From a bacterium (GTDB lineage Bacteria; Actinomycetota; Acidimicrobiia; Spongiisociales; Spongiisociaceae), in assembly GCA_028821235.1 (NCBI GenBank), contig JAPPGV010000011.1, positions 24,082 to 88,081 of the forward strand: DNA of 64,000 nt. The letters run 5' to 3'. Every line of letters begins with the position of its first letter. The first letter of the stretch is position 1. The notes beneath the pieces were generated by a model that was not told where the DNA came from, made no database searches, and saw only the letters and a program-made list of their open reading frames with translations. Position numbers and translations under genes: made by a program. This document shows positions 1-64,000 of the stretch, one piece after another.

Positions 1-324
1 GACCCGCTTGGCACCCGCGATGGCCGCCGCCTCGAACACATTGAACGCGGTCCGCACGTTGACCTGGAACGTGACGGTGGGCGTCCGCACCCCTTGGGCC
101 CAGACCCCCGCCAGATGCAGTACTGCGTCAGCGCCCCGGAAGGCCTCGACCGTCTCTCCGAGGTCGCCGAGGTCGACGAAGAGGTGCGAACCGATGTCCG
201 AACCGGGGTCGCCCCCGCGAGGGGCCACCAGATCCACGGTGAGTACGTCGGCACCGGCTGAACGCAGATAGGCCGCGATCACGGTCCCGGACCTGCCCGC
301 GCCCCCCGTTACCACAACCCTCAA
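1..324 (-). CDS. NAD(P)-dependent epimerase/dehydratase, N-terminal part (runs off the window)
   Basis: The first 108 residues of a short-chain (extended) dehydrogenase are present; the C-terminal part lies outside the window. The protein opens with a Rossmann nucleotide-binding loop (VVVTGGAGRSG). It continues with an acidic residue after the second strand (VDL) and the VLHLAGVWA segment that is typical of sugar-nucleotide epimerases and related NAD(P) enzymes. The start is TTG at 324: an in-frame TAA lies 15 bases upstream and an AAGGAGG ribosome site precedes it. It begins only 12 bases after the stop of the TIM-barrel gene at 337, so the two are probably co-transcribed with the sugar-type ABC importer. 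Nothing visible fixes the substrate. The YxxxK catalytic motif should lie beyond the window edge. Confidence 0.85.
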   Translation of the reverse strand, partial: MRVVVTGGAGRSGTVIAAYLRSAGADVLTVDLVAPRGGDPGSDIGSHLFVDLGDLGETVEAFRGADAVLHLAGVWAQGVRTPTVTFQVNVRTAFNVFEAAAIAGAKRV

Positions 325-336
325 TGCCTCGCCTCC

Positions 337-1191
337 TTACGTCTGTTCGCTGCCGGTGGACAGGTTCCTGAAGGTTCGGACCGTATGCCGGACGGCCCGC
401 TCCACCGGGATCCGCTCGATGCTCGATGCGCCGACGAACCCCACCGCCGTGGTGAGCGGCAGCGCCTCCCGAACGTCGTCGGGCGTGGCCAGGCGCCCTC
501 CGTGGAGCAGCGGGATGACATCGGGATTCTCTGCGACAGCGGAGTCGATCAGCGACTGGGCGTACGCGCACACCGCTTCGACGGATCGGTCGTCCGAGTA
601 CCCGACCCTGCCACCGGTGGTGGGCCCGGAGTGGGTGACCACGCAGTCGGCGCCTGCGGCTGCCATCCTCGCCGCGTCATCGGCGCTGGCCACGTAAGCC
701 ATGGTGAACATGCCGCGGCTCCGCGCCAAGCCGATGGCTTCGACCTCGCGCCGGAACCCGTAACCCACCATCTGGGCCCTCCGGCGCTGGTCGGGCATGT
801 TGGTGAGCGTCGGGAAGTTGATCACTCCGGAGAATCCGGCCGCCTCGAACCGGTCCAGCAGGCCGCCGAGGTCCCTGCGGGTGGGGTCGTTGGCCTCGAT
901 ACCGCCGATGACGGGAGTGTCGGACACGACATTGAGTATCTCGGACGACATCTCCAGGGTGCCCTGGTTCGAATCCCCGAACCGCCAGGTCGGCAGGCCC
1001 ATCAGGCGGGACCGTCCCGTGCTGTAGACCACGATCAGATCGGCGCCGCCCTCCTCGGCGGACCGAGCGATTATCCCGGCGCTGCACCCGGCCGCCAGCA
1101 CCGCCTGGCCGGTGGCAATCCGGCGCCGCAGAGCCTCCAGGATGGCTTCACGTCTCAAAACGGTTCTCCCCGCGGGATCAACTTCCGGCAA
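337..1191 (-). CDS. Phosphoenolpyruvate hydrolase-like TIM-barrel protein (copy 1)
   Basis: This 284-residue protein resembles the PEP-hydrolase-like TIM-barrel family, which also forms the C-terminal half of plant Tm-1 proteins. Family-like segments are AGCSAGIIARSAEEGGADLIVVYSTGR near the N-terminus, the central GGIEANDP and GVINFPT stretches, and the C-terminal VGASSIERIPVE. A second member (16054-16890) shares these motifs (VGASSIERLPTE, GVQNFPT, STGR/NSGR), so the two are paralogues. Family membership is clear, but the reaction is not established for such proteins. The TTG start at 1191 has an AGGGA-type ribosome site; another TTG at 1158 is possible. The gene lies downstream of an ABC importer and upstream of an epimerase, which suggests carbohydrate or acid catabolism. 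Unlike copy 2 it has no Tm-1-like partner beside it. Confidence 0.8.
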   Translation of the reverse strand: MPEVDPAGRTVLRREAILEALRRRIATGQAVLAAGCSAGIIARSAEEGGADLIVVYSTGRSRLMGLPTWRFGDSNQGTLEMSSEILNVVSDTPVIGGIEANDPTRRDLGGLLDRFEAAGFSGVINFPTLTNMPDQRRRAQMVGYGFRREVEAIGLARSRGMFTMAYVASADDAARMAAAGADCVVTHSGPTTGGRVGYSDDRSVEAVCAYAQSLIDSAVAENPDVIPLLHGGRLATPDDVREALPLTTAVGFVGASSIERIPVERAVRHTVRTFRNLSTGSEQT

Positions 1192-1231
1192 GCTTATCCC
1201 TGCCGGCAGATCGGATTCCTGTCCACCCCGG

Positions 1232-1261
1232 TGCCGGTCGCTCCATCATGGGCGACCGGCA
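1232..1261 (-). terminator. 10-bp perfect inverted repeat after the solute-binding protein gene
   Basis: TGCCGGTCGC (1232-1241) and GCGACCGGCA (1252-1261) form a perfect 10-bp stem with a 10-base loop, 26 bases after the stop of the binding-protein gene. No T-run follows. In ABC operons such hairpins often act as partial terminators or 3' stabilisers that raise the amount of binding protein over downstream genes. That role is inferred here. Confidence 0.55.
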
Positions 1262-1286
1262 TGGATGGGTCGGAGACAGGTCGGTC

Positions 1287-2807
1287 CTAGGAACCGAAGA
1301 GGTTCCCGTAGTACTCGCCGAGCAGGGTGGCGCCGTCCTCGACGAGCTTCCGCTGCGCCTCCTCGCGGGTCATGTTGCCCGTCAGGAGTTCCGCCTGCAC
1401 GTCCTGCTGGAGGACCCGGAAGGAGAACGGGGGTGGCCCGAGGTTGCCCTCATCGGTCATCGGCAGCTCCGATAGGGCGTAGGGCAGGATCTCCCAGGCA
1501 GCCGCCATCGGAGGCGAGGTCTCCAGGAAGGCCGCGTACTCGGCCGAGTCACCGACGCTCAACCTGCTGGGCAGGTTCCCGGAAGTCTCGGCCCAGTAGG
1601 CCTGGCTCTCGGGGCTCGACAGGAACTTGATGAACTCCCACGTGGCCAGGTTCTCGGCCTCGGTGGTGTTGAACGCCACCGCGTTGGGCCCGAACAGGAC
1701 CGTGACGGGATCGGCGCCCTCGAACTCCTGGGGAACCGCTCCCACGCTCCAGTTGAAGGCACCGGCCACCCCCTCCTCAACGAAGGGAACCCAGCGACTG
1801 GAGGTCATGATGTAGGCGACCTGCTGGGAGGCGAAGTCGCTCAGGTTGGCCGTCGCCTCATCGGCCCGGCCGACCGTCGGGAAGCCGTATCCCTCCTCGA
1901 TGAGGGTCGCGAACAGGTCGAGGGCCTTTGTCCACGGTTCTTCGCCGTACCTCGTTGCCCTCGCCTCCACATCGATGGTCGGGAAACCCCCGAAGGTGAA
2001 GCCGGTGGCGTTCCACATGGAGGCGTCGACCTGTATGGAGTAGCAGCTCTTGTTCAGGTCGTTGAGGATCACCTCGCACTGGGCGAGGAACTCGTCCCAG
2101 GTCTCTGCCGGACCGTCAAATCCCAGACCGTTCAGCATGTCCAGGTTGTAGAACATCACCGCGATGGCCACCGTCCACGGGAAGCTGAGCATCTGCCCAC
2201 CCTCGGACAGGTAGGTATTCCTGGCGATCTCCACCGGCAGGAAGTCGGACACGTCGACGCCGATCGCCGGATCGTTGACGTAGCTGGTCAGGTCGAGCAG
2301 GACGCCGGCCCTCCCCCAGTTGACAGCCGCGTCCTCGAAGGCGACGGTCAGGTTGGGCAGGTCGTTGGCCTCGATCGCGCCGGCGATCTTCTGGCCGGTC
2401 GGGTAGTAACCACCGGTGAACTGGGCCTCCACGTCGATCTGGGGATACTTCGCCTCGAACCTGGCCACCAACTCGTTCATCGCCTCTTCCAGCGGCCCGC
2501 TGTAGACGTGCCAGAACTGGATGGTGGCGGCCTCGAGTTCTGCGAGCGTCGTGGTCGTCGGCTCCGCCATCGCCTCGGTCGTGGCGGGCGCGGCCTCGGT
2601 GGTCTCTGTCTCCTCCTCCATCGCCTCGGTAGTGGCCGGCGCCGCGGTAGTGGCAGGCGCCGCGGAAGTGGCCGGCGCGACGGTTGTGGCTGGTGCCGCG
2701 GTAGTGGCGGCCGGCTCGTCGTCGCCACAAGCTGCGGCAACCAGGGCCAGAACCAGGAACAGCGCTCCTAGAACCATGCCATTGGGTCGGAAGGCCCTCG
2801 CTCTCAT
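1287..2807 (-). CDS. ABC transporter extracellular solute-binding lipoprotein (carbohydrate type)
   Basis: This 506-residue lipoprotein is probably the substrate receptor of the importer encoded by the next two genes. The chosen ATG at 2807 has a GGGAG ribosome site and gives a signal peptide ending in lipobox VAAAC (Cys27). A low-complexity linker follows (about residues 30-90) made of repeated Ala-Pro-Ala-Thr-Thr units with a Glu/Thr-rich insert. It probably acts as a flexible tether between membrane anchor and binding domain. The mature part (IQFWHVYSGPLEEAMNELVARFE, later ATWEFIKFLSSPESQAYW) matches the family 1 sugar-binding proteins. Sugar or glycerol-phosphate compounds are the usual ligands; the exact ligand cannot be read. 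The gene follows the permease genes rather than leading them, and a hairpin follows it. Confidence 0.9.
   Translation of the reverse strand: MRARAFRPNGMVLGALFLVLALVAAACGDDEPAATTAAPATTVAPATSAAPATTAAPATTEAMEEETETTEAAPATTEAMAEPTTTTLAELEAATIQFWHVYSGPLEEAMNELVARFEAKYPQIDVEAQFTGGYYPTGQKIAGAIEANDLPNLTVAFEDAAVNWGRAGVLLDLTSYVNDPAIGVDVSDFLPVEIARNTYLSEGGQMLSFPWTVAIAVMFYNLDMLNGLGFDGPAETWDEFLAQCEVILNDLNKSCYSIQVDASMWNATGFTFGGFPTIDVEARATRYGEEPWTKALDLFATLIEEGYGFPTVGRADEATANLSDFASQQVAYIMTSSRWVPFVEEGVAGAFNWSVGAVPQEFEGADPVTVLFGPNAVAFNTTEAENLATWEFIKFLSSPESQAYWAETSGNLPSRLSVGDSAEYAAFLETSPPMAAAWEILPYALSELPMTDEGNLGPPPFSFRVLQQDVQAELLTGNMTREEAQRKLVEDGATLLGEYYGNLFGS
2560..2720 (-). repeat. Coding tandem repeat for the Ala/Pro/Thr linker of the binding lipoprotein
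   Basis: Short GC-rich units of about 15-18 bases (variants of gtagtggcaggcgccgcg) recur within this stretch and encode repeated APATT-like units behind the lipobox. The array lies inside the binding-protein gene. Such arrays can change in number by slippage; whole codons are kept here. Confidence 0.6.
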
Positions 2808-2870
2808 ACCTACTCCCTTATCTCTCCGACGTACGTTCACCCGTCCGCAGGTCGCCATGTCGTGGTCTTG

Positions 2871-3701
2871 CTACTTGATGCCTCCCTGGGTAACTCCCTC
2901 TATGACGAACCGCTGACCGATGAAGAACAGGATACCCACGGGGAGTATTCCTATGACGGCCGCAGCCATCAACATGTTGATGAAGACGGCGCCCTCCGTC
3001 TGGAACGAGACCAAGCCCAGCTGAACAACTCGCAATTCTGCATCGGCTGTGACGAACAGCGGCCATAGAAGTGCGTTCCACGACCAGATGAACGTGATCA
3101 GAAAGACGGTCACCGCCGCTGCCCGTACAAGGGGAAGCCCGATCGACCAGAAGGCCCTGGCCTCCGAGCTGCCGTCCACGTAAGCCGAGTCGAACAGGTC
3201 ATCGGGTATTCCCAGGAACTCCTGGCGGAACATGAACACCGCGAACGCCCCGGCCATCCATGGCACGACCAGAGCCGCGTAGGTGTTGTACCAGCCGAGA
3301 TCGTTGATGAGCACGTAGTTGGCGATGAAAGTGGCCTCGAAGGGGATCATGAAGCTGGCCAGAACCAGCATCAGGATCACCCTGCGTCCCCTGAACCGGA
3401 TCCGCACCAGCGCATAGCCCGCCAGAGCGCCGAACAGCACGTTCCCGCTCGCCGAGAGGGTGGCCACGAACAGGGAGTTCATTATCCAGCGCGCCATCAT
3501 CGTCTCGCGGAAGATGTCGATGTAGGTGATGATGGACGCCGTTTCGGGAATGATGGTGGGAGGTACGAGCAAAGCCTCGTCAAGGGGCTTGAGGGAGGTT
3601 GTCACCATCCAGTAGAGGGGCGCCAGGGCGAAGGCGCACAGCACGAAAAGGACAAGGTGGGCTGCCAGCCTGGTCTGGGGGGCATTGTGGCCGGTGGCCA
3701 T
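2871..3701 (-). CDS. Sugar ABC transporter permease, MalG/UgpE type
   Basis: A 276-residue inner-membrane permease with about six hydrophobic segments. The cytoplasmic EAA-type loop is recognisable around DDLFDSAYVDGSSEARAFWSIGLPL, where the ATPase would dock. The ATG start at 3701 shares a base with the TGA stop of the upstream permease (TGATG), so translation is coupled. Length and layout fit the MalG half of family 1 sugar importers. No matching ATPase gene is present nearby. Many actinobacterial sugar importers use a shared MsiK-type ATPase encoded elsewhere, and this may be such a case. Confidence 0.9.
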   Translation of the reverse strand: MATGHNAPQTRLAAHLVLFVLCAFALAPLYWMVTTSLKPLDEALLVPPTIIPETASIITYIDIFRETMMARWIMNSLFVATLSASGNVLFGALAGYALVRIRFRGRRVILMLVLASFMIPFEATFIANYVLINDLGWYNTYAALVVPWMAGAFAVFMFRQEFLGIPDDLFDSAYVDGSSEARAFWSIGLPLVRAAAVTVFLITFIWSWNALLWPLFVTADAELRVVQLGLVSFQTEGAVFINMLMAAAVIGILPVGILFFIGQRFVIEGVTQGGIK

Positions 3702-4711
3702 CACGCCGTCCCCGCCGTGTAGTGGACCCACCGCCGGCTCAACCGGAACTGGAGCCAGGTGACCACCAGGATGATCAGGAACAGGGCGGTGGCCGTGGCC
3801 GCTCCCAAGGCGAACAGGTTGTCGCCCCAGAACTGCCGGTACATGAGCATCGACAAGGTTTCTGTCGTCCGGGCCGGGCCACCCTGGGTCAGGACGAAGA
3901 TCGTGTTGAACTCGCGCAGGGCGAACACCAGGGAGACGACCACCACGAACAGGATCGTCGGGGAGAGCACCGGGATCACCACCCTCCGGAGGATCTTCGG
4001 TTCGCTGGCGCCGTCCACGCGGGCCGCGTCCAGAAGATCCGGGTCGATACGGGTCATGCCCGCGTACAGGATGAGAACGGTGAACCCGAGCATCTGCCAG
4101 AACCTGACCAGCAGCAGGATGGCCATGGCGATGCTCGGGCCCTCGGCCCAACCCGGAACGGTGGCGCCGAACCAACCCGCCACCAGTTCGACGACACCGG
4201 TCGAGTCGAGGATCCACGACTGGCGCCTTATCCCGAATGGCTGGAGCGACGCGTTGACGACTCCGGTCGGGCTCGGGGCGAACACGAGTCCCCAGACGAG
4301 GCTGGTGGCGACGGTGGGAACGATGAAGGGAACGAACAGCAGGAGCCGGTAGAGGTAGCTCTTGCGGATCACGTAGTGGAGAAGGTAGGCGACCGGGATG
4401 GCCACTATCACAGTGACCGGCACCACGAAGGCGAAGAAGAAGGTCACCTTCACCGAGTTCCAGAAGTCGCCACCTTGGACAAGGTCGATGTAGTTCGTGA
4501 GGCCGATGAACTCGGCGCCGGCCAGGGTCCAGTTGGTGAGCGAGAGGTAGATGTTGCGACCGGTCCCGTACAGGTGGAATACCCCAATGACCAGCAGGGC
4601 AGGCAACAGGAAGAGGAAGGCAGTGGCCGGCGAACTCGTGCGAGAGGAACGCCGCCAGCGCCATCGACCCGCGGACGTCCACCGCGAACCTCCTGCGACC
4701 ATACGTGACAC
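3701..4711 (-). CDS. Sugar ABC transporter permease, MalF/UgpA type
   Basis: A 336-residue membrane permease, first gene of the importer operon. After a basic N-terminus it has about six transmembrane segments. Its EAA loop reads DPDLLDAARVDGASEPKILRRVVIPVLSP, with the usual VDGA core. It should pair with the MalG-type permease that follows. The start could be GTG at 4711 or ATG at 4702; neither has a strong ribosome site. The operon order is permease, permease, binding protein, PEP-hydrolase-like enzyme, epimerase. This suggests that uptake and first processing of a sugar, polyol or sugar acid are encoded together. Confidence 0.9.
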   Translation of the reverse strand: MSRMVAGGSRWTSAGRWRWRRSSRTSSPATAFLFLLPALLVIGVFHLYGTGRNIYLSLTNWTLAGAEFIGLTNYIDLVQGGDFWNSVKVTFFFAFVVPVTVIVAIPVAYLLHYVIRKSYLYRLLLFVPFIVPTVATSLVWGLVFAPSPTGVVNASLQPFGIRRQSWILDSTGVVELVAGWFGATVPGWAEGPSIAMAILLLVRFWQMLGFTVLILYAGMTRIDPDLLDAARVDGASEPKILRRVVIPVLSPTILFVVVVSLVFALREFNTIFVLTQGGPARTTETLSMLMYRQFWGDNLFALGAATATALFLIILVVTWLQFRLSRRWVHYTAGTA

Positions 4712-4903
4712 CCGTCTGTCTAGCGGTCTGTCTGTGGATTAACTTGGCGTGTTCTGCGTGCCATTCGCGTCCCTCGCTGCGTTCCGCCCCCTCAACGTAC
4801 CGCAGCGCGTACGCCTTCGTCAGCGGGCCTTGCGAGGAACACCGCTGCCGACGCATACCACACCGTCATCTCACAGGCAGACCGCTTAGGCTGCTCCCTG
4901 ATT
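4712..4903. promoter_or_regulatory. Divergent intergenic region with a short direct repeat
   Basis: This 192-base gap separates the minus-strand importer operon from the plus-strand deaminase gene and should carry both promoters. Two copies of GTCTGTCT (4714-4721 and 4726-4733) lie close to the importer start, 12 bases apart. The spacing suits a regulator binding on one helix face, but no regulator gene is adjacent. I found no convincing -10/-35 pair. Confidence 0.35.
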
Positions 4904-5902
4904 ATGCCCCAGTCCGGACCGGCGCGCAGGAACCTCCGTCAGCTGCCGAAGGCCCACCTGCACCTCCATCTGGTTGGTTCGATGCGGCCGAAGACCCTCA
5001 CCGCGCTGGCCGAGGAGGCAGGGATGGCGATGGCTCTCCCGGAGAGCTTCGTCGACTTCAAGCACTTCTACACCGCCTACACGCTGGCGAACCGGGCGGT
5101 TCGCAATGCCGAGCACCTGAGCCGTCTGGTCTTCGAGGTAGTCGAGGATGCCGCTGCCGACGGTGCCGTGTGGGTGGAGCCCACCCTGTACCTTGACAGC
5201 TTCAGGGAGGCAATCGGGCCGGGCGAGCTGATCCTCGACATCGTGGCGGATGCGATCCGGAGGGCCCGCGACAGGGTGGGGATCGGCGCAAGACTGATCG
5301 TGGCGGCAGACCGTGATCTGGGTCCCGCGGACGGCGTGCGCCAGGCGCGCCTCGCCGCCCGCGGGGATCCCGACGTCATCGGCGCGTTCGGCCTGGTGAA
5401 CGACGAGTTGGCGCACCCCATCGAAGACTTCCGCGAAGCCCTCGCCATCGCTTCCAACGCGGGCCTGGCCCTCGTCCCCCACTCAGGAGAGTTCGGCGGT
5501 CCAGACCAGGTGGCCGCCACTTTGGGTCTGGGGGTGGCCCGCATCCAGCACGGGATCGCCGCCGCGCGGGATCGCGCCCTGCTCCGGCGCCTTGCAGGCA
5601 GCGACGTCTGCCTTGACGTGTGCCCGACCAGCAACGTCGCGGTCGGCGCGGTCGAAAGCCTGGACAGACACCCACTTCCGGACCTGGTAGCGGCCGGAGT
5701 CAGTGTCAGCCTCAACGCCGACGATTCCCTCCTGTTTGGGTGCTCGTTGCTCAGCGAGTACGAGTTGGCCCGCGAGGCGTTCGGGTTCTCCGACCGGCGG
5801 ATGGCCGCTATCGCCGGAGCCTCGATCTCCCACAGCACGGCACCGAGATCGCTCAAGTCGATGGCGGAGGCCCGAATCCACCAGTGGATAGCTGCTAGCT
5901 AG
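4904..5902 (+). CDS. Adenosine deaminase-like amidohydrolase
   Basis: A 332-residue zinc-dependent deaminase of the adenosine/adenine/AMP deaminase family, which removes the 6-amino group of adenine-type purines. The metal and substrate motifs occur in order: HLHLVGS near residue 20, PHSGE in place of the usual HAGE, ARIQHG in place of RIGHG, CPTSN, and SLNADD in place of SLNTDD. Length is normal. The Asp usual in the first motif (HLDGS) is Val here, and His-Ala is replaced by His-Ser, so substrate preference may differ from classical adenosine deaminase. An aldo/keto reductase follows on the same strand after 67 bases. Purine salvage fits best, but other aminopurines are possible. Confidence 0.88.
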   Translation: MPQSGPARRNLRQLPKAHLHLHLVGSMRPKTLTALAEEAGMAMALPESFVDFKHFYTAYTLANRAVRNAEHLSRLVFEVVEDAAADGAVWVEPTLYLDSFREAIGPGELILDIVADAIRRARDRVGIGARLIVAADRDLGPADGVRQARLAARGDPDVIGAFGLVNDELAHPIEDFREALAIASNAGLALVPHSGEFGGPDQVAATLGLGVARIQHGIAAARDRALLRRLAGSDVCLDVCPTSNVAVGAVESLDRHPLPDLVAAGVSVSLNADDSLLFGCSLLSEYELAREAFGFSDRRMAAIAGASISHSTAPRSLKSMAEARIHQWIAAS

Positions 5903-5969
5903 AAGGGGTTACCATCATCACTAGCCATCAACCACTGCTCTATCTCTCGGCTCCTGAGGACCATTCACA

Positions 5970-6962
5970 ATGACGGATGCGCTAACAAGGCGGCCTCTTG
6001 GACAGACCGGCATCCGTGTGTCACCGGTCGGGATCGGCACGGGATCGTTGGGGGCCGACCCGGCCGTAACCGACCCCGACGCCGTCGACGAACTTGCCGT
6101 GGCGACGCTTCGCGCCGCCCTCCGCGCCGGTCTGAACTACATCGACACGGCGCCCGGATACCGGGGCGGCGACAGCGACCGCCGAGTCGGCATGGCGCTG
6201 CGCGGTGGATGGCGCGACCGCGTGGTGCTGGCCACCAAGGTGGGCAGCCATCCGGCCCATCCGGGAGACATGACCGGCGATGCAGCTACCTGGGTCATCG
6301 AGCAGAGCCTGGAGGTCATCGGCACCGGCTCCATCGATGTCGCCCTGGTCCACGACCCGGCCGCCATGGACCCCGTGTTGGAGGCAGGCGGCGCGGTCGC
6401 AGCCCTCGAGCGGCTGAAGGAGGAGGGCAAGGTCCGCGCCATCGGCCTCGGAGTCCAGAACCACGAGTTCCTCAGGATCGCGATCGAGTCGGGAAGGTTC
6501 GATGTGATCCAGACACCCTACGACTACAACCTGCTGCGTACCACTGCCGAGAAGCTGATCGGGCAGGCGGCCGACCGTGGGGTCGGGGTCGTCAACGCGT
6601 CCCCGTTCCTGGCCGGACTGCTTTCAGGAGTCGATCCTGACGACATCGTAGCCATCCGGGCCGCGACCGGCATGTGGAGCCTAAGGGACCGTGACGTCGC
6701 GCGGGCCCGCCGGATCTGGGAGTGGGCGGGAGACCGGGACGCGGATTTGCGGGCGCTCGCGATGCAGTTCTGCCTGCGGGAACAGCGCATCGCCACAACC
6801 CTCATCGGTCCCCGGCGCCCGTCGGATGTGGCGGAGGATATCGCCGCCGCCACCCAACGGGTACCCGACAGAGATTGGGACGCCCTGGCGGAGGCCCTCC
6901 CGACCTTCCCGGTGTCCGCCCCCGGAGGAGAAGCCGCGGTTGGCCCATATCCCCCGAGTTGA
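5970..6962 (+). CDS. Aldo/keto reductase
   Basis: A 330-residue NAD(P)H-dependent oxidoreductase of the aldo/keto reductase superfamily. It shows the N-terminal LGQTGIRVSPVGIGTGSLG strand, the YIDTAPGY catalytic Asp/Tyr segment, the ATKVGSH lysine region, and a C-terminal cofactor segment (ATTLIGPRRPSDV). The arrangement resembles the D-threo-aldose (fucose) dehydrogenase branch. A GAGGA ribosome site lies before the ATG. Given the neighbouring sugar-type importer and epimerase, a role in oxidising or reducing an imported sugar is plausible but not proven. It ends a few bases before the converging molybdopterin gene, with no room for a separate terminator. Confidence 0.88.
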   Translation: MTDALTRRPLGQTGIRVSPVGIGTGSLGADPAVTDPDAVDELAVATLRAALRAGLNYIDTAPGYRGGDSDRRVGMALRGGWRDRVVLATKVGSHPAHPGDMTGDAATWVIEQSLEVIGTGSIDVALVHDPAAMDPVLEAGGAVAALERLKEEGKVRAIGLGVQNHEFLRIAIESGRFDVIQTPYDYNLLRTTAEKLIGQAADRGVGVVNASPFLAGLLSGVDPDDIVAIRAATGMWSLRDRDVARARRIWEWAGDRDADLRALAMQFCLREQRIATTLIGPRRPSDVAEDIAAATQRVPDRDWDALAEALPTFPVSAPGGEAAVGPYPPS

Positions 6963-6965
6963 AAG

Positions 6966-9704
6966 TCACGCCTGGTAGGCGTCCGGGACGGGTGGCAGCG
7001 GCCTCGTGAGCCACCGGGGCCTGCGCAGGCCTCCGGGGCCTGGCCCCGGACGTGTCCGGCCCATCCACTCCTGGTAGATCTCGTGTGATCTGGCCGTGTC
7101 GACAAAGACATCGCCGTAGCGGTCTTCCGGGCTCGCATGGCCTAGGGTGACCCGCTGATGCCAGGCATGCATGCCGGACACCGGGTCGGGATGGACGGGG
7201 AAGGCGAGGTTCTGGTGCACCCCGGGGTCGCGCCACCAGATCCTCTCGCTATCGGGATCGTCCGACCGGAACGGCTCGATGCCTGTCTTGTGCCTCAACC
7301 GCCAGCCGCCGTCATGCCGCTGGATGTCCACGAGGGCCGAGGACCAGCGCTCGTTGCCCATATTTGCATCAAGACGCCATCGACCCATGTGGTGGGATGC
7401 GGCCACCACGCCCGGCCTGATCCCCTCGGTTCGCCAGGCCCGCATCACGAAGTAGCCGATGTCGGTGGTTATGCGCACCAGGTCCCCGGTTTCGAACCCG
7501 AGTTGGTCGGCGTCGATGGAGTTCATCCACAACGGATGGCCGTGGCTGATCTCGTACAGGTACTTGGCGTTGCCCGACCGGGTGTGGATGAGGGTGGGCA
7601 GCCGGAAGATCGGGAGCAGGATGCGCTCGTCTCCCTCGAGGTCGAGATCGCGCCAGTACACGTGGGACTTGAGGTACGTGGGTATGGCCGCATCCGCCCA
7701 GTCCCACGACTCCAGCGTGTCGGAGTGCCATTCGAGCAGGCGGGAGGGAGAGGTGAACCCGCTCCTACGCTCCCCGTCGACCTCCACCCCCGGCTGATCG
7801 GCGCCCACGGCCTCCTCGTTCAACAGGTAGCGTTCGCGGTCGATCTCGAACGCGCCGTACTTGCGCATGTACTCGAGCGGGGTGAGCCCCTCCCGTCCGG
7901 CGTGTTCCGGAAGTCCGGGCACCGAGTTGTCGAACATCCAGCCGTAGTACTCGTCGACGCTCACCGGCCGGGACGGTTCGGCCGGCGACTCGTACCACTG
8001 CCTCACCCCGAGGGCGCCGTCCGGGTCGATCCGCCAGGAGAGGTCGATCCAGAACTCGTTCTCCTCCCACACCTCTCCGGGGTTGGCCTCGTAGGTGCGC
8101 TCGTACCGCTGTCCGGCCCGCTCGCCCGCCACCCGCAGCACGGGCTGGCGGAATCCGAGCCAGCGGGCTGCATGGGTCTCGTAGGAGTGGGTGTCGTGAC
8201 GCTCGGCGCCCACCCCCATCGGCAGCACGTAGTCGGCGAACCAGGCCGTCTCCGACCAGGTCGGGCTGAGCGCCACGTGGAGGCCGACCTTGTCCTCGTC
8301 GGTGAGGGCCTCGAGCCAGGTGAAGCCGTCGGGGTTGGTCCAGATGGGGTTGTAGACACGGGTGAAGTAGACCTCGAGCCGTCCCCGGCCCTCCTTGAGG
8401 AAGTGCGGCAGCAGGTAGCTCAGCTCGTAGTGGCTGAGGGGGAACTCCGCCGGCCAGATCAGCTCGTTCCAGCGGTTCGCCGGGGGTGGCATGTTCCAGT
8501 GGTCGGGCTTGAACTTGTCCCACGCGCTCGGCGATGTGCCCCCCTCCGTACCCACCGATCCCGTGAGCACGTGCAGGAAGAAGAGGCAGCGGGCCACCTG
8601 CCAGCCCCCGAGGTTCCCCGACCCGGCGGCCCGCCACGTGTGGGAGGCGAAGCGGCTCCCCGCTTCGGCGATGCCCCTGGCTACCGCCTCGATACGTTCA
8701 GAATCCACCCCGGTCTCGGCGGCGGCGAATTCGATCGTGTAATCCGCATAGGTCTCGCGCAGCAGTTCGAGGAAGCTCTCGTAGGTGCGGGGCCGATCCG
8801 GCGCCCTTGCCTCGAGCGAGGCCTCCCAGTTGACCCACCGGCGCATGAACTCGTGATCCACAGCATCCCACTCGATCAGCCGGGCGGCGATGGCCAGGAG
8901 CATGGCCGCCTCGGTACCCGGCCACGGTGACAGCCAGTGGTCGGACATCGACGCAGTGTTGGAGAGGCGCGGGTCGATCGTCGCCACCTGCGCCCCCGCC
9001 TGGCGGGCCTCGATGATGCGCTGGGCGTGGGGGTTGAAGTAGTGCCCGGACTCGAGCTGGGCCGACAGCAGGAGGATGAAGCGGGCGTTGGCGAAGTCGG
9101 CCGAGGGCCGGTCGTACCCCATCCACATGGCGTAGCCGGTGCGGGCCCCCGACGAGCAGATGTTGGTGTGGCTGTTGTGCCCGTCCACCCCCCAGGACCG
9201 GAGGATGCGGTCGATGAAGCCGTCCTCGCCCGGCCGTCCCACGTGGTAGATGATCTCGTCGTGACGGTCCTCCTGCAGAGCGGTGCGGATCCGCGACGCG
9301 ATGTCCTCGAGGGCGTCCTCCCAGGAGACCTGCTCCCACTCCCCTCCACCGCGGGGCCCGACCCTCCTCAGCGGGTGCAGTATCCGCTCCGGGTCGTACA
9401 TCTGGTTGAGGGTCGCCGGTCCCTTGGCGCAGTTACGGCCCCTCGATCCCGGATGCTCCGGGTTGCCCTCGAAGCGCCGCACCCGGCCGCTGTCCTTGTC
9501 GACGTACGCCAGCAGCCCGCAGCCGGCCTCGCAGTTGAAACAGGTGGTCGGCACCAGCCGGTAGCGCCGCTTGACCCGCTCGGGCCAGGCCTTGGCGTCG
9601 TACTCCTCCCAGTCGTCCCAGGACTCGGTCGGCGGGAAGGGAACCAGACCCGTCCCTGGGACCAGCCGGGGCAGGCGATCCGTGGCGCGCCGGTCCCTAT
9701 CCAT
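6966..9704 (-). CDS. Molybdopterin oxidoreductase catalytic subunit (DMSO reductase superfamily)
   Basis: A 912-residue molybdenum or tungsten bis-MGD enzyme. An N-terminal iron-sulfur site has Cys55, Cys58, Cys62 and Cys92 (CFNCEAGC...NCAKG). The cofactor-binding body follows, and a C-terminal molydopterin-dinucleotide-binding domain starts near the HPLWMNSIDADQLGFETGDLV segment. Cys183 in HTNICSSGAR is the likely metal ligand by position, as in thiosulfate/polysulfide/tetrathionate-type members. No twin-arginine signal is present, so the protein probably stays in the cytoplasm. It begins 18 bases after the stop of the fused iron-sulfur/membrane gene, and the two form a complete membrane oxidoreductase. 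The substrate could be a sulfur oxyanion, formate or another small molecule; the sequence does not decide. Confidence 0.9.
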   Translation of the reverse strand: MDRDRRATDRLPRLVPGTGLVPFPPTESWDDWEEYDAKAWPERVKRRYRLVPTTCFNCEAGCGLLAYVDKDSGRVRRFEGNPEHPGSRGRNCAKGPATLNQMYDPERILHPLRRVGPRGGGEWEQVSWEDALEDIASRIRTALQEDRHDEIIYHVGRPGEDGFIDRILRSWGVDGHNSHTNICSSGARTGYAMWMGYDRPSADFANARFILLLSAQLESGHYFNPHAQRIIEARQAGAQVATIDPRLSNTASMSDHWLSPWPGTEAAMLLAIAARLIEWDAVDHEFMRRWVNWEASLEARAPDRPRTYESFLELLRETYADYTIEFAAAETGVDSERIEAVARGIAEAGSRFASHTWRAAGSGNLGGWQVARCLFFLHVLTGSVGTEGGTSPSAWDKFKPDHWNMPPPANRWNELIWPAEFPLSHYELSYLLPHFLKEGRGRLEVYFTRVYNPIWTNPDGFTWLEALTDEDKVGLHVALSPTWSETAWFADYVLPMGVGAERHDTHSYETHAARWLGFRQPVLRVAGERAGQRYERTYEANPGEVWEENEFWIDLSWRIDPDGALGVRQWYESPAEPSRPVSVDEYYGWMFDNSVPGLPEHAGREGLTPLEYMRKYGAFEIDRERYLLNEEAVGADQPGVEVDGERRSGFTSPSRLLEWHSDTLESWDWADAAIPTYLKSHVYWRDLDLEGDERILLPIFRLPTLIHTRSGNAKYLYEISHGHPLWMNSIDADQLGFETGDLVRITTDIGYFVMRAWRTEGIRPGVVAASHHMGRWRLDANMGNERWSSALVDIQRHDGGWRLRHKTGIEPFRSDDPDSERIWWRDPGVHQNLAFPVHPDPVSGMHAWHQRVTLGHASPEDRYGDVFVDTARSHEIYQEWMGRTRPGPGPGGLRRPRWLTRPLPPVPDAYQA

Positions 9705-9722
9705 GGTGATCTCCGCGTCCGC

Positions 9723-11303
9723 TCACGACAGCGGCACCGCCTGGCCCGCCCTGACGAACGCATCGTCCGCGAACCAGATCCCGATCAGAGCCGCCAGGCC
9801 ACCCAACTCGGCCACCCAGAGCGGAACGCCGGCGCCGCCCAGGAAGACCGCTCCCAGCACCAGGGGTATGACCACCCCGATCACCTGGCCACCGAGCCAC
9901 CACTCCCTCGCATGGGCGCCCCTCGTCAGGTGGTGCATCGCGGCGGCATGGTTACGGGTCGGGTGCCGCGAGACGATTTCCACCACCGCGACAAGCGCCA
10001 GCGCCGCGGCGCCGCCGACGAGGGCCCAGGCGAACACCCGCTGGACCGTCGGCGCCAGATCGAACACCGGCGCGGCCAGCAGTCCCGCGCCACCACCCGC
10101 CGCGAAAGCGCCGGCCAGCATGTGCCACAGCAGCGTCGGGCTCTGCCAGAGATCCCGGCCCTCGGCCTGGCCGAACAGGAAGGCGGTGTAGCCGGCCACG
10201 CCCAGACCGACGACCGCCCCCGCCCAGATGAGTACGGGGAGGAAGCCTGCGCCGGCTAGCCCGGACACGAACCAGAGGCCGAGGATCGCCGCCTGGGCGG
10301 CCAGGATCCAGGCGCCCTTGACCAGCCACGATCCGGGGTTGCCCTTGGTCAGGAGGTAATAGAACCGGTCGGGCCGCTTGAGGTCCCCCACCAGCAGGAC
10401 ACCGGTGAGGGCCAGGAAGATGCCGGCGATCAAGGGGGCTCCCCACCGAGCGAAGGTGCTGTCCGTGCCGGCGCCGGCCAGCAACGAGAGCGCCAGGACC
10501 ATGACGATGCCCGCGGAGATGCCTTTGGTGAGAAAGTAACTCGACACACGCCACCCCCACGGCATCGGGTGGTCGGTGTTGTAGACGACGCGCGGGGGGA
10601 GGTCCTCCTTAGTGCGGCGTGAGGACGGTCGGCCCCCTGTCCCGCCGTTGCCACTGCGCCCGGCCGGGGGCGTCAGTTCGACGGTCATGAACGACGGCGC
10701 CGGATCGCGCCAGATGCCCCCGTCGCCAGGGTCGACAGCCCCCAACGGGTCGATACCGGCCGGCTCGACTCCCCGGTACCACAGGTTCGGCGCGGTGCCC
10801 TGCTCCGGGGACCGCTGGAGCATCCGCTCGCCATGAACCATTTGCGAGATGGGCGTGGTCGGGTCATGGACATCCCCCGAGATGATCGCTCCTTCCGGAC
10901 AGACCACCACGCAGGCCGGTTCGAGCCCGACCTCCACCCTATGCACGCAGTAGTTGCACTTCTGGGCGGTGTTGTCGTGGGGATCGATGTAGAGAGCGTC
11001 GTAGGGACAGGCCTGCATGCAACTCTTGCAGCCGATACAGAGGCTGGTGTCGAAGTCGACTATCCCGTCTTCGCGCCTGAAGAGGGCATTGGTGGGGCAG
11101 ATCGACACGCACGGTGCGTCGGTGCAGTGGTTGCACCGCATGACCGAGAAGGACCGCGTGGTGTCGGGCCAGGTCCCCTTCTCGATGTACTTGACCCACG
11201 TGCGGTCCACTCCCAGCGGGACGTCATGCTCTGTCTTGCACGCCACGGTGCAGGCGTGGCAACCGATGCACGCCGTCTGGTCGATGACGAAGCCGAACTG
11301 CAA
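9723..11303 (-). CDS. Fused four-cluster ferredoxin and NrfD-like membrane subunit
   Basis: This 526-residue protein combines two subunits that are usually separate. Residues about 1-190 carry four cysteine quartets (CIGCHACTVAC, CNHCTDAPCVSIC, CIGCKSCMQAC, CNYC...ACVVVC), enough for four [4Fe-4S] clusters. A polar linker of about 90 residues follows. The rest has about eight hydrophobic segments starting with MPWGWRVSSYFLTKGISAG, typical of NrfD/PsrC quinone-site subunits. The TTG at 11303 with a GAGGGAG ribosome site starts right at the first ferredoxin strand (LQFGFVIDQ); upstream in-frame sequence has no domain character. Electrons would pass between the quinone pool and the molybdenum subunit encoded downstream. 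The fusion is unusual but is seen in some actinobacterial relatives. Confidence 0.9.
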   Translation of the reverse strand: MQFGFVIDQTACIGCHACTVACKTEHDVPLGVDRTWVKYIEKGTWPDTTRSFSVMRCNHCTDAPCVSICPTNALFRREDGIVDFDTSLCIGCKSCMQACPYDALYIDPHDNTAQKCNYCVHRVEVGLEPACVVVCPEGAIISGDVHDPTTPISQMVHGERMLQRSPEQGTAPNLWYRGVEPAGIDPLGAVDPGDGGIWRDPAPSFMTVELTPPAGRSGNGGTGGRPSSRRTKEDLPPRVVYNTDHPMPWGWRVSSYFLTKGISAGIVMVLALSLLAGAGTDSTFARWGAPLIAGIFLALTGVLLVGDLKRPDRFYYLLTKGNPGSWLVKGAWILAAQAAILGLWFVSGLAGAGFLPVLIWAGAVVGLGVAGYTAFLFGQAEGRDLWQSPTLLWHMLAGAFAAGGGAGLLAAPVFDLAPTVQRVFAWALVGGAAALALVAVVEIVSRHPTRNHAAAMHHLTRGAHAREWWLGGQVIGVVIPLVLGAVFLGGAGVPLWVAELGGLAALIGIWFADDAFVRAGQAVPLS

Positions 11304-11511
11304 GGCGCTCCCTCTATGCCGGACCGCCGGCGCCTCCGGGCGGAGACACGCGGTGGGGCTGAACACTACCGCCGGAATCCCCGAATATCCCGCAACCGAA
11401 CAGGTGACCCCGCCGGCGGCCTTTCCCTCCCGGCCCCTGAGATGCAATCCGTCTTATAGTGTTGAGCACTCCCGTAACGGTCGATGTCCGGCACCAGACG
11501 CAGAGGACCCG
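11304..11511. promoter_or_regulatory. Divergent promoter region
   Basis: This 208-base gap lies between the oxidoreductase operon (minus) and the NTF2-like gene (plus). A TATAGT hexamer at 11455-11460, about 50 bases before the plus-strand ATG, could be a -10 element. I see no matching -35 hexamer at the usual spacing. No palindrome stands out. Confidence 0.3.
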
Positions 11512-11949
11512 ATGGACGCTCTAAGGCAACTGCAGGCGATCGAAGACATCAAGCGCCTCAAGGCCCGCTACTGCCGCTTCGTGGACCTGAACCGCCGGGA
11601 AGAACTACGCCACCTGTTCACCGACGATATCGTCTACGAGTTCCAGGGCTGGAAGAAGGGCCGGGGTGCGGACAGCTTTGCCGGCTCCGCCGAAGACTTC
11701 GCCAACCGCCACTCCTTCCACCGGGTTTCCATGCCCGACATCAAGATACTCTCAGAGACCACCGCGCGGGGCATCTGGGCAATGGTGGACATCATCGAGT
11801 ACCCGGAAGCCTCGGGGTATACCAGCTCTCGAGGATACGGCTACTACCACGAGGAATACCGCAAGGTCGATGGCGTCTGGCGGATCTCTTCTCTTCTGCT
11901 GGTCCGCCACCGCGTCGAAGAACTGGGCTCGCGCCACACCGGCGGGTGA
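11512..11949 (+). CDS. SnoaL/NTF2-like domain protein
   Basis: A 145-residue single-domain protein with a cone-shaped NTF2/SnoaL-like fold. Typical features are the N-terminal helix RQLQAIEDIKRLKARYCRFVDLNRREELRHLFTDD, the central VYEFQGW strand, and the last strands YGYYHEEYRKVDGVWRISSLLLVRHRVE. Members include small hydratases, dehydratase-type and isomerase-type enzymes as well as binding proteins, so the activity is open. The ATG at 11512 has a nearby GAGG. Its stop lies 7 bases before the amidohydrolase start, so both are probably one transcript. The pair may act on the same small molecule. Confidence 0.8.
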   Translation: MDALRQLQAIEDIKRLKARYCRFVDLNRREELRHLFTDDIVYEFQGWKKGRGADSFAGSAEDFANRHSFHRVSMPDIKILSETTARGIWAMVDIIEYPEASGYTSSRGYGYYHEEYRKVDGVWRISSLLLVRHRVEELGSRHTGG

Positions 11950-11956
11950 GGTCACC

Positions 11957-13372
11957 ATGGCGGTGAAGTCGATCATCGGCGGAGCCGTGATCACCATGGA
12001 TCCGGACCGCCGGATCATCGATGACGGCGTGGTCGTGGTCGAGGACCAGCACATCTCTGCGGTGGGTCCGGCATACGAGGTCCGCCCACCCCGTGGTTCC
12101 CGGATCATCGACGCCTCGGGGATGGCGGTGCTTCCGGGGCTGATCAACTGCCATACCCACGTCCCGCAGATCCTCCTGCGTGGATATGCGGCCAACGAGG
12201 GCCGCCGGGTATGGGACTGGTTGACCAACGTGGTGCATCCGGGGCTGGCGGCGTACGGGCCGGACGACATCCGCACGGCCGCGCGGCTCTACTCCGTCGA
12301 GGCGATCCGTTCCGGTATGACCTGCTTCGTCGACAACGAGGACGCGTGGCCCGACGACACCGTGGGCTCTATCGGCCAGGCGATCGCCGCCTACTCCGAG
12401 GCCGGGGTCCGGGCGATGGTGGCCCGGATGATGTTCGACGAGCAACCCGACCATCTGGGCGACATGATCCGCTCCTTGCGGCAAAAGGAGCCCCAGGTCG
12501 TCCATGTCGACAACTGGCGTCCCACCGACCGGTTGCTCTCTGACTTGGACCGCTTGATCCGAACCTACAACGGCACGGCCGGGGGAAGGATCCAGGTGTG
12601 GCCTTCCCCCGTGGGCACTCTCGTCTGCTCCGACACCATGTTCGAGACCAGCCGCCGCCTGGCCCGCGACAACGGCACGATGTGGACCATCCACCTGGTG
12701 CAGGGACCGGCCGGGGTCGAGAACCCTGGTCCGAGCAGCACCGAGGACCTCCTCGCCCGGGGACATCTCGACCGCCGTCTCCTGGCCGGACACTGCGTCG
12801 GCCTCAGCCCGAGGGACATCCGGATCCTCCGGGACGCCGACGTAAAAGGCTGCACCCAGGTGGTGTCCAATTGCTTCCTGGCCATGGGGGTTGCCCCGGT
12901 CCCCGATCTGTTGCGGGCCGGGATGCCGCTCGCCGTCGGCACCGACGACGTGAACTGCAACGGAACGGTGAACCTCTTCTCGGATATGAAGACGCTCGTC
13001 CTCGTCCACCGGGCGCTGGCAGACGACCCGGCGGCCCTGACAGCCGATCAGGCGCTGGAGATGGCGACCATCAACGGCGCCCGTGCGGTCGGGATGGAGA
13101 AGGAGATCGGCTCCATCGAAGCCGGAAAGCGGGCCGACATCATCCTGGTCGACCTCGGCCACGCCCAGACAACACCCACCCACCACCTACCCTCGGCAAT
13201 GGTCTTCCAGACGTACGGGAACGAGGTCGACACCGTGCTCATCGATGGCGACATCGTGATGAGGAACCGTCAACTCAGCTGGATAACAGCGGTAGAGGAA
13301 CGCTCCCTGTACCGGGACGCCGCCGAGCGGTCCGCCGCGATCAGCGCACGTGCCGGAATCCGGTCACGCTAG
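11957..13372 (+). CDS. Amidohydrolase (chlorohydrolase/cytosine-deaminase-like family)
   Basis: A 471-residue metal-dependent hydrolase of the AtzA/TrzN/SsnA/guanine-deaminase group. The small beta-sandwich domain at the N-terminus leads to GLINCHTH (His66 and His68, metal ligands). Later come TIHLVQGP, LAGHCVGLSPRDI, and a metal/catalytic Asp motif in PLAVGTDDVNCNG. The C-terminal IEAGKRADIILVDL strand closes the sandwich. Such enzymes deaminate or dechlorinate heterocycles, or cleave N-glycosyl or amidine groups. The usual HxAE/HLAET segment is altered to HLVQGP, so the exact chemistry may differ. The start ATG lies just after the NTF2-like stop. The DrrA-type exporter begins about 65 bases downstream on the same strand. 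Confidence 0.85.
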   Translation: MAVKSIIGGAVITMDPDRRIIDDGVVVVEDQHISAVGPAYEVRPPRGSRIIDASGMAVLPGLINCHTHVPQILLRGYAANEGRRVWDWLTNVVHPGLAAYGPDDIRTAARLYSVEAIRSGMTCFVDNEDAWPDDTVGSIGQAIAAYSEAGVRAMVARMMFDEQPDHLGDMIRSLRQKEPQVVHVDNWRPTDRLLSDLDRLIRTYNGTAGGRIQVWPSPVGTLVCSDTMFETSRRLARDNGTMWTIHLVQGPAGVENPGPSSTEDLLARGHLDRRLLAGHCVGLSPRDIRILRDADVKGCTQVVSNCFLAMGVAPVPDLLRAGMPLAVGTDDVNCNGTVNLFSDMKTLVLVHRALADDPAALTADQALEMATINGARAVGMEKEIGSIEAGKRADIILVDLGHAQTTPTHHLPSAMVFQTYGNEVDTVLIDGDIVMRNRQLSWITAVEERSLYRDAAERSAAISARAGIRSR

Positions 13373-13436
13373 CCGGGAGGCTCGCGCGCCGGCTTACCGA
13401 CACCTGGTCGGATAACGCGTGTAACGTTCCCCGACC

Positions 13437-14360
13437 ATGCAACCACTTGTAGAAGCCACCGATCTGACCAAGCGTTTCGGTGACTTCACCGCAGTCGACT
13501 CGATCGGCTTCTCCGTCGCCTCCGGAGAGGTGTTCGGCTTCCTCGGGCCCAACGGCGCAGGCAAGAGCTCCACCATGCGGATGATCGGCGCCGTCTCGCC
13601 CGTGACGTCCGGACGGCTAAGGGTGTTCGGTCTCGATCCGGCGACCGACGGCAGGCGCATCCGGTCCCGCCTGGGGGTGGTGCCCCAGGACGACTCGCTC
13701 GACATGGAACTGAGCGTGGAGGAGAACCTGTACATCTACGGCCGGTACTACGACCTCCCCCGCCGCGAGATCCGGGCGCGTATCGAGGAGTTGATCGACT
13801 TCGCCCAGCTCGGAGAGCACCGTGCGTCGCGGGTGGACCCGCTCTCGGGCGGGATGAAGCGGCGCCTCACCATCGCCAGGGGCCTGATCAACCGTCCCGA
13901 CCTCCTGCTCCTCGACGAGCCGACCACGGGGCTCGACCCCCAGGCCCGGCACGTGTTGTGGGATCGCCTCTACCGCCTCAAGCAGGACGGCGTGACCCAG
14001 ATCATCACCACCCACTACATGGACGAGGCCGAGCAGCTGTGTGATCGGCTGGTGATCATGGACCGGGGCCGCATCGTCGCCGAGGGGTCGCCCCGGGGTC
14101 TCATCGAGACCCACTCGACCCGCGAGGTGTTGGAGGTGCGCTTCCCGGTCGGAGAGTTGGAGCCGGCCGGGCCTACGCTCCGGAAGACGGCCGATCGGGT
14201 CGAGTTGCTGGCCGATCGAGCGCTTCTCTACACCTCCGATGCCGACTCGGCTCTGGGAGAGGTGCACCGGCTCGGCCTCCAGCCTGAGAGCGCGTTGGTG
14301 CGCCGGAGCACGCTTGAGGACGTCTTCCTCAAGCTGACCGGCCGCACCCTGGTCGACTGA
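13437..14360 (+). CDS. ABC exporter ATP-binding protein (DrrA/NodI type)
   Basis: A 307-residue ATPase with Walker A GPNGAGKSS, Q-loop VVPQDDS, signature LSGGMKRRL, Walker B LLLLDEPTTGLD and the switch His in ITTHYMDEAE. The C-terminal extension ending in RRSTLEDVFLKLTGR is typical of the daunorubicin-resistance/NodI class that works with ABC-2 permeases. Two such permeases follow on the same strand. The set probably exports a hydrophobic compound or a lipid-linked molecule; the cargo is unknown. The start ATG lies about 65 bases after the amidohydrolase, so it could have its own promoter. Confidence 0.92.
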   Translation: MQPLVEATDLTKRFGDFTAVDSIGFSVASGEVFGFLGPNGAGKSSTMRMIGAVSPVTSGRLRVFGLDPATDGRRIRSRLGVVPQDDSLDMELSVEENLYIYGRYYDLPRREIRARIEELIDFAQLGEHRASRVDPLSGGMKRRLTIARGLINRPDLLLLDEPTTGLDPQARHVLWDRLYRLKQDGVTQIITTHYMDEAEQLCDRLVIMDRGRIVAEGSPRGLIETHSTREVLEVRFPVGELEPAGPTLRKTADRVELLADRALLYTSDADSALGEVHRLGLQPESALVRRSTLEDVFLKLTGRTLVD

Positions 14361-14373
14361 CGCGGGCGGGCCG

Positions 14374-15153
14374 ATGCGGTTACCTGGAGTGCTGCGGGTG
14401 GTTGAGGCGGACGCCATCGCGTACCGGAGGGTCTGGAAGGGATCGGCGTTCTCCTCGTTCGTCACGCCGGCCCTGTTCCTGGTGGCGATGGGCCTGGGCC
14501 TCGGGTCGCTGGTGGACCGGGGAGCGGGCGCCCCCGGTCTCGAAGGCCTCAGCTACGTGGCCTTCCTCGCCCCCGGACTCCTCGTCGCCAGCGCCATGCA
14601 GTCCGGGGCGGCGCAGGGATCGTTCCCGGTGATCGCCGGGATGAAGTGGACCCGCACCTACCACTCGGTGGTCGCCTCGCCGGTCGGCACCGGTGGCCTG
14701 GTCGGGGGTCACTTCATCTGGACCGCCATCCGGGTGCTGATGGTCTCTGTGATCTTCGGGGCGGTAGCGGCCGCCCTGGGGGCTATCCCACCTGCCGCCG
14801 TCCTGGCCCTCGCACCGATCGGAATCCTCATCGGCCTGGCCACCGCCGCGCCGATGACCGCCTTCACCGCCAACCGGGAGAACACCGAAGCGCTGACCGC
14901 GGTCTTCCGTTTCGGTATCACTCCCATGTACCTGTTCTCGGGCACCTTCTTCCCGATCACCCAGCTACCCGATTGGCTCCAGACCCTGGCAACTTTGACG
15001 CCGCTGTGGCACGCGGTCGAGCTGGCCAGGCAGATAGCCCTCGGCCATGGCTCGGCCCTTCCGGCCTGGCTACACGTCGGATACCTGGTTCTGGTGTTCG
15101 TCGTGGGGGTTGCCCTGACCCACCGCCTCTTCTCGCGGCGCCTGAACGTATGA
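14374..15153 (+). CDS. ABC-2 type permease, first of pair
   Basis: A 259-residue membrane protein with about six hydrophobic segments in the ABC-2 pattern. The family landmark FRFGITPMYLFSGTFFPITQLPDWLQTLATLTPLWHAVELARQ is present: a phenylalanine-rich turn followed by a P-x-W-h helix. It starts 13 bases after the ATPase gene. Its stop overlaps the next permease start (ATGA at 15150-15153), so the two permeases are translationally coupled. They probably form a heterodimer with two copies of the ATPase. Confidence 0.9.
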   Translation: MRLPGVLRVVEADAIAYRRVWKGSAFSSFVTPALFLVAMGLGLGSLVDRGAGAPGLEGLSYVAFLAPGLLVASAMQSGAAQGSFPVIAGMKWTRTYHSVVASPVGTGGLVGGHFIWTAIRVLMVSVIFGAVAAALGAIPPAAVLALAPIGILIGLATAAPMTAFTANRENTEALTAVFRFGITPMYLFSGTFFPITQLPDWLQTLATLTPLWHAVELARQIALGHGSALPAWLHVGYLVLVFVVGVALTHRLFSRRLNV

Positions 15154-15959
15154 CCACCCGCACCCTGACGCTCCGGGTCCTGCCGCCGGCGCTGGTCGGG
15201 CTGCGCGCCCAGCGCCTGATCGAGCGCAACATGCTCGTCTCCAAGCGGGCCTGGATGATCCTGGTGTCGGGCTTCTTCGAGCCGGTCTTCTACCTGCTCT
15301 CGCTGGGGATCGGAATGGGCCGCCTGGTCGGTGAAGTAGCCGGTCCGGGGGGCACCACTGTCAGCTACGCGGCCTTTGTAGCACCCGCTCTCCTGGCGGC
15401 GTCGGCCATGAACGGAGCGGTGTTCGAGGCGACCATCAACGTCTTCATCAAGCTCCGGTACGGCAAGATCTACGACGCCATCCTCGCTACTCCCCTCCGC
15501 CCATGGGACATCGCGATCGGCGAGATAACCTGGTCGTTGCTCCGCGGTGTCCTCTACTCGACCGGCTTCGTCGTGGTCATGGCGGCGATGGGCCTGGTTG
15601 CCACACCGCTAGCGATCCTGGCGATACCGGCGGCCACCCTGATCGGCTTTGCCTTCGGAGCGGTCGGTATGGCTGCCAGCACCTTCATGCGTAGCTGGCA
15701 GGACTTCGACCTGGTCATGCTGTTCATGTTGCCCCTGTTCCTGTTCAGCGCCACGTTCTACCCGCTCGACGTCTACCCGCCCGCACTCCGCGCGCTCACC
15801 CAGCTCTCACCCCTGTATCACGGGGTCGAGCTCATCCGGGCGTTCACTCTCCGCTCCTTCGACCTGGGGATCTTCGGCCACGTGGCATATCTGATCGCGA
15901 TCGGATCGGTCGGACTCATGGTCGCCGGCCGGCGGCTCGGCACCCTGCTCAACCCGTAA
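15150..15959 (+). CDS. ABC-2 type permease, second of pair
   Basis: A 269-residue relative of the preceding permease, sharing the ABC-2 landmarks (MLPLFLFSATFYPLDVYPPALRALTQLSPLYHGVELIR). A longer N-terminal cytoplasmic segment (LRAQRLIERNMLVSKRAWMILVSGFFEPVFYLL) precedes the first helix. The ATG at 15150 lies inside the upstream stop (ATGA). The gene ends the exporter operon, and a strongly folded sequence follows. NodJ/DrrB-type assignments are equally good; the transported molecule cannot be read. Confidence 0.9.
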   Translation: MTTRTLTLRVLPPALVGLRAQRLIERNMLVSKRAWMILVSGFFEPVFYLLSLGIGMGRLVGEVAGPGGTTVSYAAFVAPALLAASAMNGAVFEATINVFIKLRYGKIYDAILATPLRPWDIAIGEITWSLLRGVLYSTGFVVVMAAMGLVATPLAILAIPAATLIGFAFGAVGMAASTFMRSWQDFDLVMLFMLPLFLFSATFYPLDVYPPALRALTQLSPLYHGVELIRAFTLRSFDLGIFGHVAYLIAIGSVGLMVAGRRLGTLLNP

Positions 15960-16054
15960 GCTGCCGGGCAACCGGGGGCAGCACGGAAGGATGGCGGTTT
16001 GCTTTCGGCCTCCGTCGGCCGAGGCGGGCCGGCCCTTCCTGCGAGCTGCCCGGC
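15959..16054. terminator. Large nested inverted-repeat structure between convergent genes
   Basis: Three nested complementary pairs occupy this interval. They are GCCGGGCA (15963-15970) with TGCCCGGC (16047-16054), GGAAGG (15985-15990) with CCTTCC (16034-16039), and GCCTC (16008-16012) with GAGGC (16021-16025). Together they can fold into one long hairpin of about 92 nt on either strand. It lies exactly between the exporter permease and the converging TIM-barrel gene, so a bidirectional terminator is the simplest reading. There is no T-run. Confidence 0.6.
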
Positions 16055-16890
16055 TACGCGACAGCCGGTCGGCCCACCGCCCGGAACCGGGCCACGCGGT
16101 CGACGATGGCCGCCTCGGTGGGTAGCCGCTCGATGCTGGATGCGCCCACGAAACCGTTGAGCCTCGGAACCAGCCGCAGCGCCTCCGCCAGGTCGGACGG
16201 TGCGGAGATGGGACCGCCATGGCAGAGGACGGGAACGAACTTTCCGGCCTCGTCGGCAACCCCGCAGATCTCCTCGAGCAACGGCGCCAGAGAGGCTACG
16301 GTCCGCCGGTCGGAGGCGCCGATCATGCCCCCCGTGGTCAGCCCGACGTGCGCGACCAGGATGTCGGCGCCGGCGTCGGCCATGGCGCTTGCCTCGTCGG
16401 CGGTGAACACGTAAGGCATAGTGAAGAGGCCGCGCCGGCGGGCCAACCGGATCATCTCCACCTCGGCCGAGTAGGACATGCCGGTTGCTTCCAGCGCCCG
16501 CCGGAATTCGCCGTCGATTAGGCCCACCGTCGGGAAGTTCTGCACACCGACGATCCCGCACCCCGCCAACTCGTCCAGAAACCTCCCCATGTCACGGAAC
16601 GGATCGGTGCCGCACACTCCCGCGATCACCGGCATCCTGTCGACCACGGTGACGATCTCCCTCGTCATGTCCAGGACGATCCGGTTGGCGTCCCCGTACG
16701 GCATCAACCCGGCCAGCGAACCCCGCCCGGCCATCCGGTACCGGCCCGAGTTGTAGATCACTATGGCGTCCGCTCCCCCGGCCTCCGCACACTTGGCGGA
16801 CAGGCCGGTACCCGCGCCGGCCACCACGATCACCTCTTCGGCCCGTGCCTTGGCGGCCAGGGTCCCGGCCAGATCATTGCTGTTCGGCAC
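16054..16890 (-). CDS. Phosphoenolpyruvate hydrolase-like TIM-barrel protein (copy 2), Tm-1 partner
   Basis: A 278-residue TIM-barrel protein related to copy 1 at 337-1191. Shared landmarks are VVAGAGTGLSAKCAEAGGADAIVIYNSGR, GVQNFPTVGLIDG, GLFTMPYVFTADEA and FVGASSIERLPTE. In plants this domain is fused C-terminally to a UPF0261 domain in Tm-1. Here the gene directly follows the separate UPF0261 gene, overlapping it by 17 bases, so the bacterial pair is a split Tm-1. The GTG start at 16890 lies within the upstream coding end, consistent with coupled translation. The biochemical reaction of the pair is not established. Confidence 0.85.
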   Translation of the reverse strand: MPNSNDLAGTLAAKARAEEVIVVAGAGTGLSAKCAEAGGADAIVIYNSGRYRMAGRGSLAGLMPYGDANRIVLDMTREIVTVVDRMPVIAGVCGTDPFRDMGRFLDELAGCGIVGVQNFPTVGLIDGEFRRALEATGMSYSAEVEMIRLARRRGLFTMPYVFTADEASAMADAGADILVAHVGLTTGGMIGASDRRTVASLAPLLEEICGVADEAGKFVPVLCHGGPISAPSDLAEALRLVPRLNGFVGASSIERLPTEAAIVDRVARFRAVGRPAVA

Positions 16891-18109
16891 GATCGTTCCT
16901 TTCCGAGATCGTAAGGAGCCTGTCGGCTGCTGCTTGCGAGAAGGCCGGATCGTTTATGTGGGCGTCCATCCGGACGACCTCCGCGTCCGACCCGGCGAGT
17001 GACTCCCGTAGCCCATCGACCAGAGCCTCGTCCGCTACCGGGTCGTGGAAGGGCCTCCCTTCGACAGAGATCGCTGACGACCCGCGCATCGGGATCATGA
17101 GGACCGCCGGGCCCACCGCCTCCGCCAAGCGGGTCCCGATCACCCGCCCGATCTCGAGGCACTCCTCCGGAGAGGTCCGCATCAGCGTGACGAGGTCGTT
17201 GTGAACGTGGAATAACCGGTTGTCGAAATGCTCCGGAACCGAGTCCCGCGGTCCGAAGCGCACCATGTCGGTCCCTCCGGTGGACACGACCTGGGGGACG
17301 CCGAGGCGGCCGGCCGTCCTCAGCCGGTCATCTCCCGCCGACTTCGTCCCGCCCACCACCTCGTCGGCTATCTCCACGGTGGTCAGGTCGAGCATGGCCC
17401 TCACCCCCATGGGCCCGATCAGCTCCTCCATGGTCCGCCCCCCCTCCCCGGTGGCATGGAAGGTCACCACCTCGTAGCCGGACTCCTGTAGCCGGGCCCC
17501 GGCCGCGGTGACGCCGGCGGTGGTGAGCCCGAGCATGGTCGCGAAGGCCAGGCTCCGGGCGCCGCCCGGCACCGGAGGGGCCCCGACCGCGCCCACGATG
17601 GCCGCGGCCGCGTTTGACAAGACCCGTCGAGTGAGACGATTCAAGCCGGCGATGTCGGCGACGGACGACATGAGCAGGACATCCGAGCCCCCGGCGAGGG
17701 CTCCGCCGGCGGACGCCACCTGTGTAGACACGATCATCTTGGGGAATCCGAACGGAAGCCGCGAGAAGGCTCGCACCGCTACGGAGGTGCCCCCAGAACC
17801 TCCGACGGCCAGCACGCCCGAGCAACTTCCCGATTCGACCAGATCCGCAAGGATGACCCGGGCCCCCTCACCCATGGCTCCCAAGGCCGCGGCCCGGTCT
17901 CCGGCTGCTGCCAGGTCCGCGATCTTCCGACCGGCCGCTTCGGCCACTGCTTGGCGGGTAATGTCGGGGGTCACGCCAGGACGGCCCAACACCCCCGCGT
18001 CGATCAGTAGCGCCGACGCCCCCGCCTCCCGTATCCGGTCGCGAAGGTACGCGTACTCCTCGCCCTTGGTGTCCAGCGTGCCTACGAGCGCTAAGACGGG
18101 GGCTGTCAC
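16874..18109 (-). CDS. Tm-1-like ATP-binding (UPF0261) protein
   Basis: A 411-residue protein of the UPF0261/Tm-1-like family. It shows the N-terminal ALVGTLDTKGEEYAYLRDRI, the GVLAVGGSGGTSVAVRAFSRLPFGFPKMIVST segment, a glycine-rich nucleotide-binding region, and the late VSTGGTDMVRFGPRDSVPEHF stretch. In tomato the same fold binds ATP and inhibits tobamovirus replication protein; the bacterial function is not known. It starts with GTG inside the stop of the NIPSNAP gene (GTGA at 18106-18109) and ends inside the TIM-barrel gene. DUF952, NIPSNAP, UPF0261 and TIM barrel therefore make a tight operon. A metabolic role with the PEP-hydrolase-like partner is likely. Confidence 0.88.
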   Translation of the reverse strand: MTAPVLALVGTLDTKGEEYAYLRDRIREAGASALLIDAGVLGRPGVTPDITRQAVAEAAGRKIADLAAAGDRAAALGAMGEGARVILADLVESGSCSGVLAVGGSGGTSVAVRAFSRLPFGFPKMIVSTQVASAGGALAGGSDVLLMSSVADIAGLNRLTRRVLSNAAAAIVGAVGAPPVPGGARSLAFATMLGLTTAGVTAAGARLQESGYEVVTFHATGEGGRTMEELIGPMGVRAMLDLTTVEIADEVVGGTKSAGDDRLRTAGRLGVPQVVSTGGTDMVRFGPRDSVPEHFDNRLFHVHNDLVTLMRTSPEECLEIGRVIGTRLAEAVGPAVLMIPMRGSSAISVEGRPFHDPVADEALVDGLRESLAGSDAEVVRMDAHINDPAFSQAAADRLLTISERNDRAEQQ

Positions 18110-18432
18110 TGCAGGGGCGAGAAGTCCGTGGGTACCCAGATCTCGTTGGTCATTCCCTCGAGCAGCGGACCTTTCTCCTCACTCTTCGTGCGGGCGGCAA
18201 CCCATTCCGGGTACACCCGGAACCCCTCCCAGACATCCTCGCGGCGACCGAGATCGTCCCACTTGAGCAGGTAGTGGAGAACGTTGGGGTCCCCGATTCT
18301 GGGCTCGAAGAAGGCCACCGGCTCGATCCCGGCCTTCTTCCACATGGGAATGGTGGCTTCGGCGAAGCGCTCCTTGAGTTCTTCCATCCGTCCATGCACT
18401 ACCTGGTAACGCCGATACTCGTAGAACGCCAT
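18106..18432 (-). CDS. NIPSNAP family protein
   Basis: A 108-residue ferredoxin-like (dimeric alpha-beta barrel) domain of the NIPSNAP family. It shows the opening FYEYRRYQVVHGRMEELKERF, the central IPMWKKAGIEPVAFFEP, and the closing VLHYLLKWDDLGRREDVWEGFRVYPEWVAART. Such small proteins often act beside enzymes of aromatic or aliphatic catabolism, but few have defined functions. The ATG at 18432 directly follows the TAA of the DUF952 gene (TAAATG), with AGGAG upstream. Its end overlaps the UPF0261 start. Confidence 0.88.
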   Translation of the reverse strand: MAFYEYRRYQVVHGRMEELKERFAEATIPMWKKAGIEPVAFFEPRIGDPNVLHYLLKWDDLGRREDVWEGFRVYPEWVAARTKSEEKGPLLEGMTNEIWVPTDFSPLQ

Positions 18433-18783
18433 TTACACTCCTCCTTCTGCCGGCACGAGCCCGCCCGTGCTATCACGCTGCAGCTTCTCCACACCCGCGA
18501 CAGCCTCGGGGGCGATGGGACCGTAGATATGGGGGAACAGCTCGCCCACGGCATTCGGCTCCCACTTCACTTCACTGTCCAACTTGGCGATGTCCAAGGT
18601 GGCCACCACCACGCTGTCCATGGCGCCGTACCACTTGGCCAAGGTGCCGGGGACCTGTTCCGCCGACGAGCAGTGAAGGTACCCGTCTCTCAGATCGGCC
18701 TCGGACACCGCAACGTACGCCTTACCGGCGGCGATCGACTCCTCCCACTCCTCCGGGGTCATGATCTTGCACACCTGCGCCAT
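18433..18783 (-). CDS. DUF952 domain protein
   Basis: A 116-residue protein matching the DUF952 family: early CKIMTPEEWEESIAAGKAYVAVSEADLRDGYLHCSSAEQV and later ELFPHIYGPIAPEAVAGVEKL. The conserved HCS and FPHIYGP motifs suggest a small catalytic pocket, but no activity is established. The ATG at 18783 is preceded by a strong AAGGAGG; in-frame sequence upstream of it lacks family character. It is the first gene of the DUF952-NIPSNAP-UPF0261-TIM-barrel operon. The region upstream (18784-18984) is shared with the divergent succinyl-CoA-ligase-like operon. Confidence 0.88.
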   Translation of the reverse strand: MAQVCKIMTPEEWEESIAAGKAYVAVSEADLRDGYLHCSSAEQVPGTLAKWYGAMDSVVVATLDIAKLDSEVKWEPNAVGELFPHIYGPIAPEAVAGVEKLQRDSTGGLVPAEGGV

Positions 18784-18984
18784 CAACCACCTCCTTGTCT
18801 CCATGAGGATCCGCGTAACAGCCGCCCGCAGCACCGTCGTTCGGCTGAGCTGCCGGTCCGATACTCCCTGGGGCGGTCCCGCGTCGGCCTCGTCAGGGTA
18901 GCGAGGGTCGCCAACACGACCCATGACGCGGAAAGGGCTTGCGTTCGCGTTATGGTCGGCGGCGATCCCAACCAACATTGACCG

Positions 18985-20127
18985 ATGGCCCTCAACATCC
19001 CCGAACACGCAGCAAAAGCCCGACTGGCGGAGGCGGGCGTAGAGGTACCGGGCGGCGAAGTGGCGACCACGCCGGAGGCCGTGCTCCCGGTTGCCTCCCG
19101 GCTCGGGCCCGTGATGGTCAAGGCACAGGTACCGATGGGAGGCCGCGGGAAGGCGGGCGGCATCAGGTCCTCCCGGAATCCTGACGATGCCTTCTCGGCC
19201 GCCGTCGACCTGCTGGGGAGCCGCCTCGGAGGACACCGGGTTGCCGGTGTGCTGGTGGAGGAGCGGATCCCCGTCGCCGCTGAGCTCTACGCCGCGGTCC
19301 TCAACCATCCGGCCGGTCCGGCGCGGCGGGTGGTGCTCTCGGAGCGTGGCGGGGTCGACATCGAGGACACGGCCCGTACCGACCCCGAACTGATCCGGAC
19401 CCTGGACGTCGATCCCCGTGCCGATCTCCACCCGGAGACCGCCCTGGGCTTCGCCGTCGAGGCGGGAGTAGGTGCGGCTGCCCCGGCGGTCGCCGATGTC
19501 CTGGTGCGGATGTACCGGCTGCAGCGGGACTCGGATGCCGAGCTACTGGAGGTCAACCCCCTGGCCGTCACCGGTTCGGGCGGAGTGGTGGCGCTGGACT
19601 GCAAGCTCGTCCTGGACGGCGCCGCCGCCCCGCGCCGGCCTTCGCTCGCCGCGGCTGCCGCGCCGGAGCCGCTTACCGGGCGGGAGCGGGCAGCCAGGGA
19701 ACTCGGCCTCCAGTTCGTCGAGCTGGGCGGCGACATCGGCGTGCTCGCCAACGGCGCCGGTCTCACCATGACCACCATGGACGTGATCGCTCACCTGGGC
19801 GGGCGACCCGCCAACTTTCTCGAGATCGGCGGCGACGCGTACACGAAGGCCCGCCCGGCGCTCGAGCTCGTGCTCGCCCATGACGGGGTACGGAGCCTGG
19901 TGGTCAACTTCTGCGGGGCCTTCGCCCGCACCGACGTGATGATCGACGGCTTGACCGGGGCGTGGCTGGAGCTCCGGCCAAGCGTCCCCGCCTTCTTCAC
20001 CGTCGACGGCACCGGTTCCTCCGAGGCGAGGAGGATGCTGCGCCGCCGGCTGGGCCTCGAACCGTACCCGACCATGGATGAGGCGATCGAGGCGGCCATC
20101 CGGGCAGCCGAAGGCGGGGCCGCATGA
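18985..20127 (+). CDS. Succinyl-CoA ligase beta-subunit-like protein (ATP-grasp)
   Basis: A 380-residue relative of SucC and malate-CoA ligase beta subunits. The ATP-grasp domain includes VMVKAQVPMGGRGKAGGI, and LLEVNPLAVTGSGGVVALDCK supplies the metal/nucleotide Glu-Asn. The C-terminal CoA-ligase domain has VLANGAGLTMTTMDVIAHLGG. These enzymes join a dicarboxylate to CoA with nucleotide hydrolysis, or run in reverse. Substrate is uncertain: the divergence from housekeeping SucC (for example NFCGAFARTDVMIDG where INIFGGI is usual) argues for a specialised acid. It overlaps the alpha-like gene by 4 bases (ATGA at 20124). Ribosome site is weak. Confidence 0.85.
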   Translation: MALNIPEHAAKARLAEAGVEVPGGEVATTPEAVLPVASRLGPVMVKAQVPMGGRGKAGGIRSSRNPDDAFSAAVDLLGSRLGGHRVAGVLVEERIPVAAELYAAVLNHPAGPARRVVLSERGGVDIEDTARTDPELIRTLDVDPRADLHPETALGFAVEAGVGAAAPAVADVLVRMYRLQRDSDAELLEVNPLAVTGSGGVVALDCKLVLDGAAAPRRPSLAAAAAPEPLTGRERAARELGLQFVELGGDIGVLANGAGLTMTTMDVIAHLGGRPANFLEIGGDAYTKARPALELVLAHDGVRSLVVNFCGAFARTDVMIDGLTGAWLELRPSVPAFFTVDGTGSSEARRMLRRRLGLEPYPTMDEAIEAAIRAAEGGAA

Positions 20128-20987
20128 TCATCCGGGGCCACGAGCGCGTGCTCGTCCAGGGGATCACAGGACGCCAGGCGACCTACTGGACCGGCCGCAT
20201 GCAGGAGTACGGCACCCGGATCGTGGCGGGCGTGAACCCCCGCAAGGCGGGGATCACCCACTGCGGTGTTCCGGTTCACGGGACCGCACGCCAGGCGATG
20301 GAGGAGACCGGCTTCGACGTCTCGGTCCTGTTCGTTCCCCCGCTCAGCGTGGAGGTGGCGGCCCTCGACGCAATCGAGGCGGGCGCATCCAAGCTGGTGA
20401 TCCTCACCGAGCATGTTCCGGTTCGGGACGTGATGAACCTGGTCTCTGCCGCCCGGGCGGCCGGGACCGAGGTGGTCGGCCCCAACACGGCCGGGCTGGT
20501 CACGCCTGGCGAGTGCTTCGTCGGCTTCATGCCCGCCTTCGATCCGTCGATCTTCCGGCCGGGTCCCATCGGGGTGGTCTCACGCAGCGGCAGCCTCGGA
20601 ACCCTCGCCTGCCTCAACGTCGTCCGCGCCGGGTCCGGCCAGTCGGCGTTCATCGGCATCGGAGGCGACCCGGTGCTCGGAACCCGCACCCGTGCGGCCC
20701 TAGAGGTTCTGGAGCAGGACGAACGCACCCAAGCCGTGGTCCTGATCGGCGAGATCGGCGGCGACATGGAGGAGGAAGGGGCGGGTTACGTGCGGCGTAT
20801 GAGCAAGCCGGTGGTTGCGTTCATCGCCGGCCGGGCCGCGCCCCCCGATCGAAGGATGGGTCATGCCGGGGCGATCTTCCAGGGAAACCGGGGCTCGTAC
20901 GCGTCGAAGAGGCGGGCGCTGGCGGAGGCAGGGGCGCTCGTTCTCGACACGCCTTCGCAGATCGGACCGGCGCTGGGGGGGTACTGA
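20124..20987 (+). CDS. Succinyl-CoA ligase alpha-subunit-like protein
   Basis: A 287-residue partner of the preceding gene. It has the N-terminal CoA-binding Rossmann domain (VLVQGITGRQATYWTGRMQEYGTRIVAGVNP) and the ligase domain with GVVSRSGSLG, GIGGDPVLGT and VLIGEIGG. The phosphorylated histidine motif GHAGAI is intact, so catalysis is expected. The two chains should form an alpha-beta acyl-CoA ligase. The divergent operon next to it carries a UPF0261/PEP-hydrolase-like pair, so the neighbourhood may serve a shared organic-acid pathway; that link is inference. Confidence 0.88.
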   Translation: MIIRGHERVLVQGITGRQATYWTGRMQEYGTRIVAGVNPRKAGITHCGVPVHGTARQAMEETGFDVSVLFVPPLSVEVAALDAIEAGASKLVILTEHVPVRDVMNLVSAARAAGTEVVGPNTAGLVTPGECFVGFMPAFDPSIFRPGPIGVVSRSGSLGTLACLNVVRAGSGQSAFIGIGGDPVLGTRTRAALEVLEQDERTQAVVLIGEIGGDMEEEGAGYVRRMSKPVVAFIAGRAAPPDRRMGHAGAIFQGNRGSYASKRRALAEAGALVLDTPSQIGPALGGY

Positions 20988-21091
20988 AACATGTCCCGTG
21001 TTGGAGTGGCAGGCATCAATTCATGGCGTTGACGTGCCTGTGTACGTCGGCGTGAAGGGAATATGACGAATCAGGGCTAGCGAGCGGTCTG

Positions 21092-22441
21092 TCAGGCCTC
21101 CACCCAGGACAGCTTCTCCAGCACGTCGGGCACGCCGCCCGGGGTCACCACGACTATTTGCAGGCCCGCTGCTTCCAGGAAGGCGCTGCCGGCAAAGGCC
21201 CGGTAGCCGCTCCCGCATGTCACCCATAGCTCCTTCGACCGGTCCAAGCCTCCGGGAAGGCCGTCCTTGAGGTGGGGCGCGTAGCGGTAGACGGATCCCT
21301 CGAGGTGGCACTCCGCCCGCTCCCCCGGAGACCGCACATCCAGCACCTGTAGGTCCTCGCCAGCCGCTATAGCCGCCGCCAAGTCGCCCGTGGTCCTGGT
21401 CTCGAACGACGCCAGGGGGCTTCCAGCCTCCACCCAGCCGGAGACTCCGTAGACGACGCCCAGCACGTGGTCGAAGCCGATCCGTCCGAACTGGCGAGCC
21501 GCTTCCTCCACGTCCTGGCCCGGCTCGGCCACCAGGACCACCGGGCTGTCGAAGGGCAGGAGCCAACCGGCCCACACCGCCACCTGATCGCTCATCTCCA
21601 ATCCCAGCGATCCCGGGATGTGTCCGGCCGCGTACGCGGCGCGGGGCCGGATGTCGACCAGCCTGGCTTCGTCGGGCAGATCGGATGGGTCCAACACGTC
21701 GAGTTCCGAGACCATCATGGGCTCGGGTCCCATGAGGTTGATCGGACCCATGTGTGCGTAGTAGGCCGGGAATGGCTGCAGCCCGGACAGTTGCCCCGCC
21801 ACGAAGGCTTCCGCGTCCGGGTATGCCAGCACCGGATTGGTCCGCCGCTCCGTCCCGATGGTCGAGACGGTCCGCCCGGCGCCCGACGCGGTACAGAACG
21901 ATCCCTCCCCGTGGGTCGGATACAAGCCGGTCTCCTCGGGAAGCCCGGCCAGCCGGTGGACCGACAGGTACTGGAGCCGGGCGAGCTGGCACGCCCGGTC
22001 CTCCCCGAGCAGGTCGGTCCGCCCTGCGGAACCCACCAGGAGGCTCCCCCCGGAGAACACCGCCACGATCTCCCCTTCCAACAGGATCGCGTAGCTCATG
22101 TGCTCAGGCGTATGGCCGGGCGTATGCAAGGGCCGGATCGCCACCGGGCCGCCGGGGAGTTCCTCGTTGTGGAAGGCCGGTAGGTGGCCGAACGCTACGC
22201 CCGCGGCCGCCGGCAACACGAGCCGGGCGCCCGTCCGGTGGGCGAGGTCGCGCCCGCCCGACACGTAGTCGTTGTGGATATGGGTCTCGAGGACATGGGT
22301 GAGGCGGATGCCCGCATCGAGGACGGCTCGCTCGAACCGCTCCACGTCCCGCTGCGGATCGACGACCACGCCACCCCCGTCGTGGGTCAGCAGGTAGGTG
22401 CTGTCCCCCAATCCGTCGGTCCGAAACGTCGTGATCTGCAT
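21092..22441 (-). CDS. MBL-fold hydrolase with two rhodanese domains (persulfide-dioxygenase-like)
   Basis: A 449-residue protein in three parts. Residues 1-230 are a metallo-beta-lactamase fold with ETHIHNDYVSGG, HTPGHTPEH and SGGSLLVGSAGRTDL, as in the ETHE1/persulfide dioxygenase group. The last His of the usual HxHxDH is Tyr. Residues about 260-350 are a rhodanese-like domain without catalytic Cys (VLVAEPGQD), so it is probably inactive. Residues about 365-449 are a second rhodanese with a Cys in VTCGSGYRA. The protein probably handles glutathione- or protein-bound persulfides. The ATG at 22441 with a GAGGAGGG ribosome site is preferred over upstream in-frame starts. Confidence 0.88.
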   Translation of the reverse strand: MQITTFRTDGLGDSTYLLTHDGGGVVVDPQRDVERFERAVLDAGIRLTHVLETHIHNDYVSGGRDLAHRTGARLVLPAAAGVAFGHLPAFHNEELPGGPVAIRPLHTPGHTPEHMSYAILLEGEIVAVFSGGSLLVGSAGRTDLLGEDRACQLARLQYLSVHRLAGLPEETGLYPTHGEGSFCTASGAGRTVSTIGTERRTNPVLAYPDAEAFVAGQLSGLQPFPAYYAHMGPINLMGPEPMMVSELDVLDPSDLPDEARLVDIRPRAAYAAGHIPGSLGLEMSDQVAVWAGWLLPFDSPVVLVAEPGQDVEEAARQFGRIGFDHVLGVVYGVSGWVEAGSPLASFETRTTGDLAAAIAAGEDLQVLDVRSPGERAECHLEGSVYRYAPHLKDGLPGGLDRSKELWVTCGSGYRAFAGSAFLEAAGLQIVVVTPGGVPDVLEKLSWVEA

Positions 22442-22701
22442 GTCCCTCCTCGGATGCGCGACGCACCGCTCGGTATGCCCCACCCTATCCGAACACCCGC
22501 CCGGTATGGCTTCCCAGCATGCTTGGCCCGACCTCCAAGGAGTGTCGCCCGAACCTGCCTCGGTACTTGCAGGAACTCCTGTCGGGCAGGCCGGAAAGCA
22601 GTCGTACAGTCATCGAACCGACCAACTGCCATCGTTCAGGTCACTGGGGGTATCGGGATCCACTGGTACGAAGTCGAACCCCATCGACTCCCGCAGCGGA
22701 A
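22442..22701. other. Intergenic region upstream of the MBL/rhodanese gene
   Basis: No coding gene, RNA gene or strong repeat is recognisable in these 260 bases. They must hold the promoter of the MBL/rhodanese gene (minus strand) and the 3' end of the transcript from the unknown secreted-protein gene. A few short overlapping reading frames here lack ribosome sites and family character. Confidence 0.4.
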
Positions 22702-23208
22702 TCAACCCGCGAGCGTCTCCACGACTTCCAACCCGACTGCCCGAGTGACGTCGATCGGCGAACCGGCATTGAACACGGCCGCCTCTCTTCCTTGGAGGCA
22801 CTCGTTTGGGAACGGTTCCAGCCCGATACGTTGCGGTTCGGAGTCGGCTTGGAGGTATCCGCCTCCGCCCTCCACATAGTCGCCGGGCCGCACCACTTGA
22901 TGACCCTTCCGGATCCTGATCTCGAATGGATCGGACCGCGCCGTAGTCCCGGCCGGCCATACCACCGGGTATCGGTTCCCATTCGGACTTGACAGCCATA
23001 CGCAACCGGCATCCATATCGATCTCCACGATCCCCGACACGATCGCATACATACGACCCGGGCTGAAGCCGGGGGGATGCACCCGGAAACCATCAGGTGG
23101 GGCCAACCCGGGCACGAACCCGTCCACGGTCTGGAGACCACCAGAACCGATCCAGAGAGCTATAGCCATGACAACGATGACTTGAAGGCAGCGCCTACCC
23201 AACACCAT
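22702..23208 (-). CDS. Hypothetical secreted or membrane-anchored protein
   Basis: I do not recognise this 168-residue protein. It has a short basic N-terminus and one hydrophobic stretch (CLQVIVVMAIALWIGSGG) that looks like a signal peptide or anchor. The rest is a proline- and glycine-rich soluble domain (VHPPGFSPGRMYAIVSGIVEIDMDAGCVWL, then WPAGTTARSDPFEIRIRKGHQVVRPGDYVEGGGGY). The pattern of short strands suggests an OB- or beta-sandwich-type extracytoplasmic domain. The ATG start has GAGGG immediately before it, closer than usual, so a GTG one codon later is also possible. Codon composition is like its neighbours. Confidence 0.65.
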   Translation of the reverse strand: MVLGRRCLQVIVVMAIALWIGSGGLQTVDGFVPGLAPPDGFRVHPPGFSPGRMYAIVSGIVEIDMDAGCVWLSSPNGNRYPVVWPAGTTARSDPFEIRIRKGHQVVRPGDYVEGGGGYLQADSEPQRIGLEPFPNECLQGREAAVFNAGSPIDVTRAVGLEVVETLAG

Positions 23209-23328
23209 CCCTCACAATCTGAGAACGAAGCAATCGGTTCGTCTGCGTCCAGCTCCGATCGTTCATGTTCTGACCACACGGACGCTGATCAGGCTTATTC
23301 AGCCACATCATATGCAAGCGACCGCCCT

Positions 23329-23946
23329 TCACCCGGCTTCGAGGCGAGAATCCCCTTGGGCCGGACCTGATGAGCGATGCGCGAGGGACTTGAGCTCCAA
23401 GCCCAGGCCGGCCACCATCAGGTAGGCCTTGTCCGCCCTTGACGCGACCAGTTGGTTCACTCGGCCCAGCACGTCCCGGTACTCCCTTCCGAGCGGTGAT
23501 GCGGGCACGATGCCTTGGCCGACCTCGTTGCTGACCAGGATCCACCTGCCGTCCGCGGCGTCTATCAGGTCGAGCAGGCGCCCCACCGTCTCGAGGACCG
23601 CGCCCTCGGTATCGGAGGCCTCCTCATCCTGGAGGAGGAGGTTGCTCACCCACAGGGTCAGGCAGTCGAGGACGAACGTGTCGTAGCGATCGATGAGGGG
23701 CCGGACCGCCCTGGTGACATGGATCGGCTCCTCGAGGGTGTCCCAATGCTCCGGCCGGTAGCGCCGGTGAGCGGCGATGCGCTTCTGCATCGCCTCGTCA
23801 AGCGCTTCGGCGGTGGCGATGAAGAGCACCCTGCCCCCGTCCCGCGCCAAGCGTTCCGCCGTGGTGCTCTTTCCGGAGCGAGCCCCGCCGAGGATGAGTA
23901 GCAGCTCGCCGGGGCGAGCTGCGGTGCGGTCCGAGCCGTCAGGCAT
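23329..23946 (-). CDS. cobU: Adenosylcobinamide kinase / adenosylcobinamide-phosphate guanylyltransferase
   Basis: A 205-residue bifunctional enzyme of the nucleotide-loop assembly branch of cobalamin synthesis. It phosphorylates adenosylcobinamide and then adds GMP. The P-loop GGARSGKS lies at residues 20-27. FIATAEALDEAMQKRIAAHRRYRPEHWDTLEEP includes the guanylylated-His region, and VLDCLTLWVSNLL and VSNEVGQGIVP complete the family pattern. The ATG overlaps the stop of the phosphatase gene by 8 bases. With cobS, cobT and the phosphatase it completes the lower-ligand assembly set. No corrin-ring genes are present, so salvage of cobinamide or incomplete corrinoids fits. Confidence 0.95.
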   Translation of the reverse strand: MPDGSDRTAARPGELLLILGGARSGKSTTAERLARDGGRVLFIATAEALDEAMQKRIAAHRRYRPEHWDTLEEPIHVTRAVRPLIDRYDTFVLDCLTLWVSNLLLQDEEASDTEGAVLETVGRLLDLIDAADGRWILVSNEVGQGIVPASPLGREYRDVLGRVNQLVASRADKAYLMVAGLGLELKSLAHRSSGPAQGDSRLEAG

Positions 23947-24574
23947 CGAAGCCCGGCCCCAGATGGCTGGTGTCGTTGAGCAGGTCGATGGTCGCTCCGC
24001 CCTCGTCGAACGTGGTGATGACGGACAGCCCGGCGTTCGACAACCGGAGCCTCCACATCGATTCGACCGGCAGCCCGAGCATCGAGACCATCATGGCGCG
24101 CAGGGTGCCTCCGTGGGAAACCACCAGGATGTTCCCATCGGTTCCGGCGTGCCGCTCCGCGATTCGGGCCGCGGCGCCGGCTGCCCGCGCGAACAACTCC
24201 AGGTCGCTCTCCCCTCCCGGCGGAGCGAATGCCGGCCTCTCGTCGAACAACTCCTCCAACATGGCGGGGTACCGGAGTTGCAGCTCCTCGTAGGTCATCC
24301 CCTCCCACTCGCCGAAGCTCTGCTCCCTCAGGTCGCGCCGGTAGACGATCGGGATGTCCCGGCCACGCATGACGGGCGCGGCCGTCTCCGCCGCCCGGCG
24401 CAGGTCGCTCGAGTAGGCCGCCTCGAAGACGACCGGGGCCAGTCGGGCCGCCACCGCCTCCGCCTGCTCCCGGCCCTCCCGGTTCAGAGGCGGGTCGGCT
24501 TGGCCCTGGGCCCGCCCGACCCGGTTCCACTCCGTCTCACCGTGACGCACGAGGAACCACCTACGCGTAGGCAT
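23939..24574 (-). CDS. cobC: Histidine phosphatase, probable alpha-ribazole phosphatase
   Basis: A 211-residue phosphatase of the phosphoglycerate-mutase-like branch. The catalytic motif is LVRHGETEWN near residue 10; the other core positions are SSDLRRAAETA, GEWEGMTYEEL and VVSHGGTLRAM. The ATG at 24574 gives the family N-terminus and lies inside the end of cobS (14-base overlap). Placed between cobU and cobS, it most likely removes the phosphate from alpha-ribazole phosphate or adenosylcobalamin phosphate. Sequence alone cannot exclude a more general phosphatase. Confidence 0.85.
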   Translation of the reverse strand: MPTRRWFLVRHGETEWNRVGRAQGQADPPLNREGREQAEAVAARLAPVVFEAAYSSDLRRAAETAAPVMRGRDIPIVYRRDLREQSFGEWEGMTYEELQLRYPAMLEELFDERPAFAPPGGESDLELFARAAGAAARIAERHAGTDGNILVVSHGGTLRAMMVSMLGLPVESMWRLRLSNAGLSVITTFDEGGATIDLLNDTSHLGPGFDA

Positions 24575-25412
24575 CAAGCAGAGCGAGCAGGGGTGAAGCG
24601 AGTGCCCCCGGATCACCCAGCGTTATTGCCACCGCGAGCACGAGCACCGCGGCCTCGCTCGTCTCGCAGGCCGCTCCGTAGATGTCACCGGTCACGCCGC
24701 CGATACGTTGCTTCGCCCACATGCCGACCGCTCCGGCGGCGAGGCCGGCCGCCGCCATGAGCACGAGGCCCACGGGACCGGTCAGGACCACGGTCGCCAC
24801 CACGGCGACAGCGGAGCCGGCCAGCAGCCTCCGCGGGCCGCTGCCGTGGAGGAACGGCGCGCCCAGGCCCTCGCGACGTACGTATGGGAACCGGTCCATC
24901 ACGACCAGGATGGCCCATCGCGACAGGCACGGAACCAGCGCGATCGTCCAGAGACGGCTCTCCCCGGGTAGCGCGACCAGCGCGGAGACCTTGGCGAGCA
25001 GGAGGAGGACGACGGCGACGACCCCGAAGGCGCCAACGTGGGGATCCCTCAGAATCTCCAGCCGTCGCTCGTGGTCGTGCCCACCCGCCAGGGCATCGTA
25101 GGTATCCGCCAAGCCATCCAGGTGGAGGCCGCGCGTCAGCAGCGCCAGGACGGCTACGAGCACCACTCCCTCCAGGAAGAACGGAAACTCCCGGAACCCG
25201 GTCAGCAGGAACTCGAGTTCACCGCCGCGCGCCGGGATCCAGGGAATCACGTAAGCCAGGCGAATCAGCACGTCCACCCCGGCGACGATCGCCCCCAGCA
25301 GGAGGCCCACGACCGGGAACCAGGCGGGCGCCCTCGACAGGTCGGTGGCAGGACCCCGTCGTCCCGCCGGAAGGATCGTCAGGAAACCGATGGCGGCGCG
25401 CAGTCCCCTCAT
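24561..25412 (-). CDS. cobS: Adenosylcobinamide-GDP ribazoletransferase (cobalamin synthase)
   Basis: A 283-residue integral membrane enzyme that joins adenosylcobinamide-GDP to alpha-ribazole or its phosphate. Recognisable features are the start GLRAAIGFLTILPAG, the metal-binding LHLDGLADTYDAL with the nearby LEILRDPHVGAFG, and about seven hydrophobic helices. The late GGVTGDIYGAACETSEAAVL segment matches the conserved end of CobS. The ATG overlaps the cobT stop (ATGA at 25409-25412), so cobT, cobS, the phosphatase and cobU form one coupled operon. Confidence 0.95.
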   Translation of the reverse strand: MRGLRAAIGFLTILPAGRRGPATDLSRAPAWFPVVGLLLGAIVAGVDVLIRLAYVIPWIPARGGELEFLLTGFREFPFFLEGVVLVAVLALLTRGLHLDGLADTYDALAGGHDHERRLEILRDPHVGAFGVVAVVLLLLAKVSALVALPGESRLWTIALVPCLSRWAILVVMDRFPYVRREGLGAPFLHGSGPRRLLAGSAVAVVATVVLTGPVGLVLMAAAGLAAGAVGMWAKQRIGGVTGDIYGAACETSEAAVLVLAVAITLGDPGALASPLLALLDAYA

Positions 25413-26512
25413 TCCGCCGGCGCTTCCATCAGTGCGCCTTGGGCCTTACGGTCCGAGACACCTGCCTCCTCGAATGTGGCCATCTCGGTGAGACAGGACG
25501 CGGCCGCTTCCACGATGCCCATGGCCAGGACCGCGCCGGTTCCCTCCCCGAGCCGCATCGCCAGGTCCAGGAGGGGGTCGAGTTGCATATAGGCCAGCAC
25601 GGCCCGGTGGCCCGTCTCGGCGGAGCGGTGAGAGGCGATCAGGTAGTCGCTGACCGCCGGGCTCAGACGGTGGGCGATGAGGGCGGCCGCACCCGAGATG
25701 AACCCGTCCAGCACCACCGCCCGCCGCTCGGCGGCCGTTCCCAGCACGACGCCGGCCAGCACCCCGATCTCGAACCCGCCCACCTTGGCAAGCACGTCGA
25801 CCGGGTCGTCCGGATCGGGCGAGTTGACCTCGAGGGCCTCTTCCACCACGGCGGTCTTGCGAAGCAGTTCCTCGGCGCTGCGACCGGTGCCTTTCCCGGT
25901 TGTCTCGGTGGGGGGTCTACCGGTCATCGCGGCAGCGATCGCGCTGGACGGCGTGGTGTTGCCGATCCCCATGTCGCCGGTAGCGACCAGGTCGGCGCCG
26001 TCGGCGATCACCTCGGAGGCCAGGCCTGCGCCGAACTCGATGCACCGGACGGCCTGGCGGCGGGTCATGGCGGGGCCCAGGGTGATATCGCCGGTTCCGG
26101 GTCCGATTCGTAGGGAGCGGAGGTCAGGATGCTCGGGCGGCGGAGCCGAGGCGATCCCGGCATCGACCACGATCCGGTGTACCCCGCCCAGCCGGCACAG
26201 CACGTTGATCGCAGCCCCCCCGTCGAGGAAGTTGCGCACCATCTGGCCGGTGACGGACTGCGGATACCCCGTGACTCCCTGTGCCACCACCCCATGGTCG
26301 GCGGCCGCCACGATGACCGCCTTCCCCCGGATCACCGGCCGCGCCGTACCGAACATACCGGCCAGGCGCGTGGCGACTTCCTCGAGCCGGCCCAGGCTTC
26401 CAGGGGGCTTGGTCAGTATGTCCTGCCGGGTGGCCGCCCGGCGCATTGCCGCCTGGTCCGCCGGACCGATCCGCGCCGTCACCCCGGCCAGGGTTCGGGG
26501 TCGGGCGGTCAT
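25409..26512 (-). CDS. cobT: Nicotinate-nucleotide-dimethylbenzimidazole phosphoribosyltransferase
   Basis: A 367-residue enzyme that activates the lower-ligand base by transferring ribose phosphate from nicotinate mononucleotide. Family marks are LTKPPGSLGRLEEVATRLAG, AADHGVVAQGVTGYPQSVTGQMV, ATGDMGIGNTTPSSAI and GGFEIGVLAGVVLG. The ATG at 26512 has GGAGG six bases upstream; in-frame residues before it have no family character. It is the first gene of the cobTS-cobC-cobU operon and lies back to back with the riboswitch-controlled uptake operon. I saw no second riboswitch on its own leader; only about 30 bases lie between its start and the divergent -10 candidate. Confidence 0.95.
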   Translation of the reverse strand: MTARPRTLAGVTARIGPADQAAMRRAATRQDILTKPPGSLGRLEEVATRLAGMFGTARPVIRGKAVIVAAADHGVVAQGVTGYPQSVTGQMVRNFLDGGAAINVLCRLGGVHRIVVDAGIASAPPPEHPDLRSLRIGPGTGDITLGPAMTRRQAVRCIEFGAGLASEVIADGADLVATGDMGIGNTTPSSAIAAAMTGRPPTETTGKGTGRSAEELLRKTAVVEEALEVNSPDPDDPVDVLAKVGGFEIGVLAGVVLGTAAERRAVVLDGFISGAAALIAHRLSPAVSDYLIASHRSAETGHRAVLAYMQLDPLLDLAMRLGEGTGAVLAMGIVEAAASCLTEMATFEEAGVSDRKAQGALMEAPAE

Positions 26513-26538
26513 TGGAAGCCTCCGGAGAGCGGGCCGGT

Positions 26539-26544
26539 TATAGT
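26539..26544 (+). promoter_or_regulatory. Candidate -10 element for the riboswitch transcript
   Basis: TATAGT lies just upstream of the folded leader, at the right distance to start transcription before the aptamer. No good -35 hexamer is seen at 16-18 bases. This is a tentative assignment. Confidence 0.35.
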
Positions 26545-26545
26545 A

Positions 26546-26771
26546 GGCGCCGGCCCGGAGAGACAACCGGGCGCCATGGGGAACAGCGAAGTCCGGTGGA
26601 AGCCCGGCGCTGTCCCGCAACTGTCATGCCTCCCGCGTAGGGAGGACGAGCCAGGACGCCTGACCCCATGGTCACGAATCAGCTCTCGGAGGAAGGGTTG
26701 GTCGTGCAGGGGCTCGGAATCGAGAACCCAGCCGATCTCTCTTCATCCTCCGACCAGGAGGATGTTTTCTT
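26546..26771 (+). ncRNA. Cobalamin riboswitch with expression platform
   Basis: The core reads GGGGAACAGCGAAGTCCGG, then GGTGGAAGCCCGGCGCTGTC, then CCCGCAACTGT, and later GAGCCAGGACGCCTGACC. This is the cobalamin-aptamer pattern including the B12 box. The outer helix is CCATGGGG (26574-26581) with CCCCATGG (26664-26671), a perfect 8-bp pairing that encloses a compact aptamer. In the platform, CATCCTC (26744-26750) pairs with GAGGATG (26758-26764), followed by TTTTCTT. That makes an intrinsic terminator which also hides the AGGAGG ribosome site. CGGAGGA (26687-26693) can pair with TCCTCCG (26746-26752) as the competing anti-terminator. Ligand binding should therefore switch off the uptake operon. 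Confidence 0.93.
26744..26771 (+). terminator. Riboswitch terminator / ribosome-site sequestering hairpin
   Basis: A 7-bp stem (CATCCTC with GAGGATG, 7-base loop) is followed directly by TTTTCTT and then the btuF start codon. The 3' arm contains the GGAGG ribosome site, so the same hairpin can stop transcription and block translation. Confidence 0.8.
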
Positions 26772-27800
26772 ATGCGGCGGACACAGCTGCTACTTGTAAT
26801 CCTGCTGCTCGCCACGGCGTGCGGCGGGCAGGAAACGGCAACCACCCAGGCGAGTACCACCCTGGGCACGACCACCACCCCCGGCGCGGTCACCACGAGC
26901 ACCGCGGCGGCCCCGGCCACCAGCCCGCCCCCGACGGCGGCATCGACTACCACCGCTCCGCCCCCGGAGGAGGCCCCGGAGCCGACCTTCCCCGTGACGG
27001 TGGCGGGCGCCGAGATCGCGGAGCGTCCGGTGGCGATCGTGTCCCTGTCGCCGACCGCCACCGAGACGCTCTTCGCAATCGGCGCAGGTGACCAGGTGGT
27101 CGCGGTGGACTGGACATCGAGCTACCCGGAGGAGGCACCGGTCACGGAGTTGGACGGTTTCAACCCCAACCTGGAGGCCATCACCTCCCACAACCCCGAC
27201 CTGGTGGTGATCGCATTCGATCCGGGCGAGCTGGTTTCCGGGCTCGGCACTCTCGGCATCCCGGTGGTCCTGCATCCTGCCGCGCCCGACATCGATACGG
27301 CCTACTCGCAGATGGCCGAGCTAGGCGTGGCTACCGGACACGCCGAGGCTGCCGCGGACCTGGTGGCGGCGCTGCGATCGGAGATCGATCGGGCGGTGGC
27401 CGGGTTCGAGAGCGGCGCCGAGGACGTCACCTACTACCACGAGGTGGACAACACCTTCTACACGGCTACATCCGCCACGTTCATCGGCCAGGTCTACTCC
27501 CTGTTCGGCCTCGAGAACATCGCCGACCCGGCCGACACCGAGGGCTGGGGCTACCCGCAGCTGTCGGTCGAGTACATCCTGGAGTCCGATCCGGACATCA
27601 TCTTCTACGGGTGCGCCGTCTGGTGCGGCACCTCGGCCGAGAGCCTGGCCGGGCGCCCCGGGTGGAGCGGCCTGACCGCCGTTCAAGATGGTCTGCTGAT
27701 CGAGGTGGATGACGACATCAGCAGCCGGTGGGGGCCCCGCCTGATCGAGTTCGTCCGGCTGATCGCGGGCACGCTGGCCACCATGTTCGAGCAAGGTTGA
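26772..27800 (+). CDS. btuF: Cobalamin ABC transporter substrate-binding lipoprotein
   Basis: A 342-residue binding protein. The signal peptide ends with lipobox ATAC (Cys17), followed by a Thr/Ala/Pro-rich linker to about residue 70. The helical-backbone metal-receptor fold follows: AEIAERPVAIVSLSPTATETLFAIGAGDQVVAVDW, then NPDLVVIAFDP and the central long helix. This is the BtuF/FhuD-type class. The riboswitch directly upstream and the cobalamin genes on both sides make vitamin B12 or cobinamide the likely ligand. The ATG directly follows the terminator hairpin. BtuC and BtuD genes follow. Confidence 0.92.
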   Translation: MRRTQLLLVILLLATACGGQETATTQASTTLGTTTTPGAVTTSTAAAPATSPPPTAASTTTAPPPEEAPEPTFPVTVAGAEIAERPVAIVSLSPTATETLFAIGAGDQVVAVDWTSSYPEEAPVTELDGFNPNLEAITSHNPDLVVIAFDPGELVSGLGTLGIPVVLHPAAPDIDTAYSQMAELGVATGHAEAAADLVAALRSEIDRAVAGFESGAEDVTYYHEVDNTFYTATSATFIGQVYSLFGLENIADPADTEGWGYPQLSVEYILESDPDIIFYGCAVWCGTSAESLAGRPGWSGLTAVQDGLLIEVDDDISSRWGPRLIEFVRLIAGTLATMFEQG

Positions 27801-27808
27801 CAGAGCGC

Positions 27809-28840
27809 ATGGCGACCGTGACCCCCCGGCTCCGCGATCCCACCCGGCTCCGGTGGGGCTGGTTCCTGGCCGCCTGTGCGTTGTTGATCGCCTCGGCCGT
27901 GGCCGGTATCACCGTCGGGCCGGCCGGGTTGACGCCCGGGCAGGTGATCGGCGAACTGGTCGGCGGCGGATCGGGACTGTCCGGCACCCAGCAAGCGATC
28001 ATCTGGGACATCCGGCTGCCCCGGGTCGTTCTGGGCGGGCTGGTGGGGAGCCTTCTCTCCCTGGCCGGGGCCTCCTACCAGGGCGTTTTCCGCAACCCCC
28101 TCGCCGACCCCTATCTCCTGGGTGTCGCGGCCGGCGGAGGCCTCGGCGCCACCGCCGTCATCGTCCTCTGGCCTTCCGCCGACACCCGGCTCCTTCCCCT
28201 GGCGGCCTTTGCCGGGGCGCTGGCCGCGGCGGCGCTGACCTATGCGGTGGGGCGTTCCGTGGGCGGCCGCAGCGCGGTGTCGCTCATCCTCGCGGGTGTG
28301 GCGGTGGCCGCTTTCTTCACCGCCCTCCAGACGTTCGTCCTGCAGCGGAACTCCGAGACCATCCGCCAGGTCTACTCCTGGATTCTCGGACGGCTGGCCA
28401 CCACCGGCTGGCAGGAGGTGCTGGTGATGGTCCCGTACGCGCTGGCGTGCGGCGCCGGGCTGATGCTGCACCGGCGGTTGCTCGACGTGCTGAGCGTGGG
28501 CGACGAGGAGGCCGAGAGCCTCGGTGTCTCCTCGTCGCGGGTGCGCACCACCGTGGTGGTGCTGGCCACGCTGGCCACCGCCGCGGCGGTCGCGGTCAGC
28601 GGGTTGATCGCGTTCGTCGGGCTCGTGGTTCCCCACACCGTACGGCTGCTCGTGGGTACGAGTTACCGCTCCCTGATTCCGATCTCCGCCGTGGCGGGCG
28701 GGGCGTTCCTCATTCTCGCCGACATGGCCGCCAGAACGGTGCTGAGCCCGCTGGAACTCCCCATCGGCGTGATCACCGCCTTCATCGGCGCCCCTTTCTT
28801 CATGGTGGTTCTCCGGACCAGCCGGCGGTACGTGACATGA
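27809..28840 (+). CDS. btuC: Cobalamin ABC transporter permease
   Basis: A 343-residue permease of the FecCD/BtuC class with about ten hydrophobic segments. Landmarks are WDIRLPRVVLGGLVGSLLSLAGASYQGVFRNPLADPYLLG, and the late GLIAFVGLVVPHTVRLLVGTSYRSLIPISAVAGG that contains the ATPase-coupling region. It starts 8 bases after btuF and overlaps btuD (ATGA at 28837). Context with the riboswitch gives the substrate. Length is normal for the family. Confidence 0.93.
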   Translation: MATVTPRLRDPTRLRWGWFLAACALLIASAVAGITVGPAGLTPGQVIGELVGGGSGLSGTQQAIIWDIRLPRVVLGGLVGSLLSLAGASYQGVFRNPLADPYLLGVAAGGGLGATAVIVLWPSADTRLLPLAAFAGALAAAALTYAVGRSVGGRSAVSLILAGVAVAAFFTALQTFVLQRNSETIRQVYSWILGRLATTGWQEVLVMVPYALACGAGLMLHRRLLDVLSVGDEEAESLGVSSSRVRTTVVVLATLATAAAVAVSGLIAFVGLVVPHTVRLLVGTSYRSLIPISAVAGGAFLILADMAARTVLSPLELPIGVITAFIGAPFFMVVLRTSRRYVT

Positions 28841-29613
28841 TCTCCGTGGAGGCCCTCTCCATCACCTACCAGGCTGGACAACCGGTGCTCCGGGACGTGG
28901 GGCTCACCGTGGAGGAAGGGGAGTGGTTGGGCCTGCTGGGGCCGAACGGCGCCGGGAAGTCCACCCTGCTGAGGGCGATTGCCGGGCTCCTCCCCTATCG
29001 GGGCATTATCCGGTTCGATGGCGCGGACAACGGCTCGCTCCGGCGCCGGGACCGGGCCCGGTCGGTGGCCCTGGTGCCGCAGGAACCGGTCATGCCGGGG
29101 GGAATGACGGTGATCGAGTACGTGTTGCTGGGACGCACCCCGCACCTCCCCTACCTGGGATCGGAAGGCGCCGCCGATCTGGCGCAGGCGCGGCTGGCCA
29201 TGGACATGCTCGACCTCGAGCCCCTGGCGGGCCGCATGCTCTCGCAGTTGAGCGGCGGCGAGCGGCGGCGCGTCGCTCTGGCCCGTGCCATCTGCCAGCA
29301 GGCGGACGTCCTGCTCCTGGACGAGCCGACCGGAGCGCTCGACATCGGCCAGGGCCAGAAGGCCTTGGAGTTAATCGCCCACCTGCGCAGCCGCCGGCCG
29401 ATGACCATCATCACGGCCATGCACGACCTCACCCTGGCCGGACAGTTCCCGGACCGCCTGACACTGCTGGCGGAGGGCCGGGTGGTGGCGGACGGGCCTC
29501 CTGCCCAGGTGCTCACCCCCGAACACATCCGGGCCATCTACCGGGCTAGCGTGGAAGTGGTGAACGTCAACGGAGGACTCGCCGTGGTTCCCATGAGGAC
29601 CGGGACTCGATGA
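28837..29613 (+). CDS. btuD: Cobalamin ABC transporter ATP-binding protein
   Basis: A 258-residue ATPase with Walker A GPNGAGKST, Q-loop LVPQEPV, signature LSGGERRRV, Walker B LLLDEPTGALD and switch TAMHDLTLA. The sequence resembles the iron-siderophore/cobalamin class. It overlaps btuC by 4 bases and the following adenosyltransferase by 4 bases (ATGA at 29610). Two copies would power uptake through two BtuC subunits. Confidence 0.93.
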   Translation: MISVEALSITYQAGQPVLRDVGLTVEEGEWLGLLGPNGAGKSTLLRAIAGLLPYRGIIRFDGADNGSLRRRDRARSVALVPQEPVMPGGMTVIEYVLLGRTPHLPYLGSEGAADLAQARLAMDMLDLEPLAGRMLSQLSGGERRRVALARAICQQADVLLLDEPTGALDIGQGQKALELIAHLRSRRPMTIITAMHDLTLAGQFPDRLTLLAEGRVVADGPPAQVLTPEHIRAIYRASVEVVNVNGGLAVVPMRTGTR

Positions 29614-30176
29614 CCAGCGCCCCGCTCGCCGACGACCCGCGCCGTCCCGACACCCGCCGGGCCCGCTCCGTGTTGATTGTCAACACCGGGGACGGAAAGG
29701 GAAAGAGCACCGCCGCCATGGGCATGGTCATGCGATCGGTGGCGCGTGGATGGAAGGTCGCCGTAGTCCAGTTCATCAAGTCGGGCGACTGGAAGGTGGG
29801 CGAGGAGAAGATGGGCCGCCACCTCGGCGTCGACTGGGACGTAGGCGGCGACGGCTTCTCCTGGGACAGCGAGGATCTAGAACGGTCCGCCGAGCTGAAC
29901 CGCGATGTCTGGCGCCTGGCCAGGATGCGAATCGAGGAGGGCAAGCACCGCCTCGTTGTCCTTGACGAGATAACCTACCCCATCAACTGGGGCTGGATCG
30001 ACGAGGAGGAGGTGGTCTCCACGATCGCCAACCGGCCTGCCAACGTCAATGTGGTAGTCACCGGACGTGACGCCCCCGCCGGCCTGATCGAGATCGCCGA
30101 CACCGTCACCGAGATGCGCCCCGTCAAGCACGCCTACGACCAGGGCATCAGCGCCATCCGCGGCATCGACTTCTAG
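29610..30176 (+). CDS. cobA: Corrinoid adenosyltransferase
   Basis: A 188-residue ATP:corrinoid adenosyltransferase (CobA/CobO/BtuR family), which adds the upper adenosyl ligand to reduced corrinoids. The nucleotide loop NTGDGKGKSTAAMG covers residues 25-38. VVQFIKSGDW, LVVLDEITYPINWGWID and VVVTGRDAP are family signatures. It ends the uptake operon, so imported corrinoids are adenosylated and then passed to CobU/CobS/CobT encoded on the other strand. CobO and BtuR are alternative names used for the same family. Confidence 0.95.
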   Translation: MTSAPLADDPRRPDTRRARSVLIVNTGDGKGKSTAAMGMVMRSVARGWKVAVVQFIKSGDWKVGEEKMGRHLGVDWDVGGDGFSWDSEDLERSAELNRDVWRLARMRIEEGKHRLVVLDEITYPINWGWIDEEEVVSTIANRPANVNVVVTGRDAPAGLIEIADTVTEMRPVKHAYDQGISAIRGIDF

Positions 30177-30250
30177 TGATCTGTCTGTGTAATGGCGGTG
30201 TGGTATGGCCGCCGGAGCACCCGGTTGTTCCGCAGGCAAGACCACTAGTG

Positions 30251-30284
30251 GCCGGTGGCCGGGAGCTAGTGGCCACCCACCGGC
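30251..30284. terminator. Inverted repeat between convergent cobA and the secreted-protein gene
   Basis: GCCGGTGG (30251-30258) pairs with CCACCGGC (30277-30284). An alternative inner stem is GGTGGCC (30254-30260) with GGCCACC (30271-30277). Its place between converging genes suggests bidirectional termination. There is no T-run. Confidence 0.5.
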
Positions 30285-30291
30285 GAACCGC

Positions 30292-32805
30292 CTACTCCTC
30301 CGACTCCTCGGTAGAGGGGGCCGGAACCATCGACGACGCCACCGGTACCTCGATCTCGCTGCTGCGGAACCAGACACCCACCGGTGGGTCGGCCGGCAGG
30401 TAGCGAATGTCGGGGATGATGGTCTCCCCATCGGTGCCGATGAATCCCAACTCGGTCCGGCCACCGGCAACGCGCCGGGCCCGGATCCTCCCGATCGAGT
30501 CCCCTCGCACCTCCACGTCACCGCTGACCTGCCATCGGCCGGTAGGTACGTCTTCGCGCAGGAAGCGCTCGGGCGGTAGGACTTGGCGGCCGCCGGCAAA
30601 CTCGACGCCGTGCTCCAGGCTCCCGTCCTCGCCCAACCGCGCGATGATGCGCAGCCGATGGGGATCCGGACTCGACGCCGTTACGGAAGGCGTCTCCAGA
30701 CCGAGCATCGAGCGAAGCTCGGGACTGTGAGATATCGACAGGCGTCGCAGGAACCGTTGGTTCGCTGTGCCGGACGCCGTGACCGCGCACAACGCGCTGT
30801 CGACGGACAGTCCATGGACGGGCCGGAGGGCCCGCATCTCGGCGTCGAGAGCTACTAGCCCTTCAAGGTCGGCGATGTCAGCCGCTTCGAGCGCGTCGCG
30901 CAGGGCCTTCGAGCCCGGATGGCAGCGCGCCTCCGCCATCATCTCCCGGACGCCGGGATCCCTCCATCCCTCTTCGGCGGCCCGGGCCGCGGTGACGATC
31001 CCTCCCGCCGTCACCGCCGCCGCCACCACGCTCTCGGCGTAGGCGACCTGGGAGTGGACCTCCAGCGCATCCTCGAACGACAGCGCCGCTCCGTTCTCGA
31101 GCCGCCTCAGGAGCGAGCGCCACGAGGACGCCATCCACGCGAACTCGGAAGAGGCCGCATCGGCTACCTGCAGCACCGACTCCTCGACCGTGATCGGGTT
31201 GAGCGCTTCTCCGGCTTCCAGCGAGTCGAGCATCCCCGATGCCCCGACGACGGACGTGTATCGCTGTGCGAACGCCTCACGGAGCGTGTTGGTCGACAGG
31301 TTCGCCACCGTGACCGCGGTCGGGTGTGCCTCCTCTGGCAGCGCGGCTATCTCCGGCCGCTCGAATAGGCCATCCAGCAACTGGGTTCGCACGCCGGCCG
31401 CATAGATCGCCCTGAGCCGAACCTCCGCATCAACCTCTCCGGCCGGGTCCATAGCGGACTTCACCTCGGTCGTAACCTCCCCGTCGCTGTCGGCTCCCGC
31501 GGCCACCGTGTACCGGGCGCCGTCAACACGCACGTCTACGGCTTCGAACGTGGGACCGCTCAGAACGAACAGGTTCTGCCACTGACCGTGGAACCCGATC
31601 TCGTTGCCCGCGCGGTCGTAGGTGACGATTCCCACGAACAGCCAGGTGGGGCCGGACCGGAAGAAACTGACCTCGAACGGAGAAACTTCGCTGATCGAAG
31701 TGCTGCCCGGGCTAGCCGTTTCCGACCCGGAGTGATACGAGACTCCGGCTTGCCAATGCCCCGCAACAGATCTGTGGCGCTTGAACACGCGGGGGCCGAC
31801 CACGTATAGAACGGCGTAGCCGCCGGGGTCGAGATCGCCGCCTACGTTCCCGGCGCGGTAGTGGACGGGGAAGGGATCGCCCGCCACGACCTCCGCCGGG
31901 ACCCGTACTTCCTCGATCTTCAACCGGGCTCGTTCCTGTTCCGCCTGCTCGTCCACCAGGTGGACGATGAGGTCGAAATCGGCGCGCAGGGGTTGGTAAT
32001 CGCGCTCGAGGTAGGTGGTCGCCTCGATGAAGTAGCCACCGGCCGGCAGGAACTGGTCTATGCGGGCGTTGCGACCCTCCCCGCCATCGTCGTTGGCCCC
32101 GATCACGCCGCCCGCCAGCGAAGCCAGGGACAGGACAGAGTCGCCATCCTCCGATGCCAGGTCGATACGAACGCGACCGGCCTGCTCGAGGCTGAACGTG
32201 TAACCGTGCGCCGGATGCTCGACGACGAAACGCGACCCGCACGTGTCAAGCGTCCAGGATCCGGATGCGGTCAGATCGGCGCCCGCTTCCAGCGTGCCGA
32301 GATGCACCGGCTCGCAACCGGATACGTAGCTGACCGCGACGGCGAAGTCCGCCGGTCCCCGGCTCCGCCCGCCGACCGTCGTGGCCTCGATCATGTACAC
32401 GCCGGGCAGCAGGTCTCTCTCGACGCGGCTGTCCAGCCCGGCGCCGCCGTCGTCGTTGCCGACGATGCGGGTACCGTCCTCGGCGAGCAGGTAGAGGTAG
32501 GGGTCCGCCCCGGCGGATGTCAGCTCGATCCTGACCCGTCCTGCCGTAGTGACCTCGAACCTATAGGTGCGGGCGTCGCTGCCGGCGCGGAACCGTGAGT
32601 CGCAATCCTCGGTCGTCCAGTGCCCGGCCGCCTCCAACCTGTTGTCGCCCAGCGTCCCGAGGTCTGTGACCTCGCAGTCCGCCGATTCCTGCCCCAGCAC
32701 GGCTCCCGGCCCCGGCAGGGCGAGGACGCTCGCCACCAGGGTGAGGGCGATGAAGGCCCGCCCCAACCGGTGCGCGCCAGGACTGCCAACGTGGACTCTC
32801 TCCAT
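30292..32805 (-). CDS. Large secreted protein with two PPC-like repeats and a CARDB-like region
   Basis: An 837-residue extracellular protein; I do not recognise a catalytic domain. The ATG at 32805 gives a signal peptide (ALTLVASVLALPGPGAVLG). Two similar beta-sandwich repeats follow (about residues 35-145 and 146-260). Each has a Cys before LGTL, a second Cys before SRF, a GRVRIxL strand, a NDDGG turn and a GxYxIEATT strand, as in bacterial pre-peptidase C-terminal (PPC) domains. Next is an adhesion-like region (VPAEVVAGDPFPVHYRAGNVGGDLDPGGYAVLYV). The last 400 residues are helical with a small beta domain. Binding or stalk functions are plausible. The end is acidic (PAPSTEESEE), without a sorting signal. 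Confidence 0.8.
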   Translation of the reverse strand: MERVHVGSPGAHRLGRAFIALTLVASVLALPGPGAVLGQESADCEVTDLGTLGDNRLEAAGHWTTEDCDSRFRAGSDARTYRFEVTTAGRVRIELTSAGADPYLYLLAEDGTRIVGNDDGGAGLDSRVERDLLPGVYMIEATTVGGRSRGPADFAVAVSYVSGCEPVHLGTLEAGADLTASGSWTLDTCGSRFVVEHPAHGYTFSLEQAGRVRIDLASEDGDSVLSLASLAGGVIGANDDGGEGRNARIDQFLPAGGYFIEATTYLERDYQPLRADFDLIVHLVDEQAEQERARLKIEEVRVPAEVVAGDPFPVHYRAGNVGGDLDPGGYAVLYVVGPRVFKRHRSVAGHWQAGVSYHSGSETASPGSTSISEVSPFEVSFFRSGPTWLFVGIVTYDRAGNEIGFHGQWQNLFVLSGPTFEAVDVRVDGARYTVAAGADSDGEVTTEVKSAMDPAGEVDAEVRLRAIYAAGVRTQLLDGLFERPEIAALPEEAHPTAVTVANLSTNTLREAFAQRYTSVVGASGMLDSLEAGEALNPITVEESVLQVADAASSEFAWMASSWRSLLRRLENGAALSFEDALEVHSQVAYAESVVAAAVTAGGIVTAARAAEEGWRDPGVREMMAEARCHPGSKALRDALEAADIADLEGLVALDAEMRALRPVHGLSVDSALCAVTASGTANQRFLRRLSISHSPELRSMLGLETPSVTASSPDPHRLRIIARLGEDGSLEHGVEFAGGRQVLPPERFLREDVPTGRWQVSGDVEVRGDSIGRIRARRVAGGRTELGFIGTDGETIIPDIRYLPADPPVGVWFRSSEIEVPVASSMVPAPSTEESEE

Positions 32806-32836
32806 CTCGAACCCCCTATTCGGATAGCTGTCAGGT

Positions 32837-32853
32837 GGGTGCTGCGGGCACCC
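32837..32853 (-). terminator. Short hairpin upstream of the secreted-protein gene
   Basis: GGGTGC (32837-32842) pairs with GCACCC (32848-32853) around a 5-base loop. It lies after the PIN-like toxin relic and before the secreted-protein gene on the minus strand, so it may end the toxin-antitoxin transcript. Confidence 0.4.
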
Positions 32854-32912
32854 GAACACCTTGAATACCGGGCGTTGATGCTAGCCAGCCAGCCACTGGC
32901 CACACGTCGCCA

Positions 32913-33339
32913 CTACAACCGCGGGTACTCCATCTCTCGAAGTCCATTCTTCGTTACGGCGTACACCCATGGCTCCGGCGTCGTCAACAGTTCCTCGATC
33001 CGATCCCACCGCGCCACGAACACCCGCAGCTGTTCCCACACGTCGGGGTTTCCGACCGTGGTGAGTACGAGCATGCGAAGCGGGTATGCGGCGAAGACTG
33101 CCCACTCCGCCGGCCTCGAGCGAATCTTCTTGTCACGCGCGACGACGATCCACCCTCGTGAAGAGGCTTCCGGAATCCAGTCCACGTCGTCGGTGCCCGT
33201 CCCGATCGGCGACCGCGGGTGGCCCGGAAACACGCAGTCGCTGCGGGCCGCCGGCCATCGCCTGACCGATTCCAAGGGCGCTCTCGTCGAAGAAGAATCG
33301 GATGGGCCCGTCTCGGCGCGCCCGTTGGGGCAGTTCCAG
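32913..33339 (-). pseudogene. PIN-like toxin, frameshifted (partner of DUF433 antitoxin)
   Basis: Two frames together encode a PIN-like ribonuclease of the kind found beside DUF433 proteins. The N-terminus IRFFFDESALGIGQAMA (from 33303) has the acidic FFFDES motif. The rest, AARSDCVFPGHPRSPIGTGTDDVDWIPEA and onward with VVARDKKIRSRPAEW, WDRIEEL and WVYAVTKNGL, lies in another frame. The break is in CCGGCGGCCC at about 33246-33256; removing one base there restores a continuous AMAAARSDC reading. No ATG or GTG precedes the N-terminal part after the in-frame stop near 33344; only CTG or ATC codons are available. Either the toxin is inactivated or the base run is a sequencing error. Confidence 0.75.
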
Positions 33340-33347
33340 CGCTCAAT

Positions 33348-34025
33348 TCACGCAGCCCTGAGAAACTGCGTCTCGAAGTCGACTGCCGTGTCGATGTCCT
33401 GCCCCGTGACTCCATAGTCCCTGTAGATGTCGATGATCGCCGAGCGCGGTTCGCCGGCGAGTGACAGCTCCGCTATGACTTCGGTACGGACTCCCCTCAC
33501 GGTCGGGATGCCGAACGATAGGCGCGGGTTCACATACACGGGTTCAGCGGCTTCCATCACGATATAGCGCATGGCCTCGTCCGTTGCCGGATCGAACTCC
33601 ACGCGGCTACAGAAGGTCTGTGCCGCCTCGCTCAGCATCAGTTGCCCGGAACCCACCACCATCCACAACTCCTCGGGAATCCCGAGCCTCACCTGCATAT
33701 CGGAAACAAGCTCCTGGCCTGCTATCAGGGGCCTCGAGATGGCGAAGGGAAACCGGGTGTCGAACTCCCGGCTGAGCACCTCCCTCAGAGGCCGGAGCCT
33801 TTGCAGGGGTAGGTGAGCACGGTATTCACGCAGGTATGCCGCCTCGATGAACTCCCCCCACGAGACCTGCGAGTTGCCCGTGGGCTCACTGCGAAGGACA
33901 GGTGGATATCGCTTTTCCCCCCGAACTGCGCCCTCCAGCCACCAGCGGAGCTTCGACGGCGTTATACGGAGCAGCCGCGCCGCTTCAGAAAGGCTGTATG
34001 TAGGCCGGGCCAGCAGCGAGATCAT
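33348..34025 (-). CDS. DUF433 antitoxin with N-terminal MerR-like DNA-binding domain
   Basis: A 225-residue VapB-like antitoxin. Residues 1-60 contain a helix-turn-helix resembling MerR (YSLSEAARLLRITPSKLRWWLEG). The middle segment is of unknown fold. The C-terminal DUF433 domain has NPRLSFGIPTVRGVRTEVIAELSLAGEPRSAIIDIYRDYGVTGQDIDTAVDFE, the region that contacts PIN-like toxins in related pairs. The ATG at 34025 is preferred over one at 34040 because GGAGG lies 8 bases before it. The toxin gene follows directly but is frameshifted. The antitoxin may therefore persist alone, as an autoregulator or anti-toxin for other loci. Confidence 0.85.
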   Translation of the reverse strand: MISLLARPTYSLSEAARLLRITPSKLRWWLEGAVRGEKRYPPVLRSEPTGNSQVSWGEFIEAAYLREYRAHLPLQRLRPLREVLSREFDTRFPFAISRPLIAGQELVSDMQVRLGIPEELWMVVGSGQLMLSEAAQTFCSRVEFDPATDEAMRYIVMEAAEPVYVNPRLSFGIPTVRGVRTEVIAELSLAGEPRSAIIDIYRDYGVTGQDIDTAVDFETQFLRAA

Positions 34026-34142
34026 CCTTCGCTCCTCCATGAACTCGCTGACCGTAGCCTTCCCAGGCGCCTGTTAGAAGTATGTTCCGAGCGCGCTACT
34101 CGCCGTTGGTTCCTGCTGAACCGCCGACCACTGGCCGCCCGC
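34026..34142. promoter_or_regulatory. Intergenic region between the peptide-transporter and toxin-antitoxin genes
   Basis: A 5-bp hairpin, GGTTC (34108-34112) with GAACC (34118-34122), follows the end of the permease gene and may mark the end of that transcript. The antitoxin promoter must lie here; no clear hexamers are visible. Confidence 0.3.
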
Positions 34143-35009
34143 CTACAGCCGCGGGTTGATCCGTTCCTCCAGGGAGAAGGCGATCAGGGCGAAGCCGAGC
34201 GAGGCCAGCATGATCAGCAATCCGGGCGGCAGCACCCACCACTTCCAGGCCGGAGTCAGGAAGGCGCCTCTGGATTGCGCCCAGAACAGGGTCGAGCCCC
34301 AACTCTTCTGGATGGGATCACCGAGACCGAGGAAGCTGAGGGCGGCCTCCAGCAGTATCGCGTTCGAGACCGCCCGGACGAACGATCCCGTGGCCAGCAA
34401 CCCCGTCCGGGGGACGATGTGCCGGAGAATGGTCCAGCGGTCAGGCGCCCCCATCGAACGGGCCGCCAGCACGTACTCCCTCGACCGCAGAGACAGGACC
34501 TGCGAACGGATGATCCGGGCCGGCTCGGCCCAGATGAGCACGCCTATCACCAGGATCGTGTTGAGCAGGCTCCGTCCGAGATAGGCGGCCAGCACGATCA
34601 GCAGGGGCAGGAACGGCAGGATCAGTATCACGTCGACACCACGCATCATGGCCGAGCCCAAACGCTTCGGGTAGTAACCCGCCACGACCCCGACGGCAGT
34701 TCCGATCAGGAGGGCGACGGCGGCCGCGATTATCCCGATCGTCAACGACACGCGTGCCCCGAAGATCATCTCCGAGAGCAGGTCCTGGCCGATGTCGTTC
34801 GTGCCGAGCAGGTGCTCCGAACTGGGGAATAGGAAGGGTCTCGCCACCCGCTCGGTCGGGTCGTAGGGCGCCAGCCACGGGGCGAACACCGCTCCGCACA
34901 CGAGGACCCCCACGATGAGCCCACCCGTCAGCCCGAACAACGTGGGGATACGGGAACGCCGCCGGGCGGTGCGCCGCGCCGCCCCCTCACGGCTGTCGGC
35001 AACCGTCAT
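34143..35009 (-). CDS. Peptide/nickel-type ABC transporter permease (DppC)
   Basis: A 288-residue permease of the oligopeptide family. It begins with a basic tail and one helix, then has the periplasmic APYDPTERV...HLLGTNDIGQDLLSEMIFGARVSL motif typical of DppC/OppC. The ATPase-docking EAA loop is SREYVLAARSMGAPDRWTILRHIVPRT. The C-terminal LSFLGLGDPIQKSWGSTL is also diagnostic. The ATG overlaps the DppB-type stop (ATGA at 35006-35009). It is the last gene of a four-gene operon (fused ATPases, binding protein, two permeases). Confidence 0.92.
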   Translation of the reverse strand: MTVADSREGAARRTARRRSRIPTLFGLTGGLIVGVLVCGAVFAPWLAPYDPTERVARPFLFPSSEHLLGTNDIGQDLLSEMIFGARVSLTIGIIAAAVALLIGTAVGVVAGYYPKRLGSAMMRGVDVILILPFLPLLIVLAAYLGRSLLNTILVIGVLIWAEPARIIRSQVLSLRSREYVLAARSMGAPDRWTILRHIVPRTGLLATGSFVRAVSNAILLEAALSFLGLGDPIQKSWGSTLFWAQSRGAFLTPAWKWWVLPPGLLIMLASLGFALIAFSLEERINPRL

Positions 35010-35980
35010 GAGGTCCTGGTCCTCGGATCGATCAGCGGATACAGCAGATCGGCTGCGAGGTTCGCCACCAGCACCGCCGCCGTGAACACCAGGAAGGCCG
35101 CCTGCATCACCGGATAGTCACGCCCTGACACCGCTTCGAACACGAGGCGTCCCAGTCCCGGGTAGGTGAACACCGTCTCGACTATCACCGTGCCTCCGAA
35201 AGCGAACCCGATCCGGAGGGCGAGCACCGTCACCACCGGTGCGATCGTGTTGCGAGCGACGTGTCCGAACAGCACGCGCCGCTCGCCGGCGCCCTTGGCG
35301 CGAGCGGTGCGGATGTAGTCCTCCCCCAACGTTTCCAGCATCGAATACCGCATCGTCATGTACACGCCGGGCGTCGCCAGGATCGACAGGGTGACCACCG
35401 GCAGGATGGCATGGCTGACGATGTCCCACATGTGGGCCCACCCGGCAAGACCGGAAGCGGGGGTCACCGCATGAGACGACGGCAGGAGGCCCCACTGGAC
35501 GGCGAAGATCGAAATCAGCAACATCCCCAGCCAGAAGGACGGTAGGGACTCGATCGAGATCATCCCCGAGAGCATGCCCAGGTCGGTCTTGGTCCCTCTC
35601 CGCCACGCCGAGATCGCCCCCAGGATCACCCCGGCCACCGCCGACACGATCAGCGACAACCCCGTGATCAGCAAGGTCCATGGGAGCCGATCCCAGATCA
35701 TGTCGACGATGGGCCGGCTCGAGCGGAACGAGTACCCGAAGTCCCCGGTGAATATGTCTCCCCAGTAGCGGAGGTACTGCTTCCAGAGGGGAACGTCCAG
35801 GCCCACCCGCGCCACGATCTCCGCCCGCTCATCAGGGCTCAGCAGGCCGACATCCACCCCGGCGATGAGGACGAGGGGGTTGCCCGGCATGAGCCTGGGC
35901 AGCAGGAAGTTGAGGGTGACCGCCACCACGACGACCACCCCGTACTGGGTGAGCCGACGGACGTCGAGACGCCGTCTCAA
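35006..35980 (-). CDS. Peptide/nickel-type ABC transporter permease (DppB)
   Basis: A 324-residue permease of the DppB/OppB class with six helices. It shows the first helix and LPRLMPGNPL segment, the FGYSFRSSRPIVDMIWDRLPWTLLI region, the EAA loop GEDYIRTARAKGAGERRVLFGHVARN, and VETVFTYPGLGRLVFEAVSGRDYPVMQ. All are standard for this family. The start is TTG at 35980. It lies 37 bases after the binding-protein stop, where a short palindrome sits. It forms the translocation channel with the DppC-type protein. Confidence 0.92.
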   Translation of the reverse strand: MRRRLDVRRLTQYGVVVVVAVTLNFLLPRLMPGNPLVLIAGVDVGLLSPDERAEIVARVGLDVPLWKQYLRYWGDIFTGDFGYSFRSSRPIVDMIWDRLPWTLLITGLSLIVSAVAGVILGAISAWRRGTKTDLGMLSGMISIESLPSFWLGMLLISIFAVQWGLLPSSHAVTPASGLAGWAHMWDIVSHAILPVVTLSILATPGVYMTMRYSMLETLGEDYIRTARAKGAGERRVLFGHVARNTIAPVVTVLALRIGFAFGGTVIVETVFTYPGLGRLVFEAVSGRDYPVMQAAFLVFTAAVLVANLAADLLYPLIDPRTRTS

Positions 35981-36000
35981 CCCGTCAACTCACCCCCACG

Positions 36001-36016
36001 CACGCGGATGCGCGTG
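36001..36016 (-). terminator. Short hairpin right after the binding-protein gene
   Basis: CACGCG (36001-36006) and CGCGTG (36011-36016) flank GATG, two bases beyond the binding-protein stop. A similar hairpin follows the sugar-binding lipoprotein gene at 1232-1261. Both may stabilise or partly end transcripts so that binding protein is made in excess. Confidence 0.45.
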
Positions 36017-36017
36017 G

Positions 36018-38000
36018 CTACGGGCGCGCGGATGGCGGCAGCAGAGACAGCTTGCTGACGATGCCCTGTCCGGCGATGAACTCCCAGTCCGAGTAGACGC
36101 TCGAGTCGTACACGTATGCACCGTCGGGATACAGCAGCAACACGAAGGGCAACTCCTCGGCGATTATCTCCTGCATGCGAAGCAGGATGGCGATGCGCCC
36201 CGCCTCGGTGGACTCGACGGGTAGCGCCGCCGAGAGCGCATCCATCTCGGCGCTGGCGTAACCGGTCAGGTTCAGGAACCCGCCCATCGGAATGCTGGCG
36301 ACCAACTGCGGGAGGCGCAGCGGATCCGCCTGCACGGGCGCCGACCAGCCCCACATGGCGATGTCGTAGTTGCGCCCGTTGTTGACGTTGAATTCCGGCC
36401 ACACAGCTTGCTCCCACGTCCCGGTCTCGACGGCCGCCACAGAGGTCTCGATGCCGATGTCGGCCAGCATCTCCACGGTCAACTCGGCTATCCGCAGCCG
36501 GAGCGAGTCAGGGGCGTTGGTGATGATCTCGAACGACATGGGCTGTCCGTCGAACTCCCTCACACCGTCGCCGTCGCTGTCGGCATAGCCGGCCTCGTCG
36601 AGCAGAGCGTTGGCCGCGGCCACGTCGTGCACCGGGATCATCGACGGGTTGAAGGACCGATGCTCGGGATGTATCCAGCCCGGGCTCCCCACCGTCGCCG
36701 CGCCGAGGAACACCGTGTCGACGATGTCCTGGCGGTCCATGGCCAGGTTGATGGCCTGGCGTACCGCCACGTCGTCGAAGGGGCGCTTCGAGGCGTCGTA
36801 GTTGATCATCTGGGTGGTGAACTCGGGTCCCAGGGCGATGTCCAGCGGATCTTGGGCGTCCAGCAGCGGGATTTGCTCCGGAGGTATGCGCTCGAAGATC
36901 ACGTCGACCTCACCGGTGCGGATGGCGGCCTGGGCGCCGGCGTCGTCGGCGAAGACTATGACCACCAGCTCCTCGACCGCCGGTGCGCCCCGGAAGTAGT
37001 CGGGGTTGGCCTCGAAGCGGTAGCTCTGTCCTTCCACGTACTCCACCAGCTTGTACGGACCGGTCCCGATGTTGGTAGCGCCGAAGTCGTGCTCGGACGG
37101 CACTTCGACTCCTTCCCACACATGGCGCGGGATGATCGGAATGTCAGCGAGGGCGGCCAGCTCGAAGCCGGCCTTCGGGCTACCGAGCACGAAGGTCGCG
37201 CTGTAGTCGCCCGTCACCACGAGGTCCTCGACCCCCCTGAGGTCCCGGGCGAACCGGCTGGCCTCCACGTTGTTGATGTAGTAGTCGACGCTGAAGTCCA
37301 CGTCGTGCGCCGTCAAGGGCTGCCCATCGTGCCAGGTGACGCCCTCGACCATCGTGAAGGAGTACTCGGTCAGGTCCGCGTTGACGGAGACGGTGTCCGC
37401 CAGCCACGGCTGTGGGATGCCGGCGGCGTCGAGCTGCATGAGCGAGTCGTACTGGAGCATCAGCAGGTTCCATCCGGGGAAGCCGCTGATGTAGGTGTAC
37501 GGGTTGAGGGTTGCCTCGTCGCCGGTGATCGCCGCCCGTACCGTTACCGGTCCTGCGGCGGCCTCTTGCTCCATCATCGCCTCGTCGAGCATCTGCTCGG
37601 CCTCAGCGAGAGCCGACTCCGCGGCGGCCACCGCCTCCTCGGAGGCTTCAGCCGTCGCCGCAGCCCTTTGCTCGGCTTCCTCGAGGGCTGCCTGCGCGTC
37701 GGCCAACGCCGACTGGGAGGCCTCGTCGCCCTCCATGGCTGCTGAGGCCGCAGCCTGGGCTGCTTCCAGGTCGGCTTGGGCCTGGGCCAGCGCCGATGCC
37801 GCCGCTTCGGCCTCCGCCTGAGCCGACTCCGCCTCGGACTGGGCGGCCGCAGCTTCGGACTGGGCGGTTGCAGCCTGCGCCTGCGCCGCGCTCACTTCCT
37901 CCGATGACGTGTCCTCGCCGCCACACGCCGCTGCCATCAGGCCGAGCATGAGGACGAGAGTCAACGCCTTCGATGATGCAAACCTTCGCATTGTTGTCAT
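36018..38000 (-). CDS. Peptide-type ABC transporter binding lipoprotein with coiled-coil spacer
   Basis: A 660-residue family 5 solute-binding lipoprotein. The ATG at 38000 has a GGGAG ribosome site and gives a signal peptide ending in lipobox MAAAC (Cys26). Residues about 33-148 are almost only Ala, Glu, Gln and Ser (units like AQSEAEAAASALAQAQADLEAAQ) and should form a long alpha-helical coiled coil. The binding domain follows: VTVRAAITGDEATLNPYTYISG, later YSFTMVEGVTWHDGQPLTAHDV, ANPDYFRGAPAVEELVV and AVRQAINLAMDRQDIVD. Family 5 proteins bind peptides, nickel or oligosaccharides. The helical spacer, as long as a small domain, is unusual for the family. Confidence 0.92.
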   Translation of the reverse strand: MTTMRRFASSKALTLVLMLGLMAAACGGEDTSSEEVSAAQAQAATAQSEAAAAQSEAESAQAEAEAAASALAQAQADLEAAQAAASAAMEGDEASQSALADAQAALEEAEQRAAATAEASEEAVAAAESALAEAEQMLDEAMMEQEAAAGPVTVRAAITGDEATLNPYTYISGFPGWNLLMLQYDSLMQLDAAGIPQPWLADTVSVNADLTEYSFTMVEGVTWHDGQPLTAHDVDFSVDYYINNVEASRFARDLRGVEDLVVTGDYSATFVLGSPKAGFELAALADIPIIPRHVWEGVEVPSEHDFGATNIGTGPYKLVEYVEGQSYRFEANPDYFRGAPAVEELVVIVFADDAGAQAAIRTGEVDVIFERIPPEQIPLLDAQDPLDIALGPEFTTQMINYDASKRPFDDVAVRQAINLAMDRQDIVDTVFLGAATVGSPGWIHPEHRSFNPSMIPVHDVAAANALLDEAGYADSDGDGVREFDGQPMSFEIITNAPDSLRLRIAELTVEMLADIGIETSVAAVETGTWEQAVWPEFNVNNGRNYDIAMWGWSAPVQADPLRLPQLVASIPMGGFLNLTGYASAEMDALSAALPVESTEAGRIAILLRMQEIIAEELPFVLLLYPDGAYVYDSSVYSDWEFIAGQGIVSKLSLLPPSARP

Positions 38001-38029
38001 CCCTTCTCCCCCACGCGGGAGCCGCGCCG

Positions 38030-38137
38030 GACGAACAACTGGTTCGTCGGCCCGGCTTCCATCAGCCTGCCAAGCGTAGCCCAACGGTTGGCCGTAGGGT
38101 CGGCCAGAGGGCACCTTGTCCGGGCTTGACGCCCGGA
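38030..38137 (-). terminator. Two hairpins between the fused ATPase gene and the binding-protein gene
   Basis: TCCGGGC (38119-38125) pairs with GCCCGGA (38131-38137) 14 bases after the ATPase stop. GACGAAC (38030-38036) pairs with GTTCGTC (38042-38048) in the leader of the binding-protein gene. They may end or attenuate transcription between the two genes, or protect the downstream message. No T-runs follow. Confidence 0.45.
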
Positions 38138-38150
38138 AACTCCCGCGTGC

Positions 38151-40229
38151 CTAGGGTCGCTGCTGCCCAGGAGGATTCACCAGGTGGCAGGACACCCATC
38201 GACCGGGGGCGGCTTCGGTGAGAGCCGGTTCGATCGTCGAGCACAGGCCTTCCACCGCCACCGGGCACCGGGTGTGGAAGCGGCACCCTGCCGGAGGATC
38301 CTCCGGGCTGGGCAGGTCCCCCACGAGCCGGGTGCGTGTTCCGGCGTCGAGGACGCCCGGTTCCGGCGCGGGAACCGCGGCGAGGAGTGCCTTCGTGTAC
38401 GGGTGGAGCGGCTCCCGGTAGAGCTGGTCGCGCGGGGCGCGCTCGACGATCTCGCCCAGGTACATGACGGCCACCTCGTGGGAGACGTGGCGCACCACCG
38501 CCAGGTCATGGGCGATGAACACGAGCGCCATGCCCGTGGCCGCCTGTATGTCGGCCAGCAGGTTCACCACCTGGGCCTGGACCGAGACGTCCAGGGACGA
38601 CACCGGCTCGTCGCAGACGATCACCTCTGGGTCGGCGGCCAGGGCGCGGGCCACGGCGATCCTCTGCCTCTGCCCGCCGCTGAACTCGTGCGGGTGTCTC
38701 CGGCCGGCGTCGGTAGGAAGCCCCACCTGGGCGAGCAGTTCGGACACTCGTTCCCGGATCTCTTCCGGCGTCCCGAGCCTATGGATACGCAGCGGCTCTG
38801 CGATCACATCCCCCACCCGCATACCCGGGTTCATCGCCGAGAACGGATCCTGGAAGATCATCTGCACCACCCTCCGGTGCCTGCCGCTCCGGTGGTCGAT
38901 CGGGTTCCCTTCGATATCGATCGTCCCCTCGGTGGGCCTGACCAGCGCTACCAGGGCCCGACCCAGCGTGGTCTTGCCGCACCCGCTCTCCCCGACCACG
39001 CCCAGGGTCCGGCCGCGGCGCACGTCGAGGTCCACTCCATCCACCGCCCGTATGACCCCCGAGCCGGACCGGCGCAGTCCCCGGACCACCGGGAAGTGCA
39101 CGCGGAGCCCCCGGATGGAGACGACCACGTCCCCGCCCTCCCCTGACATCGTCTGCTCCCCCGTGACGGATCCTTCGGACCACAGGTCGGACGAGTCGCT
39201 CATCTCGTGATGGTGTATGCAGGCCGAGCCGTGGCGGTCGGCGCCCACATCCTCCAACTCGGGAAGCGCCTCGCTGCACCCCTCCCCCGCGAGGGGACAC
39301 CTGGCGTCGAACGGGCATCCTCTCAGCTCCTCGGCCACGCGCAGGGGCGAACCCGGGATCTCGGCCAGGCGGGTGGTCACAGGCCGGTCCAACCGGGGGA
39401 TGGAGCGCAGCAAGCCGGAAGTGTACGGATGGCGCGTCGATCGGTATATCGCATGGGCCGAACCGGTCTCGGCTATGCGACCTGCGTACATGACCGCCAC
39501 CCGATCGGCTATTTCCGCCACCACGCCGAGGTCATGGGTGATCCACACGACCGCCAGCCGGTACTCGTCCTGGACCTCCCGCACCAGATCGACGATCTGC
39601 GCCTGGACGGTCACGTCGAGGGCCGTGGTCGGTTCGTCGGCGATGAGCAGCTTGGGCTCGCATGCCAGGGCCATGGCGATCATGGCCCGCTGGCGCATGC
39701 CCCCCGAGAACTCGTGCGGGTAGTCGTCCACCCGGGAGGATGCGGACGGTATGCCGACCCGGTCGAGGAGCTCGATCGCCCGTCGCCGGGCCGCAGCCTT
39801 CGTGAAGTCCCGATGGATCCGGAGGCTCTCGCCGATCTGGCGGCCGACCCGGTGGACCGGATTCAAGGAGGACATCGGCTCCTGGAAGACCATCGCCACG
39901 TCCCGGCCGCGGATGCGCCTCAACTCCCTGGCCGGCATACCGATGATCTCGCGGCCCTCGAGACGGATCGACCCCGAAACGAACGCGGGGGGAGCGGGAA
40001 GCAGTCCCATGACCGCGAGCATCGACACGCTCTTGCCGGACCCCGACTCGCCGACCAGGGCGAAGGTCTCGCTGGGAGCGACAGTGAGGCTCACGCCGCT
40101 GACCGCCCGGATCGTCTCGGTGGGCAGTTCGAAGCGGACCGCCAGGTTCTCGATGTCAAGCAGGTTCGCGCCGGCGGCGGTGGTGTCCCGCGACGGATTA
40201 CGAGGTCCCACGGCGGTCGCGGTGGTCAT
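38151..40229 (-). CDS. Fused DppD-DppF-type ABC transporter ATPases
   Basis: A 692-residue protein with two complete ATPase domains. The first (about residues 20-325) has GESGSGKS, LSSLNPVH, FSGGMRQRAMIAMAL and LLIADEPTTALDVT, plus the C-terminal PFDARCPLAGEGC segment of oligopeptide ATPases. The second (about 360-690) has GESGCGKTT, MNPGMRV, FSGGQRQRIAVARAL, VICDEPVSSLDVS and a second C-rich tail (GCRFHTRCPVAVEGLC). In most bacteria these are separate DppD and DppF proteins. The start is ATG at 40229, or GTG at 40238. The cysteine tails usually hold an iron-sulfur cluster in this family. It is the first gene of the operon. Confidence 0.93.
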   Translation of the reverse strand: MTTATAVGPRNPSRDTTAAGANLLDIENLAVRFELPTETIRAVSGVSLTVAPSETFALVGESGSGKSVSMLAVMGLLPAPPAFVSGSIRLEGREIIGMPARELRRIRGRDVAMVFQEPMSSLNPVHRVGRQIGESLRIHRDFTKAAARRRAIELLDRVGIPSASSRVDDYPHEFSGGMRQRAMIAMALACEPKLLIADEPTTALDVTVQAQIVDLVREVQDEYRLAVVWITHDLGVVAEIADRVAVMYAGRIAETGSAHAIYRSTRHPYTSGLLRSIPRLDRPVTTRLAEIPGSPLRVAEELRGCPFDARCPLAGEGCSEALPELEDVGADRHGSACIHHHEMSDSSDLWSEGSVTGEQTMSGEGGDVVVSIRGLRVHFPVVRGLRRSGSGVIRAVDGVDLDVRRGRTLGVVGESGCGKTTLGRALVALVRPTEGTIDIEGNPIDHRSGRHRRVVQMIFQDPFSAMNPGMRVGDVIAEPLRIHRLGTPEEIRERVSELLAQVGLPTDAGRRHPHEFSGGQRQRIAVARALAADPEVIVCDEPVSSLDVSVQAQVVNLLADIQAATGMALVFIAHDLAVVRHVSHEVAVMYLGEIVERAPRDQLYREPLHPYTKALLAAVPAPEPGVLDAGTRTRLVGDLPSPEDPPAGCRFHTRCPVAVEGLCSTIEPALTEAAPGRWVSCHLVNPPGQQRP

Positions 40230-40366
40230 CCGTTCCACCCCCCGCGGACGGGCGCGGGCGACCGGTCAGCTCCCCGCTGGTTGTCCGGCGGTCGCCGGAG
40301 CGGTCCGAGCGCCCGGCCCGACGTAGGATGGCCCCGACGCACTCGTCGACAGGTACGAGGACACCC

Positions 40367-41296
40367 ATGTCCGTTCATGGCGGCCAACTTACACAGACCG
40401 GGGACGGCCCGCGGGACCGATCCACGTGGGGGGTCCCGGCGCCGATCGACCTGGAGTCCTTCAACGCCGACCTGGAGGACGGCCGGGCGACCGTTGACAT
40501 AAGCATCTCCTATCCGGCCAACCTGGAACCGGCCCACCGGCGGAAAGTGGGGCTCGAGATGGTGCTCGACGGCGTGGCGGAGGCCCGCCGGATCTTCGGT
40601 GAGGTCGGCGTTCAGTTCGCTGTCGTCTCGGTCCGGACCGGGCCGGTCGACCCGGAGCTGCTCGTCCTCCATGCTGAGGCGCCGGGATCGGAACTGCCCG
40701 GTGGTCGCTACGCCAACCTCTACAAGGAGCGCCAGAAGCGGCCGTCCAGGCTGTCGTCCGGTGCTCTGGCCGTGTTCGAGAGCGTGATCGGCAAGGGACC
40801 GGAGCACGATCGCAGGATACATCTCGTGGTCCTCGAGGACGTCTTCATGTCTTTCCACGACCGGATCGACGAGCGCACCTGGCAGTTGAAGACCGTTGCC
40901 ACAAACGCCCTGTCCTTCCCGGGCTACTCGCACCGGGACACGATCCCGCGCCATCTGCGGGGTGTCATCACCCTTACCAATCTGGCGAGGGCCAACTCCT
41001 GGAAGACCGTCGCCCATGAGCTCGGGCACAAGCTGATCAACGCCAGCCATGAGTACCGCGATGTCGACCCTCAGCACGAGGTCTACGCCGACGGAGGTCT
41101 CCTGCTTTACGGAGACGGAACCGACATCCCCTCCGGACCCGACGGGCGGTTCCACCGGGAGAGACTGCATCGATCGCCGTTCATCTACCGGAGGGACGCG
41201 TCCGGAGCCAAGTCATGGAATCCCGACTACCTGGATGGCGGCGGCTACTACGACCGCATCTACGAGGGCGTCACGGTCGACTTCGACCCCGTCTAG
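40367..41296 (+). CDS. Putative cytoplasmic zinc metalloprotease-like protein (HELGH motif)
   Basis: I do not recognise the family of this 309-residue protein. A gluzincin-like helix reads TVAHELGHKLINASHEY: His217, Glu218 and His221 form HExxH. His228 follows seven residues later, one more than the metzincin spacing HExxHxxGxxH. Downstream acidic residues (HEVYADGGLLLYGDG) could provide another ligand. The first half has short strands (RATVDISISYPANLEPAHRRKVGLEMVLDGVAEARRIFGEVGVQFAVV), a pattern seen before the active helix in several reprolysin-like proteases. No signal peptide is visible. The ATG at 40367 has GAGG upstream; ATG at 40328 is less supported. Confidence 0.6.
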   Translation: MSVHGGQLTQTGDGPRDRSTWGVPAPIDLESFNADLEDGRATVDISISYPANLEPAHRRKVGLEMVLDGVAEARRIFGEVGVQFAVVSVRTGPVDPELLVLHAEAPGSELPGGRYANLYKERQKRPSRLSSGALAVFESVIGKGPEHDRRIHLVVLEDVFMSFHDRIDERTWQLKTVATNALSFPGYSHRDTIPRHLRGVITLTNLARANSWKTVAHELGHKLINASHEYRDVDPQHEVYADGGLLLYGDGTDIPSGPDGRFHRERLHRSPFIYRRDASGAKSWNPDYLDGGGYYDRIYEGVTVDFDPV

Positions 41297-41392
41297 CGGT
41301 CGGTGGTGACCCAGGGAGGAGACGACACCGCCACAGCCTCGAGGGCCACAAGGGACTCGACTGCCTCCCGAGTCGCAACATGCCACTGGCCG

Positions 41393-42082
41393 CTAGGAAC
41401 CCAGCGCCTTCATGGCCTCCCGCCTGCTGAGGGCTGAGAGCCGGCTGCGGTTGGCCTCTACGTAGCGGGTCACCGCGCCGGGGCGGGTCTTCGAATACTC
41501 CCGCAGCGCCCATCCGATCGCCTTGCGCAGGAAGAACTCCCTGCGGGCGATGGAAGGTTCGATCACGGCGAACAGGAGGCCCGGGTCGGTACGGTCCTTG
41601 AACCTGAGCTGGGCGAGGATTGCGGTCCGGCGCCGCCATATGTCGTCGTCCTCCGCCCACGAGAGCAGGACCGGGCGGACGTCCTCCGGGTAGGTGGCGA
41701 GCAGGTGGCCCATGTGCTTGCCGGCCAGCTGATCCACGTAGTCCCACCAGGCACCGGTGACGACCATCTCCTCCACCATCGAAAGGCGGTCCGGCCGCAG
41801 CCACCCCCGATAGGCCACGGCGTAGGCCAGTTCGATGGCCCCGTAACGCTGTTCCCGATGGGTGGCCGCCCGCCATATCCCGAGCACGGTCGTCTCCCAG
41901 GTATCGGGATCGGTCAGCGGATGGTCTCTGACGACCGCCCCGGTCAGGCGCCGCACCTCGGGAACCCGGACCCCGTGAAAGGGAAGTTCCGATTTCATGT
42001 ATCGCTGCTGGCCCTCCGCCCGGTGGGGATCTCCGGCGGCGGCGAGGCGGGCGATGAGATCGCCTCTCAGGGATGCGTCCAC
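41393..42082 (-). CDS. DNA alkylation repair protein (AlkD-like)
   Basis: A 229-residue HEAT-repeat DNA glycosylase-like protein. The AlkD landmark TGAWWDYVDQLAGKHMGHLL has the Trp-Trp-Asp that lines the DNA-binding groove. Other repeats are DPDTWETTVLGIWRAATHREQRYGAIELA and IARREFFLRKAIGWALREYSKTRPGAVTRYVE. Such enzymes excise bulky or cationic alkylated bases. The GTG start at 42082 (VDASLRGDLIARLAAAGDPHRAEGQQRYMKSELPFHG) matches the usual N-terminus; further in-frame upstream codons run through a non-coding element and are not part of it. The end converges with the metalloprotease-like gene. Confidence 0.9.
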   Translation of the reverse strand: MDASLRGDLIARLAAAGDPHRAEGQQRYMKSELPFHGVRVPEVRRLTGAVVRDHPLTDPDTWETTVLGIWRAATHREQRYGAIELAYAVAYRGWLRPDRLSMVEEMVVTGAWWDYVDQLAGKHMGHLLATYPEDVRPVLLSWAEDDDIWRRRTAILAQLRFKDRTDPGLLFAVIEPSIARREFFLRKAIGWALREYSKTRPGAVTRYVEANRSRLSALSRREAMKALGS

Positions 42083-42159
42083 ACGGCGGGATTGTGGCAG
42101 GCGGCGATGCCGGCCCCGGATGATGACCCCCCGCTCCAGCGCCCCAGAACAGGAGAGAA

Positions 42160-42387
42160 CGCGAAAATCGCGCCAGCCCGGCGCCACCCGCCGGGCCCTC
42201 CCCCGCCGCCGCCACCGTGGTTCGGAGCGTGGTCGGCCATGCCCCGGCCAGGTGCGGGGTTCGGCGGCTCGCTCCATGAAGCCCTGTATGTTCCCTCCGG
42301 TCCGACCGAACCGATCGGCGGGAGCCTTCGGCCGGTGGTGGTGCTTGACAACAGGCAACCTATAGCAAGGTTATGACACGTTGAACC
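42160..42387 (-). repeat. Dispersed structured element, copy 1 (candidate non-coding RNA)
   Basis: This 228-base stretch aligns with 63207-63423 in the opposite orientation at roughly three quarters identity (by eye). Conserved blocks include GGTTGCCT, CAAGCACC, ACCGGCCGA, CCGATCGG and GGGCATGG-C-GACCACGCTCC. GGAGCG pairs with CGCTCC in both copies. Inside that helix, CCCCG pairs with CGGGG here where copy 2 has CCCGGC with GCCGGG. It lies in the leader of the alkD-like gene on the same strand. No reading frame is conserved. Confidence 0.6.
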
Positions 42388-42456
42388 CCCTTGCCCGCTC
42401 CCGTGATCCGACCCCTCGCTTCCAACTTGGATCCGGCAACTCGTAGACTCTCGGCC

Positions 42457-42597
42457 ATGAAGTTCCGGACGCTCCTGGCGGTGGTCCTGCTGGCGACAGC
42501 AGCCGCCGCGGTCACTTCCTGGAGGTTGCGCGCCTCGGCCTACACGAAGCCCCCGGCCACACCCGGGACCTGGCACCCGACAGCGCACCACCAGTGA
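42457..42597 (+). CDS. Small single-pass membrane protein (46 residues)
   Basis: A 46-residue protein with a basic start, one hydrophobic helix (LLAVVLLATAAAAVTSWRLRA) and a short polar tail ending PGTWHPTAHHQ. Its stop is overlapped by the GTG of the next gene (GTGA at 42594-42597), which argues that it is translated. Size and layout recall the small DLW-39-type proteins encoded near gyrA in actinobacteria, but the DLW motif itself is absent. Function unknown. Confidence 0.6.
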   Translation: MKFRTLLAVVLLATAAAAVTSWRLRASAYTKPPATPGTWHPTAHHQ

Positions 42598-43340
42598 CCC
42601 GTCGAATCGCTCTCCATACGGAAGGCGACCGGAGCAACCGGTTGATCCGGGTGCTCCAGGCCGTCGCCGGTATCGAGGTCGGACGGTTGCCAACCGGCCC
42701 GGACTCCGTCGGGCCACCCGGCTCGTTGGCGGGCTGGGACGTGCTCGGCGTTGACGCTGTGACCGGCGCCTCGCGCCCGCTGGTCGAGGAGGCCTGCGAT
42801 CTCGGCCTCCCGGTGGTGGCAGCCGCCGACCTACCGCCTCGTTTTGCCGCGGACCCCGACGCCACGATCGTCGGTGGAGCCGGGAGCGGGGCGGGCCTGG
42901 CCGCCGCGCTGGCCCTGTCGATGCTCCCGCGGTCGGCTGAGCCCCTCAAGGCTCGCCTGGCGTGGACCGTGGCGGGCCGGCCCCTCCAGGCCGGACGGGC
43001 GGTCACCTTTCCCGACCCGGTCGGGTCCCTGTGGGCCGGATGGGGAGAGAACCCCCTTCCCTGGCGGGATGTGGCATGCTGCCCGGCCCCGACCGACTCG
43101 GCGTGGAGGGCGGTGCGGGTCGATCTCGAGTTCCGTGACGCCGAAGGGGGCGGATCCCTGGTCCACGGTGTCTCGGACGAGGGGAGGTTCCTCGATGCGG
43201 TGTGCTTCGGCGCGGCCATCCTGGCCGCCGCGCGGGGCGCCTACCCGGCCGGCGCCGGCGGGCCCGGTGATCCGGACGGGGTCTTCGTGCGGCTGGCCCA
43301 GGACGCCGGCATGCAGGTGGCCCGCTTCGTCGGCGCCTAG
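42594..43340 (+). CDS. Hypothetical protein (248 residues)
   Basis: I do not recognise this protein. It is soluble, with a Rossmann-like alternation of strands and helices in the first half (IALHTEGDRSNRLIRVLQAVAGIEV, WDVLGVDAVTGASRPLVEEACDLGLPVVAAADL). A glycine-rich stretch ATIVGGAGSGAGLAAALALSML follows. The second half (WAGWGENPLPWRDVACCPAPT) is less regular. The GTG start overlaps the small membrane protein, so the two are coupled. Location beside the gyrase/DUF3566 operon is suggestive of a conserved unknown of this phylum. Base composition matches its neighbours. Confidence 0.65.
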   Translation: MTRRIALHTEGDRSNRLIRVLQAVAGIEVGRLPTGPDSVGPPGSLAGWDVLGVDAVTGASRPLVEEACDLGLPVVAAADLPPRFAADPDATIVGGAGSGAGLAAALALSMLPRSAEPLKARLAWTVAGRPLQAGRAVTFPDPVGSLWAGWGENPLPWRDVACCPAPTDSAWRAVRVDLEFRDAEGGGSLVHGVSDEGRFLDAVCFGAAILAAARGAYPAGAGGPGDPDGVFVRLAQDAGMQVARFVGA

Positions 43341-43359
43341 GTGATCGGCCCGGCAGCGG

Positions 43360-43821
43360 TCACTTGGCCAGGGTTGGCATCTCGGCGGAGTCCTCGGGTG
43401 ACACGTCCGGGTCGGGACCCGGAGGATCGGGCATCGGTGGCGCCGGAACCTGCAATGTCTCCTCCAGCATGACCACCTCGACGCCGCCCACCACGTCGGA
43501 AGTCAGGTTGTAGAAAACCGCCGCCAGCGTGGTCAGCAGGGTCATCGCCGCCCCGAACACCACCGAGAAGAAGATGGCCACCCGGGTGAACCGGCTGCCG
43601 TTGTCGAAGAAGACCGAGCCCTCGTCAACCAGGCTGATAGTGATCAGGAACCGGTCGAGCGAGGCGGGAATGCCGGCCCTCTCCACCAGGGACCACATGA
43701 GGAGCAGGCCGATCAGGGTGGCGGCTGCGAATACCACGTGCAGCAGGAGCGACACCTTGAACACCGTCCACGGGTCGAACTTGCGGATCACCCGCCGCAC
43801 CCGCCGCACGGTCGCCATCAA
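43360..43821 (-). CDS. DUF3566 membrane protein, second of tandem pair
   Basis: A 153-residue protein with a basic start (TVRRVRRVIRKFDPWTVFKVSLLLH), two transmembrane segments, and the closing FYNLTSDVVGGVEVVMLEE of the DUF3566 family. A proline-rich tail follows. In actinobacteria DUF3566 proteins lie directly after gyrA; the function is unknown. Its ATG overlaps the stop of the preceding copy (ATGA at 43818-43821). The two copies share RKFDPWTV, the loop length and YNLxxDxVGGxE, so they arose by tandem duplication. Confidence 0.9.
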   Translation of the reverse strand: MMATVRRVRRVIRKFDPWTVFKVSLLLHVVFAAATLIGLLLMWSLVERAGIPASLDRFLITISLVDEGSVFFDNGSRFTRVAIFFSVVFGAAMTLLTTLAAVFYNLTSDVVGGVEVVMLEETLQVPAPPMPDPPGPDPDVSPEDSAEMPTLAK

Positions 43822-44273
43822 ATCCCTCCGACGAGTGGTCTTCGCCCGGCCTCGTGCCGGGAGGTATCCACCGGCACCTCCTCCAGCACCGTGAACTCGA
43901 TCCCCCCGACCAGGTCCGCGAGCAGGTTATACAGCACCGCCCCCACGGTCAGGGTGGCCGTGGTTACAGCCATCCAGCTGGCCGCCAGCAGGATCATGCC
44001 GCGCAGGTACTCACCGCCCGTCTTGAAGAGGGACTCGCCGGGCTCGATCAGCGCCACCCGGGCGGCCGCCTCGTCGAAGGCGGACGCGAGGCCGAGCCGG
44101 GAGATTGCCGCCCAGAGCATCACCGAGAGCAGCACCAGCCCGAGTGCGGCCAGCGCGGACAGGACTGCGGACACCTTCATGACCGTCCAGGGATCGAACT
44201 TGCGGAGAATCCGGCGAACCCGGCGTTGCGTGGTGGGCGGGGCGGACCAGGCCCCCAGACGCGCCTCGGTCAC
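43818..44273 (-). CDS. DUF3566 membrane protein, first of tandem pair
   Basis: A 151-residue paralogue of the preceding entry: RRVRRILRKFDPWTVMKVSAVLSALAALGLVLL, two membrane segments, then LYNLLADLVGGIEFTVLEEVPVD. The N-terminus has a polar extension. The GTG start overlaps the gyrA stop (GTGA at 44270-44273), so its synthesis follows gyrase subunit A. A single DUF3566 gene is the usual arrangement in this phylum. Confidence 0.9.
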   Translation of the reverse strand: MTEARLGAWSAPPTTQRRVRRILRKFDPWTVMKVSAVLSALAALGLVLLSVMLWAAISRLGLASAFDEAAARVALIEPGESLFKTGGEYLRGMILLAASWMAVTTATLTVGAVLYNLLADLVGGIEFTVLEEVPVDTSRHEAGRRPLVGGI

Positions 44274-46726
44274 TTCGCCTCGGTGGAGAGGCCGGTGTCC
44301 ATGGGAACGGGGGCGAAGCTGGCGACGCTGGCTCCGCCAGGCAGGTTCATCACCTTGACGCCGCTGGCGATACGGCTCTGGCGGCTGATCGAGTCCGTGG
44401 CGGTGCGGATGGCGACGCCACCGGTGGAGACGATCATCACCTGGCTCCCTGGAGTAACCGCCCGGGCGCCCACCATCTCCCCTCGTACCTTCGTGAGCTT
44501 CATGGCCTTGACGCCCTTGCCGGCCCTGGCCTGGCGCTTGAACAGCGCCGACCGCACCCGCTTCCCGAAACCCCCCGAGGTCAGCAGCAGGATGTCGTCG
44601 CCCTCCAGCGTGGCGGCCGCTCCCACCACCTCATCCCCCGGATTGAGGCGGATCCCTATGACGCCCTGGGTGGCCCTGCCCCGGGCGCGAACATCGTCCT
44701 CCGAGAAGCGGATCCCCATCCCCCGGCGCGTGAAGAGGAGCAGGTCGCTCTTGCCGTCGGTGGAATGAACGGTCACCACCTCGTCGTCATCGGCCAGCCG
44801 GATCGCTACCAGCCGGGCGTAGCGGCTGTCGTACTCCCGGAAGGCGGTGCGCTTGACCTTCCCCTTCCTGGTCACCATCACCATGTAGCGGTAGGACTCG
44901 TAGTCGCGGGTGTCCACGATCGCCTCGATGCGCTCCTGGGGATCCAGCGGCAGCACGCTGTGGGCAAGGACCCCTCTGGCGGTACGGGCCTTGCGGGGGA
45001 TCTCGTGCGCCCGGACCCGGTAGACCCGGCCCCGGTTGGTGAAGAACAGGAGGTAGGAGTGAGCGGTGGTGTGGATCACATGGGTCAGGTAGTCGTCGCC
45101 GCGCAGCGCCGCCGCCTTCACGCCCTTCCCGCCCCGGCCCTGCGCCCGGTAGGCGTTCGCCGCCACCGACTTGACGTACCCCGTGGCCGACACCGTGACG
45201 ATGATCTCCTCGTCAGCGATGAGGTCTTCGAGGGACAGCTCGGACTCGGCCGGCATGACCTGGGTGCGGCGAGCGCCTCCGTGGGTCTCACGGGTCGCCT
45301 GGAGCTCGTCGGCGATGATGGCGCGGCGCCGGACCGGGTCGGCCAGAATGGTGGTCAGCTCGTCGATCAGCCGCTGCAGCTCGGCTAGTTCGTCGCGAAG
45401 CTTGGCGGTCTCCAGCGAGGTGAGGCGGCGCAGGGCCATGTCCAGAATGGCTCGAGCCTGTATCTCCGATAGCGGGAAGCGGTCCATGAGAGCCGACCGG
45501 GCCGAGTTGACGTCCTCGCTCCCCCGGATCACCGCGATCACCTCGTCGATGTTGTCCACCGCCACGATCAGCCCCTCCAGGATGTGGGCGCGGGCCTGCG
45601 CCCGCTTCAGCCGGAAGCGGGTGCGCCGCTCGATCACCTCCATCTGGTGATCGAGGAAGTACTGGACGAGCTCGGCGATGTTGAGGGTGCGCGGCACGCC
45701 GTCCACCAGGGCCACCGCGTTGACGCCGAAGTTCTCCTCCAGGTTGGTGTGCTTGAACAGGTTGTTCAGCACCACCTTGGGGTTGACGTCCTTCTTGAGC
45801 TCGATGACCAGCCGCACCCCCACGCGGGCGGAGGACTCGTTGCGCAGGTCGGCAATGCCGTCCAGCGTCTTCTGCTGGACGAGGTTGGCTATCCGGGCCA
45901 TGACCCGATCCTGGCTCACCTGGTAGGGCAGCTCGGTCACCACGATGGCGGTGCGGTTCTTGCGGATCGGCTCGACGTCGGTGACCGCTCGCATCCGGAC
46001 CGAGCCCCGCCCCGACACCAGCGCGTCCTTCACGCCCTTGGTCCCGATCACGTAGCCGCCCGTGGGGAAGTCGGGGCCCTTGACGATCGACAGGTACTCC
46101 TCGGGACCGGCATCCGGGTTGTCCAGCCCGAACAGGCAGGCGTCGATGACCTCCCCCAGGTTGTGGGGCGGGATGTTGGTGGCCATGCCGACCGCGATGC
46201 CCTGCGAGCCGTTGACCAGCAGGTTGGGGAAGCGGGCCGGCAGCACGACCGGTTCCTGCTCGGATCCGTCGAAGTTGTCGGCGAAGTCCACCGTGTCCTC
46301 GTCGATGCCGTCGAGCAGCACCGCGGCCAGCCGGTCCAGCCTGCACTCCGTGTAGCGCATCGCCGCCGGCGGATCGTCGGTCGTGCCGAAGTTGCCCTGC
46401 GGATGGATGAGGGGATAGCGGAGGGAGAAGGACTGACCCATCCTGACGAGGGCGTCATAGATGGCGTCGTTCGAGTGCGGGTGGTACTTGCCGATCACCT
46501 CCCCCACCACCGTGGCCGACTTGCGATGGGGGCTCCGCGGCCTCACCCCCATGTCGTCCATGGCATAGATGATCCGCCTCTGCACCGGCTTGAGCCCGTC
46601 CCGCACGTCCGGGAGCGCCCGTGACACGATCACGGACATGGCGTAGTCCACGAAGGACTTCGACATCTCGTCGTTTATGTCGACCGCCAGGTGGGGGGCG
46701 GCGCGTCCCGTCTCGAGTTCCGGCAC
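44270..46726 (-). CDS. gyrA: DNA gyrase subunit A
   Basis: An 818-residue type II topoisomerase subunit. It has the breakage-reunion start ([32 protein letters not shown]), the catalytic Tyr in AAMRYTE, a long coiled coil and a six-bladed C-terminal beta-pinwheel with the GyrA-box QGRGGKGV. The quinolone-contact helix reads [10 protein letters not shown] where E. coli has HPHGDSAVYD, so the equivalents of Gly81, Asp82 and Ser83 are Ser, Asn and Asp. The GTG start lies 17 bases after gyrB. Its stop overlaps the DUF3566 gene. Confidence 0.97.
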
Positions 46727-46743
46727 GGTGCGTTCCCTCCCGC

Positions 46744-48651
46744 TCAGATATCCAGGAACCGGACGTCGCCGGCGTTCTGCTGGATGAACTCCTTGCGAGC
46801 GGCCACGTCACCGCCCATCAGGGTCGAGAAGACGTGGTCGGCCGCCGTCGCGTCCGCCATGTCCACCTGGACCAGTGTCCGGGATTCCGGATGGAGAGCG
46901 GTCTCCCCCAGCTCGGAGTCGTTCATCTCCCCGAGGCCCTTGAACCGCGTGGGCCGGGCCTTCGGATGCGTCTCCTTGAAGGCCGACAGCGCGGCGTCGT
47001 CGGCCAGGTACCTGACCCCCCTCCCGACCTTGACCCGGTAGAGGGGCGGCACGGCGACGTACACGTAGCCCGCCTCGATCAGGGGCCGCATGTGGCGGAA
47101 GAAGAAGGTCAGCAGGAGGGTCCGGATGTGGGCGCCGTCCACGTCCGCGTCCGTTAGCAGGATGACCTTGTGGTACCGCGCCTTGCCGATCTCGAAGTCC
47201 TCGCCGATACCCGTTCCGATCGCGGTGATCAGAGCCTGTATCTCCTTGTTGTGGAGGGCCTTGGCCAGCCGAGCCTTCTCCACGTTCAGGATCTTGCCCC
47301 TGATGGGAAGCACCGCCTGGAACTTGGAGTCCCGTCCGTTCTTCGCCGGGCCGGCCGCCGAATCCCCCTCCACTATGAACAGCTCGGCGATCTCGGGATC
47401 ACCGGATGAGCAGTCCACCAGCTTGCCGGGCAGCCGGGAGGAGGCGAGCAACGACTTGCGCCGTATCACGTCACGGGCCTTGCGGGCCGCCTCGCGGGCG
47501 TGCTGCGCCTGGCGGGCCTTCTCCACGATCCGCCGGGCGTCCGGTGAGTAGCGCTCCAACCACTCCGGCAGCATCCGGTTGAGGGACTTCTGCACGTAGC
47601 TACGGATCTCGGTGTTGCCGAGCTTCGTCTTGGTCTGCCCCTCGAACTGCGGGTTGCGCACCTTCACGGAGACCACCGCGGTCAGTCCTTCCCGCACGTC
47701 CTCGCCGGTCAGGTTCGGATCCTTGTCCTTGAGCAGGTTCTTGGAGCGGGCGAACTCGTTGACGGCCTTCGTGAGGGCGGTGCGGAAGCCCTCCTCATGG
47801 GTGCCGCCCTCGTGCGTGTTGATGTTGTTGGCGAAGCTGATCAGGTTCTCGCTGAACGCGTTGGTCCATTGGAGTGCGACCTGTAGCTCCGCCTCGGGCG
47901 CCTCGTCCTCCAGGTAGAGGATCCGTCCATGGAGAGCGTCGCGGCGGCTGTTCAGGTGGAGGATGAAGTCCCGCAGGCCGCCCTCGTAGCAGAAGGTCTC
48001 CGAGCGGCCGCCGTTCCGCCTGTCCGTCAGGCGGACGCTGAGCCCCTTGTTGAGGAAGGCCAGTTCCCGGAGCCGTTGCGCCACGGTCGTGTACTTGAAG
48101 TCCACCGTGTCGGTGAACACATCGGGGTCGGGCCAGAAGGTGATCGTGGTGCCCGTCTTGCGGGCCGGGTGGCCTTTCCTCAGCGGTCCGGTCGGCTTGC
48201 CGCGCTCGAACGACTGCGACCACCGGAAGCCGTCCCGAACCACCTCGGCCACGAACCGGGCGGAGAGGGCGTTCACCACCGATATGCCGACCCCGTGGAG
48301 GCCACCCGACACGGTGTAGGCGCCCTCCTCGAACTTGCCTCCGGCGTGGAGGGTGGTGAGCACCGTGGTGAGGGCGGACTTCCGGGTCTGGGCGAGCCGC
48401 GCCACCGGAATCCCGCGTCCGTCGTCGGAGACGCGACAGCTTCCGTCCGCATCCAGCACCACGTCGATGTTGTCCGCGCAGCCGGCCATGGCCTCGTCGA
48501 CCGAGTTGTCCACCACCTCCCAGACGAGATGATGAAGGCCCCGGGGGCCGGTCGTTCCGATGTACATGCCGGGCCGGCGGCGGACCGCCTCGAGACCTGG
48601 CAGCACCTTGATATCGCTCGCGCCATAGCTCGGGGGGCGGTCCAGGGTCAC
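46744..48651 (-). CDS. gyrB: DNA gyrase subunit B
   Basis: A 635-residue ATPase subunit. The GHKL ATPase domain has EVVDNSVDEAMAG, DDGRGIPV and GGLHGVGISVVNALS. The transducer follows, then the TOPRIM domain with FIVEGDSAAG and LTDADVDGAHIRTLLLTF, and the C-terminal GLGEMN. The GTG at 48651 is preferred: AAGGA lies 6 bases before it, and the protein then opens VTLDRPPSYGASDIKVLPGLEAVRRRPGMYIG. A TTG at 48684 would add 11 residues. A clear promoter lies about 65-95 bases upstream. Confidence 0.97.
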   Translation of the reverse strand: MTLDRPPSYGASDIKVLPGLEAVRRRPGMYIGTTGPRGLHHLVWEVVDNSVDEAMAGCADNIDVVLDADGSCRVSDDGRGIPVARLAQTRKSALTTVLTTLHAGGKFEEGAYTVSGGLHGVGISVVNALSARFVAEVVRDGFRWSQSFERGKPTGPLRKGHPARKTGTTITFWPDPDVFTDTVDFKYTTVAQRLRELAFLNKGLSVRLTDRRNGGRSETFCYEGGLRDFILHLNSRRDALHGRILYLEDEAPEAELQVALQWTNAFSENLISFANNINTHEGGTHEEGFRTALTKAVNEFARSKNLLKDKDPNLTGEDVREGLTAVVSVKVRNPQFEGQTKTKLGNTEIRSYVQKSLNRMLPEWLERYSPDARRIVEKARQAQHAREAARKARDVIRRKSLLASSRLPGKLVDCSSGDPEIAELFIVEGDSAAGPAKNGRDSKFQAVLPIRGKILNVEKARLAKALHNKEIQALITAIGTGIGEDFEIGKARYHKVILLTDADVDGAHIRTLLLTFFFRHMRPLIEAGYVYVAVPPLYRVKVGRGVRYLADDAALSAFKETHPKARPTRFKGLGEMNDSELGETALHPESRTLVQVDMADATAADHVFSTLMGGDVAARKEFIQQNAGDVRFLDI

Positions 48652-48716
48652 ATGCAGTCCTTGGTCGGGCGGAGGGCGGCGCAAGCCGGCCGGTGGGTCT
48701 CTTCCACCGTAACCGG

Positions 48717-48745
48717 ATTGTACCCGACCCTGGCCTCAAAGCCAA
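48717..48745 (-). promoter_or_regulatory. gyrB promoter
   Basis: Read on the minus strand: -35 TTGGCT (48740-48745), a 17-base spacer, and -10 TACAAT (48717-48722), followed by about 65 bases to the preferred gyrB start. This fits the housekeeping sigma-70-type consensus well and is among the clearest promoters in the window. Confidence 0.7.
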
Positions 48746-48818
48746 GATTCAAGCCACTCAGAAATAGGGCGTGACCTGCGGGTTTATACAAAACAGCTCC
48801 CATGGGCGCTCTCGCTCC

Positions 48819-49262
48819 TCACCACCCCCTCCGCCACGGCGGCCCGACCACCCGGACGGAGGTCACGAAGGACCTACCGAAGCGCTCCGCGATACGTACC
48901 ACGAGCCGCTCGGCGTCGTGCCGGAGCATGCGAACCAGCCGTGGGTCCGAGGCTTCGACCAACAGCTCCCCATTAGATACCACCACCGGAACCGAATTGG
49001 AACCCCACTGCGGGCCCGCCACCTCCTCCCAGCGCTCGTCGAGCTCCCGGACCCGGTCCAGGTCGGCCATCCCGAGGCCGGCCAGGATCGACTGGAGCAT
49101 GTCTCCGAATGACACCATGTCGCCGTCGTGCCTCGCCTTCCGCCTCTGACGGCTGCGCTCGAGCTCCTGGATCTCCCAGAGAATCCGCAAGGCTCGGGAC
49201 TCGGTTCCGTCGAAGGCGGCCAGCGCTTCCTCCACCTGATCCGCCGACCAACGCTCGGTCAC
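48819..49262 (-). CDS. DUF721 domain protein between recF and gyrB
   Basis: A 147-residue protein with the DUF721 core. This includes LAGLGMADLDRVRELDERWEEVAGPQWGSNSVPVVVSNGELLVEASDPRLVRMLRHDAERLVVRIAERFG. In actinobacteria DUF721 genes (RecF-adjacent, sometimes with a Zn-ribbon) lie between recF and gyrB; a nucleic-acid-binding role has been suggested. Residues before the domain are helical and charged. The GTG start overlaps the recF stop (GTGA at 49259-49262). Confidence 0.9.
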   Translation of the reverse strand: MTERWSADQVEEALAAFDGTESRALRILWEIQELERSRQRRKARHDGDMVSFGDMLQSILAGLGMADLDRVRELDERWEEVAGPQWGSNSVPVVVSNGELLVEASDPRLVRMLRHDAERLVVRIAERFGRSFVTSVRVVGPPWRRGW

Positions 49263-50353
49263 GCCAGGATCCCCTCCTCCAGGCGCCAGCGGCGGCCGGC
49301 CGGTAGCGGAACCTCCTCGTCCCGAGCTGTCGAGATGAAGGTCTGGGCGGCTGGTAAGGACCGTGCGAGCGCCGCCGAGCGTTCCTCGTCGAGCTCCGAG
49401 AAGATGTCGTCCAGCAGGAGCAACGGGGGCTGACCCACCGCCTGATCCACCGCCCGGTGGGATGCCAGGCGAAGGGCAAGGGTGAGGGTGCGCTGCTCGC
49501 CCTGGCTGGCCTGGACCCGTGAGTCCCGGTCGTCGAGGAGTAGCCTCACATCGTCCCGATGGAGCCCCACCGTCGAGACCCGCCGCTCGAGATCGGCGGG
49601 CCGGGCCTCCCTGAGGGCCTCCCTGAGGGCCTCCTCCCAGCCGGGCTGATCGCCCGCGGTCGCGGCGCCCCACCCCGACCGGTAGTCGATCCGCACCTTC
49701 GTGGCATCGCCGGCCAGCTTCCGGTAGGCAGAACCGGACCGCTCCTCGATGGCATTCATCACGGCCTGCCGGCGAGCCATGACCCGCGCGCCCGCCCGGC
49801 CCAGCCGCTCATCCCAGACGTCCAGAGTGATCGGATCCGTCCGCCGACCCATCTGCTTGAGCAACACGTTCCGCTGCCGGAGGGCCCGCTCGTACTCCAG
49901 CTGGTCGCGGTAGGCGCCGGGCCACAGCTGGACCGCTACCGAGTCGAGCAGGCCTCGCCGGTGCGACGGACCCCGCTTGATCAGGTCGAGATCATCGGGG
50001 AGGAAGGTGATCGTGCGCACCTCCCCCACCAGATCCGCCAGGCGCGCCAGCCGGGTTCCGTTGACCTGGGCCCGGCGACGCCCGGCCCTCGCCAGTTCCA
50101 CCTCGATCCGGGTGGTCCGGTCCGGCGTCACCACCTCCCCGCGGAGGACCGACCGTTCCGCGTCCCTCCTGATCAGGGCGGCGTCCGGAATCCCCCGGAA
50201 GGATCTGAGGGACGCCAGGTAGCCCACTGCCTCGAGCAGGTTGGTCTTGCCCGACGCGTTCCGGCCCACCACCACGTTGATGCTCGGATCCGGAGCCCAT
50301 CGCATCTGCCGGTAACTGCGGAAGTCGGAGACCTCCAGCCAGGCAAGTCTCAC
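49259..50353 (-). CDS. recF: DNA replication and repair protein RecF
   Basis: A 364-residue SMC-like ATPase for recombinational gap repair. It has the N-terminal strand and Walker A (LEVSDFRSYRQMRWAPDPSINVVVGRNASGKTNLLEAVGYL), the coiled middle, the signature SQGEQRTLTLALRLA, and Walker B PPLLLLDDIFSELDEERS. Start GTG at 50353; the stop is shared with the DUF721 gene. It lies 29 bases after dnaN in the classical dnaA-dnaN-recF-gyrB order. Confidence 0.96.
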   Translation of the reverse strand: MRLAWLEVSDFRSYRQMRWAPDPSINVVVGRNASGKTNLLEAVGYLASLRSFRGIPDAALIRRDAERSVLRGEVVTPDRTTRIEVELARAGRRRAQVNGTRLARLADLVGEVRTITFLPDDLDLIKRGPSHRRGLLDSVAVQLWPGAYRDQLEYERALRQRNVLLKQMGRRTDPITLDVWDERLGRAGARVMARRQAVMNAIEERSGSAYRKLAGDATKVRIDYRSGWGAATAGDQPGWEEALREALREARPADLERRVSTVGLHRDDVRLLLDDRDSRVQASQGEQRTLTLALRLASHRAVDQAVGQPPLLLLDDIFSELDEERSAALARSLPAAQTFISTARDEEVPLPAGRRWRLEEGILA

Positions 50354-50382
50354 CCGCGGTCCCTAGTCGAGCCGGCGCGCGC

Positions 50383-51468
50383 TCAGACGCGCACGGGCAT
50401 CAACAGGTAGCGGAAGCTGTCGCTCCCGTCCGCCCTGATGATGCTGGGACGGTTGCTGTCCTTCACTTCCATCCGGATCCGCGGGCCCGGCACTGCGTTG
50501 ATCCCGTCCTGGAGATACCGCACGTTGAAGGCGATCTTCAGCTCGTCCAGCTCACCACTCACGGCGCCATCCAGCGGCTCCACCTCCTCGCCAAGGTCGC
50601 TACGGCTCACCGACATCTCCACCCCGTCGCCGCTGATCTGCAACCGCACCGGGACATGCTCGTCAGCGACCACTGCCGCTCGTCCCACTGCCTCCAGCAG
50701 CCGATCCTTGTCGAACTCCACCGCAGCCGGGTAGTCGTCGGGAAGCAGTTGCCGGTAGTTCGGGAAAGTGCCTTCGATCCGGCGGACGCTCAGCGAGCCC
50801 CGGTCCGAGCCGACCACGACCTCCCGCTCGCGAATCGCGACTCGGACCTGGTCCGCGGCCACGGTGCGCGCCAGCTCCTTGAGGCCCCGCGCCGGTATCA
50901 GCGCGGCATCCCCCACCTGGAGTCCGGGGAGGTTCCGGATCGCCAGGCGATAACTGTCGGTTGCCACCAGGCGCAAGCCCTCCTCGTAGTTCTCTATCAG
51001 AACACCGGTCAGGATCGGCCGCGAGGCATCGTTAGAGGCGGCTACGAGGACCTGCGAGAGCGCCTCCACCAGCAGGTTCCCGTCGAGTTCGATCGCTCCG
51101 GCCAGATCAGGCTCGGGAAGCTTCGGGTAGTCCTCGAGCGACAGCAGCCTGATCGTGAACGTAGGCCCGTTGCCGGACAGCTCGATGGCCCCCTCCTGCG
51201 ACCGGATGGTCACCGCTCCCTCGGGCATTCTCCGTATGGCGTCGGTCATCAGGCGACCCGGGACGAGAAAGGCGCCCTCCTCCATGACCTCCACCTTCGC
51301 GGAGGTCCGGATCGTGACCTCCGTGTCGCTCCCGGTGATTTCCAGTTGTCCGCCTTCGGCTTGGCAACGAACTCCTTGAAGGGTGGGAAGAGCCGTCTTG
51401 ACTCCCGCGCCCCGGTTCGCGCGACCGAATGCCTCGGCTAGATCATCCCGATCAGCTCGGATATGCAC
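50383..51468 (-). CDS. dnaN: DNA polymerase III sliding clamp (beta subunit)
   Basis: A 361-residue clamp made of three similar domains. Domain 1 is about residues 1-120 (VPGRLMTDAIRRMPEGAVTIRS), domain 2 follows (SNDASRPILTGVLIENYEEGLRLVATDSYRLAIR), and domain 3 ends with SFRYLLMPVRV. The GTG at 51468 has AAGGA seven bases upstream. Two such clamps form the ring that tethers the polymerase. The interval to dnaA contains AT-rich DNA and DnaA-box-like sites. Confidence 0.97.
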   Translation of the reverse strand: MHIRADRDDLAEAFGRANRGAGVKTALPTLQGVRCQAEGGQLEITGSDTEVTIRTSAKVEVMEEGAFLVPGRLMTDAIRRMPEGAVTIRSQEGAIELSGNGPTFTIRLLSLEDYPKLPEPDLAGAIELDGNLLVEALSQVLVAASNDASRPILTGVLIENYEEGLRLVATDSYRLAIRNLPGLQVGDAALIPARGLKELARTVAADQVRVAIREREVVVGSDRGSLSVRRIEGTFPNYRQLLPDDYPAAVEFDKDRLLEAVGRAAVVADEHVPVRLQISGDGVEMSVSRSDLGEEVEPLDGAVSGELDELKIAFNVRYLQDGINAVPGPRIRMEVKDSNRPSIIRADGSDSFRYLLMPVRV

Positions 51469-51790
51469 TGCTAATCCTTCCCGCTCTCGACTACTAGTTT
51501 CTTAGAATTCTCTACCAGTCGTGGTAGTAGGCCCTGTGGAATGTGGATAGGTATCCGTACAGGCCTGCTTGCCACGGTTGGGGAAGTTACTCGTCGGGCC
51601 GACCGCGGTGGCTCATTTCCCAGGTCAGAGGGTCGGCCCCGTGAGTCTGGCGTCGTTGATGGGTGGCTGCTCATGGTCGGGCCGGGCCGGTCAGGCGGTC
51701 GGTGGATTATTGCCGACGTTATACCCAGGCCCGGCCGGCGCGGGCGAGCGGCTGGGGAAGACCCTCATCTTTTCCACAGGGTTCCGGACA
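51469..51790. other. dnaA-dnaN interval with DnaA-box-like sites (possible second origin subregion)
   Basis: Near-consensus DnaA boxes lie here: TGTGGATAG (51542-51550, one mismatch), TGTGGAATG (51535-51543, two mismatches) and TTTTCCACA at about 51770 in the dnaA end (one mismatch). A locally AT-rich stretch (51491-51516) adjoins an inverted repeat CTACCA-GTCG-TGGTAG (51512-51527). The interval also must contain the dnaN promoter. An origin subregion is possible. Confidence 0.5.
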
Positions 51791-53141
51791 GGTGGGAGAC
51801 CTGCCGTGCCAGTTCCGGATCCTTGGGGAGCAGCTTCTTGATCTTGTTGATGCCATGCATGACCGTGGTGTGGTCGCGCCCGCCGAGGACCTTGCCGATC
51901 TTGGGAAGCGATAGGTCGGTGAGATCGCGGCAGAGGTACATGGCCACCTGGCGATGGGTGGCGAGGGGCTGCACGCGGCTGAGGCCCTGGAGGTCGGCGA
52001 GGGAGTGGCCATAGGTCGTGGCCGTGACTTCAAGGATCTCCGTGCCGGTCGGTGGCGTGGTGGCCGGGTCGGGTATCAGACCGCGCAGCTCGGAGCGGGC
52101 GAGGTCGACGGAGATCTGCTGCTCGGTGAGGGCGGCGCAGGCGGTAACCCGGGTGAGCGCTCCTTCTAGTTCCCGGATGTTGTCCGTGACGTGGCGGGCG
52201 ATGAACTCGAGCACCTCGTCGGGCACTGTGCCCGAGGCGTACTCCGTTGCGTTGCGGCGCAGGATCGCCAGGCGGGTCTCGAGGTCGGGTGGACCGATGT
52301 CGGCGAGCAGGCCCCACTGGAAGCGGGACCGGAGCCGGTCCTCGATGCCGAGATCCTTGGGAGGGCGGTCGCAGGAGAGGACCATCTGGTGATCGAGCTC
52401 GTGGAGCGTGTTGAAGGTATGGAACACCTCCTCGAGTACCTGCTCCTTGCCCTCGAAGAACTGGATGTCGTCGAGCAGGAGCACGTCGATGGTCCGGTAG
52501 CGATGCTTGAAGGAGTCCATCCGCTTGTTGCGGATGCCGTCCACGAACTCGTTGAAGAAGTTCTCGGAGGTCATGTAACGGACGTTGGCGGAAGGCCGAT
52601 CGGTCCGGATGTAGTGGCCGATGGCGTGGAGGAGGTGGGTCTTGCCGAGGCCCGCCCCGCCGTAGATGAACAGCGGGTTGTAGTTCTGACCAGGGCCTTC
52701 GGAGACGCGTTTGGCCGCGGCCAGGGCCAGTTGGTTGGACTGGCCGGCTACGAATGTGTCGAAGACGTACTTGCTGAGGAACTTGGGGGCCGGAACCGGC
52801 GCTCGGTCGGTGGGGGTTACGGGTGTTTCCTCGGGTGCCGGCTCGCCTGCCAGAGCGGACGCCGGGGACGGTTCCTCCGTGAGGTCCGGCCGATCGGTGA
52901 CGAGGTACTCGATCACGGTCTGCGGTCCGAAGGTGGATGCCGCCACCTCATCGATAGTGGTCTGGTAATTCGTCCGGAGCCAGCGGATGTGGAAATCGGA
53001 TGGCGCCACCAGGTAGAGGGTCTCATCGACGACTTCGTGGCGAACGGAGGAGAACCACTTCTTCCAACCCTCCGGTCCGACCCTCGTTCGCAAGGCGGAA
53101 GAGAAGTCGGGATCATGCTGCGCGAGTTCGGGCTTAGACAA
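51765..53141 (-). CDS. dnaA: Chromosomal replication initiator protein DnaA
   Basis: A 458-residue initiator. The N-terminal domain (DFSSALRTRVGPEGWKKWFSSVRHEVVDETLYL) interacts with loaders; a Pro-rich linker covers about residues 85-118. The AAA+ ATPase has Walker A GGAGLGKT (161-168), LLLDDIQFFEGKEQ and the sensor segment RLRSRFQWGLLADI. The C-terminal helix-turn-helix ends with the signature GGRDHTTVMHGINKI. The TTG at 53141 is chosen because GGAGGAGGA lies just upstream and the N-terminus then matches the family. Upstream in-frame codons cross the DnaA-box cluster. Confidence 0.97.
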   Translation of the reverse strand: MSKPELAQHDPDFSSALRTRVGPEGWKKWFSSVRHEVVDETLYLVAPSDFHIRWLRTNYQTTIDEVAASTFGPQTVIEYLVTDRPDLTEEPSPASALAGEPAPEETPVTPTDRAPVPAPKFLSKYVFDTFVAGQSNQLALAAAKRVSEGPGQNYNPLFIYGGAGLGKTHLLHAIGHYIRTDRPSANVRYMTSENFFNEFVDGIRNKRMDSFKHRYRTIDVLLLDDIQFFEGKEQVLEEVFHTFNTLHELDHQMVLSCDRPPKDLGIEDRLRSRFQWGLLADIGPPDLETRLAILRRNATEYASGTVPDEVLEFIARHVTDNIRELEGALTRVTACAALTEQQISVDLARSELRGLIPDPATTPPTGTEILEVTATTYGHSLADLQGLSRVQPLATHRQVAMYLCRDLTDLSLPKIGKVLGGRDHTTVMHGINKIKKLLPKDPELARQVSHLSGTLWKR

Positions 53142-53710
53142 GTATTCCTCCTCCCGGCGGGCTCTGCGGGTGGGGTTACCCACAGCACTGTCCACAGTTG
53201 TGGATAACAAAGCGCAGGCTGGCCACGCCACTCCACCCCGCGCCCGGCAATACTCCACTTGGTCTGGTGGCCAGGCTCCAGTCGCTGCACACGTATGATC
53301 CTGGGGATACGGATCGAATAAGCCCGGCAGGGGGTAATCCTACGTCGGCGTCGGCGGCGCTGCCACGAGTGGAAATCCATCCACGGCAGGCATGGCGACA
53401 GCAGGACGGGTGCCATAACACCACGTCAGGATGGAAGTAGGAGCGTGGACGGGCGCGAGGAGACCGCCGCAGGGAGATTTTGGCGTTCTGTGCAATTTAT
53501 TTCGCGGTCTTCTTGGCGAGCAGGATGCGGCGAGCGCGACGGCTGTCGCATCTGTTCAGGCACGTAACCAGGCCATCTTTGCAATACGGGCGGGATGTCC
53601 GTAATCTTGTCAGACCTCAAGGAAGTGTCGGCAGGCCCCGGCCAGGGCCGGGCCACGCCGTTTCCCCCGCACCGGGCACCGTACCCGGGTTGTCCGATAA
53701 GGGACCCCTA
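53142..53710. other. dnaA-rpmH intergenic region, probable oriC
   Basis: This 569-base gap separates the divergent dnaA and rpmH genes. It carries three DnaA boxes in 32 bases (53176-53207) close to dnaA. Gene orientation flips here, so forks leaving this point would copy the neighbours co-directionally. Short AT-rich stretches lie at about 53480-53505 (TTTTGG...CAATTTATTTCG) and could be unwinding sites, but no long AT-rich block exists. The promoters of dnaA and rpmH must also lie here. Confidence 0.7.
53176..53207. promoter_or_regulatory. DnaA-box cluster
   Basis: TTACCCACA (53176-53184, one mismatch), CTGTCCACA (53188-53196, one mismatch from TTGTCCACA) and TGTGGATAA (53199-53207, exact reverse complement of TTATCCACA). 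The last two form an inverted repeat, TCCACA-GT-TGTGGA. The cluster lies 35-66 bases before the dnaA start, fitting both origin function and dnaA self-repression. Confidence 0.85.
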
Positions 53711-53845
53711 ATGAAGCGCACGTACCAACCGAACAATCGCCGCAGAAAGCGCAAGCACGGGTTCCGGCATCGCATCCGAACGCGCCAGGGTCGCGCCATT
53801 CTGAATAGACGGCGCCAGAAGGGCCGCCAACGGCTTTCCGCCTGA
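53711..53845 (+). CDS. rpmH: 50S ribosomal protein L34
   Basis: A 44-residue, very basic ribosomal protein: [18 protein letters not shown] then [19 protein letters not shown]. Length and composition are standard. The ATG has AAGGGA six bases upstream. It is the first gene of the rightward rpmH-rnpA-yidD-yidC-jag cluster. Confidence 0.97.
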
Positions 53846-53973
53846 GCAGGCAGGCGACCCGCCGAGCACGAGTGGGCAGCCGGGGAGCCGCTCGGCCCAC
53901 GCATTCCTTGGGTATGGCCCGTAAGGGTGGCACTCCGACCGCGAAGGTCTGTAGGCAGAGGAGAAGAAGCACG

Positions 53974-54381
53974 ATGACGACCGCGCCGAATACGGCTGTC
54001 CCCGCATCCGTCGGATCGTCCTTTCCGGACTCCACAGGGCGCCCGCATCGCCTCCGACGCCTGAGCGGCGCCTCCGAGTTCAACGAGGTGCTGAGGAATG
54101 GCCGGCGGCGCAGGCGGGGTGGCGTCACCGTGGTTGCCCACCGCCGTCACGGTGGTCTGCCGAGAATCGGTTTGGTGGTGGGCCGCCGGGTGGGTGGCGC
54201 GGTGGTGCGTAACCGGGCAAGGCGGCGCCTTCGGGCGGCGTTGCGCGAGGTGACGCTCGCTGAGGCGACCGACTACGTGGTGATAGCCACGCCGGTCGTG
54301 GCCACGGCGCCCTTCCAGGAGCTGTGCGGATGGGTTCGCGACGCGATCTCGTCCACCCTCCCCCGAGCGAGCGCAAGGTGA
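53974..54381 (+). CDS. rnpA: Ribonuclease P protein component
   Basis: A 135-residue basic protein that assists the RNase P RNA in tRNA 5' processing. The core is HRLRRLSGASEFNEVLRNGRRRRRGGVTVVAHRR, then RIGLVVGRRVGGAVVRNRARRRLRAALRE with the RNR motif. The N-terminus is about 25 residues longer than usual and rich in Pro, Ser and Thr. The ATG at 53974 has AGGAG about 11 bases upstream, a long spacing. The stop is overlapped by the GTG of yidD. Confidence 0.93.
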   Translation: MTTAPNTAVPASVGSSFPDSTGRPHRLRRLSGASEFNEVLRNGRRRRRGGVTVVAHRRHGGLPRIGLVVGRRVGGAVVRNRARRRLRAALREVTLAEATDYVVIATPVVATAPFQELCGWVRDAISSTLPRASAR

Positions 54382-54647
54382 GGCTTTCGAGGCCGACGGG
54401 TTCGGCGCTGAGGCTGCCGGCTATGGCGGGTCAGGGCCTCATCCGCGTGTGGCAACACACGATCGGGCCGATGATCCCGAGTTCGTGCCGGTTCCTCCCC
54501 TCCTGCTCCCGTTACACCTACGAGGCGCTGGGCGAGCACGGGCTCTGGCGGGGCGCGTGGCTGGGGCTGAAGCGCCTGGGCCGCTGCCACCCCTGGTCGG
54601 AGGCAGGGTACGACCCGGTTCCTGACAGAAGGGCGGTCAGCCCGTGA
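54378..54647 (+). CDS. yidD: Membrane protein insertion efficiency factor
   Basis: An 89-residue YidD protein: GLIRVWQHTIGPMIPSSCRFLPSCSRYTYEALGEHGLWRGAWLGLKRLGRCHPW. The three conserved cysteines and HPW end are present. It aids YidC-dependent insertion at the inner membrane. The GTG start overlaps the rnpA stop (GTGA), and its stop overlaps the yidC start, so the three are coupled. Confidence 0.95.
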   Translation: MRLSRPTGSALRLPAMAGQGLIRVWQHTIGPMIPSSCRFLPSCSRYTYEALGEHGLWRGAWLGLKRLGRCHPWSEAGYDPVPDRRAVSP

Positions 54648-55498
54648 GCGAGATCTGGAACGGCCTGCAGGCCATTCTCGGCAATATCCTTTCCTTCTTC
54701 TTCGACCTTGTTCCCAACTATGGATTCGCCATCATATGCCTTACCATCGTTGTCAACCTGTTGGTGTTTCCGCTCACCCTCAAGCAGGTCCGGTCGACCC
54801 GGGCGATGCAGGAGATCCAACCGGAGATGGAGCGGATCCGCCGCGAGTTCAAGGGCGACCAGGAGACCATGAACCAGAAGGTCATGGAGCTCTACAGGGA
54901 GCGAGGTGTAAGCCCGTTCGGATGCGTTCTTCCCCTGCTGGTGCAGATGCCGGTCTGGTTCGCGCTGTTCCAGGTGCTGCGGAACCCGGCCAACAGCCTG
55001 CCGGCGGACTCGAGCCTGCTGGTGGCGGCATCTGAGGGCACGCTGCGTTTCCTGACCATGGATCTCGACCTGGCCCCGTCCGAGGTGGTGGGCACGGAAG
55101 GGCTGTTCGCCGTGGCGACGATCCCCTACCTGCTGCTGGTCGGGTTCGTGATACTTACAGGCTACATGCAACAGAAGCTGTTAAGCCCGCCGAAACAGTC
55201 TGGTGCCAGCAATCCGCAGGCCGAAGCTGTTCAGCGTATGACGAAGATACTACCGTTGATGTTCGGAGTCATTTCGTATATCTGGCCGTCAGGGCTTAAC
55301 CTCTATTTCACCACCAGCAACGTCTTCCGGACCGGTCAGCAGCTGCTGATCTTCAAGATCGACGGACGTCCCGGCCCTCCTCCGGACGGGGGGAAGCCGG
55401 CTACCAATGAGCCCGATAACGGTGAGCCGGATGACGGTAAGAAGCCGCCCCGCCCGCAGGGCTCGGCTAAGAAACAACGTAGACGGAGGAGAAGGTAA
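54644..55498 (+). CDS. yidC: Membrane protein insertase YidC
   Basis: A 284-residue insertase of the short (Gram-positive/Oxa1) type. It has five predicted helices. The hallmarks are NYGFAIICLTIVVNLLVFPLTLKQVRSTRAMQEIQPEMERIRREFKGDQETMNQKVMELYRERGVSP, and LPLLVQMPVWFALFQVL; the Arg in the first helix pair (KQVRSTRAM) marks the groove. The C-terminus is a Pro/Asp-rich segment then a KKQRRRRRR tail, which should bind the ribosome or RNA. The GTG start overlaps yidD. Confidence 0.95.
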   Translation: MSEIWNGLQAILGNILSFFFDLVPNYGFAIICLTIVVNLLVFPLTLKQVRSTRAMQEIQPEMERIRREFKGDQETMNQKVMELYRERGVSPFGCVLPLLVQMPVWFALFQVLRNPANSLPADSSLLVAASEGTLRFLTMDLDLAPSEVVGTEGLFAVATIPYLLLVGFVILTGYMQQKLLSPPKQSGASNPQAEAVQRMTKILPLMFGVISYIWPSGLNLYFTTSNVFRTGQQLLIFKIDGRPGPPPDGGKPATNEPDNGEPDDGKKPPRPQGSAKKQRRRRRR

Positions 55499-55502
55499 AC
55501 CG

Positions 55503-56390
55503 ATGGTGGAGTGGGTCGAGGTCAAAGGCGCATCCGTTGAACTGGCCGTCCAGGCTGCTCTCGAGGAGCTGGGCATCGAAGACGCCGACCGGGCGGAGGT
55601 CAAGGTGCTGCAGGAACCGAAGCCGGGATTCCTCGGTATCGGGCGGCAGGATGCCATCGTACGGGTCAAGCCGAAGAGCAGAGGGCGAAGGGGACGGGCC
55701 GGTCGTGGCCGACCGAAGAAGAAGGCGCCGCGTAAGCCGAGTTCTGGCAGGGGCGCCCCGCAGAAGGATCGCAGCAAGGCCAGAGGAGGAGCCGCCAAGG
55801 CGAAGAGCCGGCAGGCCGGCGGCAAGGCAGGCGGCGACTCACGGTCGGGTCGCGGTAGGAAAAAGCACGCGCGTCAAGGCCGAAGGGCAGAAGGAGAGGT
55901 CGGAGCGGTGACGGGTGATAGTAAGGACGGCGACACCTTGGGCACCGAGCAGGCCGAGGTGGTCCGGGAGTTCCTGGACGGCCTACTGAAAGAGTTCGGG
56001 CTGGAAGGGACGGTCGAGTCCGGGTTCGACGGAAAGGTCGTACGCGCCGACATAACGGGCGAGCAGACCCAGGCGCTCATAGGCCCGAAGGCTTCGATCA
56101 TGCACGCCGTCCACGAACTGACCAGGACGATCGTGCAGCGCAAGACGGCCCGTGGTTGCCGGCTCCGGCTCGACATAGCCGGCTACGGGAAGAAACGTCG
56201 ACAGGCTCTCGGGATCTATGCGGGCCAGCTGGCCGAGCAGGTAATTGACGAGGGGGGAGAGGTCATGCTCGAGCCCATGAACGCTGTCGACCGTAAGGTT
56301 GTGCACGATGCGGTGGCAGGTATTGATGGCGTCCGCTCCTACTCGGAGGGCACGGAACCCCGGCGTTCCGTGGTTATTTCGCTCGACTGA
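55503..56390 (+). CDS. jag: Jag/KhpB family RNA-binding protein
   Basis: A 295-residue RNA-binding protein in three folded parts. The Jag-N domain (about 1-55) has EWVEVKGASVELAVQAALEELG and PKPGFLGIGRQDAIVRV. The KH domain (about 150-225) reads VRADITGEQTQALIGPKASIMHAVHELTRTIV. The R3H domain follows with YAGQLAEQVIDEGGEVMLEPMNAVDRKVVHDAV. Residues about 57-130 are an Arg/Lys/Gly-rich linker that is longer than usual and probably disordered, adding RNA affinity. It starts 4 bases after yidC. rsmG (gidB), which often follows, is absent. Confidence 0.93.
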   Translation: MVEWVEVKGASVELAVQAALEELGIEDADRAEVKVLQEPKPGFLGIGRQDAIVRVKPKSRGRRGRAGRGRPKKKAPRKPSSGRGAPQKDRSKARGGAAKAKSRQAGGKAGGDSRSGRGRKKHARQGRRAEGEVGAVTGDSKDGDTLGTEQAEVVREFLDGLLKEFGLEGTVESGFDGKVVRADITGEQTQALIGPKASIMHAVHELTRTIVQRKTARGCRLRLDIAGYGKKRRQALGIYAGQLAEQVIDEGGEVMLEPMNAVDRKVVHDAVAGIDGVRSYSEGTEPRRSVVISLD

Positions 56391-56430
56391 GACCCGGAGG
56401 ACCGGACAACTCTCAACCTCGCTACCTTCA

Positions 56431-56446
56431 TGTTTCACGTGAAACC
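56431..56446. promoter_or_regulatory. parS centromere site
   Basis: TGTTTCACGTGAAACC matches the conserved parS palindrome TGTTTCACGTGAAACA at 15 of 16 positions. It lies between jag and parA, about 35 bases before the parA start. ParB should load here and spread, and the position may also let ParB affect parA expression. Confidence 0.93.
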
Positions 56447-56482
56447 ATCCGGCTAGAGCGAGCGGCCTCCTAGGATGAGGGG

Positions 56483-57304
56483 GTGCTCAATGGGTCAGAG
56501 ACTCCACTCGAACCTGCCCGGCGGGGCCTCGTCGTGGCGATCGCCAACCAGAAGGGCGGTGTCGGGAAGACGACTACGGCCATCAACCTCGGCGCTTCGT
56601 TGGCTTTGGAAGGACACCGCGTCCTTCTTGTGGACCTGGATCCTCAGGGCAACGCCAGCACGGGTCTCGGTGCCCGGATATCCGATGGCGGCAGGTCGAT
56701 TTACAGCGTCCTCATAGGTCATAGCGCGCTGGACGATGTGGTAGTCCCGACCTCAGTAGACAACTTGGCCCTGGCACCGGCGAGCATCGACTTGGCGGGC
56801 GCCGAGCTGGAATTGGTTTCCATGCTGAGCCGGGAGCAGCGTCTGGCAGCGGCGATCGCCCCCGTGGCGGGGCACTACGACACGATCCTGGTCGACTGCG
56901 CGCCGAGCCTGGGCCTGTTGACCATCAACGCGTTGGCAGCGGCCCACGAACTGCTCATTCCCGTCCAGTGCGAGTTCTACGCGCTGGAGGGCCTCGGCCA
57001 GCTCATGGACAGCATCGATCTGGTACGTGACAGCCTCAATACAGACTTATACATAGGTAACGTCCTGTTGACTATGTTTGATGCTCGTACCAAACTCTCC
57101 ACCGATGTTGCTGCCCAGATCCGTGACTACTTCGGCGAGCGGGTCTTCCGTACCGTGATCCCCCGATCGATCCGATTGTCGGAAGCACCGTCCTATGGCG
57201 AGCCGATCGAGCTGTACGACCGGATGAGCCCCGGGGCGGTTGCCTATCGCTATGTCGCCATGGAGTTCCTTCAGAGACACCGACAACAGGAGCAAGCACG
57301 ATGA
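56483..57304 (+). CDS. parA: Chromosome partitioning ATPase ParA (Soj)
   Basis: A 273-residue Walker-type ATPase. The deviant Walker A KGGVGKT is at residues 24-30. LLVDLDPQGNASTGLG, DTILVDCAPSLGLLTINALAAAHELLIPVQCEFYALEGL and VIPRSIRLSEAPSYGEPI follow the ParA/Soj pattern. The GTG start has GAGG before it. The stop overlaps the parB ATG (ATGA at 57301-57304). It moves ParB-parS complexes, the parS here being directly upstream. Confidence 0.97.
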   Translation: MLNGSETPLEPARRGLVVAIANQKGGVGKTTTAINLGASLALEGHRVLLVDLDPQGNASTGLGARISDGGRSIYSVLIGHSALDDVVVPTSVDNLALAPASIDLAGAELELVSMLSREQRLAAAIAPVAGHYDTILVDCAPSLGLLTINALAAAHELLIPVQCEFYALEGLGQLMDSIDLVRDSLNTDLYIGNVLLTMFDARTKLSTDVAAQIRDYFGERVFRTVIPRSIRLSEAPSYGEPIELYDRMSPGAVAYRYVAMEFLQRHRQQEQAR

Positions 57305-58167
57305 CCACCCGCCGATCAGGCCTCGGTAAAGGCCTGGAAGCTCTCATTCCGCCGCCCAGGCGCACCGATCTGCGCAGGATCGCGATCAGCCGCATCCGTG
57401 CCAACCCGAACCAGCCGCGGCAGGGGTTCGACGCGGACGCGCTGGACACGCTGGCCGACTCGATCCGTCAGCTGGGCGTTCTCCAGCCTGTGGTGGTCCG
57501 GCCCGAGGGTCCCGGTTTCGTGCTGATCGCCGGCGAGCGACGCTGGCGCGCCGCTCAGGAGGCAGGACTCACCGAGTTACCCGCCCTGATCCGGGAGACG
57601 GACGCGGTGGGTACGGTCACGGAGGCCCTGGTCGAGAACCTGCTACGTGAGGACCTCAACCCGTTGGAGGAGGCGGCCGCCTTCCACCAGCTCGAGGACG
57701 AATTCGGCATGACCCATGCGGAGATCGGGGAGAGGGTGGGCCGGAGCCGGGCCGCTGTCACCAACGCCCTCCGCCTGCTCAATCTCGCCCCGGCGATCCA
57801 GGTCCTGGTCGCTTCCCGTGACCTGTCGGCGGGACACGCTCGGGCCTTGCTGGGACTCGATGATCAGGCCCTGGCCCGACACCTGGCCGACCGAGCGGTA
57901 TCCGAGGGATGGTCGGTCCGCCAACTCGAGGAAGCGGTGCGGCTCGGCAAGGGAATGGTCCGGGACGCTAGGCGCCGCCGTCCGGCCGAGCCGCGTCCGG
58001 CGGTGATCATCGAGTTGGAGAACCGCTTGGCCGAACAGCTCGGCACATCGGTGGACATCCGTTACAAGAAGCGGAAGGGCGGGGCGGTCGACGGCCAGGT
58101 GGTTCTCAGATTCAGCGGCCTGGATCAACTGGAGCAGATCTACCGGCGGTTCTTCCCGCCTTCCTAG
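57301..58167 (+). CDS. parB: Chromosome partitioning protein ParB (Spo0J)
   Basis: A 288-residue CTP-dependent clamp that binds parS. The start RRSGLGKGLEALIPPP carries the ParA-stimulating segment. The ParB/sulfiredoxin domain has IRANPNQPRQGFD and IAGERRWRAAQEAGL with the CTP-binding ENLLREDLNPLEEA. The helix-turn-helix (GMTHAEIGERVGRSRAAVTNALRLL) and the C-terminal dimer region follow. It is coupled to parA. Its stop is followed by a bidirectional hairpin. Confidence 0.97.
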   Translation: MTTRRSGLGKGLEALIPPPRRTDLRRIAISRIRANPNQPRQGFDADALDTLADSIRQLGVLQPVVVRPEGPGFVLIAGERRWRAAQEAGLTELPALIRETDAVGTVTEALVENLLREDLNPLEEAAAFHQLEDEFGMTHAEIGERVGRSRAAVTNALRLLNLAPAIQVLVASRDLSAGHARALLGLDDQALARHLADRAVSEGWSVRQLEEAVRLGKGMVRDARRRRPAEPRPAVIIELENRLAEQLGTSVDIRYKKRKGGAVDGQVVLRFSGLDQLEQIYRRFFPPS

Positions 58168-58168
58168 T

Positions 58169-58198
58169 CGCCTAGTTGCTAGAGATATCGACTAGGCG
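58169..58198. terminator. Hairpin between convergent parB and trxA
   Basis: CGCCTAGT (58169-58176) pairs with ACTAGGCG (58191-58198), 14-base loop, between the convergent parB and trxA ends. Related CTAGT/ACTAG copies lie on both sides (58164 and 58215). No strong T-run; a bidirectional terminator is likely. Confidence 0.55.
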
Positions 58199-58216
58199 CT
58201 TCCGACCGGCAACCGA

Positions 58217-58540
58217 CTAGTTCACCCACTCCCGAAGCTCGGAGAGGATGGCGGCCTTGGGTCGGGCGCCCACGATCCGCTTCTTCTCCGCGCCGTTCTG
58301 GAACACCACCATGGTGGGGATGCTCATCACCTGATACTGGAACGGGGTCTGCTGGTTCTCATCGATGTTGAGCTTGGCGATGGTGATCTGGTCGCCGTGG
58401 TCGGCGGCGATCTCCGCCAGCAAGGGTGCCACCAGGCGGCACGGACCGCACCACTCCGCCCAGAAGTCGACCAGCACCGGCTTGTCGCCGGCGACGGCCT
58501 GCGCGAACTCTGCGTCGGTGAGTGTTACGACATCAGCCAT
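58217..58540 (-). CDS. trxA: Thioredoxin
   Basis: A 107-residue thioredoxin with the redox motif WCGPC (residues 30-34) inside VLVDFWAEWCGPCRL, the cis-Pro segment SIPTMVVFQNG, and the normal length. The ATG has AAGGAGG with good spacing. It reduces protein disulfides in the cytoplasm with electrons from TrxB encoded just upstream on the same strand. About 105 bases separate the two genes, so trxA probably has its own promoter as well. Confidence 0.97.
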   Translation of the reverse strand: MADVVTLTDAEFAQAVAGDKPVLVDFWAEWCGPCRLVAPLLAEIAADHGDQITIAKLNIDENQQTPFQYQVMSIPTMVVFQNGAEKKRIVGARPKAAILSELREWVN

Positions 58541-58644
58541 GTCCTGGATCCTCCTTCGGATATATGGTGTCTTAATTTACTGTAGGTTACCGCACTACAG
58601 ACATTACTAGCATTAGCACAGATACTGTCCCGATGCTGTGGGCT
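58541..58644 (-). promoter_or_regulatory. trxA leader with an inverted repeat
   Basis: This AT-rich interval precedes trxA. CTGTAG (58580-58585) and CTACAG (58595-58600) form a 21-base operator-like palindrome with a 9-base centre, about 40-60 bases before the trxA start. The surrounding TATATGG...TTAATTTAC is the most AT-rich DNA nearby. A redox-sensing regulator is a plausible binder; none is encoded beside it. Confidence 0.4.
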
Positions 58645-59565
58645 TCATTCCCGGGCCTCGAGCCACCGCTCGGCGTCGATCGCCGCCGCACAGCCGGTTC
58701 CGGCGGCCGTCACCGCTTGGCGGTAGACCTTGTCCACCACGTCACCGGAGGCGAACACACCCTCCACGTTCGTCATGGTGCTGCGACCCGGCAGCCGGAT
58801 GTAGCCCTGGTCGTCCAGGTCGATCTGTCCCCGGAACAGCTCGGTGTTGGGAACGTGGCCGATCGCGATGAACACCCCCTCGATGCGGTGCTCACGGGTC
58901 TCCCCGCTGATGACTTCCCGCAGCGTCACGCCGGTCACCGTCGACTCGCCCAGGACCTCCTCCACGGTGGTGTTCCACAGGACGTCGATCTTCTCGTTGG
59001 CCAGTGCCCGGCCGGCCATGATCCGGGACGCCCGGAACCGGTCCCGCCGATGCACGATGGTCACGCTCGAGGCGAACTTGGTCAGGAACAGGGCCTCCTC
59101 CATTGCCGAGTCACCGCCGCCCACCACCACCAGGTCCTTGTCCCGGAAGAAGAACCCGTCACAGGTGGCACAGGCGGACACGCCGCGGCCGATCAGCGCC
59201 TCCTCGCCGGGCACCCCGAGAAACCGGGCGGTGGCGCCCGTGGCGATGACCACCGCCCGGGCCGAGTGACGGTCCGATCCCACCCGGACCTCGAACGGCT
59301 GCCGGGTGAAGTCGACCGATGTGACGTCGGACGTGATCAGGGTGGCGCCGAAGCGAGCGGCCTGCTTGCGGAAGCGTTCCATGAGCTCGGGACCCATGAT
59401 CCCGTCGGGGAATCCCGGGTAGTTCTCCACGTCGGTGGTGATCATCAGCTGCCCACCCGCCGCGCTCCCTTCGAAGACCAGCGGGGATAGGTCCGCCCGC
59501 GCCGCGTACAGGGCAGCGGTGAGGCCGGCGGGGCCCGATCCGATGATGACCAGGTTCTGGGTCAT
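58645..59565 (-). CDS. trxB: Thioredoxin-disulfide reductase
   Basis: A 306-residue flavoprotein that reduces thioredoxin with NADPH. FAD site [19 protein letters not shown], redox motif [13 protein letters not shown] site [15 protein letters not shown], and the second FAD segment [31 protein letters not shown] are all present. The ATG overlaps the stop of the small membrane-protein gene (ATGA at 59562-59565). Confidence 0.97.
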
Positions 59566-59867
59566 TCACTCTCTCCAGGTGGCGGTTCCTCGGGTACTTG
59601 CCTTCCCTTCCGCCATGACAACCATCCGGCGACCAGAAATAATCCCCCGAAGGCGGCATAGGCGCCGGTGGCGCCGGTGGCGATCGCCAGTAGGCGGAAG
59701 AGGGCAACGCCGAGCAGAGCGAGCGCTGCCACGACGAGCACCGCGGCGGCCATGCCGAAGGCGGTCAGGGTGATCCCGCGGTCGAGCCGGTCCACGGTCA
59801 GCGAACGGACTCTGGCGGCGATCCCTTCCAGCAGGTCGGCAAAGCGAGCGGCGTAGCTCTCCTTCAC
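59562..59867 (-). CDS. Small two-helix membrane protein (phage-holin-like superfamily)
   Basis: A 101-residue protein with an amphipathic N-terminal half ([26 protein letters not shown]), two hydrophobic helices ([27 protein letters not shown] and [17 protein letters not shown]), and a charged tail. The layout resembles the DUF1469/actinobacterial phage-holin-like proteins, which are not lytic holins in this context. The GTG at 59867 starts it. It is coupled to trxB. Function unknown. Confidence 0.7.
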
Positions 59868-59986
59868 ACGGGGCAGGTTAGCCCCACGAGTAGCCAGGGC
59901 TAGACGGGCAATTCCAAGCCAAGGCCGGTGGGCCAGATACCGACACTGACACCGACAAATATCAGTTAGAGACTAGAAACGAACAA

Positions 59987-61069
59987 CTATCGACCAGAAA
60001 CCGCCCGGAGGGCCACGGCGCGGCAGTCCGGGTAGACGAAGAGAGCGAGCACTCCGGCCCCCGGCCGGTCCTCCGGGCCAGGTACGACCAGGTAGGCCTC
60101 GCCCGTCACGCCGTCCACGAGCCCGGGGGCCATCCAGAGGATCACCCCGCCGGCCCCCGCCAGATCCGCCGCTCCCTGCCAGCAGACCAGATCCTCCTCT
60201 CCGGCCCGGTCGGCAAGTTCCGCGACGGGCACGGGCGCCGCTTCGCTGACCGCGATCAGCTCCTCCACCATGTCCAGCATGGCGCGGGCCTCCTCGGGCC
60301 GGTCGGTCGCAACCTCGAACGCCACGTAGCCGGGCCCGAGGGGTGCGGCCTCCGACGCCTCGGCGGCGGCTTCGGCGGCGGCTTCGACGGCCACCAGAGC
60401 GGCTTCGTCCGCTTCGGCGGCGGCCTCGGCATCCATCTCCGCTGCCGGAGCCTCGGCCATGGCCTCCTCCATCATCGGCTCGGCTTCGGCGGCCACTTCC
60501 GGTTCGGCGGCCTCGTCGGCTTCGGCCGCGTCCGTCTCCGCCTCGATGACCCGCTCCACGGCGGCCTCCTCGACCATGGCGACCGGGTCGGGCGCGTCCG
60601 CCGGCGCCTCCGCAGCCGGCAGAGGGGCCGCGGCGGCCGTGGTGGCTGGGGCATCCTCGCCGGTAGCGGACGGGGCGGCCTCCGTCAGGGAAGCCTCCTG
60701 GAAGGAATCGGTGCTACTGACCAGGTTGATGGCGACCGCGACTACGGCCACCACCGTGGCGGCCGCCGCAGCGGACGGGATGACGCGAGCCAGCCAGGAC
60801 CGCCGCCCCTGCCGGCCCCTGGACGGCTCCGGGCTGGCCTCCTCGACACGGAGTTCAGCCCGCACGGCTGCCCGTAGCCGCCGGCGCTCATCGTCGGAGA
60901 GCTCCGGGCCCGGGAGTTCTCCCAGCACGGTCTTGACGGCGGCCTGGACGGCCAGTTCCCGGCGGTCAGCCTCGTCGAGGGTGGCGTCGAGCCGGGCAGC
61001 CTCGTCCTCGGGAAGCCTGCCTTCCACCAGATCGAGCAGCTGGTCGATGGGGATGCGCTCGTCACTCAT
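59987..61069 (-). CDS. Putative anti-sigma factor, membrane-anchored, partner of the ECF sigma factor
   Basis: A 360-residue protein encoded right after the sigma factor (overlap ATGA at 61066-61069), as expected for an anti-sigma factor. The N-terminal 90 residues (IPIDQLLDLVEGRLPEDEAARLDATLDEADRRELAVQAAVKTVLGEL) are helical and lack His/Cys, so this is not a zinc-type (ZAS) domain. One transmembrane helix lies at about 94-117. The outside part begins with a long Ala/Glu-rich stretch (about 150-245) and ends in a folded domain (GYVAFEVATDRPEEARAMLDMVEELIAVSEA, WQGAADLAGAGGVILWMAPGLVDG). The signal it senses is unknown. Confidence 0.75.
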   Translation of the reverse strand: MSDERIPIDQLLDLVEGRLPEDEAARLDATLDEADRRELAVQAAVKTVLGELPGPELSDDERRRLRAAVRAELRVEEASPEPSRGRQGRRSWLARVIPSAAAAATVVAVVAVAINLVSSTDSFQEASLTEAAPSATGEDAPATTAAAAPLPAAEAPADAPDPVAMVEEAAVERVIEAETDAAEADEAAEPEVAAEAEPMMEEAMAEAPAAEMDAEAAAEADEAALVAVEAAAEAAAEASEAAPLGPGYVAFEVATDRPEEARAMLDMVEELIAVSEAAPVPVAELADRAGEEDLVCWQGAADLAGAGGVILWMAPGLVDGVTGEAYLVVPGPEDRPGAGVLALFVYPDCRAVALRAVSGR

Positions 61070-61656
61070 TGCTCGTCCTCTTTGGGATACCCGGAGGCGG
61101 CCATAAGGTTCCCGAGATGTTCGGCCAGCAGCTTCCGGCCCCGGAAAACGCGGGACTTCACGGTACCTAGCGGGATCTCGAGGATCTCGGCCACGCTCTG
61201 CAGGGGTAGGCCCTCCAGATCGCTGAGCAGCACCGCCGGTCCGAACTCTTCGGGCAGGGTAGCCAGGGCGTCCTCGAGCATCGGCCGGAGCTCGGCGGAG
61301 CGGAAGCGGTCGGTTGCCGACAGGTCGGGAGGGTCATGGGCGTCGGGCAACGGCGCGGTGGGTCGCCGGCCCTTCTTGCGGAGCATGGTGTAGCAGGTGT
61401 TCACCGCCACCCGGTACAGCCAGGTCGAGAAGGCCGATCGTCCCTCGAAGGAGCCGGCCTTGCGGAGCACCGTGATGAAGGTCTCCTGAGTTGCATCCAG
61501 AGCCTCCTCCCGATCCCGCAGGATACGGAGGCTGATGGCGAACACCCGGGCCTCGTGAGCGGCCATGAGCTGATCGAACGCCCGGCCGTCTCCGGCCAGA
61601 TACCGCCGGATCAGGACGGAGTCGTCGGCGGTGGCGGAGTCGTGGCGCGTGCTCAA
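61066..61656 (-). CDS. ECF RNA polymerase sigma factor (SigM-like)
   Basis: A 196-residue group 4 sigma factor. Region 2 (about 18-90) has LIRRYLAGDGRAFDQLMAAHEARVFAISLRILRDREEALDATQETFITVLRKAGSFEGRSAFSTWLYRVAVN. Region 4 (about 125-185) reads LATLPEEFGPAVLLSDLEGLPLQSVAEILEIPLGTVKSRVFRGRKLLAEHL. The position between the pseudokinase and anti-sigma genes near trxAB corresponds to mycobacterial sigM. Start TTG at 61656 shares the stop of the pseudokinase gene (TTGA at 61653-61656); the ribosome site is weak, so coupling is likely. Confidence 0.9.
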   Translation of the reverse strand: MSTRHDSATADDSVLIRRYLAGDGRAFDQLMAAHEARVFAISLRILRDREEALDATQETFITVLRKAGSFEGRSAFSTWLYRVAVNTCYTMLRKKGRRPTAPLPDAHDPPDLSATDRFRSAELRPMLEDALATLPEEFGPAVLLSDLEGLPLQSVAEILEIPLGTVKSRVFRGRKLLAEHLGNLMAASGYPKEDEQ

Positions 61657-62984
61657 CTGTGAAAACTCACTTCGGCCAGCCGGGTGCGGTAGCCGTCTCC
61701 CTCGGGAGGCAGGTCGGTCAGCCAGAGCAGCCAGACCCCGCTGCGAAGTTCGGGCAGCGGTAGCCGGACGGTGGCGGCGCCGGCCTGTTGCTCGGCGATG
61801 ACCTCCCAGCCCGGGTCGTCTACGCCGAGGAGGGACTCGGCCCACATGAGACGGAAGGCGGTGCCCTCGGACAGTCCCGTCAGTTCGAGGAGTGCCGGCG
61901 AACCGCTCACCTCGAAGGCCACGCCCACCCCCTCCTTCAGCAGAGGTAAGGGGTCGAAATAGCGTTCGGTGCGCCACTCGGTGTTGGGATCCCCGTCGGT
62001 GAGCAAGGTCAGCCGGCCGGGATGCTCCTCGCCGTCCCCCAGCGGATCGAAGTCGAGCACCTGCAGCAGGACCACCGGCTCGTTCGCGGGCACCACCTGC
62101 TCGGGCGCCTCCTCCCCGGGGGACGAGGCCGGCGCGGGCGGGCTCTCCTCATCCGGCGGGGCAGCCAGGGTGGGCATTGGGAGCGCGGCCACCTGCAAGG
62201 GGGGCGTCGGGCTGGTGTCCACCGCGCTACCGGCCCATACCAGCACCGCGGCGGCGAGCGCGAGCAGGGCAGCCGGAAGCAGGCGGCGCCAGGACCACCG
62301 GAAGGAGGCCGACACGGGAGGGGAGTAGGGGACCGCCCGCAGCCGGTCGGCCAGTTGCCGGGCATCGATCTCGTCGGCGCGGGCGGAGCGGAGGATGTCG
62401 TCAACGCTCGGTGACAGCGAGTGGATGATCTCCGAGGGAGCCATGGCACCCGGAGGCTGGCCGGTGAGGGCCGTCTCCAGTGTGCCGGCCAGCGCCCGGA
62501 CGTCGTCCTCGGGGGAGGTGCCTCGTGGTACCCGGCCGAAGCCGCCCAGCTTGGCCGGCTGCCCCCGTGAATACAGGACCGCACCGGCGTCGATGGCTCC
62601 GTGGGTCACGCCTGCGCCGTGGAGCAAGGAGAGGCCTTCGGCGAGACCGCAGGCGTTGGTGAGCAGCTCGGCGAGGGGCGGCCCGTCGCCGGCGCCCGCC
62701 CGGTCGGCCAGCGTGGTGCCGCCCACCCACTCGGTGACCGCATAGGTGGACCCGGGCACCTTGTCGGCTGCGAAGACCGCGGCCACATGCGTATGGCTGG
62801 CGCGGGAGGCACGCTGGACGGCGGCCAGGAACGACCGGCCTCTCGCCCTGGTCGCCTCGGGACCGATCACCCGGATCAGCACCGGACGATCCAGCTCGAG
62901 ATCGGTGGCGAACCACTCCTCTACGTCCTCGTCGCGCCCGAGGCGCACCTCCAGCCGGTAGCGGTTCGGTATCGGCGGAGACAC
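61653..62984 (-). CDS. Membrane pseudokinase resembling the C-terminal part of MurJ (MviN)
   Basis: A 443-residue protein with a protein-kinase-like fold but no catalytic residues. The beta-3 Lys is Arg38, the HRD motif is HGA (128-130) and DFG is GFG (148-150). One transmembrane helix lies at about 233-253, then a Pro-rich linker and a C-terminal beta-sandwich (VLLQVLDFDPLGDGEEHPGRLTLLTDGDPNTEWRTERYFDPLPLLKEGVGVAFEV). In mycobacteria the same pseudokinase, helix and beta domain are fused behind the lipid II flippase MurJ, next to sigM. Here it is a separate gene and no flippase domain is present. GTG start at 62984. Confidence 0.8.
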   Translation of the reverse strand: MSPPIPNRYRLEVRLGRDEDVEEWFATDLELDRPVLIRVIGPEATRARGRSFLAAVQRASRASHTHVAAVFAADKVPGSTYAVTEWVGGTTLADRAGAGDGPPLAELLTNACGLAEGLSLLHGAGVTHGAIDAGAVLYSRGQPAKLGGFGRVPRGTSPEDDVRALAGTLETALTGQPPGAMAPSEIIHSLSPSVDDILRSARADEIDARQLADRLRAVPYSPPVSASFRWSWRRLLPAALLALAAAVLVWAGSAVDTSPTPPLQVAALPMPTLAAPPDEESPPAPASSPGEEAPEQVVPANEPVVLLQVLDFDPLGDGEEHPGRLTLLTDGDPNTEWRTERYFDPLPLLKEGVGVAFEVSGSPALLELTGLSEGTAFRLMWAESLLGVDDPGWEVIAEQQAGAATVRLPLPELRSGVWLLWLTDLPPEGDGYRTRLAEVSFHS

Positions 62985-63206
62985 GGCTAGCGATCAGGGC
63001 CGGAATCCGGACGGAGGACGGCAGCATGTCGGTGCGGCGGGGCGAAGCGCCCGTTGCTGTTCTCCGGGAAAGGTGAGCCGTTCATCCCCTGCCGCCCCTC
63101 GCGCTGCGGGCCATCACCCCGAATCTACCAACCGGGCCGCTCGCGAAAGGACGCGGACGGCGCCGCGCCAGGACCCGGAAGAACTTTTCGCGTTCTCGCA
63201 AAGAAG

Positions 63207-63423
63207 GGTTGAAAACGTCACAGCCACGCCATATGTTGCCTATCGCCAAGCACCTATACCGGCCGATGGCACTGGTCCGATCGGAACGGCCGGCCCGAGG
63301 GAATATCAAGGCTTATGGAGCGAACAGCCGACACCCGGCATCCAGCCGGGCATGGTCGACCACGCTCCAACAGGATGGGTGGTGGCGGGGGAGGGGCCCG
63401 GCGCGGGGCACCGGATTTTCGCG
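63207..63423 (+). repeat. Dispersed structured element, copy 2 (candidate non-coding RNA)
   Basis: This 217-base stretch aligns with the reverse strand of 42160-42387. Shared blocks are GTTGCCT, CAAGCACC, ACCGGCCGA, CCGATCGG, TATGGAGCGAA and GGGCATGGTCGACCACGCTCC. The helix GGAGCG/CGCTCC is kept. The inner hairpin is CCCGGC/GCCGGG with loop ATCCA, while copy 1 uses CCCCG/CGGGG with another loop. The next U after GGAG (5' side) pairs with A here and G in copy 1. Confidence 0.6.
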
Positions 63424-63440
63424 ACCTGCGGCGCCTGGAC

Positions 63441-63587
63441 GTTCTTGAGGCAGAGGGCGTCATATATGGTGCCCTGTTCCTCAGGTTCAGGGCGTCACCT
63501 GTGGTGTTCTGTTCCTCAGGTTTGTGGTGTTGGGGGTTCTTGAGGCGGAGGGCGTCATATATGGTGCCCTGTTCCTGAGGTTTGTGG
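63441..63587. repeat. Three tandem units of about 47 bp upstream of the deacetylase-family gene
   Basis: Unit A (63441-63484) and unit C (63536-63587) share GTTCTTGAGGC-GAGGGCGTC, then ATATATGGTGCCCTGTTCCT and AGGTT. Unit B (63485-63535) is a degenerate copy (GGGCGTCACCTGTGGTGTTCTGTTCCTCAGGTTTGTGG). In A and C an imperfect 20-bp palindrome GGGC-GT-CATATATG-GT-GCCC is centred in the unit. Confidence 0.8.
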
Positions 63588-63651
63588 CGGGCGGCGACCT
63601 CGCGGGGTCTTGGGGCCGACGGCGCCCGGTACCGGGGTAGCCTGGCTGCCT

Positions 63652-64000
63652 ATGAGAGTGCTGGCTGTTTCCCACCCGGTTTTCGAGGAGCACGATGCCG
63701 GGCGGGGCCATCCCGAGCGGCCGGCCCGCCTGGGCGCGGCCGTGCGGGGGGTGCGGGCCGCTCCGGTGGAGTTGGTCGAGGAGTTGGCCCCGGAGATCGA
63801 CCGGAGGTTGCTGGAGCTGGTGCATGCCCCCGGCTATGTCGACTACATCGAACAGGTCTGTGCCTCGGGAGGCGCTCAGCTGGATCCGGACACGGCGGCG
63901 GTTCCGGCCTCGTGGGAAGCCGCCGTCCGGGCTGCCGGAGCGGGCCCCTTGGCGGTCCGGCGACTGGAAGAGGAGGAGGCCGACCTGGCCTTTCTGGCGG
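63652..64000 (+). CDS. Histone deacetylase family protein, N-terminal part (runs off the window)
   Basis: The first 116 residues are present. MRVLAVSHPVFEEHDAGRGHPERPARLGAAVRG has the HPERPxRL signature of the class II/AcuC-type deacetylase fold. It continues ELVHAPGYVDYIEQVCASGGAQLDPDTAAVPASWEAAVRAAGAG, as expected before the first catalytic His pair. Bacterial members deacetylate polyamines, acetyl-CoA synthetase or other lysines. The zinc ligands lie beyond the window. The ATG at 63652 is the only good start; upstream lie tandem repeats. Confidence 0.88.
   Translation, partial: MRVLAVSHPVFEEHDAGRGHPERPARLGAAVRGVRAAPVELVEELAPEIDRRLLELVHAPGYVDYIEQVCASGGAQLDPDTAAVPASWEAAVRAAGAGPLAVRRLEEEEADLAFLA

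Follow-up and report, generated by a model that had tools for sequence, protein, structure and literature searches.

The responses of bacteria to DNA damage are usually described in terms of the protein genes that they induce. In mycobacteria, the HNH/DUF222-like proteins of the 13E12 repeats are linked to the PafBC regulon. Known sponge RNAs, among them CsrB/CsrC and 6S RNA, are made from one to few loci, and the 6C RNA of the actinobacteria is known for its C-rich loops. MITEs and Correia-type repeats with promoters are short, intergenic and present in dozens of copies. In the sections of the published accounts consulted here, the LexA-independent promoters of the actinobacterial PafBC regulon (RecA-NDp, P1) follow the consensus tTGTCRgtg-8 nt-TannnT (PMC5656591), the HTH of PafB binds the -26 motif (PMC11804915), and the targets named are protein genes.

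The stretch of DNA analysed here (hereafter the window) comprises 64,000 nucleotides of an acidimicrobiial genome (assembly GCA_028821235.1, contig JAPPGV010000011.1) and holds two inverted copies of an element that belongs to a dispersed family, with at least 40 copies in its own genome, pairs kept by compensatory changes and, in most of the copies sampled, a near match to the motif before recA. The element is probably a stand-alone small-RNA gene, predicted to be switched on by PafBC and likely to act in trans. It resembles the PafBC regulon in the -26 TGTC, the 8-nt spacer and the TAnnnT -10 hexamer, in the motif before recA and uvrB, in the presence of PafB-PafC and in the HNH/DUF222-like proteins among the motif sites, which recall the 13E12 repeats. 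It differs in that TGTC is followed by ACAC instead of Rgtg and in that 30 of the 48 exact sites precede a non-coding repeat. With CsrB/CsrC and 6S RNA it shares a predicted small structured RNA, a promoter of its own, an invariant motif and a dosage logic, but it occupies dozens of loci and has neither an Rfam match nor a known partner. The likeness to MITEs and Correia-type repeats lies in the short length, the intergenic position, the dozens of copies, the internal promoter and, for some copies, a direct repeat on either side, whereas the conservation of most sampled loci between species and the compensatory changes set the element apart, and no terminal inverted repeats were seen by eye. 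The 6C RNA is alike in being a small RNA (as predicted here) of the same phylum, but the element has an invariant G-run and no Rfam match.

Copies in the window and their relatives

A first-pass annotation, made from the letters of the window, had described two inverted copies alike over about 220 nt at roughly 75% identity. Pairwise alignment of positions 42160-42387 (minus strand) with 63217-63414 (plus strand) agrees with this, giving 77.0% identity over 204 columns (125 bits). The GGAGCG/CGCTCC helix around a GC hairpin that it proposed was found in both copies, together with the change of a neighbouring U-G to U-A (UGGAGCG/CGCUCCG in copy 1, UGGAGCG/CGCUCCA in copy 2) and the re-paired inner hairpin (CCCCG/CGGGG against CCCGGC/GCCGGG). 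A model, R1, built from 74 copies that include both window copies, matched the two as listed below, with the third-best match in the window at 17.2 bits (E 0.07).

42160..42387, minus strand: copy 1, whole element with promoter motif, core and tail (alignment, genome comparison)
42372..42378, minus strand: copy 1, -26 motif TGTCATA, one mismatch to TGTCACA (motif scan)
42357..42362, minus strand: copy 1, -10-like hexamer TAGGTT, 9 nt past the -26 motif (motif scan)
42193..42350, minus strand: copy 1, RNA core (R1 match, 140 bits)
42302..42335, minus strand: copy 1, helix P1, CCGGCC/GGTCGG, with the self-complementary loop CCGATCGG at 42311-42318
42223..42276, minus strand: copy 1, helix P2, TGGAGCG/CGCTCCG, with the hairpin CCCCG/CGGGG inside
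42193..42213, minus strand: copy 1, conserved G-run GGCGGCGGCGGGGGAGGGCCC
42160..42192, minus strand: copy 1, terminator-like hairpin with the tail TTTTCGCG at 42160-42167
63185..63197, plus strand: TTTTCGCGTTCTC, beginning 31 nt 5' of the copy 2 -26 motif, repeating the 3' tail of the element in direct orientation
63209..63423, plus strand: copy 2, whole element, start approximate (alignment, R1, genome comparison)
63216..63237, plus strand: copy 2, promoter motif CGTCACA-N9-TATGTT, one mismatch (motif scan)
63244..63398, plus strand: copy 2, RNA core (R1 match, 162.5 bits)
63259..63293, plus strand: copy 2, helix P1, CCGGCC/GGCCGG, with the loop CCGATCGG at 63277-63284
63316..63369, plus strand: copy 2, helix P2, TGGAGCG/CGCTCCA, with CCCGGC/GCCGGG inside
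63378..63399, plus strand: copy 2, conserved G-run GGTGGTGGCGGGGGAGGGGCCC
63399..63423, plus strand: copy 2, terminator-like hairpin with the tail TTTTCGCG at 63416-63423

The locus of copy 1 is common to six congeners (G001 and G003-G007), in which the element is alignable and the adjoining DNA largely not. The gene 3' of it (41393-41998, minus strand) encodes a DNA alkylation repair enzyme (PF08713), and the gene 3' of copy 2 a histone-deacetylase-like protein. Copy 2 keeps its place and strand in eight of the nine congeners, with the contig ending inside the element in G002 and G004. The same intergenic place in G009 (locus L380) holds an element on the opposite strand, which would fit either a hotspot or an old inversion.

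Searches of the whole genome and of related genomes, as suggested in the first-pass annotation, recovered at least 43 distinct copies in the own genome and located the element in all nine congeners and in a further genus, g30. In the own genome at least 40 matches were obtained at E<=1e-3 (40 of the 177 candidates being scored), so the pair in the window is not a chance observation; five further matches on other contigs (C81, C128, C150, C110 and C148) bring the number to 45. Several of these matches lie at contig ends, and the 3' parts that are all that C95 and C152 hold might match 5' parts elsewhere, hence the lower bound of 43. With the sequence of copy 1, all 19 scored matches in each of the nine congeners were to the element. 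A comparison of the copy 1 DNA with 40 relatives matched 16, ten of them in the window's genus; three of those outside it gave a single match each, at E 3e-4 to 6e-4.

The models R1 and R2 each match 16 of the 296 genomes of the class, namely nine of the window's genus, G011 and six of genus g30, which belongs to a different family; scoring under strict filters covered the top 10 or 11 candidates of each genome, and weak members may thus escape. An exact pattern matched 118 stretches in the named genome collection, and the 80 of these that were listed comprise 69 of Acidimicrobiia, 10 titled 'bacterium' and one of Gammaproteobacteria by title. Two models find 8 copies in a 400-kb sample of G005, which would correspond to about 66 copies per 3.3 Mb genome if the sample is typical; the estimate is rough, since the sample was picked for long contigs and had hits known beforehand on both. 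All 8 copies are intergenic, in DNA with a coding fraction of 0.876. A single strict exact pattern for the 3' end, a weak probe of phage origin, had no match in viral_contigs.

The family divides into subfamily A, subfamily B, the g30 copies and the G009 type. Of 106 distinct copies, 85 had a recognised promoter, G-run and length; 74 of these make up set A1, and the eight labelled B form, together with L067, set A2, with L039 and L018 left out. Counts drawn from these copies lean to the well-conserved members because the copies come mostly from top-scoring hits.

Further repeats were seen beside some copies. An imperfect palindrome, TTCTTGAGGCAGAGGGCGTCATATATGGTGCCCTGTTCCTCAGG, forms a second repeat 3' of copy 2 (window 63442-63485 and 63537-63580); variants of it occur 3' of many other copies, and at the copy 1 locus in G005 and G007 only. 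At L368 of G005 (about 3629-3800), and also at L031 of G000, a decayed second element start with its promoter lies head to tail past the terminator and is now 5' of a short gene.

Layout and fold of the predicted RNA

The layout, read from 38 copies of the own genome and the later sets, runs in the 5' to 3' direction from an often present TTGAA through TGTCACAC, 8 nt and TANGTTG to CGCCAAGCACC and helix P1 with its loop CCGATCGG, followed by AGGGAACA, helix P2 around the inner hairpin, AGGTGGTGGCGGGGGAGGGCCC, a hairpin and TTTTCGCG. The core is about 155 nt long in the examined copies. The copies of subfamily B (9 aligned) and of genus g30 (11 read) keep the same plan in different letters.

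Covariation, a check proposed in the first-pass annotation, was found in P1. In the 20 copies of B and g30, the covariation score of this helix is 0.306, against 0.167 +- 0.023 in shuffled alignments (reached in 0 of 500) and at most 0.125 at slid positions, and 12 cells are changed on both sides (0 of 500 shuffles). Two of the five measures, double-change pairs (102 of 500) and further pair types (136 of 500), were not above the shuffles. In the 74 A copies 96.0% of cells pair, and slid controls in this subfamily reach equally many double changes. The four outer pairs of a closing helix, P0, are 99.7% paired in the same copies, with changes that are nearly all wobble-keeping. The stem score of P2 is 16.7, a modest gap from 14.4 for cross-group arms and 12.7 for shuffled ones (three A rows skipped, window copy 2 included). 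The RNAalifold consensus keeps P1 but gives CGCC and CGCUCC different partners within the G-run, and its covariation term is only -0.39.

The self-complementarity of the P1 loop is also kept, its score being reached in 0 of 500 and 1 of 500 shuffles. The loop CCGATCGG becomes TCGATCGA in 6 of the 74 A copies; in the B and g30 set A-U is replaced by G-C in 7 of 20 copies and by G-U in 3 of 20, and the outer pair does not form in 9 of 20. A hairpin cannot be closed by pairs that directly adjoin each other, and we therefore infer that the loops pair between molecules. In the G-run, 12 positions are G in 91-96 of the 96 copies. It could possibly form a G-quadruplex, and helix P0 would account for some of the conserved Gs. 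Pairing of the G-run as an anti-Shine-Dalgarno interaction was considered and dropped, the A of GGGGGAGGG being variable.

On its 3' side the G-run is followed by a U-run in 110 of 111 copies; in background windows, the majority of them coding, the figure is 6%. The terminator hairpins are barely more stable than their shuffles (median z -0.55; 78 of 110 lie under their own shuffled mean).

Each of the two copies in the window has the same orientation as the gene 3' of it, as a cis-acting leader would, and the G-run can be read as GGN codons of a coding repeat. Both possibilities appear very improbable, however. Across 65 rows, which include short pieces and some copies entered twice, 26 have a downstream neighbour of the same orientation, 25 one of the opposite orientation and 14 no called gene; this mixed orientation disfavours a leader, and a cis leader or riboswitch was rejected on it. 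The U-run after the element argues against a leader and a coding repeat alike. The GGN frame of the G-run lacks a start in 21 of 96 copies, its starts and stops are scattered, and a protein-coding repeat was rejected for want of a conserved frame with start and stop.

These results bear out the earlier view that a shared coding frame is unlikely. Among the options it had offered, an RNA family is supported, a non-autonomous mobile repeat fits the past of the family, and a leader element falls with the orientation count. Its remark that the element resembles no common bacterial RNA also agrees with the Rfam searches, in which the whole window gave at gathering score only a cobalamin riboswitch located elsewhere (RF00174, 26552-26682, 36.3 bits), the copy 1 region gave three matches at E 2.3-9.6, none at gathering score, and six loci with the A, B, g30 and G009 types gave none at E<=0.5. 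Thus, with no credible Rfam match, many copies, compensatory changes and no conserved frame, the element is best read as a dispersed family of structured RNAs that is as yet undescribed. Literature searches on PafBC, on small or structured RNAs and on Acidimicrobiia showed no such family among the matches listed, which leaves its absence from print unproven. The promoter motif, the terminator-like tail and the link to DNA damage go beyond the first-pass annotation.

The promoter-like motif and its probable link to the DNA-damage regulon

Exact matches to TGTCACA-N9-TANNNT number 48 in the own genome, against one for the reversed pattern and none for a spacing of N12. Thirty of these sites are copies of the element and 18 are not. 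A downstream gene is called at 16 of the latter, on the same strand in all 16 cases; one of the remaining two is without a called gene and the other, close to the end of a contig, adjoins CGAACATATGTTCG, a sequence resembling a LexA box. The genes at the non-element sites encode RecA, UvrB, SSB, RmuC and a DprA-like protein, three HNH proteins (one of them matching DUF222 below the cut-off), an AAA_5 protein, two DNA methylases, a member of the exo/endonuclease/phosphatase family, an ARPP-1/VWA protein, an IS1595 transposase and two small unknowns. At the HNH-endonuclease genes of loci L070, L086 and L105 (G000) the motif stands 7-8 nt 5' of the called start.

The recA gene is preceded by the motif in 16 of 16 genomes from four genera and two families, exactly so in 15. 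Among the copies of the element, TGTCACAC-N8-TANNNT is exact in 52 of 106 and within two mismatches in 92 of 106; the motif was not found in 8 of the 106 distinct copies, nor in one of the 8 copies of the G005 sample. All 11 copies read from genus g30 carry CANNNT, not TANNNT, and the motifs of the G009 copies are degraded. A search with up to two mismatches shows no enrichment in the 64-kb window (5 found, 11 expected), so the weight of the motif comes only from the exact counts at genome scale. Compared with the mycobacterial Rgtg, the R position is A; in place of gtg, CAC is usual in the element and CAG before recA.

The genome also holds a pafB-pafC pair, in which the HTH domain of PafC scores 96.4 bits (cut-off 32) and the WYL protein directly before it is PafB by position; by eye, the two genes that come next resemble tatA and tatC. 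The motif shares the layout of the PafBC DNA-damage promoter and is, we infer from its letters and neighbours, a putative PafBC-dependent promoter, the link to the regulon being strong but indirect.

The same RNA family could alternatively stand outside the damage response, if its motif served as a promoter element of general use or were bound by some other regulator. The TTGAA about 17 nt 5' of the -10, which would make a fair -35 box in many copies, is in favour of this, as are the IS1595 transposase, the two DNA methylases, the AAA_5 ATPase, the ARPP-1/VWA protein and the two small unknowns among the non-element sites. The fixed N9 spacing, the conservation of the motif at recA across two families, the sites at uvrB, ssb, rmuC and the dprA-like gene, and the presence of PafBC with a published promoter layout so similar nevertheless make a general promoter unlikely. 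In most of the copies sampled, a sequence very similar to the recA motif stands at the start, and the RNA is therefore likely to be made on DNA damage.

Spread of the family and its proposed role

The manner in which the element came to occupy so many loci bears on its function. It may be a non-autonomous mobile element with a damage promoter, now mostly immobile, whose unit runs from one TTTTCGCGTTCT to the next and was spread by a recombinase or by tandem duplication, and whose RNA may lack a cellular function. In 400 kb of G005 the 12-mer TTTTCGCGTTCT occurs solely at element 3' ends (6 of 6), and 19 of 101 copies have TTTTCGCGTT, with one mismatch allowed, in the 60 nt 5' of the -26 motif, 18 of them at a spacing of 30-31 nt; the background is 0.001 per 60 nt. 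Ten copies in G009 read very alike by eye. Together, these three observations make it likely that the family spread as a unit in the past. The opposite-strand element at the copy 2 locus of G009 and the promoter remnant that follows one copy head to tail at L368 are also in keeping with mobility.

However, for 78 of 120 copies a neighbouring gene also flanks a copy in another species, with side and strand unchanged, and copy 2 is in place in eight of nine congeners. The identity to the best paralogue is 70-92% in all 36 long copies of the own genome, and no terminal inverted repeats are seen by eye in the alignments. The copies outside G009, at loci stable in G000-G008, look settled. Mobility would moreover account for the spread of the element and not for its upkeep, and the P1 pairs are kept by compensatory changes. 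Such a mobile element, whose RNA may do nothing for the cell, is a minority reading, to be given a rather low probability.

For the favoured explanation, a stand-alone RNA gene switched on by PafBC, a course of events may be outlined. Single-stranded DNA arising after damage would induce the whole set of elements together. Transcription would start about 7 nt past the -10 and stop at the hairpin, giving an RNA of about 180 nt, and the many copies would yield a burst of it. The self-complementary P1 loops could let the copies pair mutually by kissing loops, and the invariant G-run might be the binding site of a conserved partner, which would most likely be a protein, sequestered or gathered in the course of repair. 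A sponge or assembly function of this kind is a proposal made by analogy; its logic would be that of CsrB or 6S RNA, and the partner step is the weakest of the mechanism. In its full form, in which some 60 genes per genome would fire on the PafBC signal and self-pairing RNA assemblies, built on kissing loops and the G-run, would hold a repair or transcription factor, the proposal is speculative and stands a small but real chance of being correct. Were it true, the non-coding part of the PafBC regulon would outnumber its protein genes.

As it stands, one structured RNA family accounts for 30 of the 48 exact sites of the recA-type motif in this genome, more than all the protein genes together. 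If the family is expressed, it would open up the RNA side of the PafBC response, provide a natural many-copy family for finding the partner, and offer a ready test of why one RNA gene spreads over dozens of loci and stays.
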